64,000 nucleotides of DNA from Chloroflexota bacterium (lineage in GTDB: Bacteria; Chloroflexota; Dehalococcoidia; Tepidiformales; Tepidiformaceae). Shown here one piece after another: positions 1-64,000 of this stretch. How positions within the stretch are numbered: the stretch's first letter is position 1; each line of letters starts with the position of its first letter. The DNA lies in NCBI GenBank assembly GCA_026705605.1, contig JAPPAK010000007.1, forward strand, positions 372,001 to 436,000, written 5' to 3'. A program made the translations under genes and the position numbers. The notes under the pieces were generated by a model, which saw nothing but the letters and a program-made list of their open reading frames with translations, was not told the origin of the DNA and searched no databases.

Positions 1-1027
1 CGGCGACATCGTCGGGCATCTTGCGCCAGGCGATCGTGCCGGGTCGGGGGGAGTACGCGGCCGTGTGAACCTTATCGAAGCGCAAATCCTCGACCAGTTC
101 GAGCGTCTCCTCGAAGTCGGCTTCGGTCTCGCCGGGGTAGCCGACGATGACATCCGTGGTGATGCCGGCATCGGGCATGAGGGCACGCACCTCGGCCACT
201 TTTTCCAGGTACTCGGCCTTCGTGTAGCCGCGGCGCATCGAATCGAGCACGGCGTCGCTGCCGGACTGGACGGGCAGCGAGAAGCACTCCATGACCTTCG
301 GCAGCTCCGCGACGGCCTCGAGGATGCGGTGGGTCATGTCCTTCGGGTAGGAGGTGAGGAAGCGGATGCGGGCGAGGCGCTCGATGGCGGAAAGCTCGCG
401 CATCAGGTCGCCGAGGTCGGGGGTGTCGTCGAGGTCGTGGCCGTAGGCCTCGACCGTCTGGCCGAGCAGGGTCACCTCACGGACGTCGTTGGCGGCCAGG
501 TAGGCGACCTCGCGCACGATCTCGTCGATGGGACGGCTGCGCTCGCGTCCCCGGCGGTAGGGGACGATGCAGTAGGTGCAGAACTTGTCGCAGCCGTGGA
601 CGATGGGGACGTAGGCGGTGGGGCCCTCAGGGACGGCGAAGGTGGAGGGCCAGAACTCGCCGCCGAGGTCCTCGGCGGGGCCTTCGACCAGCTCCATGAT
701 GGGTTCGAACTGCTGCGGCCGGGCGAACACATCGACGAAGGGGAAGCGCTTCTCGAGGTCGCGGGTGCGCTGGCCGACCATGCAGCCCATGACCGCGATC
801 TTGAGGTCGGGGCGCTCCTCCTTGATGAGGCGCACGCGGCCAAGCTGGGAGTAGGCGCGGTCCTCGGCGTGCTGGCGCACGCTGCAGGTGTTGATGACGA
901 CGATGTCGGCGCCGGCGGCCTCGGGGGCGGGCTCCATGCCAAGGCGCGTGAAGCCGGCGGCCAGCTTCTCGCTGTCCGCGACGTTCATCTGGCAGCCGAC
1001 CGTCCAGAGGAAGTAGCGCTCCGTCAT
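1..1027 (-). CDS. miaB: tRNA-2-methylthio-N6-dimethylallyladenosine synthase MiaB (3' end outside window)
   Basis: Radical-SAM methylthiotransferase that adds a methylthio group to i6A37 of tRNAs reading UNN codons. I read it from the reverse complement; the ORF track misses it because it runs off the left edge with no stop. It begins MTERYFLWTVGCQMN. The N-terminal MTTase domain has its three cluster cysteines at C12, C48 and C82. The radical-SAM motif C-x3-C-x2-C is C146, C150 and C153 (GCDKFCTYC). About 342 residues are visible; the rest of the SAM barrel and the TRAM domain should lie beyond base 1. The family member could be another MTTase, but the overall sequence reads as MiaB. The tRNA-Ser gene lies just upstream on the same strand. 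Confidence 0.93.
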   Translation of the reverse strand, partial: MTERYFLWTVGCQMNVADSEKLAAGFTRLGMEPAPEAAGADIVVINTCSVRQHAEDRAYSQLGRVRLIKEERPDLKIAVMGCMVGQRTRDLEKRFPFVDVFARPQQFEPIMELVEGPAEDLGGEFWPSTFAVPEGPTAYVPIVHGCDKFCTYCIVPYRRGRERSRPIDEIVREVAYLAANDVREVTLLGQTVEAYGHDLDDTPDLGDLMRELSAIERLARIRFLTSYPKDMTHRILEAVAELPKVMECFSLPVQSGSDAVLDSMRRGYTKAEYLEKVAEVRALMPDAGITTDVIVGYPGETEADFEETLELVEDLRFDKVHTAAYSPRPGTIAWRKMPDDVA

Positions 1028-1048
1028 GGGTGCTCCGGGGGTGCTGAG

Positions 1049-1140
1049 TGGCGGAGGGGGAGGGATTCGAACCCTCGACCGACGTTTCCACCGGTAAGCG
1101 CTTAGCAGGCGCCCGCACTAGGCCACTATGCGACCCCTCC
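1049..1140 (-). tRNA. tRNA-Ser (GCU anticodon)
   Basis: Read on the minus strand it starts GGAGGGG and ends CCCCTCC-G-CCA, giving a perfect 7-bp acceptor stem with an encoded CCA. The anticodon loop CTGCTAA gives GCU (serine, AGC/AGU). A long variable arm and the T-loop GGTTCGAATCC are present, as expected for a class II tRNA of about 92 nt. A TACAAT hexamer ends six bases before the mature 5' end. Confidence 0.95.
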
Positions 1141-1146
1141 GCAGGC

Positions 1147-1152
1147 ATTGTA
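1147..1152 (-). promoter_or_regulatory. -10 element of tRNA-Ser
   Basis: TACAAT on the minus strand, six bases upstream of the first mature tRNA base. Transcription starting about 7 nt downstream would begin at the mature 5' end, leaving little or no leader for RNase P. No clear -35 is visible. Confidence 0.55.
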
Positions 1153-1215
1153 GGCACGGGATTGCTTGCGCCACATCCCGCGTGTGACCTTCACCCCGCG
1201 ACCGGCGGCAGGTCC

Positions 1216-1221
1216 TACACT
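1216..1221 (+). promoter_or_regulatory. -10 element, leaderless start of the Nudix regulator
   Basis: TACACT with a 6-nt gap to ATG 1228. The spacing puts the transcription start on the start codon. This also supports 1228, not the longer track ORF that begins inside the tRNA gene. Confidence 0.6.
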
Positions 1222-1227
1222 TGCGGC

Positions 1228-1833
1228 ATGGCGCCCGCGGTGGTCGTGGTCATCTTCACCGTGCTGGAGGGACGGCTCTCCGTGCTCCTGATCGAGCGCG
1301 CGGCGGAGCCCTGCCAGGGGGAGTGGGCGCTGCCGGGGGGGCTGCTCCAGGCGAATGAGACGCTCGACGGGGCAGCGAGCCGCAAGCTCCAGGACGAGAC
1401 CGGCCTGACGGACGTGTTCCTCGAGCAGCTCTACAGCTTTGACGCGACGGACGAGGGCAACGCGGACATCGTGGTGGCCTACTTCGCGCTGCTGCCGGCG
1501 GCGCAGGCGCGGCTCCGTCGCGAGCTGGAGTGGCGCCCAGCCTGGCGCGCCCTTCGGGACCTCGACGCGCTCGCGTTCGAGAACGAGCAGATCCTCGAAT
1601 ACGCGCGGGAGCGGCTGCGGAACAAGCTCGCCTACACGAACGTGGCCTACAGCTTCCTGCCCCGCCGCTTCACCCTGCGGGAGCTGCAGGGCGTGTACGA
1701 GGCGATCCTCGAAGAGCCGGTCGACAAGCGGAACTTCCGCCGTCGGATGGTCGGGCTCGGCATCGTGCAGGCGACGAACGAGACCCGCAAGGAAGGCGCT
1801 CACCGCCCCGCCCGCCTCTACGAATTCGTCTGA
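1228..1833 (+). CDS. NrtR-like Nudix-domain transcriptional regulator
   Basis: A 201-residue protein with an N-terminal Nudix fold and a C-terminal winged helix (about 135-201, with the phrase DKRNFRRRM). This is the architecture of NrtR, an ADP-ribose-sensing repressor of NAD metabolism. The Nudix box at about 37-60 is degenerate: it reads RKLQDE where catalytic enzymes have REUxEE. NrtR proteins often show such changes, and they suggest a sensor more than a hydrolase. I start at ATG 1228 because the leaderless -10 precedes it and the Nudix fold begins there; the upstream track extension runs through a tRNA gene. Targets are unknown, but nadB and nadC lie in this window behind a palindromic operator. 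Confidence 0.8.
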   Translation: MAPAVVVVIFTVLEGRLSVLLIERAAEPCQGEWALPGGLLQANETLDGAASRKLQDETGLTDVFLEQLYSFDATDEGNADIVVAYFALLPAAQARLRRELEWRPAWRALRDLDALAFENEQILEYARERLRNKLAYTNVAYSFLPRRFTLRELQGVYEAILEEPVDKRNFRRRMVGLGIVQATNETRKEGAHRPARLYEFV

Positions 1834-1920
1834 GGCCGGCAGCGTTTTTTCTGAAGCCAGCGGCGTTCAAGCCACCGGAGGGGGAGGCGTAGAGAACAGG
1901 GGCAGCCGTGGCTGCAGGCA

Positions 1921-3018
1921 CTACGCGGGCGGCGGCCACTCGTCGCGCAGGGCTTCGTAGAAGGCATCGTCGACGCGGGCGCCGCGGTGGAGGCGGTTCT
2001 GGCGGGCGATCCCGGTGCGGGTCATGCCGACCTTCTCCATGACTCGCCAGGAGGCGGCGTTGCGGAGGTCGGTCGAAGCCTGGATCCGAGCAAGACCAGC
2101 CTTTCCGAAGCCAAAAGCGAGGATCGCGGTCGCGGCTTCCGTCACGAGGCCCTTGCCCCAGAGGGGTCGCGTGAGGCTGTACCCCATCTCGGCGGCACCA
2201 GGTCCGCAAGCGGACAGGCTGATGCCGCCGACCACGCGGTTCTCGTGGACGATGGCCCAGATCGGGGCCGTGTCGGGATCAGCGAGGACCGCCCGGGCCA
2301 CGTCGGCTTCGGCGCTGCGACGGGTGTAGGGCTGGGGAACGTCGAGATAGCGGGCCCACTCGGGGTCCTTCCCGTATTCGAAGACGGCGTCGACATCGGC
2401 CATACGGTAGGGGCGGAGGAGGAGTCGGTCGGTGCGGATTTCGGGCGGGCCTTCTGGGGCTGGCGCCGCGGTGGCCTGTTGGTCTGACGGCGACCAGCCG
2501 TCCCGGACGATCGAGTAGAGGACGTCGTCCACGTACTCGCCACGGATCGTGCGGTGACGGCGGAGGAAGCCCTCTCGCCGCATCCCGAGCTTCTCCATCA
2601 CCTTCCAGGAGGCCTCGTTGTCGACTACCGCGTAGGCGTAGATCCGGGCCAGGCCCAGCGAGTCGAACCCATACTGTAGGACGACGTTGGCAGCCTCGGT
2701 CACCAGGCCCTGCCCCCAGAGAGGCCGGGCGATCCCATAGCCGAGTTCAGCTGCGCCCGCCGCCGCAGGCATGAGGTTGACGAACCCCGAGACGCGACCC
2801 TCGTAGACGATCGCCCACCTCAGTTTCGCTCCTGCGTCGAGGAGGACTGCACCAGCCACGAACTCTTCCGCATCGCGTCGGGAGTAGGGCATGGGAACCT
2901 CAAGGTAGCGCCCCCACTCCGGGTCGGAGGAGAACGAGAACACATCGTCGACGTCGTCCGCGCGGAAGGGGCGCAGCAGCAGGCGCTCGGTGCGGATCTC
3001 GGGCGGGCGTTCGGTCAC
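1921..3018 (-). CDS. Double-domain GNAT (RimJ/RimL-type) N-acetyltransferase
   Basis: A 365-residue protein made of two complete GNAT domains in tandem (about 1-180 and 190-365). Each opens with RTERLLLRPF/RTDRLLLRPY, followed by an SDPEW or KDPEW phrase, the acetyl-CoA loop region RPLWG(Q/K)GLVTEA, and a C-terminal ASW(K/R)VMEK(L/V)GM segment typical of RimJ/RimL enzymes. Single-domain relatives are about 170-190 residues, so this is an internal duplication. Substrate unknown; proteins, antibiotics or small amines are possible. Its start lies 7 nt downstream of a second double-GNAT gene, so the two are probably one operon. Confidence 0.9.
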   Translation of the reverse strand: MTERPPEIRTERLLLRPFRADDVDDVFSFSSDPEWGRYLEVPMPYSRRDAEEFVAGAVLLDAGAKLRWAIVYEGRVSGFVNLMPAAAGAAELGYGIARPLWGQGLVTEAANVVLQYGFDSLGLARIYAYAVVDNEASWKVMEKLGMRREGFLRRHRTIRGEYVDDVLYSIVRDGWSPSDQQATAAPAPEGPPEIRTDRLLLRPYRMADVDAVFEYGKDPEWARYLDVPQPYTRRSAEADVARAVLADPDTAPIWAIVHENRVVGGISLSACGPGAAEMGYSLTRPLWGKGLVTEAATAILAFGFGKAGLARIQASTDLRNAASWRVMEKVGMTRTGIARQNRLHRGARVDDAFYEALRDEWPPPA

Positions 3019-3025
3019 GACTTCG

Positions 3026-4147
3026 TCACCCGCGGGGCTCCGGCGGTGACCACTCCTCGCGGAGGATGGAGCAGAAGATGTCGTCCACGTATTCGCCGCG
3101 TATCAGGCGATGGCGGCGCAGGAGGCCCTCACGCTTCATGCCGAGCTTCTCCAGGACGCGCAGCGAGGCCGCGTTGGTAGAGACCGCATAGGCGAAGATA
3201 CGGACGAGGCCCAGTGACTCGAAGCCGTAGGCGAGGGCGGCCCTCGCAGCCTCCGTCGCCAGTCCCTGCCCCCAGACCGGTCGAGCGAGGGCGTAGCCCA
3301 ACTCGGCTACGCCCTCGGGCCCGGGCGTGAGGTCCAAGTTCCCCGCTACACGTCCCTCGTGGACAAGTGCCCAGCGCAGGTTGTCCTCCGGATCGGTGAG
3401 GACCACGCGAGCCACGAACTTCTCGGCGTCGCGCGGGGTGTAGGGGGCGGGAACCTGGATGTAGCGGCCCCACTCCGGGTCTGAGGCGTTGGCGAACATG
3501 TCGTCGACATCGGCCATCCCGAAGGGGCGTAGCAACAGGCGGCGCGTGCGGAGCTCCGGTGGGCCTGCGTCCGCGGGCGGCTGAGGGGCCTGCTGTTCGG
3601 CCGGCGACCAGTTGTCCCTCAGGAGTTCGTAGAAGACCGAGTCGACGCGGTTTCCATTGACGAGGCGGTCCCTGTGCGCCACCCCGATGCGCTCCATCCC
3701 CAGTTTCTCCATGACCCGCCACGAGGCGGCGTTACGGATATCGGCAAAGGCCTGGATACGGACAAGACCGAGCTCCTCGAAGGCGTGCGCGATGACGGCC
3801 AGCCCTGCCTCGGTCGTGAAGCCCTGCCCCCAGAGCGGGCGGGCGATGCTATAGCCCAGCTCGGCAACCCCGGGACGCCGGATGGTCAGGCTGACGCCAC
3901 CGGACACTCGGCCGTCGTGGACGACCGCCCACTCGAACCGCTTCTCGCCATCGACGAGGATGCACCCCGCCACGAACTCCTCGGCGTCGCGCCGGGTGTA
4001 GGGGTCCGGGACGGGCAGGTAGCGGGACCACTCCGGGTTCGAGGCGTAGGCGAACACGTCGTCGACGTCGCCGCTGCGGAAGGGGCGAAGGAGAAGGCGC
4101 TCGGTGCGAAGTTCGGGGATGGCTTCCATCGATTGAGTATTCGGCAT
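3026..4147 (-). CDS. Double-domain GNAT (RimJ/RimL-type) N-acetyltransferase
   Basis: A 373-residue paralogue of the gene downstream, also two tandem GNAT domains (about 7-185 and 195-373), each with R-T-(E/R)-R-L-L-L-R-P-F, an ASNPEW or ASDPEW phrase and the RP(L/V)WGQG acetyl-CoA loop. Together the two genes encode four related domains, a gene duplication on top of an intragenic duplication. The track start gives MPNTQSMEAIPEL. ATG 4129 (MEAIPEL) is an alternative: it sits at the domain boundary and has AATACT six bases upstream, resembling the leaderless spacing seen elsewhere. Substrate not predictable. Confidence 0.88.
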   Translation of the reverse strand: MPNTQSMEAIPELRTERLLLRPFRSGDVDDVFAYASNPEWSRYLPVPDPYTRRDAEEFVAGCILVDGEKRFEWAVVHDGRVSGGVSLTIRRPGVAELGYSIARPLWGQGFTTEAGLAVIAHAFEELGLVRIQAFADIRNAASWRVMEKLGMERIGVAHRDRLVNGNRVDSVFYELLRDNWSPAEQQAPQPPADAGPPELRTRRLLLRPFGMADVDDMFANASDPEWGRYIQVPAPYTPRDAEKFVARVVLTDPEDNLRWALVHEGRVAGNLDLTPGPEGVAELGYALARPVWGQGLATEAARAALAYGFESLGLVRIFAYAVSTNAASLRVLEKLGMKREGLLRRHRLIRGEYVDDIFCSILREEWSPPEPRG

Positions 4148-4183
4148 CGATGGGCTTTACGCGAGGATACGGCGGTGCTGCGG

Positions 4184-4189
4184 TATCCT
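4184..4189 (+). promoter_or_regulatory. Possible -10 element of yggT
   Basis: TATCCT 21 nt upstream of the GTG start of yggT, with a purine-rich GAGGGACGAGG stretch between that could act as ribosome binding site. No convincing -35. Confidence 0.35.
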
Positions 4190-4210
4190 TGAGGGACGAG
4201 GCCACAGGCC

Positions 4211-4474
4211 GTGCACCCCTACGTCGCACAGTTCACGATGACGTTTCTCACGATCCTGACGTGGGCGATCGTGGCGCGCGCGCTCATCAGCTTCCTGCCG
4301 ATCGACCAGGGCAGCACGATCTACCAGGTACTGTTCCGGATCACGGAACCAGTGATCGACCCGATCCGGCGGGTGCTACCGAGCACGGGGATGCTGGACC
4401 TGAGCCCGCTCGCGGCGATCCTGCTGCTGATCGTGCTCCAGCAGATGGTGATCAGGCTCTCGGAGATCGGCTAG
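4211..4474 (+). CDS. YggT family membrane protein
   Basis: An 87-residue protein with two hydrophobic segments (about 8-28 and 62-82) joined by a loop containing ITEPVIDPIRRVLP. This matches the YGGT family signature of a T-E-P-hydrophobic-P-x-R-x3-P phrase after the first helix. These small inner-membrane proteins are linked to cell-envelope or osmotic functions in other bacteria, with no defined biochemical role. Start is GTG 4211. The gene converges on rplT with only 9 bases between stops and no terminator hairpin. Confidence 0.82.
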   Translation: MHPYVAQFTMTFLTILTWAIVARALISFLPIDQGSTIYQVLFRITEPVIDPIRRVLPSTGMLDLSPLAAILLLIVLQQMVIRLSEIG

Positions 4475-4483
4475 GGCCGCGGA

Positions 4484-4843
4484 TCAGGCGGCGATTGCTT
4501 CCTTCGCGCGCTCGGCAACCCTGGCGAAGGCATCGGGCCGCGTGACGGCGAGATGCGCGAGCATCTTGCGGTCGAGCTCGATGCCGGCCCGCTTCAGGCC
4601 GTTCATGAGGCGCGAGTAGCTGAGGCCCTCACGACGGGCGGCGGCGTTGATGCGGATGATCCAGAGGCGGCGGAAGTCGCCCTTGCGGGTGCGGCGGTCC
4701 TCGTAGCTGTAGCGGAGGGCGTGCATGACGCTCTCGTTGGCACGGCGGAAGACGCGGTGGCGCTGGCCGTGGTGGCCCCTGGCCAGCGCGATGATCTTCT
4801 TGTGGCGGCGGTGCGAGGTAACACCGCGCTTCACTCGACTCAT
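4484..4843 (-). CDS. rplT: 50S ribosomal protein L20
   Basis: A 119-residue basic protein beginning [16 protein letters not shown] and carrying the L20 core ([42 protein letters not shown]). It binds 23S rRNA early in large-subunit assembly and in many bacteria represses its own operon. It ends the conserved infC-rpmI-rplT operon. GGAGGAG about 9 bases upstream of ATG 4843 is a strong ribosome binding site. Confidence 0.97.
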
Positions 4844-4895
4844 TCGGTGGGCTCCTCCGTGAAACCCGGCCTTCCTGGCCAGGCGAGCAGGGTGG

Positions 4896-5090
4896 TTACT
4901 TGACCAGCATCTCGCGGATGGTCCGCGACTGCGACGCAGAAACGGGAACGGTTCGGCCGTATTTCACGCGGACGGGCTTGCGCTTCTTCCGGCGAAACTT
5001 CTGGCGATTGCCGTACATCCGCATGATCTTCCCACCGCCGGTTACGCGAAAGCGCGAGGCGGCGCCCTTGTGGGTCTTGATCTTTGGCAC
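4896..5090 (-). CDS. rpmI: 50S ribosomal protein L35
   Basis: A 64-residue protein starting [21 protein letters not shown], the typical L35 N-terminus, with a basic body. Start codon is GTG. Only 3 bases separate it from the infC stop, so translation is probably coupled. Middle gene of infC-rpmI-rplT. Confidence 0.96.
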
Positions 5091-5093
5091 TGG

Positions 5094-5765
5094 CTAGTCC
5101 CCGGACGCGCCCGCGGTTACCGGTTCTCCGCTCTCGCCCTCAGGCTCTTCCCCTGCCGGAGCGGCCCCGTTCTGGGCCTCCGCTTCGGCCTGGGCGGCAC
5201 GATCCCGAGCCGCGATCCCGCGCTTGTCCGGGATCAGGATCATCGACATGTGCCGGCCTTCGAGCGCTGCGTCCTTCTCCTTCGTCGCTACATCTTCGAG
5301 GTTGTCGAAGATACGATCGAGGAGGTTCTTGCCGATCTGGGGATGGGTGATCTCCCGGCCCCGGAACATGACCGTCACCTTCACCTTGTCGCCCTGGCGC
5401 AGCAGCTTCTCGACGGTGCGCGTCTTGAAGTCGATGTCGTGCACGTCGATCTTCGGCTTCATGCGCACTTCACGCAGGCGGGTCTTGGCCTGGTGCTTGC
5501 GCGCCTCGCTCTCCTTCTTCGACTGCTCGTACTTGAAGCGGCCGAAGTCCATGAGGCGGGCGACGGGGGGTGTGGCCTGGCCGGAGACCTCGACGAGGTC
5601 GACGTCACGCTCGCGGGCCATGGCGATTGCATCTGCGGTTGGGAGCACGCCTACCTGCTGACCCTCTTCGTCGATAACCCGCACTTCGGGAACGCGGATG
5701 CGCTCGTTAATGCGCGGCTGCGGCGGCGGTGGCTTAGGCGGAACCTTCGAGCGTCGTTTTCTCAA
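5094..5765 (-). CDS. infC: Translation initiation factor IF-3
   Basis: Binds the 30S subunit, prevents premature 50S joining and checks the start codon. The N-domain starts at RINERIRVPEVRVIDEEG and the C-domain holds KPKIDVHDIDFKTR and MFRGREITH. The C-terminus has a 40-residue Ala/Glu/Gly-rich tail beyond the usual end. The track ORF to 6701 is spurious, running antisense through galU. I favour TTG 5765 (223 residues), because GGGGAG lies four bases upstream and a -10-like TATCAT lies at 5792-5797, inside the coding region of the longer versions. ATG 5807 or GTG 5801 are alternatives. Unusual start codons are normal for infC. Confidence 0.93.
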   Translation of the reverse strand: MRKRRSKVPPKPPPPQPRINERIRVPEVRVIDEEGQQVGVLPTADAIAMARERDVDLVEVSGQATPPVARLMDFGRFKYEQSKKESEARKHQAKTRLREVRMKPKIDVHDIDFKTRTVEKLLRQGDKVKVTVMFRGREITHPQIGKNLLDRIFDNLEDVATKEKDAALEGRHMSMILIPDKRGIAARDRAAQAEAEAQNGAAPAGEEPEGESGEPVTAGASGD

Positions 5766-5791
5766 GCTGCTCCCCGTCAGACGTGCGGTGG

Positions 5792-5797
5792 ATGATA
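5792..5797 (-). promoter_or_regulatory. Possible extended -10 element of the infC operon
   Basis: TGC-TATCAT on the minus strand, an extended -10 form. Transcription from here would give a leader of about 20-25 nt before TTG 5765. No good -35. Confidence 0.4.
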
Positions 5798-5840
5798 GCA
5801 CCCCCATTATCGCGCTGTATATCGGAACGGCCCGGCGCTC

Positions 5841-5846
5841 TACCAT
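5841..5846 (+). promoter_or_regulatory. -10 element, leaderless start of galU
   Basis: TACCAT with a 6-nt gap to ATG 5853. It lies 44 bases from the oppositely oriented infC -10 element. Confidence 0.55.
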
Positions 5847-5852
5847 GCCTCT

Positions 5853-6731
5853 ATGGCGCCCGTGCGACGAGCGGTCATCCTCGCGGCCGGGCTCGGCACG
5901 CGCATGCTGCCAGCCACCAAGTCCGTGCCCAAGGAGATGCTGCCGGTCGTCGACCGGCCCATCATCCAGTACGCGGTGGAGGAAGCGGTGGCGGCCGGGG
6001 TCGAGGAGATCGTGATCGTGCTCGCGCCCGACCGTGTCGCCATCCGCGAGCACTTCGGCGGCGGGTCGCGCATCGAGGCGATCGCCCGTGAGCGGGGCGA
6101 CACCGCCCTTGCCGAGCGAGTGCTGGCGCCGGAGCAACTGGCGGCGTTCACGTTCGTCGAGCAGCGGGAGCCGCTGGGGACGGGTCACGCCGTCCAGCAG
6201 GCGCAGCCGTACCTCGAAGGCGAACCGTTCGCGCTGCTGTTCCCGGACGACATCATCCTGGGGAAGACGCCCTGCACGGCCCAGCTCGCAGCGGCCTACG
6301 AAGGCTGTGGAGCCGCAACCGCGATCGCGGTGCAGCAGGTCACGCCGGAGCAGATCCCGCAGTACGGCATCGTCGACCCGGACGGCCCCGGCAACCCGGT
6401 CCGCCTGCGCGGCATCGTAGAAAAGCCGTCGGCGAGCGAGGCGCCGTCCGACCTGGGCGTGGTAGGACGCTACGTGCTCGGCCCCTCCATCTTCGACCAG
6501 CTCGAGACGCTGGAACCGGGCGCGGGCGGCGAGCTGCAGCTCACCGACGCGATCGCCGGGCAAATCGCGGCGGGCGAGCCCGTGTGCGCCTGCCGCTTCG
6601 AGGGGCGTCGCTACGACGCCGGCCGTCCCGCGGGGGCGATCGCCGCCGCGGTCGCCGCCGCCATCGACCGCGAGGAGATCCGCACGGACCTTCTCGCCCA
6701 CCTCACCGCCCTCATGCGAACGGAGCAGTAG
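5853..6731 (+). CDS. galU: UTP-glucose-1-phosphate uridylyltransferase
   Basis: Makes UDP-glucose from UTP and glucose-1-phosphate for envelope polysaccharides. The 292-residue protein opens with the nucleotidyltransferase signature ILAAGLGTRMLPATK followed by SVPKEMLPVVDRP (about 8-35), has FPDDII for metal binding near 130, and PYL/EPLGTGHAV typical of bacterial GalU. Length matches the family. It is followed after 2 bases by an uncharacterised gene on the same strand. Another NDP-sugar pyrophosphorylase activity cannot be excluded, but the N-terminus is GalU-type. Confidence 0.92.
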   Translation: MAPVRRAVILAAGLGTRMLPATKSVPKEMLPVVDRPIIQYAVEEAVAAGVEEIVIVLAPDRVAIREHFGGGSRIEAIARERGDTALAERVLAPEQLAAFTFVEQREPLGTGHAVQQAQPYLEGEPFALLFPDDIILGKTPCTAQLAAAYEGCGAATAIAVQQVTPEQIPQYGIVDPDGPGNPVRLRGIVEKPSASEAPSDLGVVGRYVLGPSIFDQLETLEPGAGGELQLTDAIAGQIAAGEPVCACRFEGRRYDAGRPAGAIAAAVAAAIDREEIRTDLLAHLTALMRTEQ

Positions 6732-6733
6732 CC

Positions 6734-8089
6734 ATGCGCATCCTGACCATCGGGTACTCCCTGCCGAACCAGATTGTGGACAACCACACGATCCTGAACT
6801 CGCCGAGCTTCACGGATTACGACGCGGTCTTCATCGACCCGGAGGCGATCACGACGGCTGTCCAGCAGCTGCTCGACGGGGAGCGCCCCTTCAACGCGCA
6901 GGACGGGCGTCCGGTGGTGAACGGGGCGACGACGGCGACGCAGCTCTCCGCCGCCGACCAGCTGACGCGGCGCTCGGAGGAGGCCAGGCGTTTCCTGGAA
7001 CAGGGGGGCACAATCTTCGTCATCGGGCGCCCGAACGCGGTGTTGCCCGGGGTTGTCGGCTTCGAGGGGTTCGACCGCTACAGCTGGCTGCCCGCGCCCA
7101 AGGGCGCGAGCTGGAACCCGCCCCACATCCGGGCCGGAGAGGGGAAGACCGTCCGCATCGCCGACGACCGCCATCCGCTGAGCCCGGTGCTGCGCGAACA
7201 CCGCCGCCACCTCTCCTACCGGGCCGTGCTCGACCAGGCCATCGGGACGAGGGGCCACGAGGGGCACGTGATTGCCACCGGCGGATCGAACATGCCCATC
7301 GCCGCCGAGTTCCCGGTGCTGGCGGGGCGTGTCGTGGTAACGCCCATGTTCGCCACCGTGACGGGCACCGCGCGCACCAAGCTCGCCCAGTCGCTCGTCG
7401 ACGCAATGACGGAAGTGGCCTCGGGGGCCGTGTCGGAGGATGCGCCCGGGTGGTCGCGCACTCACGCCCTTCCCGGCTCGGAGCAGATCGAGGCGGAGTT
7501 GGAGGAAGCGGCCGAAGCCGAGTCGGCGGCCGCCTCGAGGGCAGCAGCGGTGCGGGAGCGGCTCAACGCCCTCACGTCCCACCGCCGCCTGCTGTGGGCC
7601 ACCGGCCCGGCGTTCGCGACCGCCGTGGAGGAGGCGCTTGCGCTCCTGGGACTGAACGCGACCGAAGCCGACGAAGGCCTCGCAGTTACGGAGGGGGAGC
7701 ACACCGCCCTCGTGGAAGTCGAGAGCTCGCGCGAGGACGTCGCGGAGTGGCCCTACGTGCGGCTGCAGCGCCGCCTGGAGCGGCACCTGCTGGATGAGGG
7801 CGAGCAGCTCCGCGGCATCATCGTGGCGAACGGCAAGCGGCACATCACGCCTTCGGCGCGACGCGGTCAGCTCACGGACGCCCTTCGCATCGCCTGCGAG
7901 AACTACGGGTACGCGCTCGTCACGGGCGAGACGCTCTTCGCGCTCGTGCAGCGCGCGCTGGGAACCGACGCCGAGGGCGCCACGCCCTTCGAGGCAGCGG
8001 GCCGGCGGCTCCTCTTCGGTAACGGCCTGGTCACGACGGAGCAGGCGGTCGGCGAGGCGGAAGAGGAGAGCGACGCCAGCATCTTCTAG
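6734..8089 (+). CDS. Uncharacterised protein, possible nuclease-like C-terminal domain
   Basis: A 451-residue soluble protein that I do not recognise. Residues 1-235 look like an alpha/beta domain (MRILTIGYSLPNQIVDN, DYDAVFIDP, GGTIFVIGRP) that could be flavodoxin- or amidotransferase-like. Residues 255-285 are a charged Ala/Glu helix, probably coiled coil. Residues 290-430 run from a LLWATGPAFATAVEEALALLG helix to TALVEVESS, reminiscent of the D...ExE core of PD-(D/E)XK nuclease folds, and end with an alpha/beta segment (GIIVANGKR, YGYALVTGETLFALV). Start ATG 6734 is two bases after the galU stop; the longer track start overlaps galU. Possibly co-transcribed with galU. The nuclease suggestion is weak inference. 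Confidence 0.7.
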   Translation: MRILTIGYSLPNQIVDNHTILNSPSFTDYDAVFIDPEAITTAVQQLLDGERPFNAQDGRPVVNGATTATQLSAADQLTRRSEEARRFLEQGGTIFVIGRPNAVLPGVVGFEGFDRYSWLPAPKGASWNPPHIRAGEGKTVRIADDRHPLSPVLREHRRHLSYRAVLDQAIGTRGHEGHVIATGGSNMPIAAEFPVLAGRVVVTPMFATVTGTARTKLAQSLVDAMTEVASGAVSEDAPGWSRTHALPGSEQIEAELEEAAEAESAAASRAAAVRERLNALTSHRRLLWATGPAFATAVEEALALLGLNATEADEGLAVTEGEHTALVEVESSREDVAEWPYVRLQRRLERHLLDEGEQLRGIIVANGKRHITPSARRGQLTDALRIACENYGYALVTGETLFALVQRALGTDAEGATPFEAAGRRLLFGNGLVTTEQAVGEAEEESDASIF

Positions 8090-8105
8090 GCATCCGGCCT
8101 GCTGC

Positions 8106-8555
8106 CTACCCGGACAGGACCGAACTCTCCCATGCGTCTACGTCCAGGGGGTCGAGCCGTGTGACCCCGGGCAGCCGGTCGAAGTCCCGATCGGCGGAGA
8201 TGATGCGCTCGACGCCCAGGCGTTGCATCACGGCCGCGTGCAGCAAGTCCCTGGCGCCGATTCCCGGATGATCGTCTGCGAAAGCCGAGGCCACGCGAAT
8301 GTCCGAGACGTGGACCGGTTCGATCCGGTTTCTCATGACCTCGGCGAACATCGAGAGTACCTCTCTCCCGAGGCTCCATCGGTCGGAGGAGAGGTAGCGG
8401 TGCATGAGTTCCTGCAGGACCTCGACATCGGTGACGAAGGCGCGCGGCTGGCGAGCGGCCAGGTCCATGACTCGCAGGCAGGGGGCCTTCTGCTGGTGGA
8501 CCCCACCTGAAGCGTAGATGGGAACGTTGGTGTCAAGAAAGGCCACCGGGCTCAT
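8106..8555 (-). CDS. PIN-domain toxin, VapC type
   Basis: A 149-residue PIN-domain ribonuclease, the likely toxin of a type II module. Acidic metal-site residues are visible at D8 (FLDTNVPIY), E49 (VLQELMHR), D103 (ARDLLHAAV) and D122/D124 (ADRDFDRL). I start at ATG 8555 (MSPVAFLDTN) because the fold starts there; the track adds 32 residues in the antitoxin's other frame. The gene overlaps the upstream antitoxin by 23 bases, which suggests coupled translation and control of toxin level. Confidence 0.88.
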   Translation of the reverse strand: MSPVAFLDTNVPIYASGGVHQQKAPCLRVMDLAARQPRAFVTDVEVLQELMHRYLSSDRWSLGREVLSMFAEVMRNRIEPVHVSDIRVASAFADDHPGIGARDLLHAAVMQRLGVERIISADRDFDRLPGVTRLDPLDVDAWESSVLSG

Positions 8556-8784
8556 AGGTCTCCTCAAGCTCCCGCGACAGCGTTTCAGGATCCGGAGGAT
8601 CCTCGACCTCCAGCTGGGCCATGCGTTCCACCGCGGCGAGGCGGCGGGCACGCATGACCTCCTCCCAGGCGTCGTCGATCAGGCGACGTACCACCTCGGA
8701 GATGGGGACACCCTCAGCCTCGCCCAGTTCCTCCAGGCGTTGCTTCCGTTCGTCGTCGAGCCGTACTTCCAGGCGCGCTGGCAT
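8533..8784 (-). CDS. Ribbon-helix-helix antitoxin
   Basis: An 83-residue partner of the PIN toxin. The N-terminus MPARLEVRLDDERKQRLEELGEAEG...ISEVVRRLIDDAW is a ribbon-helix-helix DNA-binding fold (about 1-42). The acidic C-terminal half (EVEDPPDPETLSRELEETY) should bind and block the toxin. GGGAG lies about 8 bases upstream of ATG 8784. RHH antitoxins normally repress their own promoter as a complex with the toxin, and the region upstream holds a regular repeat array that could be the operator. Confidence 0.85.
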   Translation of the reverse strand: MPARLEVRLDDERKQRLEELGEAEGVPISEVVRRLIDDAWEEVMRARRLAAVERMAQLEVEDPPDPETLSRELEETYEPGGLS

Positions 8785-8794
8785 TGTGCCGCTC

Positions 8795-8844
8795 CCGTAC
8801 GGAAGGTGCCGTACGGCTACCAGTGTACGGTAAGATTCTTACGG
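8795..8844. promoter_or_regulatory. Four 14-bp-phased repeats (CCGTACGG type), probable antitoxin operator
   Basis: On the plus strand CCGTACGG (a perfect palindrome) occurs at 8795 and 8809, GTGTACGG at 8823 and TCTTACGG at 8837: four sites at an exact 14-bp pitch sharing TACGG. A minus-strand -10 candidate TACACT (8822-8827) falls inside the third site, so binding should block the promoter. GTAAGA-T-TCTTAC (8830-8842) is an additional 13-bp inverted repeat. Confidence 0.7.
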
Positions 8845-8858
8845 CAGAAAGGGGTCGG

Positions 8859-9095
8859 CTAGGACTCGGGGAAGGTGACGCAGGTGGTCGTGCTCTCGAT
8901 GCCCTCGACCACGCGGATGTGCTGGCTGATGAGGGCGGGCACCTGCGTGATGCTGGGCGCCTCGATGACCGCCACGATGTCGTAGGGCCCCATCACCTGG
9001 TAGACCTCGGAAATGCCGTCCACTCCCTGGAGGGAATCGAACACGCTCTGGGTCTCGGCCGGGTCCACCACGATGAGCACGAATGCCTTGATCAT
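8859..9095 (-). CDS. Stand-alone Lrp/AsnC ligand-binding (RAM) domain protein
   Basis: A 78-residue protein with the beta-alpha-beta-beta-alpha-beta pattern of the Lrp/AsnC effector domain (MIKAFVLIVVDP, VYQVMGPYDIVAVIEAP, ITTTCV-like last strand) and no helix-turn-helix. Such single-domain proteins form ring-like oligomers and are thought to sense small molecules or modulate Lrp proteins. It follows lepA by 9 bases with GGAGCG ahead of ATG 9095, so it is probably co-transcribed. Ligand unknown. Confidence 0.85.
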   Translation of the reverse strand: MIKAFVLIVVDPAETQSVFDSLQGVDGISEVYQVMGPYDIVAVIEAPSITQVPALISQHIRVVEGIESTTTCVTFPES

Positions 9096-9104
9096 GTTTC
9101 GCTC

Positions 9105-10931
9105 CTAGTCCTCGCGTAGCTGCAGGACGGCCATGAAGGCCTCCTGCGGAATTTCCACGTTGCCGACGCGCTTCATGCGCTTCTTGCCCTCGGCCTGCTT
9201 CTCAAGCAGCTTCCGCTTTCGCGTTATGTCGCCACCGTAGCACTTGGCGAGGACGTTCTTGCGCAGCGCGCGGACGGTTTCGCGGGCAATGATACGGCCA
9301 CCGATCGCGGCCTGCAGGGGCACATCGAACATCTGGCGGGGGATGAGACTGCGCAGCTTCAGCACGAGCGAGCGGCCCTCGCGGGAAGCGTTTTCGCGGT
9401 GCGTGATGATGGAGAGCGCATCGACGACCTGACCGTTGACGAGCACGTCGACCTTGACCAGCGAGGCGGCGCGATAGCCGGCAGGCTGGTAGTCGAGGCT
9501 GGCGTAGCCGCTGGTTGAGCCCTTCAGGGTGTCGTAAAAGTCGACGAGTATCTCGGCCATGGGGATCTCGTAGGCGAGGAGGACGCGCGCTTCGCCCGGG
9601 GCGAGATCGCTTTCCGGTTCGAGGTACTCCATCCGCAGGAACTGCCCGCGCCGGCTGGTCACGAGGTCCATCACCTGGCCGATGTGGCGGCTGGGGGTGA
9701 CCACGTCGATGGTGGCCCAGGGTTCGCGGATCTCCTCGATGTGCGAGGGGTTGGGCAGGAGGGAGGGGTTCTCGATGGCGACGACCTCCCCGGAGCGTAG
9801 CTCGACCTCGTACTCGACGCTGGGGGCGGTCGTGAGGAGACCGAGGTCGTACTCGCGCTCGAGCCGCTCGACGACGATCTCAAGGTGCAGCAGCCCGAGG
9901 AAGCCGCAGCGGAACCCGAACCCAAGCGCTGCCGACGACTCCGGCTCGTAGACGAGCGAGGCGTCGTTGAGGGCGAGGCGCTCCAGCGCCTCGCGCAGCT
10001 CCTGGTACTGGTCGGAATCGGTGGGGTAGATGCCGGCGAAGACCATCGGCTTGGCCTGGCGGTAGCCGGGGAGGGGTTCGGCGGCGGGAGCCTCGGCGAG
10101 CGTGACGGTATCGCCCACGCGGCAGTCGGCGACCTCCTTGAGGCCGGTTGCGATGTAGCCAACCTCGCCCGCCGCCAGTCCTTCGAGCGGCTGCATCGCC
10201 GGCGAGAAGATGCCGAACTCGAGCGGCTCGAAGGTCTTGCCGGTTTGCATCAGGCGCAGGTCGGCGCGGCCGTGCATCCCGCCGTCGACCACGCGCACGT
10301 GCGCGAGCACGCCCTTATAGGCGTCGTACTTCGAGTCGAAGATGAGCGCCTTCACCTCGCCCGAGGGGTCGCCCTCGGGGGGCGGGACGCGCTCGTGAAT
10401 GGCCTCGAGGATCTCGGCGATGCCACTGCCCTCCTTGGCGCTGGCGAGGATGATCTCGTCCTCGGAGAAGCCGACGACGCGTTCGAGCTCGTGGACGACG
10501 CGCTCGGTCTCCGCGTGGGGCAGGTCGATCTTGTTGATGACGGGGATGAGCGTGAGACCCTGATCGAGCGCGAGGTAGACGTTCGCGAGCGTCTGCGCCT
10601 CGATGCCCTGGGAGGCATCGACCACCAGGATGGCGCCCTCGCAGGCAGCCAGGGAGCGGGAGACCTCGTAGGTGAAGTCGACGTGGCCGGGCGTGTCGAT
10701 GAGGTTGTACTGGTATTCCTCGCCGTCGTTCCCGCGATAGGTCATACGCGCGGCCGCGGCCTTGATGGTGATGCCTCGCTCGCGCTCCAGGTCCATGGTG
10801 TCGAGCACCTGGTCGGCCATGGCGCGCACGGCGACCGTGCCCGTCACCTCCAGGAAGCGATCGGCGAGCGTCGACTTGCCGTGGTCGATGTGGGCGATGA
10901 TGCAGAAGTTGCGGATGTGGGACTGATCCAC
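9105..10931 (-). CDS. lepA: Elongation factor 4 (LepA), back-translocating GTPase
   Basis: Ribosome-bound GTPase that can reverse translocation and aids 30S biogenesis and stress translation. The 608-residue protein has the G1 loop [10 protein letters not shown] near residue 13, G2/G3 ([15 protein letters not shown]), NKIDLP, and the LepA-specific C-terminal domain ending [26 protein letters not shown]. Length is typical. The start is GTG 10931, six bases after TACACT, predicting a leaderless transcript with a GTG start. Confidence 0.97.
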
Positions 10932-10937
10932 AGCATC

Positions 10938-10943
10938 AGTGTA
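10938..10943 (-). promoter_or_regulatory. -10 element, leaderless start of lepA
   Basis: TACACT on the minus strand with a 6-nt gap to the GTG start of lepA. Confidence 0.6.
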
Positions 10944-11044
10944 TGGGCTGCCGGTATTGCGAGCTTGCCGCGCGGCGACGGCGGTCCCTAGGGAAGGCCC
11001 GTGCTAGTCTCCCGGCACAAATTCGCACCCTCGAGAGGAACACG

Positions 11045-11983
11045 ATGGCACGGAAGAAAGTCACGATCGTTGGCGCCGGCATGACGGGCGGCGCCATGGC
11101 GCAGCGGCTCATTGAGCGCGACATCTGCGACGTCGTCCTGCAGGACGATCCGCAGTTCGCCGGCACCATGCACTTCGGCAAGGCGCTGGACGAGTCGCAG
11201 GCGGCCGCCTGGAGCGGATTCAGCGCCTCCATCAGCGCCACCGACGGCTGGGACGAGACGGCCGGTTCGGACGTGGTGATCGTGACCGCGGGCGCCCCGC
11301 GGAAGCCGGGCATGAGCCGCGAGGAGTTGCTGAACAGCAACGCGGCGATCGTGCGGGCCAAAGTCGCGGACGCGGCGAAGGCCTCGCCGGACGCGGTGCT
11401 CGTCATCTTCTCGAATCCGATGGACGCCATGTGCCACGTCGCCCTGGAGGCGAGCGGCTTCCCGCGGGAGCGGGTCATCGGCCAGGGCGGGGCGCTCGAC
11501 AGCGCCCGCTACCGGCACTTCGTCGCCGATGCCTGCGGCGTCTCGCCGCAGGATGTGCACGGCTACGTCATCGGCGGCCACACCGACACGACGATGGTCC
11601 CGGTCGTCTCGCAAACACGCGTCGGCGGCGTGCCACTGACGCAGCTGCTACCCGCGGACAAGGTCGACGAGGTAGTAGCTCGCACGATGCGGGGCGGGGC
11701 CGAAATCGCCGAGCTGATGCGGGTCGGCAGCGCCTTCTACGCCCCCTCGGCGGGGACGATCGCAATGGTCACGGCGATCCTGCTCGACCAGCGGCGCCTG
11801 ATGCCCTGCTCCACCCTGCACGAGGGCGAGTACGGCATCGAGGGCGTGTTCTCTGGCACGGTGGTCCAGCTCGGCGAGGGCGGCATCCAGCGCACCTTCG
11901 AGCTGGAGCTGTCGGACGAAGAGCGCGAGCGCGTGGTAGCGGCGGCGGAGGCGACGAAGGGGCTGGTCGCGCAGCTGGACTAG
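11045..11983 (+). CDS. mdh: Malate dehydrogenase
   Basis: NAD-dependent oxidation of malate to oxaloacetate in the TCA cycle. The 312-residue protein has the Rossmann loop GAGMTGGAMA (about 10-19). It has the substrate-binding arginines in APRKPGMSREELL, the Asn of SNPMD, and the catalytic His in GGHTDTTMVP. This belongs to the LDH-like MDH group; the Arg (not Gln) in APRKPG indicates malate over lactate. ATG 11045 has GAGAGGAA upstream; the track extension upstream is unsupported. It shares a CTAG stop with the convergent argH. Confidence 0.93.
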   Translation: MARKKVTIVGAGMTGGAMAQRLIERDICDVVLQDDPQFAGTMHFGKALDESQAAAWSGFSASISATDGWDETAGSDVVIVTAGAPRKPGMSREELLNSNAAIVRAKVADAAKASPDAVLVIFSNPMDAMCHVALEASGFPRERVIGQGGALDSARYRHFVADACGVSPQDVHGYVIGGHTDTTMVPVVSQTRVGGVPLTQLLPADKVDEVVARTMRGGAEIAELMRVGSAFYAPSAGTIAMVTAILLDQRRLMPCSTLHEGEYGIEGVFSGTVVQLGEGGIQRTFELELSDEERERVVAAAEATKGLVAQLD

Positions 11984-13356
11984 GAGCCGACCTCGCTTCG
12001 CAGCGCCGCAGCAGCCTCGCGGACGCGGGCGGGGGCGGTGCCGCCGACAGCGTCGCGGGCGGCGAGGGCCGAGTCGACGTCAATTTCGAGGACATCGGGC
12101 TCGAAAAGGTCGCTGGCCTCCGCGTAGCGGTCGAACGGAAGCTCGTGGAGCTCGCAGCCGCGCTCCTCGGCCTCGCGCACGAGGCCACCGGTGACGGCAT
12201 GGGCGTCGCGGAAGGGCATGCCCTTCCGTACGAGGTAGTCGGCCACGTCGGTGGCGAGGGAGAAGCCTCCGGAGGCAGCCTCGCGCATGCGCTCCAGATC
12301 GAATTCGAGGGCAGGCGCCATAGCCGCGAAGATGCGCAGCGAGGGGACGACGACGGCGGCCGCGTTGAGGATGGCGGCCTTGTCCTCCTGCAGGTCGCGG
12401 TTGTAGGCGAGGGGCTGGCCCTTCAGGTTGGCCAACAGGTTCACCAGCTCGCCGAGAGCGCGCCCGGAGCGACCCCGGGCCAGCTCGGCGACATCGGCGT
12501 TCTTCTTCTGGGGCATCATGCTCGACCCCGTGGCGAACGCATCGGGGAGCCGCACGAAGGCGAACTCGGCGCTCGACCAGAGCACGATCTCCTCGGCGAG
12601 CCGGGAGAGGTGCACCTGGGTGACCGCGCAGGCAGCGAGGAACTCGATGGCATAGTCGCGGTCGGCGACGGCATCGAGGCTGTTGCGCGACACGCCGTCG
12701 AAGCCAAGCTCGCGGGCGGCCATCTCGCGGTCGAGGGGGTAGGGGGAGCCGGCGAGGGCGCCCGAACCGAGCGGGAGCACGTTCGCGCGGCCGCGGCAGT
12801 CCCGGAAGCGGTCGCGGTCGCGCAGGAGCATCTCGCCGTAAGCGAGCAGGTGGTGGCCGAGCGTGACCGGTTGGGCGCGCTGGAGGTGCGTATAGCCGGG
12901 CATCGGGTCGGCAGCATGGGTCAGCGCGAGATCGCAGAGCGCGGCGATGAGCGCCTCGGCGCCGGCGGCGGCGAGGTCGCACTGCTCGCGCACAAGCATG
13001 CGATTGAGCAGCGAAACCTGGTCGTTGCGGGAGCGTGCGGTGTGCAGCCGCCCCGCGGCGGCGCCGATCTGGTCGCGCAGGAGGACCTCGACGTGGGTGT
13101 GAATGTCCTCAAGGTCGGGGCGCCACTCGACCTCGCCGGCGCGGAAGCGTTCGAGAACGCGGCCGAGTCCGGCGACGATCGCCGCTGCGTCGTCCGCGGG
13201 GATGATGCCGGTGGCCCCGAGCATGCGCGCGTGCGCAACCGAACCGGCGATGTCGTGCTCGTAGAGGTCACGGTCGACGCCGGCGGTGTAGTCGCGCGTG
13301 AGGTCGTCCATCGATCCCTCGAAGCGACCGCCCCAGGTGCGCTGTTCCTCACTCAT
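11980..13356 (-). CDS. argH: Argininosuccinate lyase
   Basis: Last step of arginine synthesis: argininosuccinate to arginine and fumarate. The 458-residue protein carries the fumarase-superfamily signature GSSMMPQKKNADVAEL near 275, the HTARSRNDQV segment and TGGLVREAE near the C-terminus. It starts MSEEQRTWGGRF, typical of ArgH. GACAAT seven bases before ATG 13356 may be a weak leaderless -10. No other arg gene is nearby. Confidence 0.96.
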   Translation of the reverse strand: MSEEQRTWGGRFEGSMDDLTRDYTAGVDRDLYEHDIAGSVAHARMLGATGIIPADDAAAIVAGLGRVLERFRAGEVEWRPDLEDIHTHVEVLLRDQIGAAAGRLHTARSRNDQVSLLNRMLVREQCDLAAAGAEALIAALCDLALTHAADPMPGYTHLQRAQPVTLGHHLLAYGEMLLRDRDRFRDCRGRANVLPLGSGALAGSPYPLDREMAARELGFDGVSRNSLDAVADRDYAIEFLAACAVTQVHLSRLAEEIVLWSSAEFAFVRLPDAFATGSSMMPQKKNADVAELARGRSGRALGELVNLLANLKGQPLAYNRDLQEDKAAILNAAAVVVPSLRIFAAMAPALEFDLERMREAASGGFSLATDVADYLVRKGMPFRDAHAVTGGLVREAEERGCELHELPFDRYAEASDLFEPDVLEIDVDSALAARDAVGGTAPARVREAAAALRSEVGS

Positions 13357-13426
13357 GCATCCAATTGTCCAACGCGAACGCGCTGTGTCCTACCACGAAC
13401 GCCGCAGACCGAAGAACCGCGCCGCG

Positions 13427-13432
13427 TAGACT
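13427..13432 (+). promoter_or_regulatory. -10 element, leaderless start of mazG
   Basis: TAGACT with a 6-nt gap to ATG 13439. Confidence 0.55.
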
Positions 13433-13438
13433 GCTCCC

Positions 13439-14245
13439 ATGGCCACCGATCCGGAGCCGTCCCCCATCCCCGACGACCTGCGCCAGTTCGAGGCGCTGGA
13501 GGCGATCATCCGCCGCCTGCACGGCCCCGAGGGGTGCCCCTGGGACCGGGAACAGACGCACGAATCGCTGCGCCCCCACCTGCTGGAGGAGGCGTACGAA
13601 CTGCTGGAGGCGATCGACGCCGGGGAAGCGGACGCCATCGCCGAGGAGCTCGGCGACGTGCTGCTGCAGGTGCTCATGCACGCGGCGGTGGCCGAGCGGC
13701 TGGGGGAGTTCGAGTTCGGCGACGTCTATTCGCGTATCGCGGCGAAGCTGGTGGCGCGGCACCCGCACGTGTTCGCCGACGCCACGGCGGAGACGGCAGA
13801 AGACGTGCGCGAGAGCTGGGAGGTCCTGAAGCAGAAGGAGCGGCCGGACAAGCCCCGCCTCGAAGGCGTACCTGCGACGCTTCCCGCGCTGGCGGAGTCG
13901 CAGACGATCCAGGGGCGGGCGCGCCGGGCCGGCTTCGACTGGCCGGACATCCAGGGGCCGCTGGAGAAGCTCTCCGAGGAGATCGCGGAGCTGGCGCTGG
14001 CGGAGACGGAGAAGGACCGCGAGGAGGAGTTCGGGGACGTGCTCTTCGTGATCGCCCACATCGCGGCGACGATGGGCGTCGACGGCGAACAGGCCCTGCG
14101 GCGTGCGAACGGGAAGTTCCGCCGCCGCTTCGGACTCGTGGAACAGCTGGCTGCACAGGAGTCGCTGGACCTGAACGAGATGGACATGGACACGCGCGAT
14201 GAGCTGTGGGAGCGAGCGAAGGCGTCGGAGCGGGGCGAGTTGTAG
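13439..14245 (+). CDS. mazG: Nucleoside triphosphate pyrophosphohydrolase MazG
   Basis: Hydrolyses NTPs to NMP and pyrophosphate, a house-cleaning or stringency-related function. The 268-residue protein has the two tandem MazG domains of the long form. The first holds PEGCPWDREQTHESL, EEAYELLEAID and EELGDVLLQ; the second, near 180, holds EKLSEEIAELALAE and EEEFGDVLFVIAH. Both keep the acidic EExxE...ExxD metal set. The start fits the leaderless -10. Confidence 0.95.
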   Translation: MATDPEPSPIPDDLRQFEALEAIIRRLHGPEGCPWDREQTHESLRPHLLEEAYELLEAIDAGEADAIAEELGDVLLQVLMHAAVAERLGEFEFGDVYSRIAAKLVARHPHVFADATAETAEDVRESWEVLKQKERPDKPRLEGVPATLPALAESQTIQGRARRAGFDWPDIQGPLEKLSEEIAELALAETEKDREEEFGDVLFVIAHIAATMGVDGEQALRRANGKFRRRFGLVEQLAAQESLDLNEMDMDTRDELWERAKASERGEL

Positions 14246-14301
14246 CGTCAGCGCGCCGCCGATAGGCTGACTGCAAGCGATACACGACCGGGGAGGCCGC
14301 A

Positions 14302-14940
14302 GTGGCTCAGGCAACGGAATCCGTCATCACGCGCGAGCGCTTTGCGACGGGCAAGACCTACCAGGAATACATCGAGTCGGGCATCCGCAACCGCGAGCAG
14401 TTCGACGACAACTACGGGAGCCTGGCGATCAGCGGGGAGCAACAGACCGCCCTGAGCGACCTGGCCTCGCAGCCGAACGGGCCGGATCACATGGTCATCA
14501 TCGGCGAGGACTGGTGTCCGGACGTTTACCGGGGGATGCCCGTGGGGGTTCGCATCGCGGAGGCCCTTGGCATCGAAGTGCGCATCTTCGAGCGTGACGA
14601 GAACAAGGACATGATCGCCGAATACCTGAAGGACGGCGAGTTCGAGTCCATCCCTGTCTACATCTTCTACAACGCCGAACATGTGGAGCTGGGGCACTTC
14701 ATCGAGCGGCCGGCCCTGGCGAACGAGCAGATGGATCAGCTCTACGAAGTGCTGGGGGACATGCGTCCGGAGGCTATCGGGGAGCGCCTGGGACACGAAC
14801 CGAGCGAAGAAGAGATCCAACAGGCGCGGGCGGAAGGCCGCGAACGGTACCTGGAGTGGCAGCGAACGAGCGAGACGTGGGCGAATTGGCGGGTGGCGGC
14901 CGTGGACGAGGTGATCGAGCTGCTGCGCGGGGCGGTCTGA
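14302..14940 (+). CDS. Thioredoxin-fold protein with a WCPD motif
   Basis: A 212-residue cytoplasmic protein resembling the Thioredoxin_9 group. The fold appears at about 60-150 (HMVIIGEDWCPDVYRGMP, EVRIFERDENKDM, FESIPVYIFYNAEH). The redox site has only one cysteine, WCPD in place of WCxxC, so a normal dithiol cycle is not possible; a monothiol, bacilliredoxin-like or non-redox role is likely. The cis-Pro (SIPVYIFY) is kept. Start is GTG 14302 with GGGGAGG upstream. A charged C-terminal region (EEEIQQARAEGRERYLEWQRT) is probably helical. Confidence 0.82.
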   Translation: MAQATESVITRERFATGKTYQEYIESGIRNREQFDDNYGSLAISGEQQTALSDLASQPNGPDHMVIIGEDWCPDVYRGMPVGVRIAEALGIEVRIFERDENKDMIAEYLKDGEFESIPVYIFYNAEHVELGHFIERPALANEQMDQLYEVLGDMRPEAIGERLGHEPSEEEIQQARAEGRERYLEWQRTSETWANWRVAAVDEVIELLRGAV

Positions 14941-14956
14941 AGGACTGGCCCGCGTT

Positions 14957-14972
14957 TCCGAAACGTTTCGGA
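14957..14972. promoter_or_regulatory. Perfect 16-bp palindrome, possible LacI-type operator
   Basis: TCCGAAACGTTTCGGA is a perfect palindrome with a central CG, the layout of many LacI-family operators (AAACGTTT core). It lies 4 bases upstream of the -35 of the tRNA-Lys promoter. A terminator for the upstream gene is less likely because no T-run follows. Confidence 0.55.
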
Positions 14973-14976
14973 GTTG

Positions 14977-15006
14977 TTGTCGCGCGTGAAGGCGCTTGGG
15001 TATACT
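14977..15006 (+). promoter_or_regulatory. Promoter of tRNA-Lys / tRNA-Leu
   Basis: -35 TTGTCG (14977-14982), 18-bp spacer, -10 TATACT (15001-15006). The tRNA starts 13 bases after the -10. This is the most canonical sigma-70-type promoter in the window. Confidence 0.7.
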
Positions 15007-15019
15007 CCGCGCGACCTCG

Positions 15020-15095
15020 GGGCCGCTAGCTCAATTGGCAGAGCAAGTGACTCTTAATCACTAGGTTGAAGGTTCGAGTCCTTCGCGGCTCACCA
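15020..15095 (+). tRNA. tRNA-Lys (CUU anticodon)
   Basis: GGGCCGC pairs with GCGGCTC (one G-U), discriminator A and an encoded CCA. The anticodon loop ACTCTTAA gives CUU (lysine, AAG). D-loop AATTGGCAGA and T-loop GGTTCGAGTCC are standard. Confidence 0.96.
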
Positions 15096-15139
15096 CTTCA
15101 GAAAGGTCTTACCGGATGGTTCGCCAGCCGGATTGGGCC

Positions 15140-15221
15140 GGGGAAGTGTCGGAATTGGCAGACGAGCATGATTTAGGATCATGTGCCGCAAGGCGTAGGA
15201 GTTCGAATCTCCTCTTCCCCA
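15140..15221 (+). tRNA. tRNA-Leu (UAG anticodon)
   Basis: GGGGAAG pairs with CTTCCCC, discriminator A, CCA not encoded. The anticodon stem CATGA-TTTAGGA-TCATG gives UAG (leucine, CUA). A long variable arm (GTGCCGCAAGGCGT) and T-loop GTTCGAATC confirm a class II tRNA. It is 44 bases after tRNA-Lys and probably co-transcribed. Confidence 0.95.
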
Positions 15222-15293
15222 TGGCCGCATGGGGAGCCCGTTTCTCGTCGATGGGTGGCGCAGGCAAATCCGAGTCGGGGGAAAGGGGGCGTC

Positions 15294-16295
15294 ATGGCGC
15301 TTCTTGAGGTAAATGACCTTCGGACGTACTTCTACACGCAGGAGGGCGTCGTCAAGGCAGTTGACGGCACGTCCTACTCAGTGGAGGAGGGCGAGACGCT
15401 GGGGCTTGTGGGTGAGTCGGGCTGCGGGAAGAGCGTCTCGGCGCTTTCGATCCTCCGCCTGATCCCTTCGCCCCCCGGCAAGATCGTCTCCGGCGAGATC
15501 ATGTTCCAGGGACGTGACCTGCTGAAGCTCGACGAGAACGAGATGCGGCGGATTCGCGGCAACGACATCGCCATGGTGTTCCAGGAGCCGATGACGTCGC
15601 TCAATCCCGTGCTCACGATCGGGCGGCAGATCACGGAGTCGCTGGAACTGCACCAGGACCTTCGCGGCCGGGCCGCCCGGGAGCGGGCCGTCGAGCTGCT
15701 GGAGCTGGTGGGTATCCCCGCCGCCCGCAGCCGCATCGACGACTACCCGCACCAGTTCTCGGGGGGCATGCGCCAGCGCGTGATGATCGCGATGGCGATG
15801 AGCTGCAACCCGAAGATCCTGCTGGCGGACGAGCCCACCACCGCGCTCGACGTGACGATCCAGGCCCAGATCCTCGAGGTTATGGCCCGGCTCAGTCGCG
15901 AGTTCGGAACCGCGGTCATCATCATCACGCACAACCTGGGCGTGGTCGCGCGCTACGCCGACCGGGTGAACGTGATGTACGCGGGCAAGGTGATCGAGCG
16001 CGCGGATGCCGCCGAGCTGTACGCGAATCCGAAGCACCCCTACACCGTGGGGCTGCTGAACTCGGTGCCGCGGCTCGATGAGCACCGGCAGGAGAAGCTG
16101 ATCCCCATTGAGGGCCTGCCGCCCGACCTGGCGCACCTGCCGGAGGGCTGCAGCTTCTATCCGCGGTGCGACTGGCGCACCGACCAGTGCCTCACGCAGT
16201 ATCCTGACACGGCCCAGATCGAAGGCGAGCATCAGGCCGCCTGCTGGGAGTGGCAGAACGTCGGAAGGGAGAGGCCAATTGTCGCAACAAGCTAG
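15294..16295 (+). CDS. Oligopeptide/dipeptide ABC transporter ATP-binding protein (OppD/DppD-like)
   Basis: A 333-residue ATPase of a peptide or nickel-type importer. Walker A GESGCGKS near 39, signature [15 protein letters not shown], Walker [13 protein letters not shown] and H-loop ITHN are intact. The C-terminal oligopeptide-ABC extension has the conserved cysteines ([16 protein letters not shown]). ATG 15294 is preceded by AAAGGGGG; the track start would lie inside the tRNA-Leu gene. It is followed by an overlapping oppF-like gene, but no permease or binding-protein gene is present here. Confidence 0.92.
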
Positions 16296-17313
16296 CACCG
16301 CCGAGGCCGCACCCGGTATGAGCAACGGGGTGGGAGACGCCCTCCTTGAGGTCGAGGACCTGGAGGTTTACTTCCCTGTAACGGCGGGTCTGATCTTCCA
16401 GCGGCGCGTAGCCGATGTGAAGGCGGTCGATGGCGTCACCTTCAACGTGAAGCGCGGCGAGACCCTGGGTCTCGTGGGCGAGTCGGGGTGCGGCAAGAGC
16501 ACGACCGGCAAGGCCATCCTCCAGCTGAACCGGCCTACCGCCGGCAGCGTCAACTTCGCGGGTACCGATCTGACGCAAGTGCGGGGCCGTTCCTTGCGGA
16601 ACTACCGGCGCCGCATGCAGATGATCTTCCAGGACCCGTACGCGAGCCTGAACCCGCGTATGTCGGTTGGGTCGATCGTCTCGGAGCCGATCACCATCCA
16701 TAACCTGGCGCGCGGGCAGGAGAAGCGCGACCGCGTTCACAGCCTGCTGCAGACGGTGGGCTTGAACCCGTACTTCGCCAGCCGCTACCCGCACGAGTTC
16801 TCGGGCGGCCAGCGGCAGCGCATCGGCATCGCCCGGGCGCTGGCGGTGGAGCCGGAGTTCATCGTCTGCGACGAGCCCGTCTCGGCGCTCGACGTGTCGA
16901 TCCAGGCGCAGATCATCAACCTCCTGCAGGACCTGCAGGAGGAGTTCAACCTCACGTACCTGTTCATCGCGCACGACCTTTCGGTGGTGCGTCACATCAG
17001 CGATCGCGTGGCCGTGATGTACCTCGGGCACATCATGGAGCTGACCGACCGCGACACGATTTTCGACGACCCGCTGCACCCGTACACGAAGGCGCTGCTT
17101 TCGGCGGTTCCGATTCCGGACCCCGACGTGGAGCGCGAGCGGGAACGCATCATCCTCCTTGGCGACGTGCCCAGCCCGCTGGCGCCGCCGCCGGGCTGCG
17201 TGTTCAACACGCGCTGCCCGATCGCCGTCGACCAGTGCCGCGAGGAAGTCCCCGAGTGGCGCAACGTCGGCACCGGAGGCAAGGAGCACTGGGTCTGGTG
17301 CCACCGCGTGTAA
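16279..17313 (+). CDS. Oligopeptide/dipeptide ABC transporter ATP-binding protein (OppF/DppF-like)
   Basis: Second ATPase of the peptide importer, 344 residues. Walker [10 protein letters not shown], signature [15 protein letters not shown], Walker [13 protein letters not shown], and the C-terminal cysteine region [15 protein letters not shown] are all present. I start at TTG 16279 because GGGAGAGG sits four bases upstream and the gene then overlaps oppD by 17 bases; ATG 16318 (MSNGVGD) is an alternative. OppD and OppF normally act as a heterodimer. A strong terminator follows. Confidence 0.9.
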
Positions 17314-17337
17314 CGCGCGGCTCGCGGAACCAACACC

Positions 17338-17373
17338 GAAGGGGTGGCCTGAGGCCACCCCTTCTTCCTGCTT
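17338..17373 (+). terminator. Rho-independent terminator after oppF
   Basis: A perfect 12-bp stem GAAGGGGTGGCC / GGCCACCCCTTC with a 3-nt loop TGA, followed by TTCCTGCTT. Lying between convergent oppF and ilvC, it may serve both strands. Confidence 0.85.
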
Positions 17374-17411
17374 AAAGACCGGAAGTTAGCGGACCGGCAG
17401 GAGCCGGGGGC

Positions 17412-18410
17412 CTAGTTGCCATCGTTGAGCCAGGACATCATGCCGCGCATCTCCGCGCCGACCTGCTCCACCTGGTGGTTGGCGTCGCGGCGGCGCATGG
17501 CGAGGAAGCTCGAACGGCCGGCCATGTTCTCCAGGATGAACTCCTTGGCGAACTTGCCGGTCTGAATCTCATCGAGGATGCGGCGCATTTCAGCGCGCGT
17601 CTCGTCGGTGATGATGCGGGGACCGCGGCTGTAGTCGCCATACTCGGCGGTGTCGCTGATGGAGTAGCGCATGTTCGCGAGGCCGCCTTCGTAGATGAGG
17701 TCCACGATGAGCTTGAGCTCGTGCATGGTCTCGAAGAAGGCGCTCTCGGGCTGGTAGCCGGCCTCGACGAGCGTCTCGAAGGAAGCCTTGATGAGCGCGG
17801 AGAGGCCGCCGCAAAGGATGACCTGCTCGCCGAAGAGATCGGTCTCGGTCTCCTCGAGGAAGGTGGTCTCGAGGACGCCGCCGCGTGTGCCGCCGATGCC
17901 CTTGGCATAGGCGAGCGCAAGCTGCGAGGCGACCTCGCTGGCGTCCTGGTGCACGGCCAGCAGGCAGGGCACGCCGCCGCCCTCGGTGTAGACGCGGCGC
18001 ACGAGGTGGCCTGGCCCCTTGGGGGCGACCATCGTCACATCGACGAAGTCGGGCGGATCGATCTGCTGGAAGTGGATGTTGAAGCCGTGGGCGAACATCA
18101 GCATCTTGCCTTCGGCCAGGCCGGGCTCGATGGCCTTCTCGTACACATCGCGCTGCAGGTGGTCGGGGATGAGCACCATGATCACGTCGGCCTCGCGGGA
18201 CACGTCCTCGACGGTGCCGACGCGCAGACCCGACTCCTCGACCGAGCTCCAGGAGCGTGACCCCGGGTAGAGGCCGACGCGCACATCGAGTCCGGAGTCG
18301 TGCAGGTTGAGGGCGTGGGCGTGACCCTGGGAGCCGAACCCGATGACCGCGATCTTGCGGTCCTTCAGCAGCCCCAGATCGGCGTCGTCGTCGTAGTACA
18401 TCGTGGCCAT
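17412..18410 (-). CDS. ilvC: Ketol-acid reductoisomerase (class I)
   Basis: Second common step of valine, leucine and isoleucine synthesis, NADPH-dependent. The 332-residue protein has the Rossmann loop [13 protein letters not shown], the cofactor-specificity loop [16 protein letters not shown] and the C-terminal KARI domain with FGEQ...[11 protein letters not shown] and SDTAEYG metal-site residues. I use ATG 18410, preceded by GAGGAG; the track start 15 codons upstream lacks a ribosome site. ilvE of the same pathway lies elsewhere in the window at 50.8 kb. Confidence 0.96.
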
Positions 18411-18464
18411 GCGGGCACTCCTCGTGATGGTGAGCCGCGGCAGAGAGCGCGGCAACTGGGTGGC

Positions 18465-19271
18465 TTACTTCGGCAGGATCACCTGGCGGCGGTGCCGGTC
18501 GCGAGCGTATTCGACGAAGGGGTTGATACCGATCTCGCGCAGCATCCAGTGCCGCTCGATGACCAGCACCTTGCCCTCGACGACCCGCACCCAGTCCGCG
18601 ATACGGGGGCGGGCGGGGTCGATCGCGATCTCGACGGCGGCATCCTTCTCGCCGGCGACGACGGCCGTCAGGCGGGGGTAGCCGAAGGCGGGTCGCGGGG
18701 TCGCCTCAAGCAGGTCAAGTACCGCATCGACCCCGGAAACGATGCCGTAGACGGAGTCGATGAGGGTGACCTTCTCGTCGAGGGATTCGGCAGCCTCGTC
18801 GCGCTCGGAGGCGATGAGCTTCTCGTAGAGGCCGCGCACAAGCCTGCGGGTGGAGCGAGGGGAGCCGCCGCGGAAGGCGTTGGCGGCGTCCGTGGCCGCG
18901 AGCGCGGGCTTGTCGAGCTCGATGTCGCGCATCATGCCGTAGAGACGGCGGTCAACGATGAGGTCGTCCTCGACGCGGCTAATGTCGAGCACGCGCTGCT
19001 GGAAGGCGCGCCAGTCGTAGCCCTTGGCCTCGATTGTGGCGCGGACGGCAACGGCGCCGCCGTCCTCAACGGCCTCGACCTCCGTGTAGGTGCAGTCGGC
19101 GTAGCGCTCAAGCAGCTCGTGGTGGAAATCGCGGACGGCCACGCTGTCACGCAGCATCGGGCTGCGGAACGAGTGGAACACGACGCCCGGGGCGTGCAGC
19201 GCCTGGATGTCTTCGAAGCGGTCGTAGTTGATGGCGGTGACGAGCGCCTCGACAACGTCACTGTTGGGCAT
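18465..19271 (-). CDS. Protein of two tandem NTF2-like (SnoaL-type) domains
   Basis: A 268-residue protein. Residues 1-128 form one SnoaL/NTF2-like unit (VVEALVTAINYDRFEDIQALHAPGVVFHSF, VRDFHHELLERYADCTY) and about 135-268 a second (LVRGLYEKLIASERDEAAESLDEKVTLIDSVYGIVSGVDAVLDLLEATP). Both have the helix-helix-strand start and a polyketide-cyclase-like layout. It could be an isomerase, hydrolase or small-molecule binding protein; no catalytic residues can be assigned with confidence. Its promoter region holds TACAAT and an inverted repeat. It may be co-transcribed with ilvC, 54 bases downstream. Confidence 0.75.
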   Translation of the reverse strand: MPNSDVVEALVTAINYDRFEDIQALHAPGVVFHSFRSPMLRDSVAVRDFHHELLERYADCTYTEVEAVEDGGAVAVRATIEAKGYDWRAFQQRVLDISRVEDDLIVDRRLYGMMRDIELDKPALAATDAANAFRGGSPRSTRRLVRGLYEKLIASERDEAAESLDEKVTLIDSVYGIVSGVDAVLDLLEATPRPAFGYPRLTAVVAGEKDAAVEIAIDPARPRIADWVRVVEGKVLVIERHWMLREIGINPFVEYARDRHRRQVILPK

Positions 19272-19303
19272 GGAAGCGGGACACCTCGGGCTGAGCTTGG
19301 CCG

Positions 19304-19309
19304 ATTGTA
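19304..19309 (-). promoter_or_regulatory. -10 element of the NTF2-like gene
   Basis: TACAAT on the minus strand, about 32 bases upstream of ATG 19271, with GAGGTG before the start codon. A conventional leadered mRNA. Confidence 0.5.
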
Positions 19310-19310
19310 C

Positions 19311-19329
19311 CCCGCGTCACGAACGCGGG
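19311..19329. repeat. Inverted repeat CCCGCGT-N5-ACGCGGG in a divergent promoter region
   Basis: Seven-bp perfect arms with a 5-nt centre (CACGA), placed directly upstream of the minus-strand -10 TACAAT and between two divergent genes. This is an operator-like position. Confidence 0.45.
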
Positions 19330-19412
19330 ACAGGAGCGGCCAGCCTGACGCTGAGGGCGGGGGGCGGTAGCCTTTGCGGGCCACCCACCGTCGACAAGAA
19401 GCGAGGAACCCC

Positions 19413-21959
19413 GTGACCGAGCCCATCCTCACCCAGGAACGCGACATCCTCACCGAGACCGACGCCTCGGCCAGGGCGGAACGCGTCTCCAACTGCCGCT
19501 ACGAGCTCGCGCTCGACCTGACCAAGGGCGCCCCCACGTACGGCGGCGCCGTCACGATCACGTTCGACCAGAACGGCGGCGACGACCTGATGCTGAACTT
19601 CCGGGGGAAGCGCATCGACCTGCTGGAGCTGAACGGCGAGGCGGTCGACTTCCAGTGGCGGGGGCGCGAGCTGACGCTGCCCGGTGGGGCACTCGCGGAC
19701 TCGAACACGTTGCGGATCGAGTACGAGAACGACTACGACCACGGCGGCGACGGACTCCACCAGTTCGTCGACCCGGAGGACGGCGAGGAGTACCTGTACA
19801 CGAACTTCGAGCCATTCGACGCGCACCGGCTGTTCCCCTGCTTCGACCAGCCCGACATCAAGGCGCGCTACCAGCTGACGGTGACGGCGCCGGGGGAGTG
19901 GACGCTGACGGCGAACTCGCAGGAGGTCTCGGCGGAGGCGCTGGCGGACGGGCGCATCCAGAGGGTGTACGCGGAGACGCCGCCGTTCAGCACCTACCTG
20001 TTCGCGCTGATCGCCGGGCCGTACCACGTGGCCACGGACGAGCACGCCGGCATCCCCCTCGGGCTGCTGTGCCGGAAGTCGATGGCGCAGTACCTCGACA
20101 CGGACGAGCTGTTCACGATCACGCGGCAGGGGCTCGACTTCTTCGGGGAGTTCTTCGACTACGCCTACGCGTTCGGGAAGTACGACCAGATCTTCGTGCC
20201 GGAGTTCAACCACGGGGCGATGGAGAACGTGGGCGCGGTCACCTTCAACGAGTCGATGGTGTACCGCGACCCGCCGACGGAAAACCAGCGGCGGCGCCGC
20301 GCGGAGGTGATCCTCCACGAGATGGCGCACATGTGGTTCGGGAACCTGGTGACGATGCGCTGGTGGAACGACCTCTGGCTGAACGAGAGCTTCGCGACCT
20401 ACATGTCGTACCTCGCGATGGAGGGAGCAACGCGCTTCCAGTCGGGTTGGCAGGACTTCAACAACGGCATCAAGAACTGGGCCTACCGGCAGGACCAGCT
20501 CATCACGACGCACCCGATCGCGGGGACCGTGCGCGACACCGACGAGACGTTCCTGAACTTCGACGGGATCACGTATGGCAAGGGCGCCTCGGTGCTGAAG
20601 CAGCTCGTCGCCACGATCGGGATCGACGGGTTCCGGGAGGGCATGCGGCACTACTTCCGGACGTACGACTACGGCAACGCCTCGCTGCAGGACTTCCTCG
20701 GGGCGCTGGAGGAGGGGAGCGGGCGCGAACTGGGCGAGTGGTCACGCCTCTGGCTGGAGACTTCGTCGCTGAACACGATCCGGGCGGACTGGGAGAGCGA
20801 CGGCGAGCGGGTGACGCGCCTGGAGCTGAGCCAGACCGCGCCCGTGGACTACCCCACCATCCGGCCGCACACGCTGGAGACGGGACTGCTGACGGACGAC
20901 GGGGCTGCAACCGCCGTCGAGGCGGTTCCGGCGGTGCTCGAGGGCAAGAGCACCGAGATCGAGGCGGCGCGGGGCCGCCCGCGTCCGGCGCTCGTGTACC
21001 CGAACTTCAACGACCACGCCTACGCCAAGATCGCGCTCGACGACGAGTCGGTGGCCTGGGCACGGGAGAACATCGAGCGCGTCGACGACGACCTGCTGCG
21101 GCAGCAGCTCTGGTCGACGCTCTGGAGCATGGTTCGCGACCAGCAGCTCAAGTCGACGGACTTCCTCGCGATCGTGCGGGAGAAGATCGGGTTCGAGCAG
21201 AACATCGAGCTGGTCGACTCCGTCCTCGGGCACGCCGCCAGCTCACAGAGCCGATACGTGCCCGCCGAGCAACGGGACGCCGAGGCGCACCTGTTGTTCG
21301 AGACGGCGAAGGAGGGGCTGCTGGCCGCCTCCGATACCGACACGCGCATCATCTGGGGGCGGGCGCTCGTGGCCCTTGCCGTGAACCCGGACGACCTCGC
21401 CTACATCGGCCGGCTGGCCGACGGGGAGGAGGTTGTCGAAGGGTTCGAGCTGGACCAGGACATGCGCTGGGGCGTGGCCGCGCGCCACACCGCTTTCGGG
21501 ATGCCGGGAGCAGCTGACCGCGTGGCCGCCGAGGCCGCGCGCGATCCCTCCGACCGCGGGCAGCGGGCGCAGCTCCGCTGCGAGACCGCCGTGCCCGACG
21601 CGGGCGTGAAGGCGGAGGCGTGGGAGCGCTTCACCGACGAAGGGTACGGCTCGCGCTACCTGAACCAGGCGGCGATGAGCGGCTTCAACTGGACGCACCA
21701 GGCGGACGTGTTGGCGCCATATGTCGACGCCTTCTTCGAACAGGTCGCGGACATCTTCGTGGAGCGCGACCGCGAGTTCGCGACCGTGTTCTACGGCGGG
21801 CTCTTCCCCAGCTATCGCGTCGAGCAGGACACGCTCGACCGGGCGCAGGCGCTCCTCGACGAGACGCCAGAGGAGCAGGCGGTGCTGCAACGCATGCTGC
21901 GCGAGTCGATCGACGACCTCGGTCGGGCGATCGCCTGCCGGGAGTTCGCAGCCAGCTAG
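19413..21959 (+). CDS. pepN: M1 family aminopeptidase N
   Basis: Zinc aminopeptidase that trims N-terminal residues from cytosolic peptides, 848 residues. Exopeptidase motif GAMEN occurs near 270. The zinc site is HEMAHMWFGN (about 302) with the third ligand in NESFATYM (about 325). The C-terminal half is the helical ERAP1_C-type domain seen in actinobacterial and Chloroflexi-type PepN. I start at GTG 19413, preceded by GAGGAA. It ends in a CTAG stop shared with glyS. Confidence 0.93.
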   Translation: MTEPILTQERDILTETDASARAERVSNCRYELALDLTKGAPTYGGAVTITFDQNGGDDLMLNFRGKRIDLLELNGEAVDFQWRGRELTLPGGALADSNTLRIEYENDYDHGGDGLHQFVDPEDGEEYLYTNFEPFDAHRLFPCFDQPDIKARYQLTVTAPGEWTLTANSQEVSAEALADGRIQRVYAETPPFSTYLFALIAGPYHVATDEHAGIPLGLLCRKSMAQYLDTDELFTITRQGLDFFGEFFDYAYAFGKYDQIFVPEFNHGAMENVGAVTFNESMVYRDPPTENQRRRRAEVILHEMAHMWFGNLVTMRWWNDLWLNESFATYMSYLAMEGATRFQSGWQDFNNGIKNWAYRQDQLITTHPIAGTVRDTDETFLNFDGITYGKGASVLKQLVATIGIDGFREGMRHYFRTYDYGNASLQDFLGALEEGSGRELGEWSRLWLETSSLNTIRADWESDGERVTRLELSQTAPVDYPTIRPHTLETGLLTDDGAATAVEAVPAVLEGKSTEIEAARGRPRPALVYPNFNDHAYAKIALDDESVAWARENIERVDDDLLRQQLWSTLWSMVRDQQLKSTDFLAIVREKIGFEQNIELVDSVLGHAASSQSRYVPAEQRDAEAHLLFETAKEGLLAASDTDTRIIWGRALVALAVNPDDLAYIGRLADGEEVVEGFELDQDMRWGVAARHTAFGMPGAADRVAAEAARDPSDRGQRAQLRCETAVPDAGVKAEAWERFTDEGYGSRYLNQAAMSGFNWTHQADVLAPYVDAFFEQVADIFVERDREFATVFYGGLFPSYRVEQDTLDRAQALLDETPEEQAVLQRMLRESIDDLGRAIACREFAAS

Positions 21960-23308
21960 CGGACTCCGGGGAGGCGTTCGGCGAGGGCAGCGACGAGGCC
22001 GGCGATGGGGACGCGCACCTGTTCCTGCGTGTCGCGCTCGCGGATGGTGACCGCTTCGTCCTCGAGGGTGTCGAAGTCGACAGTGACGCAGAGGGGCGTG
22101 CCGATCTCGTCCTGGCGACGGTAGCGGCGGCCGATCGACTGCGTCTCGTCGTACTGGGTCATCCAGTGCGAGCGGATGAGCGCGTGGACGCGCTTCGCGG
22201 TGGGCGTGAGCGTGGCCTTCTTCGAAAGGGGCAGCACGGCGACCTTGATGGGCGCGATGGCGGCGGGCAGCTTGAGCACGACGCGCTCGTCGCCCTTCTC
22301 GTCGGGCTCGACCGTGTAGGCCTCGAGCAGCGCGACCGCGAGGGTGCGCGTGAGGCCGGCGGCGGGCTCGATGACGTAGGGGATGAAGCGCTCGCGCGTC
22401 TCCTCGTCGAAGTACGAAAGGTCCTGGCCGCTGTGCTCGCTGTGCGCCTTCAGGTCGAAGTCGGTGCGGTTGGCGATGCCTTCAAGCTCGCCCCAGCCCC
22501 AGGGGAACTCGTACTCGATGTCGCTGGTGCCGGCGCTGTAGTGCGAGAGCTCCTCCGGCTCGTGGTCGCGGATGCGCATGCGGGAGGGGTCGATGCCGAT
22601 GGTCTCTGCGTACCAGCGCTGGCGCTCGTCGATCCAGTAGCGGTGCCACTCGGCGGCGTCGGCGGGACGGCAGAAGTACTCCATTTCCATCTGCTCGAAC
22701 TCGAGCGTGCGGAAGATGAAGCGGCCGGGCGTGATCTCGTTGCGGAAGCTGACGCGCGTCTGGGCAATGCCGAAGGGCAGCTTGCGGCGCATAGAGCTGC
22801 GCACGTTCTCGAAGTTCACGAACATGCCCTGGGCGGTCTCGGGGGGCAGGTAGGCGATGGAGCCCTCATCGACGACCGTCCCCACCTGCGTGCTGAACAT
22901 GAGGTTGAAGAGGCGCGGCTCGGTCAGCTCGCCGCCGCAGGTGGGGCAGCGGAAGTTCCCGTCGGCGTCCCGCTCGACCTCGCCGTACAGTCCTTCCTCG
23001 ATGTGGTCGGGGCGGAAGCGCTGGCGGCATTCCTTACAGTCGACGAGGGGGTCGTTGAAGGTCTCGGTGTGGCCGCTGGCGACCCACACCCGGGGGTTCG
23101 TCATCATGGCCGCATCGATGCCGACAACGTCGTCGCGCTCGCGCACCATGGCGCGCCACCAGGCGTCGCGGATGTTGCGCTTCAGCTCAACGCCGAGCGG
23201 ACCGTAGTCGTAGGTGTTGGCGAAACCGCCGTAGATCTCGGAGGAGGGAAAGACGAAGCCCCGGCGCTTGGCCAGGGAGACGATGGTGTCGAGGTCGGGT
23301 GCGGGCAC
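21956..23308 (-). CDS. glyS: Glycyl-tRNA synthetase (class II, dimeric type)
   Basis: Charges tRNA-Gly. About 450 residues with class II motifs (DYGPLGVELKRNIRDAW, FRNEITPGRFIFRTLEFEQMEMEYF) and the bacterial/eukaryotic-type alpha2 layout, including a zinc-ribbon-like CKECRQRF...CPTCGGEL insert and a C-terminal anticodon-binding domain (VAVLPLSKK). The track starts at a TTG (23320); I prefer GTG 23308, because TTGGAG lies six bases upstream as a ribosome binding site. Converges with pepN through a shared CTAG. Confidence 0.93.
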   Translation of the reverse strand: MPAPDLDTIVSLAKRRGFVFPSSEIYGGFANTYDYGPLGVELKRNIRDAWWRAMVRERDDVVGIDAAMMTNPRVWVASGHTETFNDPLVDCKECRQRFRPDHIEEGLYGEVERDADGNFRCPTCGGELTEPRLFNLMFSTQVGTVVDEGSIAYLPPETAQGMFVNFENVRSSMRRKLPFGIAQTRVSFRNEITPGRFIFRTLEFEQMEMEYFCRPADAAEWHRYWIDERQRWYAETIGIDPSRMRIRDHEPEELSHYSAGTSDIEYEFPWGWGELEGIANRTDFDLKAHSEHSGQDLSYFDEETRERFIPYVIEPAAGLTRTLAVALLEAYTVEPDEKGDERVVLKLPAAIAPIKVAVLPLSKKATLTPTAKRVHALIRSHWMTQYDETQSIGRRYRRQDEIGTPLCVTVDFDTLEDEAVTIRERDTQEQVRVPIAGLVAALAERLPGVR

Positions 23309-23371
23309 GGGTGGCTCCAATCTCGCGCTGGCTGCGCGGCGTGGGAGGCTTCACCTTCGCGCAACGCGGAG

Positions 23372-23866
23372 TTAGGCGCCAGAGTCGAGCGCCGCGACCA
23401 GCATCTCGAGGGCGTGCTCGGCAATCTGCTCCATGATGGCCACGCGCGAGCCCTCGAAGTGCATTTCTTCGCTCACCGTGCCATCCGGCCCGGCGACGGC
23501 GAAGGAGACGCCGCCGATGGGCTTCGACGACCGCCCCTTGATGGGCCCGGCCATGCCGCTCTCGGCGACGACGTAGTCGGCGGCGCTGCGATCGAGTACG
23601 GACTCGGCAATGGCGGCGACGGCGACGGGACTGACCGTGCCGTGCTCACGGAGGAAGTCGATGCTGACACCGAGTGTGTCCGGCTTCGAGGGCATGGTGT
23701 AGGCGACGAGCCCGCGGTCGAACCACTTCGAGGCGCCGGAGACGCTGATGAGGCGGGCGGAGATGAGGCCGCCGGCGGTGCTTTCGGCAACGGCGACGCG
23801 GGCTTCGCGGGCCAGCAGCAGCTCGCCGACGCGCGCGGCGAGGGAGTCGTTCTCTTGAATGGACAT
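23372..23866 (-). CDS. CinA C-terminal domain protein, nicotinamide-nucleotide amidase (PncC type)
   Basis: A 164-residue stand-alone CinA C-terminal domain, which deamidates NMN to nicotinate mononucleotide for NAD recycling. It keeps AESTAGGLISARLISVSGASKWFDRGLVAY (about 27-57) and AESGMAGP, the active-site core. The CinA N-terminal domain is absent, as in E. coli PncC. Predicted leaderless: TAGCAT ends six bases before ATG 23866. It is divergent from phzF with only 22 bases between the start codons. NAD salvage would fit with nadB/nadC and an NrtR-like regulator in the same window. Confidence 0.88.
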   Translation of the reverse strand: MSIQENDSLAARVGELLLAREARVAVAESTAGGLISARLISVSGASKWFDRGLVAYTMPSKPDTLGVSIDFLREHGTVSPVAVAAIAESVLDRSAADYVVAESGMAGPIKGRSSKPIGGVSFAVAGPDGTVSEEMHFEGSRVAIMEQIAEHALEMLVAALDSGA

Positions 23867-23872
23867 GGGCCG

Positions 23873-23878
23873 ATGCTA
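23873..23878 (-). promoter_or_regulatory. -10 element, leaderless start of cinA/pncC
   Basis: TAGCAT on the minus strand with a 6-nt gap to ATG 23866. It overlaps the plus-strand -10 of phzF by two bases. Confidence 0.6.
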
Positions 23879-23882
23879 CGCT
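23877..23882 (+). promoter_or_regulatory. -10 element, leaderless start of phzF
   Basis: TACGCT with a 6-nt gap to ATG 23889. It supports MAEYEITIVD as the N-terminus over the longer track ORF. Confidence 0.6.
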
Positions 23883-23888
23883 CCCGCG

Positions 23889-24781
23889 ATGGCCGAGTAC
23901 GAGATCACGATCGTCGACTCCTTCACCACCGAGCGGTATGCCGGCAACCCCTGCGGCGTCGTCACGCACGCGGATGGGCTCACGCCCGAGCAGATGCAGA
24001 CCATCGCGCGCGAGATGAACCTGAGCGAGACCGCGTTCGCCATGCCCTCGGAGGTGGCGGATTTCCGCGTGCGATTCTTCACGCCACGGAAGGAGATCCC
24101 GCTGGCGGGCCACCCCACGATCGCGACGATGCACGCGCTCGTGGAGGACGGGCTCATCGAGCTCGCCGAGGGATCGCGCCGCGTGACGCAGGAGCTGAAC
24201 GTGGGCGTACTGCCGGTCGACCTGTCGCGGCGCGACGACGGACGGGTGCGGATCGCGATGACGCAGGCGACGCCGGAGTTCCGAGACGAACTCGACCGGG
24301 ACGTGTACGCGCGGGTGCTCGGCATCGGGACCTCGGACCTGCTTGAGGGAGCGCCGCCCCGGGTCGTGAGCACGGGAACGCGCCAGGCGATGATCCCGGT
24401 GGCCTCCCTGGCCGTGCTGGAACGCGTCCGTCCCGACCTCGAGCAGCTGGCCGAGCTGGAGACGGCGGAGGGCTACTTTTCAGCACCCACGTGTTCGCGC
24501 TGGAGACCTACGACCCGGCGAACCGGGTGCATGCGCGCCACTTCGGGCCGTCGTCGGGTGTCTGGGAGGATCCGGTGACGGGCAGCGCGACGGGCGGGAT
24601 GGCGGCCTACCTGTGGCGGCAGGGCCTCGTGCGCGAGGCGGCGTACACCGTCGAGCAGGGCCACATCATGGGGCGGCCGGGGCTGGTCGAGGTGGAGGTG
24701 GAGGGTGAGGGGGACACGCCCACGACGGTGCGTATCGCGGGGACGGCGGTCACGGTTCTGCGGGGGACCATCACGGTCTGA
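23889..24781 (+). pseudogene. PhzF-family isomerase gene with a -1 frameshift
   Basis: PhzF proteins isomerise small substrates through an N-terminal Glu. The first frame (23889 to about 24480) has VDSFTTERYAGNPCGVV, MNLSETAFAMP with the catalytic Glu, and FFTPRKEIPLAGHPTIA. The rest, [40 protein letters not shown], continues in another frame to 24781. The break is at TACTTTTCAGC: one more T would give YFFSTHVF without interruption, and the summed length of about 297 residues is normal for the family. This is a homopolymer deletion in the sequence or genome, or less likely ribosomal slippage. Residues after YFS in the track ORF are out of frame. Confidence 0.88.
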
Positions 24782-24807
24782 CTCGCCGCCGCCCTCAGTC
24801 GCTCTGC

Positions 24808-24813
24808 TACGCT
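24808..24813 (+). promoter_or_regulatory. -10 element, leaderless start of the SCO1664-type gene
   Basis: TACGCT in the extended form TGC-TACGCT with a 7-nt gap to ATG 24821. Confidence 0.55.
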
Positions 24814-24820
24814 GCCCGCC

Positions 24821-25555
24821 ATGACCCGCAGCATCGACATGGCCGGGGCCGAGGCACTGCTGCTGGAGGCGGAGTTCGAGGATCTGAAGCTGCTCTGGTC
24901 CTCCAGCAACTACGTCTACCTGGCGCGGCTCTGTGCGGGCGACGGACAGGAGATCGCGGCGGTCTACAAGCCGGAGTCGGGCGAGACGCCGCTGTGGGAC
25001 TTCCCCACCGGAACGCTGTACGCGCGCGAGGTGGCGGCCTACCAGCTCGCGCAGCTGCTGGGGTGGTCGTTCGTCCCGCCGACGGTCGTGCGGGACGGGC
25101 CGCAGGGGATCGGGTCGCTGCAGCTGTATGTGCCGCACGACCAGTCGTCACACTTCTTCGAGCAGCGAGACGACCCGGAGCTTGTGCCGCAGCTGCAGCG
25201 GATGGCGGTGTTCGACTTCGTGGCCAACAACGCCGACCGCAAGGGCGGCCACTGCCTGCTGGACGAGCAGGGCCGCGTCTGGGGCATCGACCACGGGCTC
25301 TGCTTCCACCGCGAGTACAAGCTCCGCACGGTGATCTGGGACTGGGCGGAACAGCCCATCTCGGATGAGTGGCTGGGGGACGTGGAGCGGGCGGCGACGG
25401 CGGTGGCGGGGGACGATGAGGAAGCCGAAGCGTTTAACACGCTCCTCTCACCGGACGAGGTCGGGGCGTTCCTGGGCCGAGCCGACCGGCTCCTGCGGAC
25501 GCGAGCGATGCCCACTCCGGGTCCGCACCGGAGCTACCCCTGGCCCCTGGTCTAG
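24821..25555 (+). CDS. SCO1664 family protein (PI3/4-kinase-like fold)
   Basis: A 244-residue protein of the group annotated as SCO1664 family, with distant similarity to PI3/4 and HipA-like kinases. Conserved phrases are VYKPESGETPLWDFPTGTLY (nucleotide-binding Lys, about 50-70), MAVFDFVANNADRKGGHCLL (catalytic Asn/Asp region, about 125-145) and WGIDHGLCFH (metal-binding DHG/DFG-like, about 150). Substrate unknown. In actinobacteria it often neighbours cysteine-pathway or histidine-phosphatase genes; that context is absent here. Stops are shared with the convergent VOC gene through CTAG. Confidence 0.85.
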   Translation: MTRSIDMAGAEALLLEAEFEDLKLLWSSSNYVYLARLCAGDGQEIAAVYKPESGETPLWDFPTGTLYAREVAAYQLAQLLGWSFVPPTVVRDGPQGIGSLQLYVPHDQSSHFFEQRDDPELVPQLQRMAVFDFVANNADRKGGHCLLDEQGRVWGIDHGLCFHREYKLRTVIWDWAEQPISDEWLGDVERAATAVAGDDEEAEAFNTLLSPDEVGAFLGRADRLLRTRAMPTPGPHRSYPWPLV

Positions 25556-25944
25556 GAAGCGTCGTCCGGGAGCTGCAGCAGCTGGAGGGTGTTGCCATCG
25601 GGATCGGCAAAGGTCGCGACCCAGCCGCCCCAGCGCTCCTGCTCGGGCGGACGCGAGAATTCGACGCCCTGCTCCACCAGCCGCTCGTGCGTCGCGGCGA
25701 TATCAGGGACGGCGAAGTGGACCATGATACGCAGGGGGTCGCGGGCGGGGCCGTGGACCTCGTCGTGGGCGGCGACGCTAAGGCGGAAGCCGTCCCACTC
25801 GAAGTTCGCGAAGGTCGGGCGCTCGCTCCGGGGGGTCAGGCCAAGCACGTCGCGGTAGAAGGCGAGCATCTCGGGGTACCGGTCGGTCCAGATGATGACC
25901 CCGGCGACGCCCTCGATGTCCATGTCCGCACTAGTCATCGGCAT
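25552..25944 (-). CDS. VOC (glyoxalase/bleomycin-resistance) superfamily protein
   Basis: A 130-residue single VOC protein with two beta-alpha-beta-beta-beta modules: VAGVIIWTDRYPEMLAFYRDVLGLTP and the second ending ATFADPDGNTLQLLQLP. Metal-dependent lyase, isomerase or dioxygenase chemistry is typical, but the substrate is unknown. ATG 25944 overlaps the stop of the upstream lactamase-fold gene as TGATG, indicating translational coupling. The track ORF to 26370 is antisense overextension. Confidence 0.88.
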   Translation of the reverse strand: MPMTSADMDIEGVAGVIIWTDRYPEMLAFYRDVLGLTPRSERPTFANFEWDGFRLSVAAHDEVHGPARDPLRIMVHFAVPDIAATHERLVEQGVEFSRPPEQERWGGWVATFADPDGNTLQLLQLPDDAS

Positions 25945-26792
25945 CAGTCGAGGGGGCGGTAGGCGCGAACGCCGTCGCCGTCGCCGGCGACCGCGTGACC
26001 AAGACCGGGGAAGGGGAAGTGGCCGCTCGCGATGAGCGCGCCCTCCTCCTCGATGCGCTCCATGAGCGCCTTGCGGCTGGCCGCCGAGGCGACCTTGTCG
26101 ACATCGGCGCCGGCGCACCAGCCGTCCTCGCACACCTGCACGGGCTGGTGGGCGGCGTCGCCGATGAGGTAGGCGCGTTCGCCCGCGCTCGCCAGCACGA
26201 AGGAGACGTGCCCGCGGGTGTGGCCGGGCGTGGGGACGGTCACGAGCTCGCTGGTGACGGCGTGCTCGCCCTCGACCAGGTCGAGCAGCCCCGCAGATTC
26301 GATCGGGTCGAGAACGTTGTCGTACTGGGCGGCGGCGCGAAGCTCGTCGCTGCCGGTCCAGTAGTCCCACTCCGTTTGCTGCACGACGTGGCGGGCGTTA
26401 GGGAAGAGGGGGACGGCAGCGCCGTCGTCGTCGATGGTGGTCCAGCCGGTGTGGTCGAAGTGAAGGTGGGTGTAGACGACCGTGTCGACATCGTCAGGCA
26501 TGACACCGGCCTCCTCCATCACGGAGGGCAGGGCGGTGTCTTCCTTCAGAGGCATGGGCGCGGGGCGCCCGCCGAGGCCCGTATCGACGAGGATCGTGTC
26601 GCCCTCGCTGGCGACGAGCCAGGCGCCGAGATTGAGCGTCAGGTTGCCGTCGCCGTCGAGGAACTCGCCGTAGTCAGACCAGGCGTCGGCGGGGACATCG
26701 GGGTAGAACATGGAGGGAGGCATCGCCGTCCAACTGTCCTGGAGCGCGATGATCTCGGCGTTACCGACCTGCTGGCGGTGAAACCGCCCCAT
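25944..26792 (-). CDS. Metallo-beta-lactamase-fold hydrolase (AHL-lactonase-like)
   Basis: A 282-residue protein with the motif THLHFDHTG (H-x-H-x-D-H) near 110, downstream ligands in TPGHTRGHVSF and the Asp in LIGDAAH. The N-terminus ALQDSWTAM...LNLGAWLVASEGDTILVDTGLG resembles the AHL-lactonase/PqsE-like MBL subgroup. Substrate not predictable. AGGAGG upstream of ATG 26792 is one of the strongest Shine-Dalgarno sites in the window. Forms an operon with the coupled VOC gene. Confidence 0.88.
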   Translation of the reverse strand: MGRFHRQQVGNAEIIALQDSWTAMPPSMFYPDVPADAWSDYGEFLDGDGNLTLNLGAWLVASEGDTILVDTGLGGRPAPMPLKEDTALPSVMEEAGVMPDDVDTVVYTHLHFDHTGWTTIDDDGAAVPLFPNARHVVQQTEWDYWTGSDELRAAAQYDNVLDPIESAGLLDLVEGEHAVTSELVTVPTPGHTRGHVSFVLASAGERAYLIGDAAHQPVQVCEDGWCAGADVDKVASAASRKALMERIEEEGALIASGHFPFPGLGHAVAGDGDGVRAYRPLD

Positions 26793-26876
26793 CTCGAACC
26801 TCCTGCGATGTTGTGGTGGGTGCGGGCAGTATGTGACGGACCGGCGGCTCGCGTCTATCTACACCCGCCCGATCGC

Positions 26877-26882
26877 TAGAAT
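26877..26882 (+). promoter_or_regulatory. -10 element, leaderless start of the tetrapyrrole operon
   Basis: TAGAAT with a 6-nt gap to GTG 26889. It would drive the Fe-S protein, hemL and hemC, which overlap each other. Confidence 0.6.
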
Positions 26883-26888
26883 GACCTC

Positions 26889-27554
26889 GTGCACGACTTG
26901 GCGATAGAGGCCATCGCAGCCCGGCGGGACTTCACGTTGGGCGAGGTGGCGGTGGCGTTTCGGGATGGGCAGGTCGAGTTCTCCGGCCCGCGTTCGGGGC
27001 CGGACGCGGGCGAGCTCACGGGTACGGTCGAGGCGCTGCGGGAACATGTGCGCTTCGACGACCAAGGTCGCTACCGGCCGCTCAGTGGCGCACGGACATT
27101 GCCTGGCAACTGGCACGTCTCGCTGCCTGAAACCCTGGCCGAAGCAGCAATCGAAGCAGTCTACCCACAGGCGCTGCTGCACCAGCAACAGGGGGAGGAA
27201 GGAACGCTACGAGTCACGACACTGGACGAGGTGGTGGTGCGGCAGCGGGGGCGCTATCGCATAGCGGCCGAGCTCGATGCAGAGGGGCGGGAGAGGGCGC
27301 GTGACGCGCTCTGCGGTCGGTGCGTGCGGACGCCTGTCTGGGCCGAGCAAGCGGCATCGGATGAGGAGATTCCCTGCCCGGAGCCGTGCAGCGTCATGAT
27401 TGCGCTCTGTCGCGAGGCAGCGCTGTGGCAGCGGGAAACGCCTCAGCCGTCGAGCCCCTACCCCGAGGTCGCGTTCGCCGACTTCCCGACGCCCGGGAAC
27501 GAGGTCCGCGAGGCGTACCTTGCCCGGATGCCCGCCGGGGTCACCCGTGGATAA
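26889..27554 (+). CDS. Probable 4Fe-4S protein resembling the Fe-S part of DR2241/CbiX-type proteins
   Basis: A 221-residue protein. A cysteine cluster near 141-175 (CGRCVRTPVW, then CPEPCSVMIALC) has the spacing C-x2-C, about 20 residues, C-x3-C-x6-C, which suggests an iron-sulfur cluster. It resembles the 4Fe-4S domain of DR2241, where it is joined to a CbiX-like chelatase; here no chelatase domain is present. The N-terminal 130 residues have no recognised motif. It starts the operon with hemL and hemC (8-bp overlap with hemL), so a role in tetrapyrrole synthesis or chelation is likely. The family assignment is from memory of the motif and is tentative. Confidence 0.65.
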   Translation: MHDLAIEAIAARRDFTLGEVAVAFRDGQVEFSGPRSGPDAGELTGTVEALREHVRFDDQGRYRPLSGARTLPGNWHVSLPETLAEAAIEAVYPQALLHQQQGEEGTLRVTTLDEVVVRQRGRYRIAAELDAEGRERARDALCGRCVRTPVWAEQAASDEEIPCPEPCSVMIALCREAALWQRETPQPSSPYPEVAFADFPTPGNEVREAYLARMPAGVTRG

Positions 27555-28845
27555 CGCCGACCTGCGCGAGCAGGCCGCAGCGCTCTTCCCTGGCGGCGTC
27601 TCCAGCCCCGTTCGCTCGTTCCGCTCGATCGGGGGCGAGCCCATCCCGATCGCCCGCGCGTCCGGGGCGCGACTGTTCGACGCCGAGGGCAAAGAGTACA
27701 TCGACTACGTCGCGGCATACGGGCCGCTCATCCTCGGGCACGCGCACCCGGCGGTGGTGGCGGCGCTGGGGGAGGCGGCAGCCGGGGGGACCGCCTTAGG
27801 GGCGCTCTCACCGGGGGAGGTGGAGTTGGGGAGGCGCATCAGCAATGCCACGGGGCTTGAGCGGCTCCGCTTCGTGAACTCGGGGACGGAAGCAACGATG
27901 ACGGCCATCCGGCTGGCGCGGGCGGCAACCGGACGCGACCTCGTCGTGAAGTTTGAGGGGTGCTACCACGGCCACAGCGACGGGCTGCTGGTGAAGGCGG
28001 GGAGCGGGGTCGCGACGCTCGGGCTGAGCGACTCGGCGGGCGTTCCGGAATCCATCGCCGCCGGGACCGCCGTGCTTCCCTACAACGATCCGGACGCGCT
28101 CGCTCAGTGGTTCGAGGCGCACGGCGACGAGACGGCCGCGGTCATCGTCGAGCCGGTCGCCGGGAACATGGGCGTCGTGCCACCCGAAAACGCCTTCCTG
28201 CACGCCCTGCAGACGGTCCCCCGCCAACACGGCGCGCTGCTGATAGACGACGAGATCATCACGGGATTCCGGCTGCGGTACGGCCTCAGCGGCCTCCTGC
28301 CGGAAGCCGACATCGTCTGCCTCGGCAAGGTCGTCGGGGGCGGGCTGCCGGTGGGGGCGCTGGGAGGACGGGCGGAGCTCATGTCGCTGCTGGCGCCAGA
28401 AGGGCCGGTCTACCAGGCGGGCACGCTCAGCGGGAACCCGCTCGTCATGGCGGCGGGTATCGCGACGCTGGACGTGCTCTGCGACGGGCGTCCGTACGCG
28501 CGCACCGAGGAGCTGGCACGGTACCTCGAGAACGGCCTCGCGACGGCGGTGCGCCGTTCCGAGGCCGAGGCCTGCGTCGTGCGGCGGGGCTCGCTGCTGT
28601 CGCTGTTCTTCCGCTCGACGCCGCCGCGCGACTACGCGGAGGCCGCGGAGAGCGACACGGACACGTTCGCCCGGTTCCACAAGGGGATGCTGGCGCGGGG
28701 CGTGATGCTGGCCCCGTCGCAGTTCGAGGCGTGGTTCGTCTCGGCAGCGCACACGGAGGCGGACATCGACCACACGGTGCGTGCCGCCGCGGAGGCGCTG
28801 CGCGAAGCGAGTCCGGGGCCGGTGGCGAGCAGCAGCGGCCCGTGA
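27547..28845 (+). CDS. hemL: Glutamate-1-semialdehyde 2,1-aminomutase
   Basis: PLP enzyme that makes 5-aminolevulinate from glutamate-1-semialdehyde (C5 pathway). The 432-residue protein has FPGGVSSPVRSF, the RFVNSGTEATM segment, GCYHGHSD, DDEIITGFR, and the PLP lysine in CLGKVVGGGLPVGA near 260. GTG 27547 overlaps the upstream stop by 8 bases (GTGGATAA). The track start 49 codons upstream is in another gene's coding region. Followed by hemC with a GTGA overlap. Confidence 0.96.
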   Translation: MDNADLREQAAALFPGGVSSPVRSFRSIGGEPIPIARASGARLFDAEGKEYIDYVAAYGPLILGHAHPAVVAALGEAAAGGTALGALSPGEVELGRRISNATGLERLRFVNSGTEATMTAIRLARAATGRDLVVKFEGCYHGHSDGLLVKAGSGVATLGLSDSAGVPESIAAGTAVLPYNDPDALAQWFEAHGDETAAVIVEPVAGNMGVVPPENAFLHALQTVPRQHGALLIDDEIITGFRLRYGLSGLLPEADIVCLGKVVGGGLPVGALGGRAELMSLLAPEGPVYQAGTLSGNPLVMAAGIATLDVLCDGRPYARTEELARYLENGLATAVRRSEAEACVVRRGSLLSLFFRSTPPRDYAEAAESDTDTFARFHKGMLARGVMLAPSQFEAWFVSAAHTEADIDHTVRAAAEALREASPGPVASSSGP

Positions 28846-29741
28846 CGACGCTCCGGCTCGGGACGCGCGCGAGCCGGCTCGCGCTTCATCAGACCGAACT
28901 CGTGGCCGCCCGCCTGAAAGCCATGTGGCCGGACCTCGCACTGGAGACCGTCGAGATCACCACGGCGGGGGACCGCGACCGCACGAGTCCGCTCACGTCG
29001 GGGGAGGGCGCGGGGTGGTTCACGTCGGCGATTCAGGATGCGTTGCTGGCGGGGGAGGTCGACGTGGCCGTGCACAGCTACAAGGACCTGCCGACGGCTC
29101 GACCCGACGGTCTCGTGATCGCGGCGGTGCCGGAGCGCGCCGACCCGCGCGACGCGCTCGTCTCGCGCGACGGCGCAACACTGGCGGGGCTACCCGCGGG
29201 GGCGGTCGTGGGGACGAGCAGTCCGCGTCGGTCGACGCAGACGCTCGCGGTCCGGCCCGACCTCGAACTGCGACCGATTCGCGGGAACGTGGATACCCGG
29301 ATCGAGAAGGTCGAGGCGGGGGAGTACGACGCGGCGCTCTTCGCGATCGCGGGGCTGGAACGGCTGGGGCTAGGCGAGCGTGCCAGCCAGGTGTTCGGGT
29401 TCGAGGAGATGCTGCCCGCACCGGCCCAGGGGGCGCTCGCGGTCGAGTGCCGGCGGGACGACGCGGAGACGCAGCGCCTGCTCGCGGCCATCGACGACCG
29501 GGAGCTGCGGCAGCTCGTGGCGGCGGAACGATCGTTCCTGGCGGCGCTCGAGGCGGGGTGCAGCTATCCCGCCGCCGCCTACGCGGAGAGCTTCGGCACG
29601 ACCCTGAAGCTGCACGGACTGGTGGCGCCGGAAGGCGTCATCGTGCGGTCGAAGGTGGGCGGGCCGGTCGCGGCGGGGCCGGGGCTGGGGCGGGCGCTCG
29701 CACAGGAGCTCCTGGAGATCGCCGAACAGCGCGGGGCGTGA
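28842..29741 (+). CDS. hemC: Porphobilinogen deaminase (hydroxymethylbilane synthase)
   Basis: Polymerises four porphobilinogens into hydroxymethylbilane. The 299-residue protein starts VTTLRLGTRASRLALHQTELV, has VHSYKDLPT, GTSSPRRSTQ and RGNVDTR, and the dipyrromethane-cofactor cysteine in LEAGCSYP near 240. GTG 28842 overlaps the hemL stop by 4 bases. Last gene of the three-gene tetrapyrrole operon; hemB and hemD are not in the window. Confidence 0.96.
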   Translation: MTTLRLGTRASRLALHQTELVAARLKAMWPDLALETVEITTAGDRDRTSPLTSGEGAGWFTSAIQDALLAGEVDVAVHSYKDLPTARPDGLVIAAVPERADPRDALVSRDGATLAGLPAGAVVGTSSPRRSTQTLAVRPDLELRPIRGNVDTRIEKVEAGEYDAALFAIAGLERLGLGERASQVFGFEEMLPAPAQGALAVECRRDDAETQRLLAAIDDRELRQLVAAERSFLAALEAGCSYPAAAYAESFGTTLKLHGLVAPEGVIVRSKVGGPVAAGPGLGRALAQELLEIAEQRGA

Positions 29742-29745
29742 GCGT

Positions 29746-30924
29746 CTAGCCGACGCGAACGATGACGGCGTCGCCCTGACCACCGCCGCCACAGAGCGAG
29801 GCCGCCCCGAGCCCGCCGCCGCGGCGGCGTAGCTCGTTCAGGAGCGTCACCATGAGCCGGGCGCCCGTCGCCCCGAGGGGATGGCCGAGGGCGACGGCCC
29901 CGCCGTTCGGGTTCACGCTTGCGGGGTCGAGGTCGAGCATGCGCGCGGACCAGAGGGCAACCGAGGCGAACGCCTCGTTAATCTCGACCACGTCGAGGTC
30001 GGAGGCGGACAGGCCAGCGCGGTTGAGCGCAGCCTGGATGGCTTCGGCGGGGCGCTCGTGCAGGGTGGCGTCGGGGCCGGCGACCTGGCCGTAGGAGACG
30101 ACCTCGGCGATCGGTTCGGCGCCGAGGTCGGCGGCGGCGCGTTCGCTGGTGACGACCACGGCGGCGCCGCCATCGCTGATCTGCGAGGCGTTGCCGACGG
30201 TCGTCGTGCCCTCGGGCGTGAAGACGGGGCGGAGTCCGGCGAGCGACTGCACGGTCGTGTCGTCGCGGATGCCCTCGTCGTGCTCGACCTGCACGGTCTG
30301 GCCGCGGCGGGCGGGCACATCGACCGGCACGATCTCGCGAGCGAAGTGGCCACTGTCGCGGGCGGCAGCGGCGCGCTGGTGGCTGGCGGCCGACCACTCG
30401 TCCTGCTCCTCGCGGAAGATGCCGAGGGCCTCGTTCTTGAGGTCGGCCGACTCACCCATCGAGCACTCGTCGAAGGCGCAGAAGAGGCCGTCGTGCTGCA
30501 TCGCATCGACGAGCGGGCCGTGGCCGAGGCGGCCTCCCCAGCGGGCGTCGGGGAGCAGGTAGGGCGCGTTGCTCATCGACTCCATGCCGCCCGCCACGAT
30601 GACGTCCGACTCGTCGAGGCGGATGGAGCGGTCGGCCATGGCGATGGCCGTGAGGCCGGAGAGGCAGACCTTGTTGATGGTGGTCGCGGGGACGGTCATG
30701 GGGATGCCGGCGCCGCTGGCCGCCTGGCGGGCGGTTATCTGTCCCGCGCCCGCCTGGACGACGTGACCGAAGATCACCTCATCGACGGCATCCGGGGGCA
30801 CGGCGGCGCTCTCGAGGGCGCCGCCGATCGCGGCCGAGCCGAGCCCGGTCGCGGGCAGGGGCTTCAGGCCCCCGCCGAAGCGTCCGATGGGGGTTCGCGC
30901 CAGACCAACGATGACCGACTTCAT
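29746..30924 (-). CDS. Acetyl-CoA acetyltransferase (thiolase)
   Basis: A 392-residue thiolase. The active cysteine lies in NKVCLSGL near 87, followed by [30 protein letters not shown] and the C-terminal second cysteine in [10 protein letters not shown] complete the site. Degradative (fatty acid) and biosynthetic (acetoacetyl-CoA) roles cannot be told apart. I start at ATG 30924 ([18 protein letters not shown]), preceded by GAGGAGA. Its stop is 4 bases from that of hemC, convergent, without a terminator. Confidence 0.95.
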
Positions 30925-31000
30925 GGCATGTCTCCTCTTCGCTCCCAAGACTGTACGCCAGAGCGGGCTGCGAGCGATGGCGGAGCGGGTGGCCGGGCGG

Positions 31001-31006
31001 TAGGGT
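31001..31006 (+). promoter_or_regulatory. -10 element, leaderless start of the SDR gene
   Basis: TAGGGT with a 7-nt gap to ATG 31014. The hexamer is the weakest of the TAnnnT set. Confidence 0.4.
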
Positions 31007-31013
31007 TCGCGCG

Positions 31014-31763
31014 ATGAGTCCAGTTGCGATCGTGACAGGGGCGGGTTCGGGGATCGGCAGGGCGGTGTCGCTCGCGTTCCTGCGCGAGGGGTACTCGGTT
31101 GCGCTGGCGGGACGCCGCGCGCAGACGCTGCGCGCGACCATCGCCGAGGCGGGCGCCGACGGCGACCGCGCCATCGCCATCACCACCGACGTGCGTGAAC
31201 CCGCTTCGATACGGGAACTGTTCGACTGGACGGTCGAGCGCTTCGGACGGCTTGACGTGCTGTTCAACAACGCCGGCATCGGGGCGCCGCCGCGGCCGCT
31301 GGAGGAGCTGACGTTCGAGCAGTGGCAGGCGGTGGTCGAGACGAACCTGACGGGGACGTTCCTGTGTACGCAGGAGGCGTTCCGCGTGATGAAGGCGCAG
31401 GACCCACAGGGCGGGCGCATCATCAACAACGGCTCCATCTCGGCGACGACGCCACGACCGAACTCGGCGCCGTACACGTCGACGAAGCACGCGATCACGG
31501 GGCTCACGAAGTCGACGGCGCTCGACGGGCGCCAGTACGACATCGCCTGCGGCCAGATCGACATCGGGAACGCGACCTCGCCGATGACGGCGAAGATGGA
31601 GCGGGGCATGCCGCAGGCCAGCGGCGACGTGCGCCCGGAGCCGACGATGGACGTCGAGAACGTGGCCAAGGCGGTGCTCTACATGGCGAGCCTGCCACTC
31701 GACGCCAACGTGCTCACGCTGACGGTGATGGCGACGAAGATGCCGTTCGTGGGACGCGGCTAG
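31014..31763 (+). CDS. Short-chain dehydrogenase/reductase
   Basis: A 249-residue classical [14 protein letters not shown] (cofactor loop), NNAGIG, catalytic Ser in NNGSIS and the YTSTK motif (Tyr and Lys). The AGRR after the second strand suggests NADP(H). Substrate unknown. It is divergent from the thiolase and followed 4 bases later by a lipoprotein gene, so those two may be co-transcribed. Confidence 0.92.
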
Positions 31764-31767
31764 GGCC

Positions 31768-32196
31768 GTGACGACCCACATCGTTGCGCTTGCCCTGCTG
31801 GGCATCGCCGTGCTGACCCTTGCCGCCTGCGACGAGTGGGGCGAGGACCGGAAGGCCTGTCCCGAGGACACGGAGCGGTGGACCGAGTACCAGCTCTTCT
31901 TCGGCCTGAGCCAGAGCGACGGGGGAACGATCTCGGAGGAGGAGTGGCGCGAGTTCCTCGCGGATACGGTCACGCCGCGCTTCCCCGATGGGCTGACGGT
32001 CCTCTCGGGGAACGGGCAGTGGCGGGATTCGAGCGGCGAGGTCCTGCGGGAGGGGAGCAAGCTGCTCATCATCTACGCCCCGCCCGGGGAGGGCGGCAGG
32101 CGTGCCATCGACGAGATCTCGGAGGAGTACGAGCGGCGCTTCAACCAGGAGAGCGTGCTGCGCGTGATCGGCAGCGCGTGCGTCTCGTTCTCCTAG
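31768..32196 (+). CDS. DUF3574-type lipoprotein
   Basis: A 142-residue protein with a signal peptide and lipobox LAAC (Cys about 20), so it is probably membrane-anchored on the outer face. The mature part has TEYQLFFGLSQSDGGTISEEEWREFLADTVTPRFPDGLTVL and ESVLRVIGSACVSF, the conserved pattern of DUF3574. No function is known. Start is GTG 31768, 4 bases after the SDR stop. Confidence 0.82.
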   Translation: MTTHIVALALLGIAVLTLAACDEWGEDRKACPEDTERWTEYQLFFGLSQSDGGTISEEEWREFLADTVTPRFPDGLTVLSGNGQWRDSSGEVLREGSKLLIIYAPPGEGGRRAIDEISEEYERRFNQESVLRVIGSACVSFS

Positions 32197-32203
32197 GGCC
32201 TCG

Positions 32204-32659
32204 TTACCTGTTCGAAGGGGTGGCAGTGGGCGTGGGTGTCACGAGCCCCTCCCACTCGTACGAGGCCGCGATAGCTCTGAGCATGCCCCGGCTCCTCTCC
32301 CACTCCCCAACAGCAGCAATCGCTGGTGGCTCCTCACAGGGCCCGCCCCAGGTCGCCAGCGAGCACTTGAGATGACCGACGTACTGTATCTCGTACGGCT
32401 GGGCATCAACGGTCCAGATGCCCTCAAGGCGCTCCCCCCGCTGGTTCACCCCGAACCTCACCTGCACGTTCGCCGGCGCCGTCATGCGAATCACGCCCTG
32501 CTTCCGATGCCACTCCCATACAACGTCCGGGCCATCGCCAGGCTGTTCCTTGTCGTCCAGGCCGCAGTTCAGGGATGACACCACGATGGCGAACACCATT
32601 GCGGCGACGACGAAGAGTAGCGGGCCCCAGAGGGGGATTGTCACATCACCCAGGCGCAT
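32204..32659 (-). CDS. Hypothetical protein with one N-terminal membrane anchor
   Basis: A 151-residue protein with a hydrophobic segment at about 9-29 (WGPLLFVVAAMVFAIVVSSL) directly followed by a Cys. The rest is an extracytoplasmic domain with two further cysteines (HLKC..., GPCEEP) that could form a disulfide. The C-terminus is Thr/Pro-rich (TPTPTATPSNR). No family recognised. It overlaps a small upstream ORF by 19 bases, and converges with the DUF3574 gene. Confidence 0.65.
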   Translation of the reverse strand: MRLGDVTIPLWGPLLFVVAAMVFAIVVSSLNCGLDDKEQPGDGPDVVWEWHRKQGVIRMTAPANVQVRFGVNQRGERLEGIWTVDAQPYEIQYVGHLKCSLATWGGPCEEPPAIAAVGEWERSRGMLRAIAASYEWEGLVTPTPTATPSNR

Positions 32660-32784
32660 CTCAGTAGTCCGAGTCCAGAACTCTCGATAAGCTCGCGATT
32701 GTAGGTGCTGTAGAGGTACTCCTCGACCTGATCGGCGGAGAGGTCACTCCGGTCGAGGATTCTCAGGACGGCAATCTGTTCCAT
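32641..32784 (-). CDS. Small hypothetical ORF, 47 residues
   Basis: Starts MEQIAVLRILDRSDLSADQVEEYLYSTYNRELIES. It is predicted helical and overlaps the start of the next gene by 19 bases, which argues for a coupled pair. The track start 14 codons upstream is also possible. No homologue recognised; it could be non-coding. Confidence 0.35.
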   Translation of the reverse strand: MEQIAVLRILDRSDLSADQVEEYLYSTYNRELIESSGLGLLRCAWVM

Positions 32785-32887
32785 GCACCTGAGCACCGCA
32801 GTGTCGCACAAAACACTACGCCGCATGGGTGTTCCGAATGTGTCAACAGGCCCTAGGAGCGCGCTGAGCCGCTACGCTACCGGGGCC

Positions 32888-35362
32888 GTGTCGAGCGAGC
32901 CGGGTTCCGCGACTTCCGAACCGTTCCCGTTGGTCGAGCGCGCCTTTGTCGAGGTGGCGGTGAACAGCGGTCAGCCGGCGCGCCATCCGTTCACGTACGC
33001 GCGGCCGGAGGGGATGGAAGTGCGGCTGGGGCAGGCGGTGTTCGTCCCGTTCGGGAGCCGCCTGCTGCAGGGCATCGTGCTGGGGGAAACGGACACGCCT
33101 CCCGAGCAGGAGGCGCGACCGGTCGAGGCGGTGGCGGACCCACAGCCGGTGCTGGACGGGCCTCACCGCGAGCTCGCCCGCTGGCTCAGCGACCACTACC
33201 TGGCGCCGCTGTGGGAGTGCGTCACGACGTGCCTGCCGTCGGGGTACGGGCAGCGGTCGGTGACGGTCGTGTCGCCGGTCGACGTGCCCCTGCTCCTCCC
33301 CAGCGACCCCGCCGACCAGCGCGTGCTGCGGTACCTCGCCGAGAACGGCCAGACCGCCCTCGACACGCTTCGGGAAGCGCTGGGGCAGGTGCCGTTGGAC
33401 CTGCTCCGGCGGCTCCAGGACAGCGGCCACCTGACGGTCGCGCAGGGGCTGGCCCGGCCGGCGGGGCGACCGCGCATGGAACGCCGCGTGGCGCTCGTGG
33501 CGGAGCCGGAGTTCGCGCGACGGCATGCACGCGAGCTCGCCGGGCGGACGCCACGGTCGGTGGCGGCGCGCATCCTCGAACGGCTCGCGGAGGCGCGGGA
33601 CACGACGCTCACCGAGATACGGGAGCTGGGGGCGCAGCGCCGCCACCTCGACGATCTGGCGGAGGAGGGGTGGTTGCGGGAGTACGAGGCACGCGTCGAG
33701 CGGGACCCGATCGCGGAGCGGCGACCGGAGCCGCTGCCGCCCGCGACGCTGACGGAGGCGCAAGCATCCGTGGTCGAAGCCATCTCCGAGGCGCCGGGGG
33801 AGTACCTGCTGCACGGGGTCACGGGGTCGGGGAAGACCGAGGTGTACCTCGAACTGGCGCGGCGGGCGCTGGAGGCGGGGAAGGGCGCGATCGTGCTCGT
33901 CCCGGAGATCTCGCTGACGCCGCAGGCGATCCAGCGCTACGGCGAGCAGTTCCCGGCGGAGATCGCGGTGCTGCACTCGAGCCTCAGCACGGGCGAGCTG
34001 TACGACCAGTGGCACCGCATCCAGGGGGGGCAGGCGCGGCTGGTGGTGGGATCCCGGAGCGCCGTGTTCGCGCCGGTGCCGGACCTCGGGCTGGTCGTGC
34101 TGGACGAGGAGCACGAGTGGACCTACAAGCAGGTCGACCCCCAGCCCCGCTACCACGCCCGCGACGCCGCCGCCGAGCTGTGCCGTCTGACAGGGGCAAC
34201 GCTCGTGCTCGGCAGCGCGACGCCGGACGTGACCACGTACCACCGGGCCGAGGTCGGCGCGCTCACCCGGCTCGACCTGCCGTCGCGGGTGATGGCGCTC
34301 AACGAGGGCGACACGCAGGTGGTCCCACTGCCCGAGATTCGGGTGGTCGACATGCGGGAAGAGCTGAAGGCGGGGAACCGGGGTGTTTTCAGCGTGCCGC
34401 TCCGAAACGCGCTTCGGCGAGCGCTGGAGGAGGAAGAACAGGCGATCCTGTTCGTGAACCGGCGGGGCGCGGCGCGCTTCCTATTATGTCGCGCGTGCGG
34501 GTACCTGCCGACGTGCCCGACGTGCTCGCTCGCGATGGGGCTCGACACGCGCGACGTGCTGCACCCGCGCATCTTCTGCCACCACTGCGGGCGCAGCCGC
34601 ACGCAGGAAACGACCTGCCCCAAGTGCGGCAGCGCGCGCTACCGGCCCTTCGGCGTGGGGACGCAGCGGATCGAGGAGGAGGCGAAGCGCGCCTTCCCGG
34701 GGGCGCGCGTCGCGCGCTGGGACAGCGACGCCGCCAGCCGCAAGGGGAGCCACGAACAGATCCTGCAGGCGCTGGAGGCGCGCGAGGTCGACATCCTCGT
34801 GGGAACGCAGATGCTGGCGAAAGGGCTCGACCTGCCCGCCATGACGGTCGTGGGGGTAGTCGACGCGGACGTGGGGTTGAGCCTTCCCGACTACGTCGCG
34901 CACGAGCGCACGTTCCAGCTCCTGAGCCAGGTGGCGGGGCGAGCGGGGCGGCGGGAGCGGCGGGGGGAGGTCTACATCCAGACGTACGAGCCGGACGTCC
35001 CACCCATCCACGCCGCCGCCGAGCACGACTACCGCGGCTTCTTCACCCACGAGACGCAGCACCGGCGGCGAGCCAGCTACCCGCCCTTCGCACGACTGGC
35101 GCGGCTCACGTACCGGCACGCGAACCAGGAGCGGGGCCTGGAGCACGCCTCGCAGGTGGCGGGGGAGCTGCGGACGCGTCGCGACGCGGCCGGCTGGCCC
35201 GACCCGGACGTGCTCGGCCCGACTCCCGCCTACGTGCGGCGTCTGCGGGGCGAGTACCGCTGGCACATCCTGCTGCGGGGCCGCGACCCGCGGGCGCTGC
35301 TGGAGCAGGTCACGCTGGGGCGACGCTGGAGCGTGGATATCGATCCGGTGAGCCTTCTCTAA
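32888..35362 (+). CDS. priA: Primosomal protein N' (PriA helicase)
   Basis: Restarts stalled replication forks. The protein is about 824 residues from GTG 32888: an N-terminal 3'-end-binding domain (VERAFVEVAVNSGQPARHPFTYARP), Walker A GVTGSGKTEVYLE, Walker B LDEEHEWTYKQ, and paired zinc-binding cysteines (CRACGYLP-CPTC, CHHCG, CPKCGS). Helicase motifs V/VI are AKGLDLPAMTVVGVVDAD and QVAGRAGRRERRG. I prefer GTG 32888 because -10-like TACGCT precedes it by 9 bases; the track start at 32783 has no ribosome site. Confidence 0.93.
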   Translation: MSSEPGSATSEPFPLVERAFVEVAVNSGQPARHPFTYARPEGMEVRLGQAVFVPFGSRLLQGIVLGETDTPPEQEARPVEAVADPQPVLDGPHRELARWLSDHYLAPLWECVTTCLPSGYGQRSVTVVSPVDVPLLLPSDPADQRVLRYLAENGQTALDTLREALGQVPLDLLRRLQDSGHLTVAQGLARPAGRPRMERRVALVAEPEFARRHARELAGRTPRSVAARILERLAEARDTTLTEIRELGAQRRHLDDLAEEGWLREYEARVERDPIAERRPEPLPPATLTEAQASVVEAISEAPGEYLLHGVTGSGKTEVYLELARRALEAGKGAIVLVPEISLTPQAIQRYGEQFPAEIAVLHSSLSTGELYDQWHRIQGGQARLVVGSRSAVFAPVPDLGLVVLDEEHEWTYKQVDPQPRYHARDAAAELCRLTGATLVLGSATPDVTTYHRAEVGALTRLDLPSRVMALNEGDTQVVPLPEIRVVDMREELKAGNRGVFSVPLRNALRRALEEEEQAILFVNRRGAARFLLCRACGYLPTCPTCSLAMGLDTRDVLHPRIFCHHCGRSRTQETTCPKCGSARYRPFGVGTQRIEEEAKRAFPGARVARWDSDAASRKGSHEQILQALEAREVDILVGTQMLAKGLDLPAMTVVGVVDADVGLSLPDYVAHERTFQLLSQVAGRAGRRERRGEVYIQTYEPDVPPIHAAAEHDYRGFFTHETQHRRRASYPPFARLARLTYRHANQERGLEHASQVAGELRTRRDAAGWPDPDVLGPTPAYVRRLRGEYRWHILLRGRDPRALLEQVTLGRRWSVDIDPVSLL

Positions 35363-35399
35363 ACCTTTCCGTTCCCTATTGTGTTGACGTGGGCTCTGC

Positions 35400-35447
35400 T
35401 ATCCTCGGGCCTGCCCGTGCGGCGCAATCGCGCGCGGGCGAGGCTTC
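35400..35447 (+). promoter_or_regulatory. fabD promoter -10 and 5' leader hairpin
   Basis: Extended -10 TGC-TATCCT (35400-35405). The following leader of about 36-40 nt folds almost entirely into one hairpin: GCC/GGC, GCCCG/CGGGC and GCG/CGC pairs between 35409-35421 and 35431-35444, ending 3 bases before ATG 35448. No classic Shine-Dalgarno is free; GAGGC lies in the stem. Confidence 0.45.
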
Positions 35448-36440
35448 ATGCAGCGATCAGTGGATCCCTGGCGCCGAATCGCCCTCATCTTTCCTGGTCA
35501 AGGCTCACATAGCGTCGGCATGGGCGAGCGCCTGTACCACGCGTCGCGGGCGGCCCGCGAGGTCTTCCGGCGCGCGGACGAAGTGCTCGAGACGAAGCTC
35601 TCCAGCCTCTGCTTCGAGGGGCCCGAGGAAGAGCTCGAACGGACCATCAACCAGCAGCCGGCGACCTTCGTGATCTCGATGGCCTGGCTCGCGGCGCTCA
35701 AGGAGCGTTGGGCGGCGATCGACCGGCGGCTTCAGCCGCACGTATTGGCCGGACACTCGATGGGCGAGTTCACAGCAGCGGTGGCGGCGGGCTCGCTCGA
35801 ATTCGAGGAAGGGCTGCTGCTCGTGCGCGAGCGCGGCCGCGCCATGGACGAGGCCGGCCAGGAGAACCCGGGCGGGATGGCCTCCATCCTCGGCCTTTCC
35901 GAGGAGTCGGTGCTCGCCATTTGCGACGAAGCCACGGGCAGCGACGGGTACGTCGGCATTGCGACGCTTAACTGCGAGGGGCAAAACGTTATTTCCGGCG
36001 CCGTCGGGCCGCTGAAGCGGGCCATGGACGCCGCCCAGGCAGCAGGCGCGCGCAAGGTCGTGCGGCTGCCCATCACCATCGCTTCCCACTCGCCGCTGAT
36101 GCAGCGGGCGAGCGACACCATGAGCGGCTGGCTCGAGCGCTTCCCGCCACGGGAGCCGGACGCCCCCGTGGTCGGCAACATCAACGCCGCCGTGCTCCGC
36201 TCCCAGGGCGAGGTTCACGCGGAGTTGCGTGACCAGCTGACCTCGGTGGTGCACTGGCAGCGCGGCGTCGAGCGCATGCAAGAGCTGGGCGCGGACCTGT
36301 TCGTCGAGGTCGGGCCGGGCAACGTGCTCACCAAGCTGGTGCGCCGCATTGACCCGAAGACGAACGTGGTCAGCCTGAGCGACGACCGCACGGGCCTGCT
36401 CAGCGAGCGTTTTGCCGCCGTCGAGAGTGCGACGCAGTGA
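35448..36440 (+). CDS. fabD: Malonyl-CoA:ACP transacylase
   Basis: Loads malonate from CoA onto ACP for fatty acid synthesis. The 330-residue protein has FPGQGSHSVGMG, the nucleophile in GHSMGEF near 104, and the catalytic His in ASHSPLMQ near 205, with EVGPGNVLTKLVRR at the end. First gene of fabD-fabF-fabF, all joined by 4-base stop/start overlaps. A leader hairpin sits before the start. Confidence 0.94.
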   Translation: MQRSVDPWRRIALIFPGQGSHSVGMGERLYHASRAAREVFRRADEVLETKLSSLCFEGPEEELERTINQQPATFVISMAWLAALKERWAAIDRRLQPHVLAGHSMGEFTAAVAAGSLEFEEGLLLVRERGRAMDEAGQENPGGMASILGLSEESVLAICDEATGSDGYVGIATLNCEGQNVISGAVGPLKRAMDAAQAAGARKVVRLPITIASHSPLMQRASDTMSGWLERFPPREPDAPVVGNINAAVLRSQGEVHAELRDQLTSVVHWQRGVERMQELGADLFVEVGPGNVLTKLVRRIDPKTNVVSLSDDRTGLLSERFAAVESATQ

Positions 36441-37687
36441 ACCGCCCCCGCGTCGTCGTCACCGGCGTCGGCGCAGTCACCCCAGCCGGGAACACGGCTG
36501 AGGAGACGTGGGCGTCGGTCTTAGACGGCCGCAGCGGCGTCGGTCCGATCACCCTCTTCGACGCCGAGCCCTTCCCCGTGCGCATCCAGGCCGAGGTGAA
36601 GGACTTCGAGATCGACGAGCGCATCGGCGCGAAGCAGCGGCGTCACATGAACCGGGGCGTGCGCTTCGCCATGAACTCCGTGCTCGAGGCGCTCGACGAC
36701 AGCGGCCTCGAGATCACCGAGGAGAACTGCGAGGACGTCGGGATCATCTTCGGGAACGGGGGCGGCGGCTACGAGGAAATCTGGGAAGGCGACCAGGCCC
36801 TGCAGACGCGCGGACCGAGGCGCGTTTCACCCTTCCTCATCGCAAACTTCATCGTCGATGCGGCCAGCGGCCACATCTCCATTCACACCGGCGCGCGGGG
36901 GCCGAACGTAGCCGTCGTGAGCGCCTGCGCGACGGGCGCAGCGGCGATCGGGGCGGGGGCGCACGCCATCCAGCGCGGTGACGCCGCGGCCGTCATCGCG
37001 GGGAGCTGCGAATCGGTGCTGGTGCCCGTGTTCCATGCGACCTGGTGCTCGATGCGCGCGCTCGCGAGCGACAACGAAAACCCCGAGCAGGCGGTCAAGC
37101 CGTTCGACCTGAATCGCGATGGCTTCGCGGCGGGCGAGGGAGCCGGCGCGGTCATCCTCGAGGAGTACGAGCACGCGCGGGCGCGCGGGGCGCGCATCTA
37201 CTGCGAGCTGCTCGGTTCGGGCACCTCGAACGACGCTTACGACATGATTGCGCTCGACGAGGCGGGTCGGGGGCTGCGCCGCTCGATCACGGGCGCCCTG
37301 CGCGAAGCCGACATCGACGCCGCCGAAATCGACTACATCAATCCCCACGGCAGCGGCACGAAGCTGAACGATCGCATCGAGACCGTCGTGGTGAAGGAGC
37401 TCATGGGGGAAGCGGCGCACGAAGTCTCGATGAGCTCGATCAAGCCGGTGACCGGACACGGCATGGCGGCGGCGGGTTCGATCGAGGCGATCGCCTGCAT
37501 CCTGGCCATCCGCGACCAGAAAGTCCCCCCGACCATCAACTACACGACGCCGGACCCCGAGTGTGACCTCGACTACGTGCCGAACGTGGCGAAATCCCGC
37601 CCCGTTCACACGGCGCTGAGCACTTCGGTGGGACTTGGCGGACACAACGCCGCGGTGATCTTCCGCGCCGTGAACGGAGCGGTTTGA
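36437..37687 (+). CDS. Beta-ketoacyl-ACP synthase, FabF type (first copy)
   Basis: A 416-residue condensing enzyme for fatty acid elongation. Catalytic Cys164 is in VSACATG, the two His are in INPHGSGT and TGHGMAAAG, and the Lys is in SSIKPV. The triad is intact, so it is not a chain-length-factor type decoy. GTG 36437 overlaps the fabD stop (GTGA). The TWCSMRALASDNENPEQAVKPFD segment is standard FabF. It is clearly diverged from the second copy that follows, so the two may differ in chain length or be partners. Confidence 0.93.
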   Translation: MNRPRVVVTGVGAVTPAGNTAEETWASVLDGRSGVGPITLFDAEPFPVRIQAEVKDFEIDERIGAKQRRHMNRGVRFAMNSVLEALDDSGLEITEENCEDVGIIFGNGGGGYEEIWEGDQALQTRGPRRVSPFLIANFIVDAASGHISIHTGARGPNVAVVSACATGAAAIGAGAHAIQRGDAAAVIAGSCESVLVPVFHATWCSMRALASDNENPEQAVKPFDLNRDGFAAGEGAGAVILEEYEHARARGARIYCELLGSGTSNDAYDMIALDEAGRGLRRSITGALREADIDAAEIDYINPHGSGTKLNDRIETVVVKELMGEAAHEVSMSSIKPVTGHGMAAAGSIEAIACILAIRDQKVPPTINYTTPDPECDLDYVPNVAKSRPVHTALSTSVGLGGHNAAVIFRAVNGAV

Positions 37688-38922
37688 TGACCAGCGCGCT
37701 TGTTACGGGAATCGGGGCGGTCACGCCCGTGGGCCTCACGGCCCCCGAATCGTGGCGCAACCTGCTCGCCGGGAAGTCGGGCATCGCGCCCATCGAGGCG
37801 TTCGACGCGAGCGAGCTTCCCGTGCGCATTGCCGGGGAGGTGAAGGGGTTCACCCCCACGGGCGTCGACTCGAAGGCGGCGCGGCGGATGTCGCGCTTCG
37901 CGCAGTTCTGCGTGGCCGCGGCTCACGAAGCAGCCGAAGATGCGGGTCTGGAGCTGACCGACGAGGAGCGCCCGCGCGCGGCGGTCGCGCTGGCCACGGG
38001 CGCCGGGGGCGTGCTCAACACCTTCCTCGAGACGGAGAACTACATCGCCAAAGGACCCGCGCGCGTGTCCCCCTTCTTCGTGCCCCTGATGGCGCCGAAC
38101 ATGGGCGCCTGCCAGGTGGGCATGCAGCTCGGGCTGCGGGGGCCGACGCTCGCCTCGACGGCGGCCTGCGCGAGCGGCCTGTACAGCTACATCGAGGCGA
38201 AGGCGCTGATCGAGAGCGGCCTCGCCGATGTCGTGCTAGCTGGCGGCGCGGAGGCCGCGATACACCCGGTGTCCGTGGCGGGCCTGGCGAACATGAAGGC
38301 GCTCAGCCGGAACAACGACGACCCGGAGGGCGCCTCCCGCCCGTTCGACCGCGACCGCGACGGCTTCGTGTTCGGTGAGGGCGCATCGGTGTTCGTGGTG
38401 GAGTCGGAGGAGCGGGCGCGCAAGCGCGGCGCTCGCGTGTATGCCGAGATCGCGGGCGGCGCGCTGAGCAGCGACGCGTACCACATCACGGCTCCTCGCG
38501 ACGATGGCAGCGGAGCGGCGCAGGCGATGTCCTCCGCGCTCGATGCAGCCGGCATGGGGCCGGAAGCGATCGATTGCATCTCCGCTCACGGCACGGGCAC
38601 GCCGCTGAATGACGTGTCCGAGACGCTCGCGATCAGGATCGCGTTCGGGGAGCAGGCCGACTCCGTCGCAATCAGCGCGACGAAGTCGATGGTCGGGCAC
38701 CTGCTGGGCGGGGCCGGCGCGGTGGGGGCGATGGCATCGGTGCTGGCGATCGCGGAGGGCTGCGTGCCTCCGACGATCAACCTGGAGAATCCCGATCCCG
38801 AGTGCGACCTCGACTACGTCCCCAACGAGGCCCGCGAGATGACGGTCGACGCGGCGATGGTCAACGGCTTCGGGTTCGGCGGCCAGAACGGCAGCGTGAT
38901 CTTCAAGCGCTACGAGGGCTAG
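37684..38922 (+). CDS. Beta-ketoacyl-ACP synthase, FabF type (second copy)
   Basis: A 412-residue FabF paralogue with Cys162 in STAACASGLYS, His in ISAHGTGTPLND and MVGHLLGGAGAVGA, and Lys in SATKSM, so it is catalytically complete. ATGA overlap with the first copy. Sequence is closer to housekeeping FabF (ATKSM-GH, HGTGTPLND). No acpP, fabG or fabH accompanies the operon. Ends with a CTAG stop shared with the cysteine desulfurase gene. Confidence 0.93.
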   Translation: MMTSALVTGIGAVTPVGLTAPESWRNLLAGKSGIAPIEAFDASELPVRIAGEVKGFTPTGVDSKAARRMSRFAQFCVAAAHEAAEDAGLELTDEERPRAAVALATGAGGVLNTFLETENYIAKGPARVSPFFVPLMAPNMGACQVGMQLGLRGPTLASTAACASGLYSYIEAKALIESGLADVVLAGGAEAAIHPVSVAGLANMKALSRNNDDPEGASRPFDRDRDGFVFGEGASVFVVESEERARKRGARVYAEIAGGALSSDAYHITAPRDDGSGAAQAMSSALDAAGMGPEAIDCISAHGTGTPLNDVSETLAIRIAFGEQADSVAISATKSMVGHLLGGAGAVGAMASVLAIAEGCVPPTINLENPDPECDLDYVPNEAREMTVDAAMVNGFGFGGQNGSVIFKRYEG

Positions 38923-40088
38923 CCTGGGGCGAGCGCGCGAAGGCGCTCGACGATCGGCGGGAGCTGCTCCAGCACGTAGTCGATCTGCTCGTCCGTGTTT
39001 CCCCTGCCAACGGTCAGCCGGAGCGAGGCGTGCGCGAGGTCATCTTCGATTCCCATGGCTGTGAGGACGTGCGAGGGCTCAAGTGAGCCGGTCGTGCAGG
39101 CGCTGCCCGAGCTGGCGGCGATCTCAACCATGTCGAGCCCGAGCAGGACGCTCTCGCCCTCGACGTTGCGGAAGCAGCAGCTGAAGCTGTTGGGGAGGCG
39201 GCGGTCGGGGTCGGTGGGGCCGGTGACGACCGTGTCGGGCACGCGCTCGGGGAGTTCGAAGAGGAGGCGATCGCGGAGGCGGCGGTAGTGGGCGACACGC
39301 TCCTCGCGCTCCTGCCAGGCAAGCTCCATGGCGACGGCAAGGCCGAAGGCGCCGGCGACGTTCTCGGTGCCGGCGCGACGCTCGCGCTCCTGCGTACCGC
39401 CCAGGATCTGCGGCTGCCAGGGCGTTCCGCGGCGCACGTAGAGCAGGCCCGTGCCCTTCGTGCCGTACAGCTTGTGCGAGGCCATGCTGAGGAGGTCGAC
39501 GCCGAGTGCTTCGGGGGTTATGTCGATTGCGCCGGCAGCCTGCACGGCGTCGGTGTGGACGACGATGTTCGGGTTTCGCGCCTTTGCCAGTGCCGCCGCC
39601 TCGGCGACCGGCTGGAGCGTGCCGACCTCGTTGTTGGCCGCCATCAGCGTGAGCACGGTCGTGTCGGGGCCGACGGCCTCCTCGAGCGCGGCGAGGTCGA
39701 CGCAGCCGTCGGAGTCGACGGGGAGGTAGGTGGCGCGGAAACCGTCGCGTTCGAGCTGCTCGACGGTGTGGAGGACGGCGTGGTGCTCGACCTGGCTCGT
39801 GACGATGTGGTCGCCCCGGCCACGCTCGCGCTGGGCGAGGGCGGCCCCGCGAATGGCGGCGTTGTCGGATTCGGTGCCACCGCTCGTGAAGATGATCTCG
39901 CTCGGTTCGGCGCCGAGGAGGCGGGCGCAGCGGGTGCGGGCCTCATCGAGCCAGCGGTTGGCGGTCTGGCCCTCGAGGTAGATGGAGGAGGGGTTGCCCC
40001 AGTCCCGCGAGAAGACGGGCCACATGGCCTCGAGCACGCGCGGGTCGGGGGGCGTGGTGGCGGCGTGGTCGAGGTAGACGCGCTCCAT
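38919..40088 (-). CDS. Cysteine desulfurase (NifS/IscS family)
   Basis: PLP enzyme that takes sulfur from cysteine for Fe-S clusters and tRNA thiolation. The 389-residue group I protein has YLDHAATTPPDP, EHHAV, HTDAVQAAG, the PLP lysine in SMASHKLYGTKG near 206, and the active cysteine loop SSGSACTTGS near 325. It is divergent from the IscA-type gene 115 bases away, consistent with a shared Fe-S role. Confidence 0.94.
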   Translation of the reverse strand: MERVYLDHAATTPPDPRVLEAMWPVFSRDWGNPSSIYLEGQTANRWLDEARTRCARLLGAEPSEIIFTSGGTESDNAAIRGAALAQRERGRGDHIVTSQVEHHAVLHTVEQLERDGFRATYLPVDSDGCVDLAALEEAVGPDTTVLTLMAANNEVGTLQPVAEAAALAKARNPNIVVHTDAVQAAGAIDITPEALGVDLLSMASHKLYGTKGTGLLYVRRGTPWQPQILGGTQERERRAGTENVAGAFGLAVAMELAWQEREERVAHYRRLRDRLLFELPERVPDTVVTGPTDPDRRLPNSFSCCFRNVEGESVLLGLDMVEIAASSGSACTTGSLEPSHVLTAMGIEDDLAHASLRLTVGRGNTDEQIDYVLEQLPPIVERLRALAPG

Positions 40089-40137
40089 GCTTCCCTCCCG
40101 ATGACGCCCTGGCGGGCGCGTGGGCCATCTCTCTTGC

Positions 40138-40143
40138 TATACT
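40138..40143 (+). promoter_or_regulatory. Extended -10 element of the IscA-type gene
   Basis: TGC-TATACT. The 60-nt leader contains an inverted repeat CCGGCG-N6-CGCCGG (40154-40171) and a ribosome site AAGGAG 6 bases before ATG 40204, so this mRNA is conventional. Confidence 0.6.
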
Positions 40144-40203
40144 TTAGCCGCGCCCGGCGTTTGCGCGCCGGATTCGTATGCGAACAAGCTCCAAGGAGTG
40201 CAC

Positions 40204-40593
40204 ATGACGACCGAAGCCACCACCGAGACTCAACTCGTCAACATCACCGATGCCGCTGTTGAGAAGGCGAAGGCGCTCCTTGAGGCGCGCGACCTTCCCG
40301 AGGGCGCGCTGCGCGTGTTCGTGGCCGGCGGCGGCTGCTCGGGCTACCAGTACGGCATGGCCCTTGCCCGCTCGACCGAAGAGGACGACCTCGTCCTGGA
40401 GCGGAGCGGCGTCCGCATCGTCGTGGACCCGGAGAGCGCCCAGTACCTCAATGGCGCCGAGATCGACTACGTCGACGAGGTGATGAAGAGCGGCTTCAGC
40501 ATCTACAACCCGAACGCTACGAAGAGCTGTGCCTGCGGCTCCAGCTTCCAGACCGAGGGTGGAGGCGGCGAGGCGCGCCCCTGCGGCCACTAG
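40204..40593 (+). CDS. A-type Fe-S carrier protein (IscA/ErpA/HesB family)
   Basis: A 129-residue carrier of Fe-S clusters. ITDAAVEKAKALLE opens the fold. The three cluster cysteines are in GGGCSGYQYG and SCACGSSF, followed by a Gly-rich tail with an extra Cys (GGGGEARPCGH) not usual for the family. ATG 40204 is set by AAGGAG; the track start is too early. A clean terminator follows. Confidence 0.92.
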   Translation: MTTEATTETQLVNITDAAVEKAKALLEARDLPEGALRVFVAGGGCSGYQYGMALARSTEEDDLVLERSGVRIVVDPESAQYLNGAEIDYVDEVMKSGFSIYNPNATKSCACGSSFQTEGGGGEARPCGH

Positions 40594-40613
40594 GCCTCAC
40601 CCGATCCGAAACC

Positions 40614-40646
40614 ACGAAAGGGGCGCAGATGCGCCCCTTTCTCGTG
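40614..40646 (+). terminator. Rho-independent terminator after the IscA-type gene
   Basis: A perfect 10-bp stem AAAGGGGCGC / GCGCCCCTTT with a 4-nt loop AGAT, extended by CACG/CGTG with a small bulge. A-rich on one side and T-rich on the other, so it can act in both directions; the next gene converges. Confidence 0.85.
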
Positions 40647-40666
40647 CCCGGCGGCTCGCGCCCGGA

Positions 40667-41320
40667 CTAGAGGACGTTCCGCATCAGCTCGACATGGGTG
40701 GTGAGGAAGGCCATCGCCTCGCGGGTGGCGCGGCGGAAACGGGCGAACTCGGCATCCTGAAGGGCAAGGTCGTCAAAGCGTTCCAGCTCGGCCATCGAGT
40801 CGAACTCACCGGCGATGGCGATTCCGTTCGTGCCGCCGGAGAGGGCGCTCCAGACGCTCGTGGTGGCGTCGACTCCGCGCTCACTCTGGTACCGCAGCGC
40901 CTCCGAGAGGGAGAGCACGAACTCGCGGCCCTTGCCCGGCAGCACCTCGCCCGTCATAAGGCGCAGGAACCGGCGGGGGGCGGTCGCCTCCTCGGCGGAG
41001 ATGAGGCCCTCGGAGTGGTAGGAGAGGCGGTGGATGGAGGCGTCGGTGCGGCCGGGGAGGAGGTGGCGCTCGACATCGGCCCAGATCCCGGCGAACTGCG
41101 AGTCCTGGGTGGCGAGGTCGTTGAGGCGCTCAAGCTCCTCGAGCGTGTTGAAGTCCATCACGATGGAGACGGCGTTGGTGGGGCCGGTCATGGCCGCCCA
41201 GAGGGCCGTGCGCGCGCGGATGCCGCGGTTGTCCTGGTGCTCGAAGGCGACGCGCGCGGCGGCCAGCAGCTCGCCCGTCTGGCCACGCTCGACGATGCCG
41301 CGGATCAGGCGCCGGTACAT
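40667..41320 (-). CDS. Protein of two tandem ferredoxin-like (NIPSNAP/ABM-type) domains
   Basis: A 217-residue protein built from two similar halves. MYRRLIRGIVERGQTGELLAAARVAFEHQDNRGIRARTALWAAMTGPTNAVSIVMDF is matched by FLRLMTGEVLPGKGREFVLSLSEALRYQSERGVDATTSVWSALSGGTNGIAIAGEF. Both continue with a leucine/acidic ELERxxDLAxQD phrase. This is the dimeric alpha/beta-barrel pattern, doubled so one chain may form the dimer. Function unknown. TACACT lies about 30 bases upstream of the start, with CCAGGAG as ribosome site. Confidence 0.75.
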   Translation of the reverse strand: MYRRLIRGIVERGQTGELLAAARVAFEHQDNRGIRARTALWAAMTGPTNAVSIVMDFNTLEELERLNDLATQDSQFAGIWADVERHLLPGRTDASIHRLSYHSEGLISAEEATAPRRFLRLMTGEVLPGKGREFVLSLSEALRYQSERGVDATTSVWSALSGGTNGIAIAGEFDSMAELERFDDLALQDAEFARFRRATREAMAFLTTHVELMRNVL

Positions 41321-41366
41321 ACACGCTCCTGGCCGTTCGAGACCTGCGCCAGTGTAGCAGGCGCGC

Positions 41367-41395
41367 TCAGCGCCCCTTGATTCAGCGCCCCTTGA
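41367..41395 (-). repeat. 15-bp tandem duplication covering the enoyl-CoA hydratase stop codon
   Basis: TCAGCGCCCCTTGA occurs at 41367-41380 and 41382-41395. On the coding strand the last codons KGR-stop are repeated in frame, giving a backup stop 15 bases after the first. Confidence 0.9.
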
Positions 41396-42179
41396 ACTCG
41401 GGGTCGCGGCGTTCGAGGAAGGCGGTCATGCCCTCGCGGAAGTCCTCGCTGGTGAACATGGGGCGGAGCTGCAGGTAGGTGTGGTCGACGGCCGTCTCGA
41501 AGGTCTCGTCCATGCCGAGCCGCATCATGCGCTTGGTGGCCTGCACGGAGTAGGGCGCGTTGCTGGCGATGCGGCCGGCGACGGCGCGGACCTCTTCCAT
41601 GAGGTCGTCGTGGGGGACGACGCGGTTCACGAGACCGAGCTCGTGCGAACGCTCGGCATCGAGCACATCGCCCATGAAGGCGATCTCGGCGGCCTTCGCC
41701 CAGCCGACGAGGCGGGGCAGGTACCAGGTGCCGCCCGACTCGGGCAGGACGCCGCGCCGTACGAAGACGGCGCCGAGCTTGGCACGGTCGCTGGCGATGC
41801 GGATGTCGCAGCCGAGGGCGAGGTCCATGCCGTAGCCGGCGGCGGGACCGTTGAGGGCGCAGATGACGGGCTTGTCCATGCGATGGAGGACGAGCGGAGG
41901 CGTGTTGTGCAGGTCGAAGAGGCGCAAGTCGGTGGCGCCGCTCATGTCATCACCGTCGGCGCGGGCCTTCAGGTCGAGGCCGGCGCAGAAGCCGCGGCCG
42001 GCGCCGGTCAGCACCACGACACGGATCTCGGGATCGACGTTGGCACGGTCGAGCTGTTCCGAGAGGGCGGCGAGCATGGGGCCGCTAATGGCGTTGAGCC
42101 GCTCGGGTCGGTTGAAGGTGAGGGTGAGCACGCCGTCGCACTGGTCGACGATCAGTTCATCGGTGGCATCGGTGGACAT
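41382..42179 (-). CDS. Enoyl-CoA hydratase/isomerase family protein
   Basis: A 265-residue crotonase-fold protein. The oxyanion-hole segments are AGRGFCAGLDLKA and NGPAAGYGMDLALGCDIRIAS. The second acidic position of typical hydratases is present in GVLPESGGTWYLPRLVG (Glu). Probably acts in fatty acid or aromatic acyl-CoA breakdown; exact substrate unknown. AGGAGG precedes ATG 42179. The stop region is tandemly duplicated. Confidence 0.9.
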   Translation of the reverse strand: MSTDATDELIVDQCDGVLTLTFNRPERLNAISGPMLAALSEQLDRANVDPEIRVVVLTGAGRGFCAGLDLKARADGDDMSGATDLRLFDLHNTPPLVLHRMDKPVICALNGPAAGYGMDLALGCDIRIASDRAKLGAVFVRRGVLPESGGTWYLPRLVGWAKAAEIAFMGDVLDAERSHELGLVNRVVPHDDLMEEVRAVAGRIASNAPYSVQATKRMMRLGMDETFETAVDHTYLQLRPMFTSEDFREGMTAFLERRDPEFKGR

Positions 42180-42231
42180 GGGGTTGCCTCCTGTCGGGGG
42201 CGAGTCTTACATCCGGCAGAGTGGCGGGCAA

Positions 42232-43038
42232 TCAGCGCAGGAGGAACTGGCCGAGGGTCAGGCCGCTGGCACGCACCTCGGCCGCCAGCTCGCGGCCGAC
42301 CCAGCGGAAGTGCCAGGGCTCGTAGGCGTACCCCGTGACCACCTCCTTGCCCTCGGGGTAGCTGAGAATGAAGCCGTACTCGTGGGCGTGTTCGGCGAGC
42401 CAGCGGCCCTCGGGCGTGCTCCCGAAGGCCTCGACGAGTTCGTAGCTCACGGCGGTGCTGGAGAAGTCGACGGTGGTGCCGAGCTGGTGCTCGCTGTGAC
42501 CGGGGCGGGCGCTCACGCGCAGGGCTTGATCGAGGCCATACTCGTTGACGTGGTATTCGAACGTGTTGCGCTGGGTCTCGTAGCTGCGGTAGCTGCTGAC
42601 GACCGCGACCAAGTGTCCCGCTTCCGACGCTGCCTCCAGCAGGGCAAGGAGATCGGGGAGGACACCCTCGACGACTTCCTGGGGACCGTAGGCGTACTCA
42701 TCGGGCAGGGACACGAGCGCGTTCGGCGCGCAGTCCTCCTCGAGGCGATGGACCTTGTCGAGGGGCACATAAAAGTCGTGGCAGGCGACGATGTAGACCC
42801 CGTCGGCGTTGGGGGTGGCGGTTGGAGGGGCAGGCGTGGCGGCGGCGGTGGAGGCAGCGACCGCCTGTCCGGCCGCCGTAGGGGTGGTCCCGGGCGGGGT
42901 CTCCCCCGAGGCCGGTGAGCGGCGCACTAGCTCGTCGTCGACGCCGTCCCCGTCGTCGTCGCAGGCGACGAGGGCGAGAGGAAGCAGCAGCGCAAAGACG
43001 AGGAGGAGCGGTTTCGTTCCCGGCATCATCTTCGGCAT
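42232..43038 (-). CDS. VanY-type D-alanyl-D-alanine carboxypeptidase lipoprotein
   Basis: A 268-residue lipoprotein: signal peptide ending LALVAC (lipobox Cys about 26), a Thr/Ala/Pro-rich linker (about 40-78), then an M15B peptidase domain. SSYRSYETQRNTFEYHV, SARPGHSEHQLGTTVDF (zinc His and Asp) and EPWHFRWVG (catalytic Glu/His) are present. It should trim peptidoglycan stem peptides. Start ATG 43038; the track extension to 43695 is antisense to another gene. It follows a hydrolase gene by 20 bases. Confidence 0.9.
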   Translation of the reverse strand: MPKMMPGTKPLLLVFALLLPLALVACDDDGDGVDDELVRRSPASGETPPGTTPTAAGQAVAASTAAATPAPPTATPNADGVYIVACHDFYVPLDKVHRLEEDCAPNALVSLPDEYAYGPQEVVEGVLPDLLALLEAASEAGHLVAVVSSYRSYETQRNTFEYHVNEYGLDQALRVSARPGHSEHQLGTTVDFSSTAVSYELVEAFGSTPEGRWLAEHAHEYGFILSYPEGKEVVTGYAYEPWHFRWVGRELAAEVRASGLTLGQFLLR

Positions 43039-43058
43039 CGCGCGGGACACGATCGCCG

Positions 43059-43862
43059 CTAGCTGGTGGTGAAGGCGCTGATGCGCGGGTCGCGGCGAAC
43101 GTCGTCGACGAACGCGCGCAGGAGGGCGTTCGTCATGGCGGGATTCTCGAGCTGGAGGAAGTGGCCGGCTCCGGTGACCGGCTCCTGGCGGAGGAAGAAG
43201 GTGATCTGGCGCAGACGCTCGGGGTCGCCCAGAGGTGCGTTTCCCCAGAGGGCCATGAACGGCTTCTGGTCGGCCGCCTGCAGGAGGGCGCCGAGGTTCT
43301 GGGAGAAGTAGCCGTTGTCGGTGAGCTGGCCGGCGGCGACCTGCGGGTCGCAGGCCATCATGCGCTCCTCCACGTGCTCGCGGACGTCCGGGTCGGAAGC
43401 TTCGCTGAAGAAGCGGTCGAAGAAGACGCGGGCAGGCTCCATGGAGCCGTCGTCGCGAAGCTGGGCGGCAAGGCCGCCCATTGCGCCGCGGGCGGCGGAG
43501 TCGAGGGGCGGATCGACCATGACGGTGCCGATAACGCGGTCCTCGTGGCGGCTGTTCGCGAGGAGCGCGACCAGCCCGCCGATGTCGTGCCCGGCGACGA
43601 TAGCGGCCTCCATGCCCCGCTCCTCGATAACGGCGGCGATGTCGTCGGCGGCCTGGGTAAGGTCGTAGGGGGGATCGAGCGAGGACTCGCCGCAACCGCG
43701 CAGGTCGAGGGTGAGGCAGTGGAAGTCTCGCGAGAGGTCGTCGACCTGGGGACGCCAGAAGGAACGGTCGCCGGCCCAGCCGTGGACGAAGACGAAGGCG
43801 GGGGCGCCCTGCCCTGCCTCGTCGTACCCGAGCGAGGCTCCCTCGACGGTGAGTTGCGGCAT
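43059..43862 (-). CDS. Alpha/beta hydrolase with Asp nucleophile (dehalogenase/epoxide-hydrolase-like)
   Basis: A 267-residue alpha/beta hydrolase. The nucleophile elbow is AGHDIGG: Asp where esterases have Ser. That Asp, with VFVHGWAGDRSFW as oxyanion segment and the His in GAGHFLQLE, resembles haloalkane or fluoroacetate dehalogenases and epoxide hydrolases. Substrate not predictable. Its start overlaps the stop of the upstream hydrolase (TAATG), so they are coupled. Confidence 0.88.
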   Translation of the reverse strand: MPQLTVEGASLGYDEAGQGAPAFVFVHGWAGDRSFWRPQVDDLSRDFHCLTLDLRGCGESSLDPPYDLTQAADDIAAVIEERGMEAAIVAGHDIGGLVALLANSRHEDRVIGTVMVDPPLDSAARGAMGGLAAQLRDDGSMEPARVFFDRFFSEASDPDVREHVEERMMACDPQVAAGQLTDNGYFSQNLGALLQAADQKPFMALWGNAPLGDPERLRQITFFLRQEPVTGAGHFLQLENPAMTNALLRAFVDDVRRDPRISAFTTS

Positions 43863-44983
43863 TACGCCTCGTCGTCCCTTCGTCCCCTGCGGAATCGCGA
43901 GAACAGGAAGGCGCCGGCAGCGGCGACGGCCGTCACGGCGACGGCCGCCCCGGCGACCAGCGCGAGGCCGGGAATGCGTCGCTCACGGGCGCGCCAGCCA
44001 CGGCGCAATTCGTCGATGTCGTCGGGGATGGGGATCGGGGTGGAGTCGGCCTCGGCTTCGGCAAAGCGGCCGGCGCCGACGTCGTCCAGGAACGCGGTGA
44101 CGGCTTCGGTAAAGCCGTCGGGATTGTCTCCGGGCACGCTGTGGCCGGCTTCGGGGACCACGACGAGGCGGGCGGCGGGGATTTCGCCGGCGGTGCGCTC
44201 GGCGACCTCCTGGCTGAGGATGTCGCTCTGCTGGCCACGCAGGAGCAGCACGGGCGGGGCGAGCTCGCGAAAACGGCGCCATAGCTCGTCGCTGCTGAGT
44301 TCGCTGCCGGAGCGGACGGCGCCCTCGCCCTCACGGAAGCGCTTGTCGAACTTCCAGGTCCACTTGCCGTTCTCCAGCGGGCGCAGGCGGTGGCGCATCC
44401 GCTCGCGGATGTTCTCCTCGGTGCGGCGGGTGTTGAAGCGCATCGCGTTCTGGACGAACTCGTCGAAGTCGAGCTCGTCGGGGCCGCGGGTGAACCGCAT
44501 GATGTTGTCGACCCCTTCCTTCGCCGCCTCGGGGCCGACATCGACGAGGATGAGGGCGCTTACGCGTTCGGGGTGCTGGAAGGTGTACTCGACAGCGTTG
44601 AGGCCGCCCATGCTGTGGCCCATGAGAATGACCGACTCGAAGCCCAGCCCCTCGCGGACGGCTTCGACATCGGCCACGAACGCCTCGCGGGTGTAGTCGC
44701 CGTCGGAGGCCCACTCGCTGTCGCCGTGGCCGCGCTGGTCGAGGTTGATGAGGCGGTAGCGGTCGGAGGCTCGCTGGCCGAACTCGTCGAACATGTGGCC
44801 GGAGACGCCGAAGCCGTGGAGGGCGAGTATGACAGGACCGTCATCCGGTCCCCACTCCTGGTAGGCCAGCTTCAGGTCGCCACTGGCGGTTGTGCGCTCG
44901 CGGTAGGTCGCAGTCAGGGTTCGGGCCCTCCGCGGAAGTCTCGCGGCGCACGCGATGCCGCCGCGGGTTCTCGATGATAGCAC
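43862..44983 (-). CDS. Alpha/beta hydrolase with C-terminal membrane anchor
   Basis: A 373-residue protein (long form). The hydrolase domain has ALHGFGVSGHMF, nucleophile Ser in MGHSMGGLNA, and catalytic His in EAGHSVPGDNP. A C-terminal hydrophobic helix (ALVAGAAVAVTAVAAAGAFLF) and basic tail FRRGRR suggest a tail-anchored protein with the enzyme in the cytoplasm. The start is uncertain: GTG 44983 overlaps a -10-like TGC-TATCAT, and no ATG, GTG or TTG occurs in frame until the domain. A CTG at 44917 with GGAGG upstream is possible. Confidence 0.85.
   Translation of the reverse strand: MLSSRTRGGIACAARLPRRARTLTATYRERTTASGDLKLAYQEWGPDDGPVILALHGFGVSGHMFDEFGQRASDRYRLINLDQRGHGDSEWASDGDYTREAFVADVEAVREGLGFESVILMGHSMGGLNAVEYTFQHPERVSALILVDVGPEAAKEGVDNIMRFTRGPDELDFDEFVQNAMRFNTRRTEENIRERMRHRLRPLENGKWTWKFDKRFREGEGAVRSGSELSSDELWRRFRELAPPVLLLRGQQSDILSQEVAERTAGEIPAARLVVVPEAGHSVPGDNPDGFTEAVTAFLDDVGAGRFAEAEADSTPIPIPDDIDELRRGWRARERRIPGLALVAGAAVAVTAVAAAGAFLFSRFRRGRRDDEA
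44974..44979 (-). promoter_or_regulatory. Possible extended -10 element of the anchored hydrolase operon
   Basis: TGC-TATCAT on the minus strand. The 12-mer GGTGCTATCATC also occurs at the infC promoter. It overlaps the annotated GTG start. Confidence 0.35.
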
Positions 44984-45013
44984 CGGCCGGGGTGTGCGCC
45001 GGGGGGCGCAGGG

Positions 45014-45553
45014 TCAGGCGCTCAACTCGATGTAGCGCTCGACGACCCACTTGAGGGCATCGGAAGCGGTGACGACGCGGTACCCCTGGCGGGTGCCCAT
45101 GGGCACGTGGCGGAAGCCGCCGTCGGCCATCTTGTGGAGGGCGACGGCGACGGTTTCGTTCTCGCGAACGACGACGGGATCCGTCGTCATATACTCGGCC
45201 ACGGGCGCATCGAGGGCGCCGGGGCGGCCGGCGACCTTCTTGAGCACGTCCCGCTCGGTGAAGATGCCGGAGAGGGAGTCGCCATCGACGACGAGGACGG
45301 CGCCGCCCTTGTTCTCGACGAGCAGGTTGACGGCGTCGCGCACGCTTGCGGTGGGAGCGATGGCGGGGGGGCGGAGGAGGCGCAGGGAGGCCAGGGGCGC
45401 ACTGAAGGCGCTCTCGCTCAAGGCCTGGTCCGGTTCGGGAATATCCATGCTGCGCAGGGGCTGGAGACAGTTCTCACAGCGATCGACGCCCGCGATGTTC
45501 TGCTCCCCACAAAGGGGACAGGTAACCAGTTCGGTTCCGGAAGGTCTGGTCAT
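45014..45553 (-). CDS. Zinc-ribbon plus CBS-pair protein
   Basis: A 179-residue protein with an N-terminal zinc ribbon (CPLCGEQNIAGVDRCENC) and two CBS motifs (about 55-178) including GAVLVVDGDSLSGIFTERDVL and GFRHVPMGTRQGYRVVTASDAL. CBS pairs bind adenine nucleotides. It is the last gene of the korA-korB operon, 36 bases after korB with GGGAGAAA upstream, so it may report energy state to the oxidoreductase. Role is inference from context. Confidence 0.85.
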   Translation of the reverse strand: MTRPSGTELVTCPLCGEQNIAGVDRCENCLQPLRSMDIPEPDQALSESAFSAPLASLRLLRPPAIAPTASVRDAVNLLVENKGGAVLVVDGDSLSGIFTERDVLKKVAGRPGALDAPVAEYMTTDPVVVRENETVAVALHKMADGGFRHVPMGTRQGYRVVTASDALKWVVERYIELSA

Positions 45554-45589
45554 GGCGTTTCTCCCGTACGCCGGGCGGCACGGTGGCCG

Positions 45590-46624
45590 CTAAAGCACGT
45601 TCCAGGTTTCGGGGCCGGCGATGAGGGCCTCGATGTCGGGTTCAGGAGAGAGGCGAGACACATCGATCTGGTCCTGGACCAGCCCGTCGTAGGTTTCGCG
45701 CTCGACCTGCCGGAAGACGCCGAGGGGCACGGGGAAGTCTGGGTAGTCCATGCCACTGAGGATCATCGGCAGGGCGATGTCTTCGCGGCTGGTGTCGTGC
45801 ACCAGCAGCTCGCCGTCGCTCATGGGGTTCTCGACCACCTCGGGCTGGAAGCCGTTGAGGCGGATGCCGTGCTCGAGATGCTTGCCGTAGCGGAGCGGCT
45901 TGCCGTTCTCGAGGTAGACCATGCGGTCCTGGCGCACGTCCTTGTCGGCGAAGGAGGCGAAGGCGCCGTCGTTGTAGATGTTGCAGTTCTGGAAGACCTC
46001 GACGAAGGCGGCGCCCTTGTGCTGGGCGGCAGTGGCCAGGGTCGACTCCAGGTGCTTCGTGTCGCGGTCGACGGAACGGGCGACGAAGGTCGCGCCGGCG
46101 GCGAGGGCGAGCTTGATCGGGTCGAGCGGATTCTCGGTCGTGCCCATGGGAGCCGACTTGGTGACCTTGCCGATGGGCGAGGTGGGCGAGTACTGGCCCT
46201 TGGTGAGGCCGTAGATGCGGTTGTTGAAGAGCACGACCGTCACGTCGACGTTGCGGCGGAGGAGGTGCATGAGGTGGTTCCCGCCGATGCTGAGGCCATC
46301 GCCGTCACCGGTGATGACGAAGACGGTGAGCTCGGGGCGGGCGGTCTTGAGGCCGGTCGCGATCGCGGGGGCGCGGCCGTGGATGGTGTGGAAGCCGTAG
46401 GTGTTGACGTAGTAGGGGAAGCGGCTGGAGCAGCCGATCCCGCTGACGAAGACGATCTCCTCACGGGGAATACGGAGGCCGGGCAGGGTCTTCTGCATCT
46501 GGGCGAGGATGGAGTAGTCCCCGCAGCCCGGGCACCAGCGGACTTCCTGGTCGGAAACGAAGTCCTTCCGCGTGAGGAGAGGGATCTCCTCGTCGAGGGC
46601 TCCGTTGGAACTAGCTGCCGTCAC
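45590..46624 (-). CDS. korB: 2-oxoacid:ferredoxin oxidoreductase, beta subunit (KorB type)
   Basis: TPP- and 4Fe-4S-containing subunit that converts a 2-oxoacid (probably 2-oxoglutarate) to acyl-CoA with ferredoxin reduction. The 344-residue protein has WCPGCGDYSI (cluster cysteines), GIGCSSRFPYY, and the TPP motif GDGDGLSIGGNH...NNRIYGLTKGQYSPTS. GTG 46624 has GGGAGG upstream. It pairs with korA just upstream. Pyruvate is an alternative substrate, but the two-subunit form resembles mycobacterial KorAB. Confidence 0.92.
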   Translation of the reverse strand: MTAASSNGALDEEIPLLTRKDFVSDQEVRWCPGCGDYSILAQMQKTLPGLRIPREEIVFVSGIGCSSRFPYYVNTYGFHTIHGRAPAIATGLKTARPELTVFVITGDGDGLSIGGNHLMHLLRRNVDVTVVLFNNRIYGLTKGQYSPTSPIGKVTKSAPMGTTENPLDPIKLALAAGATFVARSVDRDTKHLESTLATAAQHKGAAFVEVFQNCNIYNDGAFASFADKDVRQDRMVYLENGKPLRYGKHLEHGIRLNGFQPEVVENPMSDGELLVHDTSREDIALPMILSGMDYPDFPVPLGVFRQVERETYDGLVQDQIDVSRLSPEPDIEALIAGPETWNVL

Positions 46625-46653
46625 TGGATAGCCTCCCGCGGCGAAGGTCGCCG

Positions 46654-48534
46654 CTAGAACTCAAACTCGAAGGGGCCGCCCACACCGAGGACCTCGTCGA
46701 TCTTCCCGCAGATCTCGGTGATCTTGAACGGTTGGCCGGCGATCTTATTGAAGGGGATCGCGTCCACAAGGAACTGCGACCGGACGAGCACCGAGAGCTG
46801 CCCGTTGTTCAGCTCCGGAACCAGGACCTTGTCGTAGCGCGAGAGGATCTCGCCGAGGTTGGAGGGGAAGGGGTTGAGGTGGCGGATGTGGGCGGAGGCC
46901 ACCGACTTGCCCTCCGAGCGGGCCCGCTCGCCCGCGCTGGTGATGGCGCCGTAGGTGCCGCCCCAGCCGAGGAGGAGCAGATCGCCCTGCTGGGGACCGG
47001 TCACCTCGATGTCGGGAATGTCGTTCGCGACCTTCGCCACGCGCTCGGCGCGGGTGAGGGTCATCTTGTGGTGATTCCCGGGCTCGTAGTTGATGTCGCC
47101 GGTCTCGTACGACTTCTCGAGGCCGCCGACGCGGTGCTCAAAGCCGGCCTGGCCGGGAACGGCCCAGGCCCGGGCCAGCGTCTCCGGGTCACGCTCGTAG
47201 GCGTGGGAGGCGCTTCCGGGGTCGGCGTGACTCCACTCGACGGGCGGGATGTCCGCCAGCTGGGGAATGAGCCACGGCTGCGAGCCGTTCGCGAGGTAGC
47301 CGTCGCTGAGGATGATGACGGGGACCATGTACTTGAGGGCGATGCGGAAGGCTTCGATCGCCATCCAGAAGCAATCACCCGGCGTGGAGGGCGCAATGAT
47401 GGCGACGGGGGAGTCGCCGTTACGGCCGTACATCGCCTGGAGCAGGTCGGCCTGTTCGGTCTTGGTGGGCATACCGGTGCTGGGGCCGGCTCGCTGCACG
47501 TCGAGGATGACGAGCGGGAGCTCGGCCATGACGGCGAGGTTGAGGCCCTCGCTCTTGAGGGCGAGGCCGGGGCCGCTGGTGCCCGTGAGAGCCATCTGGC
47601 CCGCGTAGGAGGCGCCGATGGCGGCGCAGACCGCGCTGATCTCGTCCTCCGCCTGCATGGTCTTGACGCCGAACCGCTTGAAGCTGGCGAGCTCGTGCAG
47701 GACATCGGAGGCGGGAGTGATCGGGTAGCTCGCGTAGAAGAGGGGCAACCCCGCGAGGTGCGATGCCGTCACGAAGCCAAGCGCCGTCGCCTCGTTGCCG
47801 CTGATGTGGCGGTAGACGCCGGGCGCGACTTCGGCGGGGGGCACCTCGTAGCGCTCGTGCACGAGCTCGCTGGTCTCGCCAAAGGCGTTGCCCGCGCGCA
47901 GCGCGCGCAGGTTCGCCTCGAGGACAACCGGGTTCCGCTTGAACTTGTCCGTTGCCCAGCGGACGACCGTGTCCATGGGGCGGCTGAAGAGCCAGAGGAC
48001 GAGGCCGAGGGCGTAGAAGTTCCGCGAGCGGAAGCGCTCCTTCGCGCCAAGCTCGAGCCCGTCGAGGGCGTCGGCGTTGTTCTTCGTGATGTCGATGCGC
48101 ATGAGGCGGTAGGACGAGAGCGACCCGTCCTCAAGCGGGTTCTCCTCGTAGCCGGCCTTGCGCAGGTTGGTGGCGTTGAACTCGCCCTCGTCGACGATGA
48201 GCAGCCCGCCGGGGACGAGATCGCCGAGGTTCGTCTTGAGGGCGGCGGGGTTCATGGCGACAAGCGCGTCCGGGTTGTCGCCCGGGGTATGGATGTCGTT
48301 ACTGGAGAACGAGAGCTGGAAGCCGGACACGCCCGGGAGCGAACCGGTTGGGGCGCGAATTTCGGCGGGGTAGTCGGGCAGGGTCGCGAGATCGTTCCCG
48401 TAGACGGCGGTCGTGCGGGTGAACTGCGTCCCCGTGAGCTGCATCCCGTCGCCGGAGTCACCAGCAAAGCGAATCGTGACGCGATCACGCGTCGTGGTGG
48501 CTTCGGACAGCGGTGACTCGATTTCGGTGGTCAT
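46654..48534 (-). CDS. korA: 2-oxoacid:ferredoxin oxidoreductase, alpha subunit (gamma-alpha fusion, KorA type)
   Basis: A 626-residue fused subunit. The N-terminal gamma domain has RFAGDSGDGMQLTGTQF; the alpha domain begins near 245 with GNEATALGFVTASHLAGLPLFYASYPITPASDVLHELA, and the C-terminal domain III has LLLGWGGTYGAI and PELNNGQLS. Works with KorB in the oxidative or reductive TCA cycle. It is flanked by CBS-domain genes on both sides of the korAB pair. The 7-base gap from the upstream CBS gene suggests one operon of four genes. Confidence 0.92.
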   Translation of the reverse strand: MTTEIESPLSEATTTRDRVTIRFAGDSGDGMQLTGTQFTRTTAVYGNDLATLPDYPAEIRAPTGSLPGVSGFQLSFSSNDIHTPGDNPDALVAMNPAALKTNLGDLVPGGLLIVDEGEFNATNLRKAGYEENPLEDGSLSSYRLMRIDITKNNADALDGLELGAKERFRSRNFYALGLVLWLFSRPMDTVVRWATDKFKRNPVVLEANLRALRAGNAFGETSELVHERYEVPPAEVAPGVYRHISGNEATALGFVTASHLAGLPLFYASYPITPASDVLHELASFKRFGVKTMQAEDEISAVCAAIGASYAGQMALTGTSGPGLALKSEGLNLAVMAELPLVILDVQRAGPSTGMPTKTEQADLLQAMYGRNGDSPVAIIAPSTPGDCFWMAIEAFRIALKYMVPVIILSDGYLANGSQPWLIPQLADIPPVEWSHADPGSASHAYERDPETLARAWAVPGQAGFEHRVGGLEKSYETGDINYEPGNHHKMTLTRAERVAKVANDIPDIEVTGPQQGDLLLLGWGGTYGAITSAGERARSEGKSVASAHIRHLNPFPSNLGEILSRYDKVLVPELNNGQLSVLVRSQFLVDAIPFNKIAGQPFKITEICGKIDEVLGVGGPFEFEF

Positions 48535-48541
48535 CCTGTGA

Positions 48542-49015
48542 CTATCCCCCCTCCCGCTTCGCCACGACCTGGTGAGGACGCGGCGGCAGGTTCAGCACTT
48601 CCTCGGGAAAAGATTCGGCAAAGTGCTGCAGAAGCTCGCCCAAACGAACGAGTCCAATGACGGCGCCATCTTCCATGACCGGCAGGGTGCGATAGTTGTA
48701 GCGCTGCATGAGCGCGATCGCATCACCCACGGTGGTCGAGGAGGCGATGGTGACCGGATTGCGGGTAAGCAAGCCTGGGCCGAGCGGCTGATCCCAGTCG
48801 AAGTCCCCAGACATGCAGCGCGTGAGCACATCCCGTTCGGTGAAGATGCCCACGAGCTCCTCCTTCTCCACGGCGAGGACGCATGAGCGCGCGCCCGAGT
48901 GCATCCGCTGGACAGCGGTGCGAACAGAGGCCGTGGGCGGGAGAAACACTGGTTCCGCGAGTGGGAGCTCGCCCACGCGCTGGTCTATGAACTTCGCGAG
49001 CCGGGACCGATCCAT
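48542..49015 (-). CDS. CBS-pair protein
   Basis: A 157-residue protein of two CBS motifs: MHSGARSCVLAVEKEELVGIFTERDVLTRC and MQRYNYRTLPVMEDGAVIGLVRLGELLQHFAE. No other domain. First gene of the korA-korB operon; the last gene of the operon is also a CBS protein. Both keep the GIFTERDVL phrase, so they are likely paralogues that sense adenylates. A TAGACT -10 candidate lies 33 bases upstream, with CAGGAA before ATG. Confidence 0.88.
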   Translation of the reverse strand: MDRSRLAKFIDQRVGELPLAEPVFLPPTASVRTAVQRMHSGARSCVLAVEKEELVGIFTERDVLTRCMSGDFDWDQPLGPGLLTRNPVTIASSTTVGDAIALMQRYNYRTLPVMEDGAVIGLVRLGELLQHFAESFPEEVLNLPPRPHQVVAKREGG

Positions 49016-49190
49016 CCGTTCCTGACTGCTTCCGCGAGCCGCGGAGTCTACCCCCGCGGTGGCGCTTAGCTCTGCATCGGAGTGTAGCGCCTTTTGAGCT
49101 TATACACGCCAGGGGGGTCACTCGCTACGAGCTTGCTTACACCAGCGGTGGGTTGCCGCATCGGTCACACTTGCAGGAGGGCGAGAGGCG

Positions 49191-49196
49191 TTACAA
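49191..49196 (+). promoter_or_regulatory. -10 element of the cytidylate-kinase-like gene
   Basis: TACAAT with TTGCAG 15-16 bases upstream as a possible -35. The leader is about 30 nt and ends with GAGGGGGCCAGGG before ATG 49233. Confidence 0.5.
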
Positions 49197-49232
49197 TCCC
49201 GCCGCACGAAAACTTGCCCGAGGGGGCCAGGG

Positions 49233-49868
49233 ATGAACATCCGGATCGTGGCGATTGCCCGGCCCGTGGGAACGGCCGGGGAGGAGATCGCCCAGCTGAC
49301 CGCAGACAAGCTGGGCTTCCGTTTCTACGACTACCAGGTGGTGCAGACAGCCGCCCAGGAAGCGGGCGTCTCGCCAGAGACGGTAAGCGAGGCGGAGCAC
49401 ACGCCTTCGCTCCTGACCCGCATCCTGGAGGCGCTGGCGCGCAACCCCAGCATGCCCGTCGCCGCCTGGGCCGACCCGGTCCCGCTCGCGACCAACCCCC
49501 TCCTTACCTCTACCGAGTACCGGCGCTTTATCGAGGACGTAATCCGCGACCTCGCCGACCAGGGCGAGGCGGTCTTGATGGGACACGGCGCGCCGATGGT
49601 CCTGCAAGGCCGCTCCGACACGCTCAAGGTGCTCACGACCGGCTCCACCGAGCAGCGCGCCCAGCGCATCGCCGGAGGCATGAACATTGATGTCGATTCG
49701 GCACGGAAGACGGTCGAGAAGACGGATGCGGAGCGGCAGGACTACTTCCGGCGGTTCTACAACCGCGCATGGCTGGCCACGGAGAACTACGACCTCTGCC
49801 TGAACACGGACCGGCTCACGCCGGACCAGGCGGCCACGATCATCGCGCAGACCGCACAGATGCACTGA
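49233..49868 (+). CDS. Cytidylate kinase-like family protein
   Basis: A 211-residue P-loop protein of the Cytidylate_kin2 group. The start RIVAIARPVGTAGEEIAQLTADKLGFRFYDYQVVQTAAQEAG replaces the normal GxxxxGKS with a loop lacking the invariant Lys, as in this family. GHGAPMVLQGRSDTLKVLTTGS is the family's LID-side phrase. Substrate is unproven; it should not be taken as the essential CMP kinase. It is monocistronic and converges on the next gene. Confidence 0.85.
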   Translation: MNIRIVAIARPVGTAGEEIAQLTADKLGFRFYDYQVVQTAAQEAGVSPETVSEAEHTPSLLTRILEALARNPSMPVAAWADPVPLATNPLLTSTEYRRFIEDVIRDLADQGEAVLMGHGAPMVLQGRSDTLKVLTTGSTEQRAQRIAGGMNIDVDSARKTVEKTDAERQDYFRRFYNRAWLATENYDLCLNTDRLTPDQAATIIAQTAQMH

Positions 49869-49877
49869 GGCGGGCGA

Positions 49878-50816
49878 TCAGGCCCGCTCGAAGGCGACGA
49901 TCGCGGCGCCGAGCAGCACCGCCTGGATGAGCGCGGCCGAGGCCAGCAGCCAGAGGCCGGCGGCCCGCTCGCGGGCGTGCAGGATGAACCCGAGGGCCAG
50001 ATTCACCGCGACGATGCCCCCACCCACGGCACCGATGCGCAGGAGCTCGGAGCGCTCGCCCACGCGCACGATACCGGTGCTTTTGGGAAAGTCGATCTGC
50101 ACGAGCGCGGGCAAATCCGGGTACTGGGTGAACAGGTAGCCGCCAAGCACGCCGAGTCCTACGAGCACGAGACTGAAGACGAACCAGACATCGCCGTCGC
50201 GCCAGAGGGGAAGCAGAGAGAAGCCCTGGGGTTCGGAGCGCTGCGGCTCCCCCGGCTCGAAGCCGACGATGAGGCGGCGTGAGCAGGCCTCGGCGAAGGC
50301 AACCTGGTCGGGCACGGTGAGGCCGTAGGTGCGTCCGGGCGTGACGACGAAGACATTGTCCTCGGGGCGGTTGTGGGTGGCGAAGAAGAGGGTGGGACCG
50401 AGGGAAGAGGCGACGCCCCGGCCGATGTGGCAGCCCCACCAGTTCAAACCGGTGACGGACTCCTCGCCGACGGTGCGGCCGGGGACGACGCGCTGGATGT
50501 CGACGACGGGAACGACAACCTCGCCGCCGGCCCAGCGAATGCGGAGGGCGTCGTCGTCGATCTGGTAGGCGAGCCGCGCCACGCCGAGCGTCCACCAGCC
50601 GAAGAGGAGGGCAACACCGGCGAAGAGGGCGACGACCACCCAGGCGAGGAAGGTGGTGGGCTCGACGGCGGCGCCGCCGGCCAGGACTCCAGCCACAAGG
50701 GCGATGAAGGCCGCCCAGACGGTGAACGCCCCGCCGACGATCATGCCGAGGGCGCGAGGCGGCCGAAAGGTATCGGCGTCTACGACGCCACCCGCACGCG
50801 TGCCGGGGTGCACCAC
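49878..50816 (-). CDS. Membrane protein with two pairs of transmembrane segments, PH-like middle
   Basis: A 312-residue protein. Hydrophobic pairs at about 25-80 (GMIVGGAFTVWAAFIALVAGVLAG, FLAWVVVALFAGVALLFGWW) and a further three near 210-310. The middle part (LAYQIDDDALRIRWAGGEVVVPVVDIQRVVPG, NVFVVTPGRTYGLTVPDQ) looks like a bacterial PH-like domain. Function unknown. The track start overlaps ilvE by 37 bases; ATG 50744 would avoid most of that, but neither has a ribosome site. Confidence 0.7.
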   Translation of the reverse strand: MVHPGTRAGGVVDADTFRPPRALGMIVGGAFTVWAAFIALVAGVLAGGAAVEPTTFLAWVVVALFAGVALLFGWWTLGVARLAYQIDDDALRIRWAGGEVVVPVVDIQRVVPGRTVGEESVTGLNWWGCHIGRGVASSLGPTLFFATHNRPEDNVFVVTPGRTYGLTVPDQVAFAEACSRRLIVGFEPGEPQRSEPQGFSLLPLWRDGDVWFVFSLVLVGLGVLGGYLFTQYPDLPALVQIDFPKSTGIVRVGERSELLRIGAVGGGIVAVNLALGFILHARERAAGLWLLASAALIQAVLLGAAIVAFERA

Positions 50817-51712
50817 TGGCGATACTTCTCGCTCTTGCCGCGAATGGCATCGAAGAAGAGGCGGGACAGATCCTTCGTGATGGGGCCCGGCTCTCCTCCC
50901 TTGACCACTCGGCGGTCGATCTCGGTCACAGGTGTGAGGTGAGCGGCGGTGCCGGTCATGAACACCTCGTCGGCGATGTAGAGCTCAGAACGGTCGATGG
51001 ACCGCTCGACGGTCTCGATGCCGAGCTCGTTGGCGGCGAGCTCGACGACGGTGGCGGCAGTGATGCCCTCGAGGACGTTATCGGAGGGCGGGGGCGTGAT
51101 GATGGCGCCGTTGCGCACGATGAAGATGTTCTCGCCGCTGCCCTCGGAGACGTGGCCGTCGGAGTTGAGGACGATGGCCTCGTCGAAGCCGTTCAACTCG
51201 GCCTCGGACTTGGCGAGGGCGCTGTTCACGTAGATACCCGTCACCTTGGCGCGGGGCGGGATGCCGGTATCGTCGACCCGCCGCCAGCTGCTGGTGTGGC
51301 AGCGGGCGCCCTTGTCGATATCGAGATAGGGGCCGAAGGGGGCGATGAAGATGAGGAGGTCGCTCTCGAGTCCGTGCAGGCGGACGCCCAGCACCTCGGA
51401 GCTGAGGTAGACCATCGGGCGGATGTAGACGTCCTCTTCGTAGCCGCTGCGCTCGACGATCTCGACGGTGAGGTCGCAAAGGCGGTCGATCTCCTCGTTC
51501 ATCTCCAGCCCGAGGATGCGGCTGCTCTGGGCGAGGCGCTCGTAGTGCTCCCGCATGCGGAAGAGGTAGAGGCAGCCGTCGTCGGCGTTCCAGTTGCCGC
51601 GGATGCCCTCGAAGACCGCCGTTCCGTAGTTGAAGGCGTGGGTCATCACACCCACCTTGGCCTCCTCCAGGGGAACGATCTGACCTTGGAAGTAGGCATA
51701 GGGCGTGGACAT
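50780..51712 (-). CDS. ilvE: Branched-chain amino acid aminotransferase
   Basis: Class IV PLP aminotransferase, last step of Val, Leu and Ile synthesis. The 310-residue protein has FNYGTAVFEGIRG, VYIRPMVYLS, the PLP lysine in RAKVTGIYVNSALAKSEA near 160, EGSGENIFIVRNG and FMTGTAAHLTPV. TATACT and GAGGAG lie upstream of ATG 51712. ilvC is 32 kb away, so the pathway is not clustered. Confidence 0.95.
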   Translation of the reverse strand: MSTPYAYFQGQIVPLEEAKVGVMTHAFNYGTAVFEGIRGNWNADDGCLYLFRMREHYERLAQSSRILGLEMNEEIDRLCDLTVEIVERSGYEEDVYIRPMVYLSSEVLGVRLHGLESDLLIFIAPFGPYLDIDKGARCHTSSWRRVDDTGIPPRAKVTGIYVNSALAKSEAELNGFDEAIVLNSDGHVSEGSGENIFIVRNGAIITPPPSDNVLEGITAATVVELAANELGIETVERSIDRSELYIADEVFMTGTAAHLTPVTEIDRRVVKGGEPGPITKDLSRLFFDAIRGKSEKYRQWCTPARVRVAS

Positions 51713-51763
51713 CGGCGGGTACTCCTCGGGGCTGCTTGGCGACTTCAGTATACGCGCGAGCCG

Positions 51764-52183
51764 CTACTGGTCCGCCTGCGAACCGTTGAAGAACGTAGGC
51801 TCGCGGCACTCCTCCACGGAGCGCTCCTTGTCCGCGAGTCGCTCCCGCACATCGTCGTCGGGGAGGGGAGGCGCAAGCACGAGCGGGCTGGTGGGGTCGT
51901 CGACCGCTTCCTCCAGGTACTCGATGAAGGCCTCGTGGAAGTCACGCAGATCGGCAGGCGGCTCAACCGCCTCGAGCTCCTCGATGAAGCCCTCAATGAC
52001 CTCTGCGATCTCCGCTTCCGCGGTCGCCTCCATGACCGCATCGGAGAAGCGGTCGAGGTTCACGCACATGACGGCGAGGTACTCCTCGTCGGCAACGGGG
52101 TCCGGGGGCGGCTCGTCATCGCAGGCGAGGGCCAGCAGGCCAAGCAGGGCCGCGAGCAGAAGGACCGGGAGGGAGCGGGCCAT
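51764..52183 (-). CDS. Hypothetical lipoprotein
   Basis: A 139-residue protein with signal peptide and lipobox LALAC (Cys about 21), followed by an acidic helical domain (FSDAVMEATAEAEIAEVIEGFIEELEAVEPPADL, FHEAFIEYLEEAVDD). No family recognised. Predicted leaderless from TACGAT seven bases before ATG 52183. Confidence 0.75.
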   Translation of the reverse strand: MARSLPVLLLAALLGLLALACDDEPPPDPVADEEYLAVMCVNLDRFSDAVMEATAEAEIAEVIEGFIEELEAVEPPADLRDFHEAFIEYLEEAVDDPTSPLVLAPPLPDDDVRERLADKERSVEECREPTFFNGSQADQ

Positions 52184-52190
52184 CGGAGAA

Positions 52191-52196
52191 ATCGTA
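52191..52196 (-). promoter_or_regulatory. -10 element, leaderless start of the lipoprotein gene
   Basis: TACGAT on the minus strand with a 7-nt gap to ATG 52183. Confidence 0.5.
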
Positions 52197-52209
52197 CGCG
52201 CCGCGGTCG

Positions 52210-53067
52210 CTACAGGACGATGCGTCGAACGGCGCCGGCGGGGGCGCGCCGCCAGTTCTCGACGACGAAGCGCTCGACCCCGCCGATATAGCGGCGCTCG
52301 ATGCGGCAGCGGCGGAGCTCTTCCAGCTCGCGACGTGCGGATCGGGCCCAGCGCGTGAGCGCCTCGGGGTCGGAGATGGGAAGGACGTCGCCGGCTTCGA
52401 GGAGCAGCTCGACCTTCGCGACGCCGAGCGCCAACAGCCAGCCGCTCGTCAGCTCGGCGAGGGCCATGTGGAAGTCGCGATCGGCGAAGGTGACGGCAAG
52501 CCTGCCGGGACCGCTCTCCCCGCCCGCGAGCAGTAGGGTCGCGCCCGGCGAGGGCTGCGCGAGGGCCTGGGTCGCGTCGCGCACATTCGCAAGGAGTTGC
52601 GGGAGTTCGGCATCTCGCGGCGGCTCGCCGAGGGCGAGCTGGGTCGCGTGCGCTTCGGGCATATCGCTCACGCCTTCCGCGTCGAGCAGGTCTTGCCAGA
52701 CAGCAGCGCCGTCCGCAAGGAGCGCGACGCAGGCGGCCTCGTGATCGGCCGCCGAAGCGACGAGCGGCGCGGCCGCCGCGTAGCCCCCCGACTCGATGGC
52801 GTGCAGGGCCTCAAGGCGGGCACTCCACGAGCGCGAACCGGTCGCGAGCAGGGCGGCGACGGCGACGTTGCGGTAGCGCGACCCCGCCGCCTCGTTCGCG
52901 ACGGCCGATTCGAGGCGCAGGCCATCCAGCACGAGGTCGACCGTCTCGCCAAGGACGAACGCCATCTGGCGGTGGGCATCGACGGAGCCGGCAGAGCCGG
53001 CGGGCGGGCGCGACGAGCGCTCCGCCTCGGGGTGGATGCTGGGCGGGGAGACGCGGAAGCCGGCCAT
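52210..53067 (-). CDS. Hypothetical protein downstream of enolase
   Basis: A 285-residue protein from ATG 53067 (MAGFRVSPPSIHPEAERS). Residues 30-180 are an Ala-rich helical region (HRQMAFVLGETVDLVLDGLRL, EALHAIESGGYAAAAPLVASAADHEAACVALL), and 185-285 an alpha/beta part ending RRRYIGG-like VERFVVENW. No family recognised. It begins 4 bases after the eno stop, so it is the last gene of def-LOG-eno. The track start would overlap eno by 110 bases. Confidence 0.65.
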   Translation of the reverse strand: MAGFRVSPPSIHPEAERSSRPPAGSAGSVDAHRQMAFVLGETVDLVLDGLRLESAVANEAAGSRYRNVAVAALLATGSRSWSARLEALHAIESGGYAAAAPLVASAADHEAACVALLADGAAVWQDLLDAEGVSDMPEAHATQLALGEPPRDAELPQLLANVRDATQALAQPSPGATLLLAGGESGPGRLAVTFADRDFHMALAELTSGWLLALGVAKVELLLEAGDVLPISDPEALTRWARSARRELEELRRCRIERRYIGGVERFVVENWRRAPAGAVRRIVL

Positions 53068-53071
53068 CGGC

Positions 53072-54896
<1,825 letters not shown>

Positions 54897-54900
<4 letters not shown>

Positions 54901-55400
54901 GCCCTTTCCTCCACTTCCTCCGGTGCGGCGTCGACGCGGACGAGCGCGTCGGGACTGTCGAGGTAGTCGATATAGAGGATGCCGTTGAGGTGGTCGATCT
55001 CGTGCTCGAGGGCCTCGGCGAGGAGGTCGTCTTCGGCGCGAATGCGGACCTCCCTCCCGGTGGTGGGGTCGATGCCTTTGACGAGGACCTTCACCGAACG
55101 CGTGATCTCACCCCGGAAGCCGGGCACGGAGAGGCAGCCTTCGTGGAGCTGGCGCTCACCCGAGCGCTTGATGATCTCGGGGTTGAGCAAGGCGAAGGGC
55201 TCGGCCGGGGGCGTATCGAGCACGATCACCTGGAGGGGGATGCCGATCTGGGGAGCGGCGAGACCCACCCCGGGGGCGTCGTACATGGTCTCGAACATGT
55301 CCTCGATGAGCTGCGGAATGCTCGAATCGCGCACGCGGACGCGCCTTGCTTTCTGCCGGAGGACGGGGTCGCCGGCGCGCCGGATTGGATGGATCGCCAC
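54897..55400 (-). CDS. def: Peptide deformylase
   Basis: Removes the formyl group from new proteins. The 167-residue protein has all three motifs: GVGLAAPQIG, EGCLSVPG and HEIDHLNG (metal Cys and His, catalytic Glu). I start at GTG 55400 because TACAAT ends seven bases before it; that -10 overlaps ATG 55409 (MPRVAIH), so the longer form cannot be made from this promoter. First gene of def-LOG-eno-hypothetical, divergent from nadB. Confidence 0.95.
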
Positions 55401-55407
55401 CCTTGGC

Positions 55408-55413
55408 ATTGTA
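55408..55413 (-). promoter_or_regulatory. -10 element, leaderless GTG start of def
   Basis: TACAAT on the minus strand with a 7-nt gap to GTG 55400. It overlaps the ATG codon that automatic annotation may choose. Confidence 0.6.
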
Positions 55414-55462
55414 CGGCGGCGCACGATTCGGGCGACTGGCAGGGCCGTTGGCGCGCGTCGCG

Positions 55463-55493
55463 GGGACTTCGTGTACGACGTACACTAAGTCCC
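55463..55493. promoter_or_regulatory. 31-bp near-perfect palindrome over the nadB promoter, probable operator
   Basis: GGGACTT-C-GTGTAC-GAC-GTACAC-T-AAGTCCC: arms of 7 and 6 bp match exactly, with one mismatched pair and a 3-nt centre. It contains the nadB -10 (TACACT) and ends one base before the GTG start. A repressor bound here would block transcription of a leaderless mRNA. Confidence 0.75.
55481..55486 (+). promoter_or_regulatory. -10 element, leaderless GTG start of nadB
   Basis: TACACT with a 7-nt gap to GTG 55494, inside the palindrome. Confidence 0.6.
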
Positions 55494-57038
55494 GTGAGCG
55501 ATCCCCCACGGGCGGATGGGCGGTACCGGGCGATCGTGGTCGGGAGCGGCATGGCGGGCCTCTTCGCCGCGCTCGAAGCAAGCGCGCTGGGTCCCGTGCT
55601 GCTGGTCACGAAGGGGCAGTTGCACGAGGGCAGCACGCGCCACGCCCAGGGCGGCATCGCCGCCGCGATCGGCCCGGACGACTCCACCGAGCAGCACCTC
55701 AAGGACACGATCGCGGCGGGCGCGGGGCTCGTCGACGAAGAGATGGCGCGCATTCTGGTGGAGAGCGCACCGCGCCGCATCCGTGACCTCGAACGGTACG
55801 GGGTCAGCTTCGACAGTGAGGGGGCGAATCGCGCGTTCGGGCGCGAGGGAGCGCACCGGAACGCACGCGTCTTGCACGCTCGTGGCGACCGCACGGGGGC
55901 GGCCATCACCACAGCACTCGCGGAGCAGGTCGAGAGCGGCCGAATAACCGTCAAGGAGCACACGCTGGCAACCGAGGTCCTGCTGGAAAGCGGCTCGACC
56001 GTGGGCGTTCGCGCCCTCGACCAGGGGGCAGGGGCAAAGTGCATCTTCGAGTCGGACGCAGTCGTGCTGGCGACGGGCGGGGCGGGGGCGGCCTTCTCGC
56101 ACACGACGAATCCACCAGTAGCCACAGGCGACGGCATCGCCCTTGCCTTCGACGCCGGGGCGGAGGTGACCGACCTCGAGTTCTACCAGTTCCACCCGAC
56201 GGCCTTCCGCCAGCCGGGAGCGCCGCCCTTCCTGATTTCGGAGGCACTGCGGGGGGAGGGCGCGGTGCTACGCAACGACGGGGGCGAGGCGTTCATGCCG
56301 CGCTACCACGAGCTTGCCGACCTCGCGCCGCGCGACGTGGTCGCGCGGGCGATGGTCGCGGAGATGCGGGGGGCGGGGGCGGACCACGTCTGGCTCGACT
56401 GCAGCGCGCTGGAGCGCGTTGACCCAATCGAGCGGTTCCCGGGGATCGCGGCCTTCTGCCGCGAGCGCGGGGTCGACCTGCGCCGCGACCCGGTACCGGT
56501 CGCCCCCGCCGCGCACTACCTGATGGGCGGCGTGCGCACGGACTCGTGGGCGCGCACGACGGTTCCGGGGCTCTACGCCTGCGGGGAGACCGCGGCGACG
56601 GGCGTCCACGGGGCGAACCGGCTGGCAAGCAACTCGCTGCTGGAAACCGTGGTGTTCGCAAAGCGCGCGGTCGAGCACATCGCGGAGGGGGCGGGCGGCG
56701 CCATGGCGCCCTGCCCGGACTCGACACCGTTCGCGGCGGGCAGAGCGGCGCCCCCCGACCACGCAGCGGTCCAGCGGCTGCTCTGGGAACACGCGGGTAT
56801 CGAGCGCTCAGGAGAGGCGCTCCAGGAGGGTCTCGACGCGATCGACGGATGGCCCGAGGGCGAACCGGAGCCCTCACGGGAGGGGCATGAGGGGCGCTGG
56901 CTGGGGGTCTTCGCGGAGCTACTGCTAACGGCCGCGCTCAGGCGCGAGGAGAGCCGGGGCGCGCATTTCCGCACGGATTTCCCCGAGCGCGACGACTCGC
57001 GCTGGGCGCAACGGCAGGTGTTCCATCGTGCTGATTGA
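55494..57038 (+). CDS. nadB: L-aspartate oxidase
   Basis: FAD enzyme that makes iminoaspartate, first step of de novo NAD synthesis. The 514-residue protein has VVGSGMAGLFAALEAS, THARQ-like RHAQGGIAAAI, FHPTAF, and GAARPC-like YACGETAATGVHGANRLASNSLLE. I start at GTG 55494 (VSDPPRADGRYRAIVVGSG) on the basis of the leaderless -10; the track ORF to 54990 runs antisense through def. It overlaps nadC by 11 bases. nadA is not present. Confidence 0.94.
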   Translation: MSDPPRADGRYRAIVVGSGMAGLFAALEASALGPVLLVTKGQLHEGSTRHAQGGIAAAIGPDDSTEQHLKDTIAAGAGLVDEEMARILVESAPRRIRDLERYGVSFDSEGANRAFGREGAHRNARVLHARGDRTGAAITTALAEQVESGRITVKEHTLATEVLLESGSTVGVRALDQGAGAKCIFESDAVVLATGGAGAAFSHTTNPPVATGDGIALAFDAGAEVTDLEFYQFHPTAFRQPGAPPFLISEALRGEGAVLRNDGGEAFMPRYHELADLAPRDVVARAMVAEMRGAGADHVWLDCSALERVDPIERFPGIAAFCRERGVDLRRDPVPVAPAAHYLMGGVRTDSWARTTVPGLYACGETAATGVHGANRLASNSLLETVVFAKRAVEHIAEGAGGAMAPCPDSTPFAAGRAAPPDHAAVQRLLWEHAGIERSGEALQEGLDAIDGWPEGEPEPSREGHEGRWLGVFAELLLTAALRREESRGAHFRTDFPERDDSRWAQRQVFHRAD

Positions 57039-57900
57039 ACCACCCCCCGTAGGAACCATCGCCTCCGTGGTGCGAACGGCGCTCTCGGAGGATCGCGCCG
57101 GCGACGACGTCACGACGCAGGCGGTAGTGGAGGAGGGGCTCGTCGCGCGGGGGCAGTTGGTGGCGCGGGAGGCGGGGGTGGTCTGCGGGCTTGTCGTGGC
57201 CCGGTACGTCTTCGCGATGCTGGACGAGGGGACCGCCTTCGAAGCTCATGTGGGCGACGGGGACGAGGTCGAGGGAGGAACGGTTCTCGCGAGCGTGGAG
57301 GGTCCAGCCCGGGCGATCCTGTCGGGGGAGCGGACGGCGCTGAATTTCGTGCAGCGGCTCTCGGGGGTCGCGACGATCACGAGTCGTTATGTAGAGGCGG
57401 CCAAAGGGACGGACTGCGTCATCCTCGACACACGGAAGACGACGCCCGGCCTGCGGGACCTGGAGAAGTACGCGGTGCGCTGCGGGGGCGGGGCGAACCA
57501 CCGGCGCGACCTCGCCGTAATGGGGATGATCAAGGACAACCACCGCGAGGCGCTCGCACGCCAGGGCAAGACGCTCGCGCAGGCGGTGGCAACCATCCGG
57601 CAGCACGCGCCGGAGACGCCGGTCGAAGTCGAGGTCGACACGCTCGAGGAGCTCCGGGGCGCGCTCGACGCGAAACCGGAGTGGATCCTGCTCGACAACA
57701 TGACGACGGAGCAGATGCGCGAGGCGGTCGCGCTCGTCGCGAGGCGGGCGCGGCTGGAGGCGAGCGGCGGCATCACGTTGGAGCGGGTCGCGGAGATCGC
57801 GGCGACGGGCGTGGACGCCATCTCCTCAGGGGCCCTCACCCACAGCGCGCCCGCGCTGGACATCGCGCTCGATATCGACTTCGAGGACCGGGCCGGCTAG
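57028..57900 (+). CDS. nadC: Nicotinate-nucleotide pyrophosphorylase (quinolinate phosphoribosyltransferase)
   Basis: Third step of de novo NAD synthesis, quinolinate plus PRPP to NaMN. The 290-residue protein has SGERTALNFVQRLSGVAT, DTRKTTPGLRDLEKYAVRCGGGANHR, VEVEVDTLEE, and LEASGGITLERVAEIAATGVDAISSGALTHS. GTG 57028 overlaps nadB. Co-transcribed with nadB behind the palindrome. Shares CTAG stop with the convergent gene. Confidence 0.96.
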   Translation: MLIEPPPVGTIASVVRTALSEDRAGDDVTTQAVVEEGLVARGQLVAREAGVVCGLVVARYVFAMLDEGTAFEAHVGDGDEVEGGTVLASVEGPARAILSGERTALNFVQRLSGVATITSRYVEAAKGTDCVILDTRKTTPGLRDLEKYAVRCGGGANHRRDLAVMGMIKDNHREALARQGKTLAQAVATIRQHAPETPVEVEVDTLEELRGALDAKPEWILLDNMTTEQMREAVALVARRARLEASGGITLERVAEIAATGVDAISSGALTHSAPALDIALDIDFEDRAG

Positions 57901-58808
57901 CCGAGACCGACGGAACGCAGGAAGTCGGGCGCGGCGCGGACGTCGTCGTCGGTCTCGCGCTGGTCGATCTCAAGCGTGATGGCGTCGAGCGAGGAAAGGC
58001 CGCCAGCGACCATCTCCCAGTCGAGCTGGGCCGTGCCGGGGGCGCGGTGGTCGACGACGCCACGGACGTCGTGCACGTGGGCGCCAATGAGTCGGTCACC
58101 GAGCTCGTCGAACCAGGCCCGGTGGGGCAGGAAGCCGAGGCGGTCCAGCACCTCGGCGTGGCCGGTGTCGTGCCAGTGGCCGACCTCGTCGGGGGCGAAG
58201 CCTTCCATGAGGGCGATCGACTCGGCGGGGAGCGGGATCTGGTGGTACTCGAGCCGGTTCTCGAGGCCGATGCTGATGCCGTGGGGCCGGGCCGCCTCGA
58301 CAAGCTGCTCCAACGACTCGCGGGCAGCTTCCAGGTTCGCGGGGGCTGCCTCGGCCCGGCGTTGCTCCATCTCGGCGCGCGCCTCGGCGGCGCGGTTGTC
58401 CCTGATGCTGTGCTGCCGGAAGAGGCGGTAGAGCTCGGCCGTCGTGCCGGAGAAGGAGCCCTCGACCTCGCCGAGGTGGACGACGAGCGCCGACGCGCCC
58501 GCCTCCGCCGCCCACTCGATGCTGCGGAGGGCGTGCTTGAGCGCGCGAGCGTGCTCGCTCCGCTTCGTCGAGGCGAGGTTCAGGTCGTGGTTGCTCTTTC
58601 CACCCTCGACCTCGACGAGCGGGGCAGGCTGGTGGATGGAGGTCACGGGCAGGATGCCGCTGTCGAGGATTTCGCGGAGTTTCTCCGGTGTCGTCGAGTG
58701 GGAGACCTCGATGGCGTCGTAGCCGGCATCGGCGGCGTACCGCGCGAAGTCCGCGCCGTTCTCGAAGCGCTTCTGCTGGGCGTACATGGTCGAGAGGGCG
58801 ATGGTCAT
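57897..58808 (-). CDS. Sugar phosphate isomerase/epimerase family TIM barrel
   Basis: A 303-residue AP-endonuclease-2/xylose-isomerase-like barrel. ADAGYDAIEVS, VTSIHQPAPLVEV, ALVVHLGEVEGSF, IGLENRLEYHQIPLP (metal Glu), VGHWHDTGHAEVLD (metal His/Asp) and GAHVHDVRG fit the metal site of the family. Substrate unknown. It is the last gene of dxr-rseP-small membrane protein, 4 bases after the previous stop. Confidence 0.88.
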   Translation of the reverse strand: MTIALSTMYAQQKRFENGADFARYAADAGYDAIEVSHSTTPEKLREILDSGILPVTSIHQPAPLVEVEGGKSNHDLNLASTKRSEHARALKHALRSIEWAAEAGASALVVHLGEVEGSFSGTTAELYRLFRQHSIRDNRAAEARAEMEQRRAEAAPANLEAARESLEQLVEAARPHGISIGLENRLEYHQIPLPAESIALMEGFAPDEVGHWHDTGHAEVLDRLGFLPHRAWFDELGDRLIGAHVHDVRGVVDHRAPGTAQLDWEMVAGGLSSLDAITLEIDQRETDDDVRAAPDFLRSVGLG

Positions 58809-58812
58809 GGAG

Positions 58813-59094
58813 TCATTCCGAGGCTTCAGGCTGCCAGCGACGAGAGACTCGCCGGACGGTCAGCAACAGGGTAGGGAACGCAAATGCTACGACGAAGCTG
58901 AGGATGAGGCCGAGCTCATCGTCGCGGAAGACGGGGACGGCGAGACCGCCAATCACCGCCGCGGCCATGCTCAGAAACAGGTAGCGGAAGCCAGCGTTCC
59001 CGCGGGTCGCAACGCTGAGCGCGAGCCAGGGCAGGAATCCGAGGGCGAGCCACCCGATGACGAAGAGCGTGATGAACAGCGCGTCGAAGAGCAC
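58813..59094 (-). CDS. Small membrane protein with three predicted transmembrane helices
   Basis: A 93-residue protein: hydrophobic helices at about 4-28, 40-57 and 62-79, ending in a basic tail (VRRVSRRWQPEASE). No family recognised. Start is GTG 59094, 9 bases after the rseP stop, so it belongs to that operon. Confidence 0.65.
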   Translation of the reverse strand: MLFDALFITLFVIGWLALGFLPWLALSVATRGNAGFRYLFLSMAAAVIGGLAVPVFRDDELGLILSFVVAFAFPTLLLTVRRVSRRWQPEASE

Positions 59095-59103
59095 GGCGGC
59101 GCG

Positions 59104-60294
59104 TCAGGTGATGAGGCGGGAGATGTCGAAGAAGGTGATGACGAGGATGCCCGCCAGCAGCACGGCAAACCCAACGAAGTGGACGAAGCCTTCCTTCTCG
59201 GGGGAGATACGGCGGCCGCCACGCAGTATCTCGACGACGACGAAAGTCATGCGCCCGCCGTCGAGGGCGGGGATGGGGAGGGCGTTGAATACCGCCAGGG
59301 AGAGGCTGAGAAGGGCGGCAAGCTCGATCAGCGGTCGCCAGCCGGCCGCCTCGACGATGTCGCCGGTGGTGTTGGCGATGCCGACGGGGCCGGAGAGGAG
59401 GGGCTGGTCCGGAGCGGCGCCGGAGCTACCGTTCACCCGCACCTGGATCTCGTTCTTGGTGACGATGACGGCGTCGATCATCGCCTGCCAGCCGCGCGGG
59501 ACCGCTTCCCAGGGCGGGTACGCGACGTTCTCCGTGTAGGGGAAGCGCTGGCTGCAGCCGATGGGGTTGCCATCGTCGTCGACATCGGTGCAGACGGTGG
59601 GGGCGCCCACGCGGATGCCGGTCGGGCCCTGCCCTTCGGGCGGGCGCCAGCGGGCGTAGAGCTCGGCCTCGAGCGTCGAGTTCGCCCGCGAGATTACCCA
59701 GGTCTGCGTCTCTCCGATAAAGCGGCGGGTGTGGAAGATGAGCTCGCTGACGTTGCGGACCTCGCGGCCGTTCACCTCCATGACGACGTCGCCGGGCTGG
59801 AGGCCCTGCGCCGGCTCGGTGCCGTCACGCAGCGTGCCGGTGATGGTCGCCATTGCGGCGGGGGAGTCGGGCATGACCTCGGCGACCTGCGCGAGGTTGA
59901 GGGCGCGTTCGCGCGGGACCATGAACGCGATCGTGAACAGCAGGAGGGCGAGCCCCACGTTCATGACGACGCCCGCGGCCATGACGGTGAGGCGCTTCCA
60001 GGCGGCGGCGGCGGCGAGCGAGCGGGGGTCGGTGGGGTCCTCTTCGCCCATCATGCGGACGAAGCCGCCGATGGGGAGCCAGTTGATCGTGTACTCGGTC
60101 TCGCCACGCCTGAACGACAGGCCCTTGATGCGTGGCGGGAAGCCGATGCCGAACTCCAGCACCTTGATGCGGAACGCCTTCGCCGCAAGGAAGTGCCCGA
60201 GCTCGTGGATGACGACGAGGGGAACGAGGAGAGCCGCGAAGATCAGCGCCGAGCGAAGGACATCGACGACCTCGAAGGCGGCGAGGAAGGTCAC
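59104..60294 (-). CDS. rseP: Site-2 protease, RseP/M50 family
   Basis: Intramembrane zinc protease that cuts membrane proteins such as anti-sigma factors. The 396-residue protein has the first helix with VVIHELGHFLAAKAF, PIGGFVRMMGEEDP, a PDZ domain near 150-240 (GLQPGDVVMEVNGREVRNVSELI) and the C-terminal third zinc ligand in NALPIPALDGGRM. GTG 60294 overlaps the dxr stop by 4 bases (GTGA). The PDZ domain has an inserted Cys pair (VCTDVDDDGNPIGCS). Gene order dxr-rseP is widely conserved. Confidence 0.92.
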   Translation of the reverse strand: MTFLAAFEVVDVLRSALIFAALLVPLVVIHELGHFLAAKAFRIKVLEFGIGFPPRIKGLSFRRGETEYTINWLPIGGFVRMMGEEDPTDPRSLAAAAAWKRLTVMAAGVVMNVGLALLLFTIAFMVPRERALNLAQVAEVMPDSPAAMATITGTLRDGTEPAQGLQPGDVVMEVNGREVRNVSELIFHTRRFIGETQTWVISRANSTLEAELYARWRPPEGQGPTGIRVGAPTVCTDVDDDGNPIGCSQRFPYTENVAYPPWEAVPRGWQAMIDAVIVTKNEIQVRVNGSSGAAPDQPLLSGPVGIANTTGDIVEAAGWRPLIELAALLSLSLAVFNALPIPALDGGRMTFVVVEILRGGRRISPEKEGFVHFVGFAVLLAGILVITFFDISRLIT

Positions 60295-61442
60295 GCGCCG
60301 GCCCCCGTCGGAGCCACCTCCGCCGCGGTGCGCGCCCACCGGTCGGCGGCGAAGACCGCCTCAAGGTCGGGATCGGGCGTCGACTCGTGCCGCTCCATCA
60401 CGCCTTCGATGATTCCGGGAATATCGAGGAAGCCGACCTCGCCGGCCATGAAGCGCTCGACGGCGACCTCGTCGGCGGCGGCCATGGCGGCGGGATACGT
60501 TCCGCCGAGGCGTCCGGACTCCATCGCGAGGCGGAGGCAGGGGAAACGCGAGATGTCGGGCTCGCCAAAGGTGAGCTGGCCGGCGACGGCAAGGTCGAGG
60601 GCGGGAGCGGGGGGCTCGGGCATGCGCTCGGGATAGGCGAGGGCGCACTGGATGGGGAGGCGCATATCGGGCACGCCGAGCTGCGCCTTCACGCTGCCGT
60701 CGCTGAACTCAACGAGGGAGTGGACGATCGACTCACGATGGAGGACGACCTGGACGGCCTCCATGGGCACATCGAAAAGCCACATCGCCTCGATGGTCTC
60801 CATGCCCTTGTTCATGAGGGTGGCGCAGTCGACGGTTATCTTGTCGCCCATGTTCCAGGTGGGGTGCTTGAGGGCCTGCGCGGGGGTGACGGCGGCGAGC
60901 TGGCCGGGGTCGAGGTCGCGGAAGGCGCCACCGCTGGCCGTGAGCATGATGCGGCGGATGCCGTGCTCCTCCTCGCCCCAGAGGCACTGCCAGATGGCGG
61001 AGTGCTCGCTGTCGACGGGGCGGAGGTCGCCCCCGCCGGCGACCATGGCGCGGCGGATGAGGTGCCCGGCCATGACGAGCGCCTCCTTGTTGGCGATGGC
61101 GACGGGCTTGCCCGCTTCCAGGGCGGCGATGGTGGGGAGGAGGCCGGCGGCGCCGCCCGTGCCCGCGAGCACGATGTCGACATCGTCGGCGACGGCCATC
61201 TCGGCCATGGGGAGCCAGGTGGCGCCGGCTGCCTCGATGGCGTCGTCGAGGGCGGCGTCGCGATGGGCGGCGTAGACGTAGCGGGGGCGCAGGTCGGCGA
61301 CCTGCTCGGCGAGGCGGGCGGTGTTCCGCCCGGCGGCGAGGGCCATGATCTCGAAGAACTCCGGGAGCTGCCGGGTCACGTCGATGGTCTGGCGGCCGAT
61401 GGAGCCGGTGGAGCCGAGAACCGCGATTCGCTTTGCTGCCAT
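60291..61442 (-). CDS. dxr: 1-deoxy-D-xylulose-5-phosphate reductoisomerase
   Basis: MEP-pathway enzyme for isoprenoids. The 383-residue protein has VLGSTGSIGRQTIDV, AIANKEALVMAG, VDSEHSAIWQCL, LTASGGAFRDL and HPTWNMGDKITVDCATLMNKG. I start at ATG 61442, six bases after TACGAT. The track start 24 codons upstream lies beyond the promoter. Coupled to rseP. Confidence 0.95.
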   Translation of the reverse strand: MAAKRIAVLGSTGSIGRQTIDVTRQLPEFFEIMALAAGRNTARLAEQVADLRPRYVYAAHRDAALDDAIEAAGATWLPMAEMAVADDVDIVLAGTGGAAGLLPTIAALEAGKPVAIANKEALVMAGHLIRRAMVAGGGDLRPVDSEHSAIWQCLWGEEEHGIRRIMLTASGGAFRDLDPGQLAAVTPAQALKHPTWNMGDKITVDCATLMNKGMETIEAMWLFDVPMEAVQVVLHRESIVHSLVEFSDGSVKAQLGVPDMRLPIQCALAYPERMPEPPAPALDLAVAGQLTFGEPDISRFPCLRLAMESGRLGGTYPAAMAAADEVAVERFMAGEVGFLDIPGIIEGVMERHESTPDPDLEAVFAADRWARTAAEVAPTGAGA

Positions 61443-61448
61443 GCGCCC

Positions 61449-61454
61449 ATCGTA
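61449..61454 (-). promoter_or_regulatory. -10 element, leaderless start of dxr
   Basis: TACGAT on the minus strand with a 6-nt gap to ATG 61442. Confidence 0.55.
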
Positions 61455-61522
61455 GCCCGCCCCCGCGCCGGTGTCTGCGATCACCCTTGCCGCGAGCCAA
61501 CGGAGTTGTGACACTGGACCGT

Positions 61523-61819
61523 ATGAAGACGATCACGGTCTCTCTCGACGACGAGACGTACCGGCGGACATGCGCGAAGGCGGCGGAGGCCGGCACGGAC
61601 GTTGATGAGCTTGTGCGCGCCTACCTCTGCGAGTACGCAGAGACGCCGGATGAGCGCTTTGATCGGTTGCGCAGGCATCAGGAGGAACTCCTGGAGTCAA
61701 TGAAGGCGCGTGGCGGCGGGCTGGACTCCCGCGAAAACCTGACCCGAGAAGAGCTTTACGACCGCGCGGTCGGGCTGATCGACGACAACGACGCGAAGCC
61801 CACGTCCACGGCCACCTAG
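61523..61819 (+). CDS. Ribbon-helix-helix antitoxin (second locus)
   Basis: A 98-residue protein: MKTITVSLDDETYRRTCAKAAEAGTDVDELVRAYL is a ribbon-helix-helix N-terminus, followed by a charged helical region (ERFDRLRRHQEELLESM) for toxin binding. ATG 61523 is seven bases after GACACT, a weak leaderless-type -10. It is followed 7 bases later by a PIN toxin. No repeat array like that of the first TA locus is present. Confidence 0.82.
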   Translation: MKTITVSLDDETYRRTCAKAAEAGTDVDELVRAYLCEYAETPDERFDRLRRHQEELLESMKARGGGLDSRENLTREELYDRAVGLIDDNDAKPTSTAT

Positions 61820-61826
61820 GGCCGCG

Positions 61827-62252
61827 ATGCGCTTCGTCGACACGAACGTACTGCTCTACGCGGCCTGCGCCGGTCCAGAAGATGCGCTAAAGAGTCAACT
61901 CGCCGTCACCCTCCTCCGGAGCAGGGATATCACGCTGTCCGTGCAAGTACTTCAGGAGTTCTACTGGCAGGCGACTCACACCCAGCGCGCTAACCGGATG
62001 TCCCACGACGAGGCAAGGGCACACATCCGTGACTTCCGTCGATTCCCCACCGTTGCGTTGACCCTCGATGTTGTGGACGTCGCGATCGACCTCACCGAGC
62101 GCTACCAGATTGCCTACTGGGACGCCGCCATTCTGGCGGCCGCCATTCTGGGTGAGTGCGACACGGTCCTGACAGAAGACCTGAGCGCTCACCAGGACTA
62201 CGACGGGATCCGCGTCGTCAACCCGTTCGCGGGCGCCGGCGCGAATCGCTAG
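61827..62252 (+). CDS. PIN-domain toxin, VapC type (second locus)
   Basis: A 141-residue PIN protein with D5 (RFVDTNVLLYA), E44 (VLQEFYWQ), Asp in AYWDAAILAAA near 97 and Asp in TVLTEDLS near 115. Predicted ribonuclease toxin paired with the RHH protein upstream. It is only distantly similar to the PIN protein at 8.1 kb. Confidence 0.88.
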   Translation: MRFVDTNVLLYAACAGPEDALKSQLAVTLLRSRDITLSVQVLQEFYWQATHTQRANRMSHDEARAHIRDFRRFPTVALTLDVVDVAIDLTERYQIAYWDAAILAAAILGECDTVLTEDLSAHQDYDGIRVVNPFAGAGANR

Positions 62253-62272
62253 GCGGCAGCGACGGCGGGCTC

Positions 62273-62278
62273 TAGCAT
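62273..62278 (+). promoter_or_regulatory. -10 element, leaderless start of the epimerase gene
   Basis: TAGCAT with a 7-nt gap to ATG 62286. It overlaps the earlier ATG (62277) chosen by the ORF track. Confidence 0.6.
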
Positions 62279-62285
62279 GATCGCC

Positions 62286-63185
62286 ATGCGCTGCGTGGTG
62301 ACCGGAGGGTGCGGGTTCATCGGGTCGCACATCGTCGATGCGCTTGTGCGGGACGGATGCGAGGTGGCGGTGCTCGACGACCTCTCGACGGGCAACCTCG
62401 AGTACCTGAACCCCGCGGCCGAGCTGGTGGAGGGGTCGGTGGCGGACGCGGAGGCGGTGCTGGCGGCGGTGGCGGGGGCGACGTGGGTGTTCCACCTGGC
62501 GGCCCTGCCGCGCGTGCAGCAGTCGGTCGACGACCCCATCGGGACCCACGCGGTAAACGTGAACGGCACGCTGAACGTGCTGCAGGCGGCGCGCGAACAC
62601 GGCGTCGAGCGGGTGGTCGTCTCGTCCTCGTCGAGCGTATACGGGGACCAGGAGACGCACCTGATGACGGAGGACCTGGCGCCGAACCCGCTCTCGCCGT
62701 ACGGGCTGCACAAGCTCATCGGGGAGCAGTACGCGGACCTGTTCGCGGCGCTCTTCGGGATGCAGATCGTGTCGCTGCGCTACTTCAACGTGTACGGCCC
62801 ACGGCAGTCGGCGGAGGGGGCCTACGCGCTCGTGATCCCGCACTTCCTGCGGCTCCGGGACGAGGGCAAGCCGCTGACCGTCTACGGCGACGGCTGCCAG
62901 ACGCGCGACTACGTCCACGTCGAGGACGTGGCGCGGGCGAACATCAACGCGGCGAACTCGGAGCTGCCGCAGGGGCGGGCGGTGGCGCTGAACGTGGGGT
63001 CGGGCGAGGAGACGTCGGTGAACGAGATCGCGGCGATGGTGGGGGGCGACGTGGAGCACATCTTCCCGAACCCGCGGGGGGCGTTCGAGGAGCTGCGCAA
63101 GTGCGCGGACACGTCGCGGGCGAAGCAGGTGATCAGCTGGGAGCCGGGCATCCTGCTGGCGGAGGGGATCAAGTCGGTCCTGTAG
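62286..63185 (+). CDS. NAD-dependent epimerase/dehydratase (extended SDR, UDP-sugar epimerase type)
   Basis: A 299-residue extended SDR. The NAD motif is GGCGFIGSHIVDAL (about 6-19), Asp after strand 2 in VLDDLSTG indicates NAD, catalytic Ser in SSSSVYG and YGLHK (Tyr/Lys) near 140. The RYFNVYGPRQ and YGDGCQTRDYVHVEDVA phrases are typical of UDP-glucose 4-epimerase-like or WbpP-like enzymes. Exact sugar unknown. It follows the second TA pair but has its own promoter. Confidence 0.9.
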   Translation: MRCVVTGGCGFIGSHIVDALVRDGCEVAVLDDLSTGNLEYLNPAAELVEGSVADAEAVLAAVAGATWVFHLAALPRVQQSVDDPIGTHAVNVNGTLNVLQAAREHGVERVVVSSSSSVYGDQETHLMTEDLAPNPLSPYGLHKLIGEQYADLFAALFGMQIVSLRYFNVYGPRQSAEGAYALVIPHFLRLRDEGKPLTVYGDGCQTRDYVHVEDVARANINAANSELPQGRAVALNVGSGEETSVNEIAAMVGGDVEHIFPNPRGAFEELRKCADTSRAKQVISWEPGILLAEGIKSVL

Positions 63186-63196
63186 GGGGCGGCGGG

Positions 63197-63202
63197 TAGA
63201 CT
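63197..63202 (+). promoter_or_regulatory. -10 element of tRNA-Val
   Basis: TAGACT with 8 bases to the mature 5' end of the tRNA, so any leader should be about 2 nt. Confidence 0.5.
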
Positions 63203-63210
63203 GGCGGGGC

Positions 63211-63284
63211 GGGCGATTAGCTCAGCTGGTTAGAGCGCTTCGCTTACACCGAAGAGGCCGGGGGTTCGAGTCCCTCATCGCCCA
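63211..63284 (+). tRNA. tRNA-Val (UAC anticodon)
   Basis: GGGCGAT pairs with ATCGCCC, discriminator A, CCA not encoded. The anticodon arm CTTCG-CTTACAC-CGAAG gives UAC (valine). D-loop and T-loop (GGTTCGAGTCC) are regular. Confidence 0.96.
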
Positions 63285-63386
63285 TGAGTTCCGGCCGTGG
63301 CGTACCGTATTGCGAACTGACTCCGCGGCTCTCGTTCCGCCCGCTGTCCCCCGCAAACGGACGGTGTAAATCGCGACCCCCGTCGC

Positions 63387-63392
63387 TATGCT
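63387..63392 (+). promoter_or_regulatory. -10 element, leaderless start of the secreted repeat protein
   Basis: TATGCT with a 6-nt gap to ATG 63399. Confidence 0.55.
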
Positions 63393-63398
63393 CGCTTC

Positions 63399-64000
63399 AT
63401 GACGCGCGGACTTCCCGCATCGCTGGCCGCATTACCTGTTCTGTTGGCGCTGGCCGTGCCGCTCGGCCTTGTGGTCGGCGCGCGGGTTGACGCGCTCCAG
63501 GAGGAAGGGGAAGCGGTGCAAGTGGATCTCCGGGTGTGGCAGAGCGTGACCGATCCCTTGCGGGTGTATCTCTCTGCCCGGCCCGAGGCTGGGCGCTGGG
63601 GCCGCACCGAGCTGCTGTTGTTCGTGCCGAACCGCGACGAGACGTTCCGCTCCGCCGAGCGCACGGTGGTCGTACCCGGTGCCACATCGTCCTCCGCGGT
63701 GCACGTAAGGCTGAGGGTCTTGCAGCGGGTGAGCGACCCCCTGCAGGTATACCTTGAGGTGCGCCATCCTGGGCGCCTCGACCCCTATCCTTTCTGGGGT
63801 GCGAGCGAGCGCCTGCCCCTGGACAAGACGAATGAACGCGGCACCTATCGTTATAGCGACCACACGGTGGCGCGTCCGCGGCTCTCGCTGCGGGCAGCCT
63901 GCGGGGTGGCGGCCCGGGTCCAGGCCGAGGCTGCCAACTCCCAACTCGTCGAGGACTGCGTGGTCCTGCTGGCGTGGCGGGACACGCTCGCGGGTGCGGC
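63399..64000 (+). CDS. Secreted or membrane-anchored repeat protein (3' end outside window)
   Basis: About 200 residues are visible. It starts MTRGLPASLAALPVLLALAVPLGLVVG, a signal peptide or anchor. Two copies of one unit follow: VDLRVWQSVTDPLRVYLSARPEAGRW (about 43-68), then VRLRVLQRVSDPLQVYLEVRHPGR (about 105-128). A third region has two cysteines (RAACGVA, EDCVV) spaced to form a disulfide. The repeat looks like a beta-strand domain; I do not know a named family. The ORF track omits it because it has no stop in the window. Confidence 0.75.
   Translation, partial: MTRGLPASLAALPVLLALAVPLGLVVGARVDALQEEGEAVQVDLRVWQSVTDPLRVYLSARPEAGRWGRTELLLFVPNRDETFRSAERTVVVPGATSSSAVHVRLRVLQRVSDPLQVYLEVRHPGRLDPYPFWGASERLPLDKTNERGTYRYSDHTVARPRLSLRAACGVAARVQAEAANSQLVEDCVVLLAWRDTLAGA

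Follow-up and report, generated by a model that had tools for sequence, protein, structure and literature searches.

The window that we analyzed is a stretch of 64,000 nucleotides from the 2.79-Mb genome of a member of the Dehalococcoidia (Chloroflexota) that belongs to the same family as Tepidiforma. Two divergent genes lie within it. The gene on the minus strand (positions 23372 to 23866) is cinA/pncC-like and encodes a protein of 164 amino acids with a nicotinamide-nucleotide amidase domain (Pfam CinA, 6.7e-45; TIGR00199 PncC domain, 1.2e-32). The gene on the plus strand (positions 23889 to 24781) encodes a phzF-family isomerase, with a match to the Pfam PhzC-PhzF domain (1.4e-44); this domain is hit on both of its halves. 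From here on, we refer to the two genes as cinA and phzF. The ATG of cinA occupies positions 23866 to 23864 and the ATG of phzF begins at position 23889. A preliminary description of this DNA had placed the two start codons 22 bases apart, and this gap (positions 23867 to 23888) was borne out by the sequence, which reads CAT GGGC CGATGCTACGCT CCCGCG ATG from position 23864 to position 23891.

The start of cinA can be bounded from the sequence. The TAG at positions 23878 to 23876 is an in-frame stop for cinA, and thus the ATG at 23866 is the earliest possible start of this gene. For phzF, further in-frame ATG codons lie upstream at 23859 and 23865. A Shine-Dalgarno-like run at the usual distance was not found in the sequence before the ATG of either cinA or phzF, and both genes are predicted to be leaderless. 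The window copy of phzF carries two extra bases at about positions 24477 to 24480 (TTTT versus TT in its relatives), resulting in a +2-nt frameshift that leaves the last third of the gene out of frame: the 5' frame runs to 24578 and the 3' frame to 24781. In seven relatives of the genus, phzF is a single frame of 296 amino acids. The frameshift is either a true mutation or an assembly error.

Nearly all of the 22-bp intergenic region is taken up by two predicted -10 elements and their 6-nt spacers. The predicted -10 element of cinA, TAGCAT (positions 23873 to 23878, minus strand), and that of phzF, TACGCT (positions 23877 to 23882, plus strand), each match TANNNT with a gap of 6 nt to the ATG, which is the leaderless position relative to the start codon on both sides. 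A TGN extension (positions 23874 to 23876) precedes the phzF element. The two hexamers overlap in a common TA step at positions 23877 and 23878, which reads TA on both strands. On the basis of this spacing, transcription is predicted to start at the A of each ATG, at position 23866 (minus strand) for cinA and at position 23889 (plus strand) for phzF, with the two +1 bases 23 bp apart.

We then asked how often TANNNT is found at this distance from start codons in the source genome. Gene-start statistics were collected from 436 kb of its contig C2, on which a simple caller based on codon usage predicted 414 genes (91% coding). TANNNT preceded in-frame ATG or GTG codons 22, 19, 10, and 9 times at gaps of 6, 7, 8, and 9 nt, respectively, compared to ∼4 times per gap elsewhere; the background of the motif on the sampled contig was 0.001 per position. 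As estimated from predicted starts, the excess corresponds to ∼44 leaderless genes (∼11%). The peak at 6 to 7 nt before starts argues that leaderless promoters are real in this genome. In four divergent pairs on the contig, both genes had TANNNT at a leaderless gap; their starts were 23, 52, 79, and 101 bp apart, and only cinA/phzF among them had overlapping hexamers. The next gene in the window (24821, PI3/PI4-kinase-like) looks leaderless, with the same -10 element as phzF located 7 nt before its ATG (TGCTACGCT, positions 24804 to 24823).

Relatives were searched among 8 other species of the genus and 29 further members of the family; the named phzF-bearing relatives are metagenome-assembled genomes of Dehalococcoidia (Chloroflexota). 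We aligned nine phzF-bearing sequences, comprising eight genomes of the genus and contig L042. The intergenic length of 22 bp was common to all nine, and the 12-bp promoter core CGATGCTACGCT (positions 23871 to 23882) was invariant in 9/9. Four-fold sites in the flanking genes were invariant at only 5/67 positions in cinA and 4/59 in phzF; that is, ∼93% of them were variable. Contig L042 (JAJDVQ010000029.1) is titled Acidimicrobiia and carries the cinA/phzF region of the genus (cinA 87% and phzF 71% identical, with the same 22-bp promoter); it is probably a mis-binned Chloroflexota contig.

The preliminary description had proposed that both genes are leaderless and that their -10 elements overlap, and it had located the -35 positions inside the partner gene. 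These proposals, with the starts as predicted above, are backed by the sequence, the positional statistics, and conservation across the genus. On the phzF side, a candidate -35 element, TTGAAT (positions 23855 to 23860, plus strand), lies inside codons 3 and 4 of cinA, matches TTGACA at 4/6 positions, and is separated from the -10 element by a 16-bp spacer. Its TTG was kept in 9/9 sequences by means of the rare glutamine codon CAA (6.8% of Gln codons), which occurred at 5/35 glutamines in codons 2 to 6. A -35 consensus was not clearly enriched across 41 leaderless promoters of the source genome, and A/T-rich early codons may be favored for unrelated reasons; for both reasons we regard TTGAAT as a likely but unproven -35 element of phzF. 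No recognizable -35 element was found on the cinA side (best match, 2/6), and no TGN extension. Thus, the cinA side may be weak, or it may be driven from further inside phzF.

Could the two -10 elements overlap by chance? The 28-bp pattern CATN6ANNNTANNNTN6ATG had a single match in the 2.79-Mb source genome, at cinA/phzF, and was present once per genome, always at the cinA/phzF locus, in 8/9 genomes of the genus (the source genome included). Spacings of 7/6 and 7/7 gave scattered matches, none of them in the source genome. In the rest of the family, the 28-bp pattern was found at four places in 29 genomes (L094 to L096 and L105). Two of these, both in genome G017, had a frame of >100 amino acids on one side only, and none of the four was flanked by long open frames in both directions. 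With a permuted control pattern we obtained 2 matches in 38 genomes, and the 28-bp pattern in the family outside the genus is near chance level. Chance overlap at cinA/phzF is ruled out by the single locus-specific match, the control pattern, and the invariance of the core.

Genome G004 of the same genus is a natural deletion experiment. It lacks an orthologue of phzF (best match, 7.9e-4), and its cinA (locus L010) faces a homologue of the PI3/PI4-kinase-like gene that comes next after phzF in the window (positions 24821 to 25555). In G004, TAGCAT is intact, the position of TACGCT reads TACCAC, and the position of TTGAAT reads CCGAAC. The phzF sites are gone and the cinA -10 element is kept, and therefore the two halves of the promoter are tied to their own genes and are separable. 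In other genera of the family, a TANNNT lies close to the ATG of phzF, commonly with a TGN extension (e.g., TGCTATCCT), and several cinA genes that do not adjoin phzF have TANNNT at the leaderless position. Where cinA and phzF are divergent, unfused neighbors in these genera, 53 to 139 bp separate their starts, and 614 bp in one genome; several of the close divergent pairs (e.g., L020, L022, and L024) have a Shine-Dalgarno-like run before cinA. Conservation of the 22 bp in relatives, which the earlier proposal had named as a check, is thus exact within the genus but does not extend to the other genera. These data indicate that the shared promoter belongs to the genus and that the gene pair can do without it.

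A scan of the class (294 genomes) returned ∼30 matches to the 28-bp pattern in a second genus (g38, family f21), spread over 15 genomes; a reversed control pattern had 1 match in the same 15 genomes. The f21 loci that we inspected (L139 to L153) were divergent pairs in which both sides had an open frame, and they showed the same predicted layout, a 22-bp gap with two leaderless starts and a shared TA step. Three unrelated gene pairs were represented: a RibD_C-domain reductase with a protein of ∼80 amino acids without a Pfam family, a 6-pyruvoyl-tetrahydropterin synthase (PTPS) with an MFS transporter, and a MobA-like transferase with YqeC. A 360-kb sample of G055, a genome of f21, had a sharp TANNNT peak at a gap of 6 nt (30 versus ∼3). 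In most other genomes of the class, which are lower in G+C, matches were comparable in number to those of the control. The layout is recurrent in at least two lineages.

Published prokaryotic bidirectional promoters (Warman, Grainger, and colleagues; PMC12825309 and PMC10268837) have one pseudo-symmetrical -10 region that is read both ways, and their common distances between transcription start sites are 18, 10, and 23 bp (PMC12825309). The cinA/phzF region resembles them in its overlapping -10 elements, in the distance of 23 bp between its assumed starts, and in its place between two divergent protein-coding genes. It differs in that both start codons would sit on the transcription starts, which are predicted from sequence, so that the promoter would take up all of the intergenic region, and in that the host is a member of the Chloroflexota and not an enterobacterium. 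The region is best filed as a putative extreme form of the known bidirectional promoter, one in which the promoter would be the whole intergenic region. A layout with 18 bp between starts (CATN5TANNNTAN5ATG) was found at only three places in 38 genomes, and we rejected it as a common feature of the family.

We consider it highly probable that the 22 bp form a minimal bidirectional promoter with a 23-bp configuration of start sites that gives rise to two leaderless mRNAs. RNA polymerase with the housekeeping sigma factor would melt the common TA step (positions 23877 and 23878) while facing either way. A rightward polymerase would use TGC-TACGCT, perhaps helped by TTGAAT in cinA, and would start at the A of the phzF ATG; a leftward polymerase would use TAGCAT and start at the A of the cinA ATG. 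The cinA and phzF mRNAs would both be leaderless and would not overlap. The promoter could hold a single polymerase at any moment, and at ordinary strength both genes would probably fire largely independently. Interference would be expected only if one side became strong, most likely the better-equipped phzF side, and in that event we would expect the phzF direction to win. The phzF frameshift counts against the bidirectional promoter in the source genome: this strain may have no use for one half of it, or the frameshift may be an assembly error.

One potential explanation for the overlap is compaction only. Two ordinary leaderless promoters would have been pushed together by loss of intergenic DNA in the genus, and the overlap would be neutral, with each -10 element needed for its own gene. 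We give this explanation roughly even chances. It is consistent with the separate conservation of each half with its own gene, and with the distances between divergent genes in the source genome, which are broad (mostly 38 to 380 bp), the exact shared core occurring genome-wide only at cinA/phzF. What speaks against it is that three gene pairs of a different family have a gap of exactly 22 bp as well, which hints that the spacing itself is favored. Compaction is compatible with a bidirectional promoter and differs from it only on whether the sharing has a function. A more ambitious proposal is that the 22-bp arrangement of two leaderless starts around a shared TA step is a standard module of the Dehalococcoidia, and that gene pairs evolve to an exact, selected, and quantized distance between starts since a single -10 core is enough for two leaderless genes. 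We hold this proposal only tentatively and think it rather less likely than not to apply.

A further possibility is that the overlap is kept for regulation, in that occupancy by a polymerase on one gene silences its partner and cinA and phzF are expressed as alternatives. The preliminary description had predicted mutual exclusion on the grounds that one polymerase at a time can use the site. The premise follows from the geometry, since -10 elements that share two base pairs cannot be bound simultaneously, and it agrees with the finding that opposing polymerases cannot bind a bidirectional promoter together (PMC12825309). Exclusion therefore stands for occupancy, in that the two orientations exclude each other, but it does not follow for expression. 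At five Escherichia coli bidirectional promoters, weakening one direction barely affected the other, and basal activity was too low for competition; activating one side of such promoters can repress the other, and interference emerged at the tested promoters only upon strong activation of one side (PMC12825309). From these findings, exclusion is to be expected at the level of occupancy and not at the level of expression. The divergent pair is also retained with starts 53 to 614 bp apart in other genera of the family, which argues against selection for silencing of the partner. We know of no functional link between cinA and phzF. We therefore judge regulatory exclusion improbable and treat an on/off switch as a testable possibility, not a conclusion.

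The remaining alternative, that translation of phzF begins at one of the upstream ATG codons (23859 or 23865), which would make the conserved core part of the coding sequence, is very improbable: the upstream frame is open in every relative of the genus inspected and a mechanical call of open reading frames puts the start at 23859, but the core would then read CGA TGC TAC GCT, in which the third bases of the rare codons CGA (4.8% of Arg codons) and GCT (3.9% of Ala codons) are invariant beside a residue after the would-be Met that changes freely (Gly, Phe, or Pro), so that the core is not conserved as protein, and moreover the family profile match begins near residue 3 counted from the start at 23889 and phzF homologues in other genera begin at the homologous MPEYQ.

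The predicted bidirectional promoter can also be set beside two other known systems. Leaderless genes with TANNNT ∼10 to 12 bp upstream have been described (PMC3160421). The cinA/phzF pair is like them in having TANNNT 6 nt before the ATG on both sides, in the high-G+C form of the motif, and in lacking a Shine-Dalgarno sequence; unlike them, the two genes stand back to back with overlapping hexamers. Few leaderless genes were reported for the Chloroflexi (4 of 12 genomes, at 4 to 6%; PMC3160421), and the share that we estimated for the source genome is higher. In Mycobacterium tuberculosis, lysG and lysE are a divergent pair with overlapping promoter motifs and one leaderless transcript (PMC5648196). 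That system differs in its 108-bp intergenic region, its LysR-type regulator, and its inverted repeat (PMC5648196), whereas neither cinA nor phzF encodes a regulator and a separate operator would not fit into 22 bp. No description of a dual-leaderless bidirectional form was found in the literature searched, which is weak evidence of absence.

With one conserved core and start codons on the predicted transcription starts, the gap between cinA and phzF would be close to the minimum size for a divergent regulatory region, in a phylum with almost no leaderless-transcript data in the literature searched. Are overlapping -10 elements kept for regulation or merely tolerated? The locus offers a clean natural test of this question, and since the layout recurs at further pairs of genes, it could be surveyed statistically.
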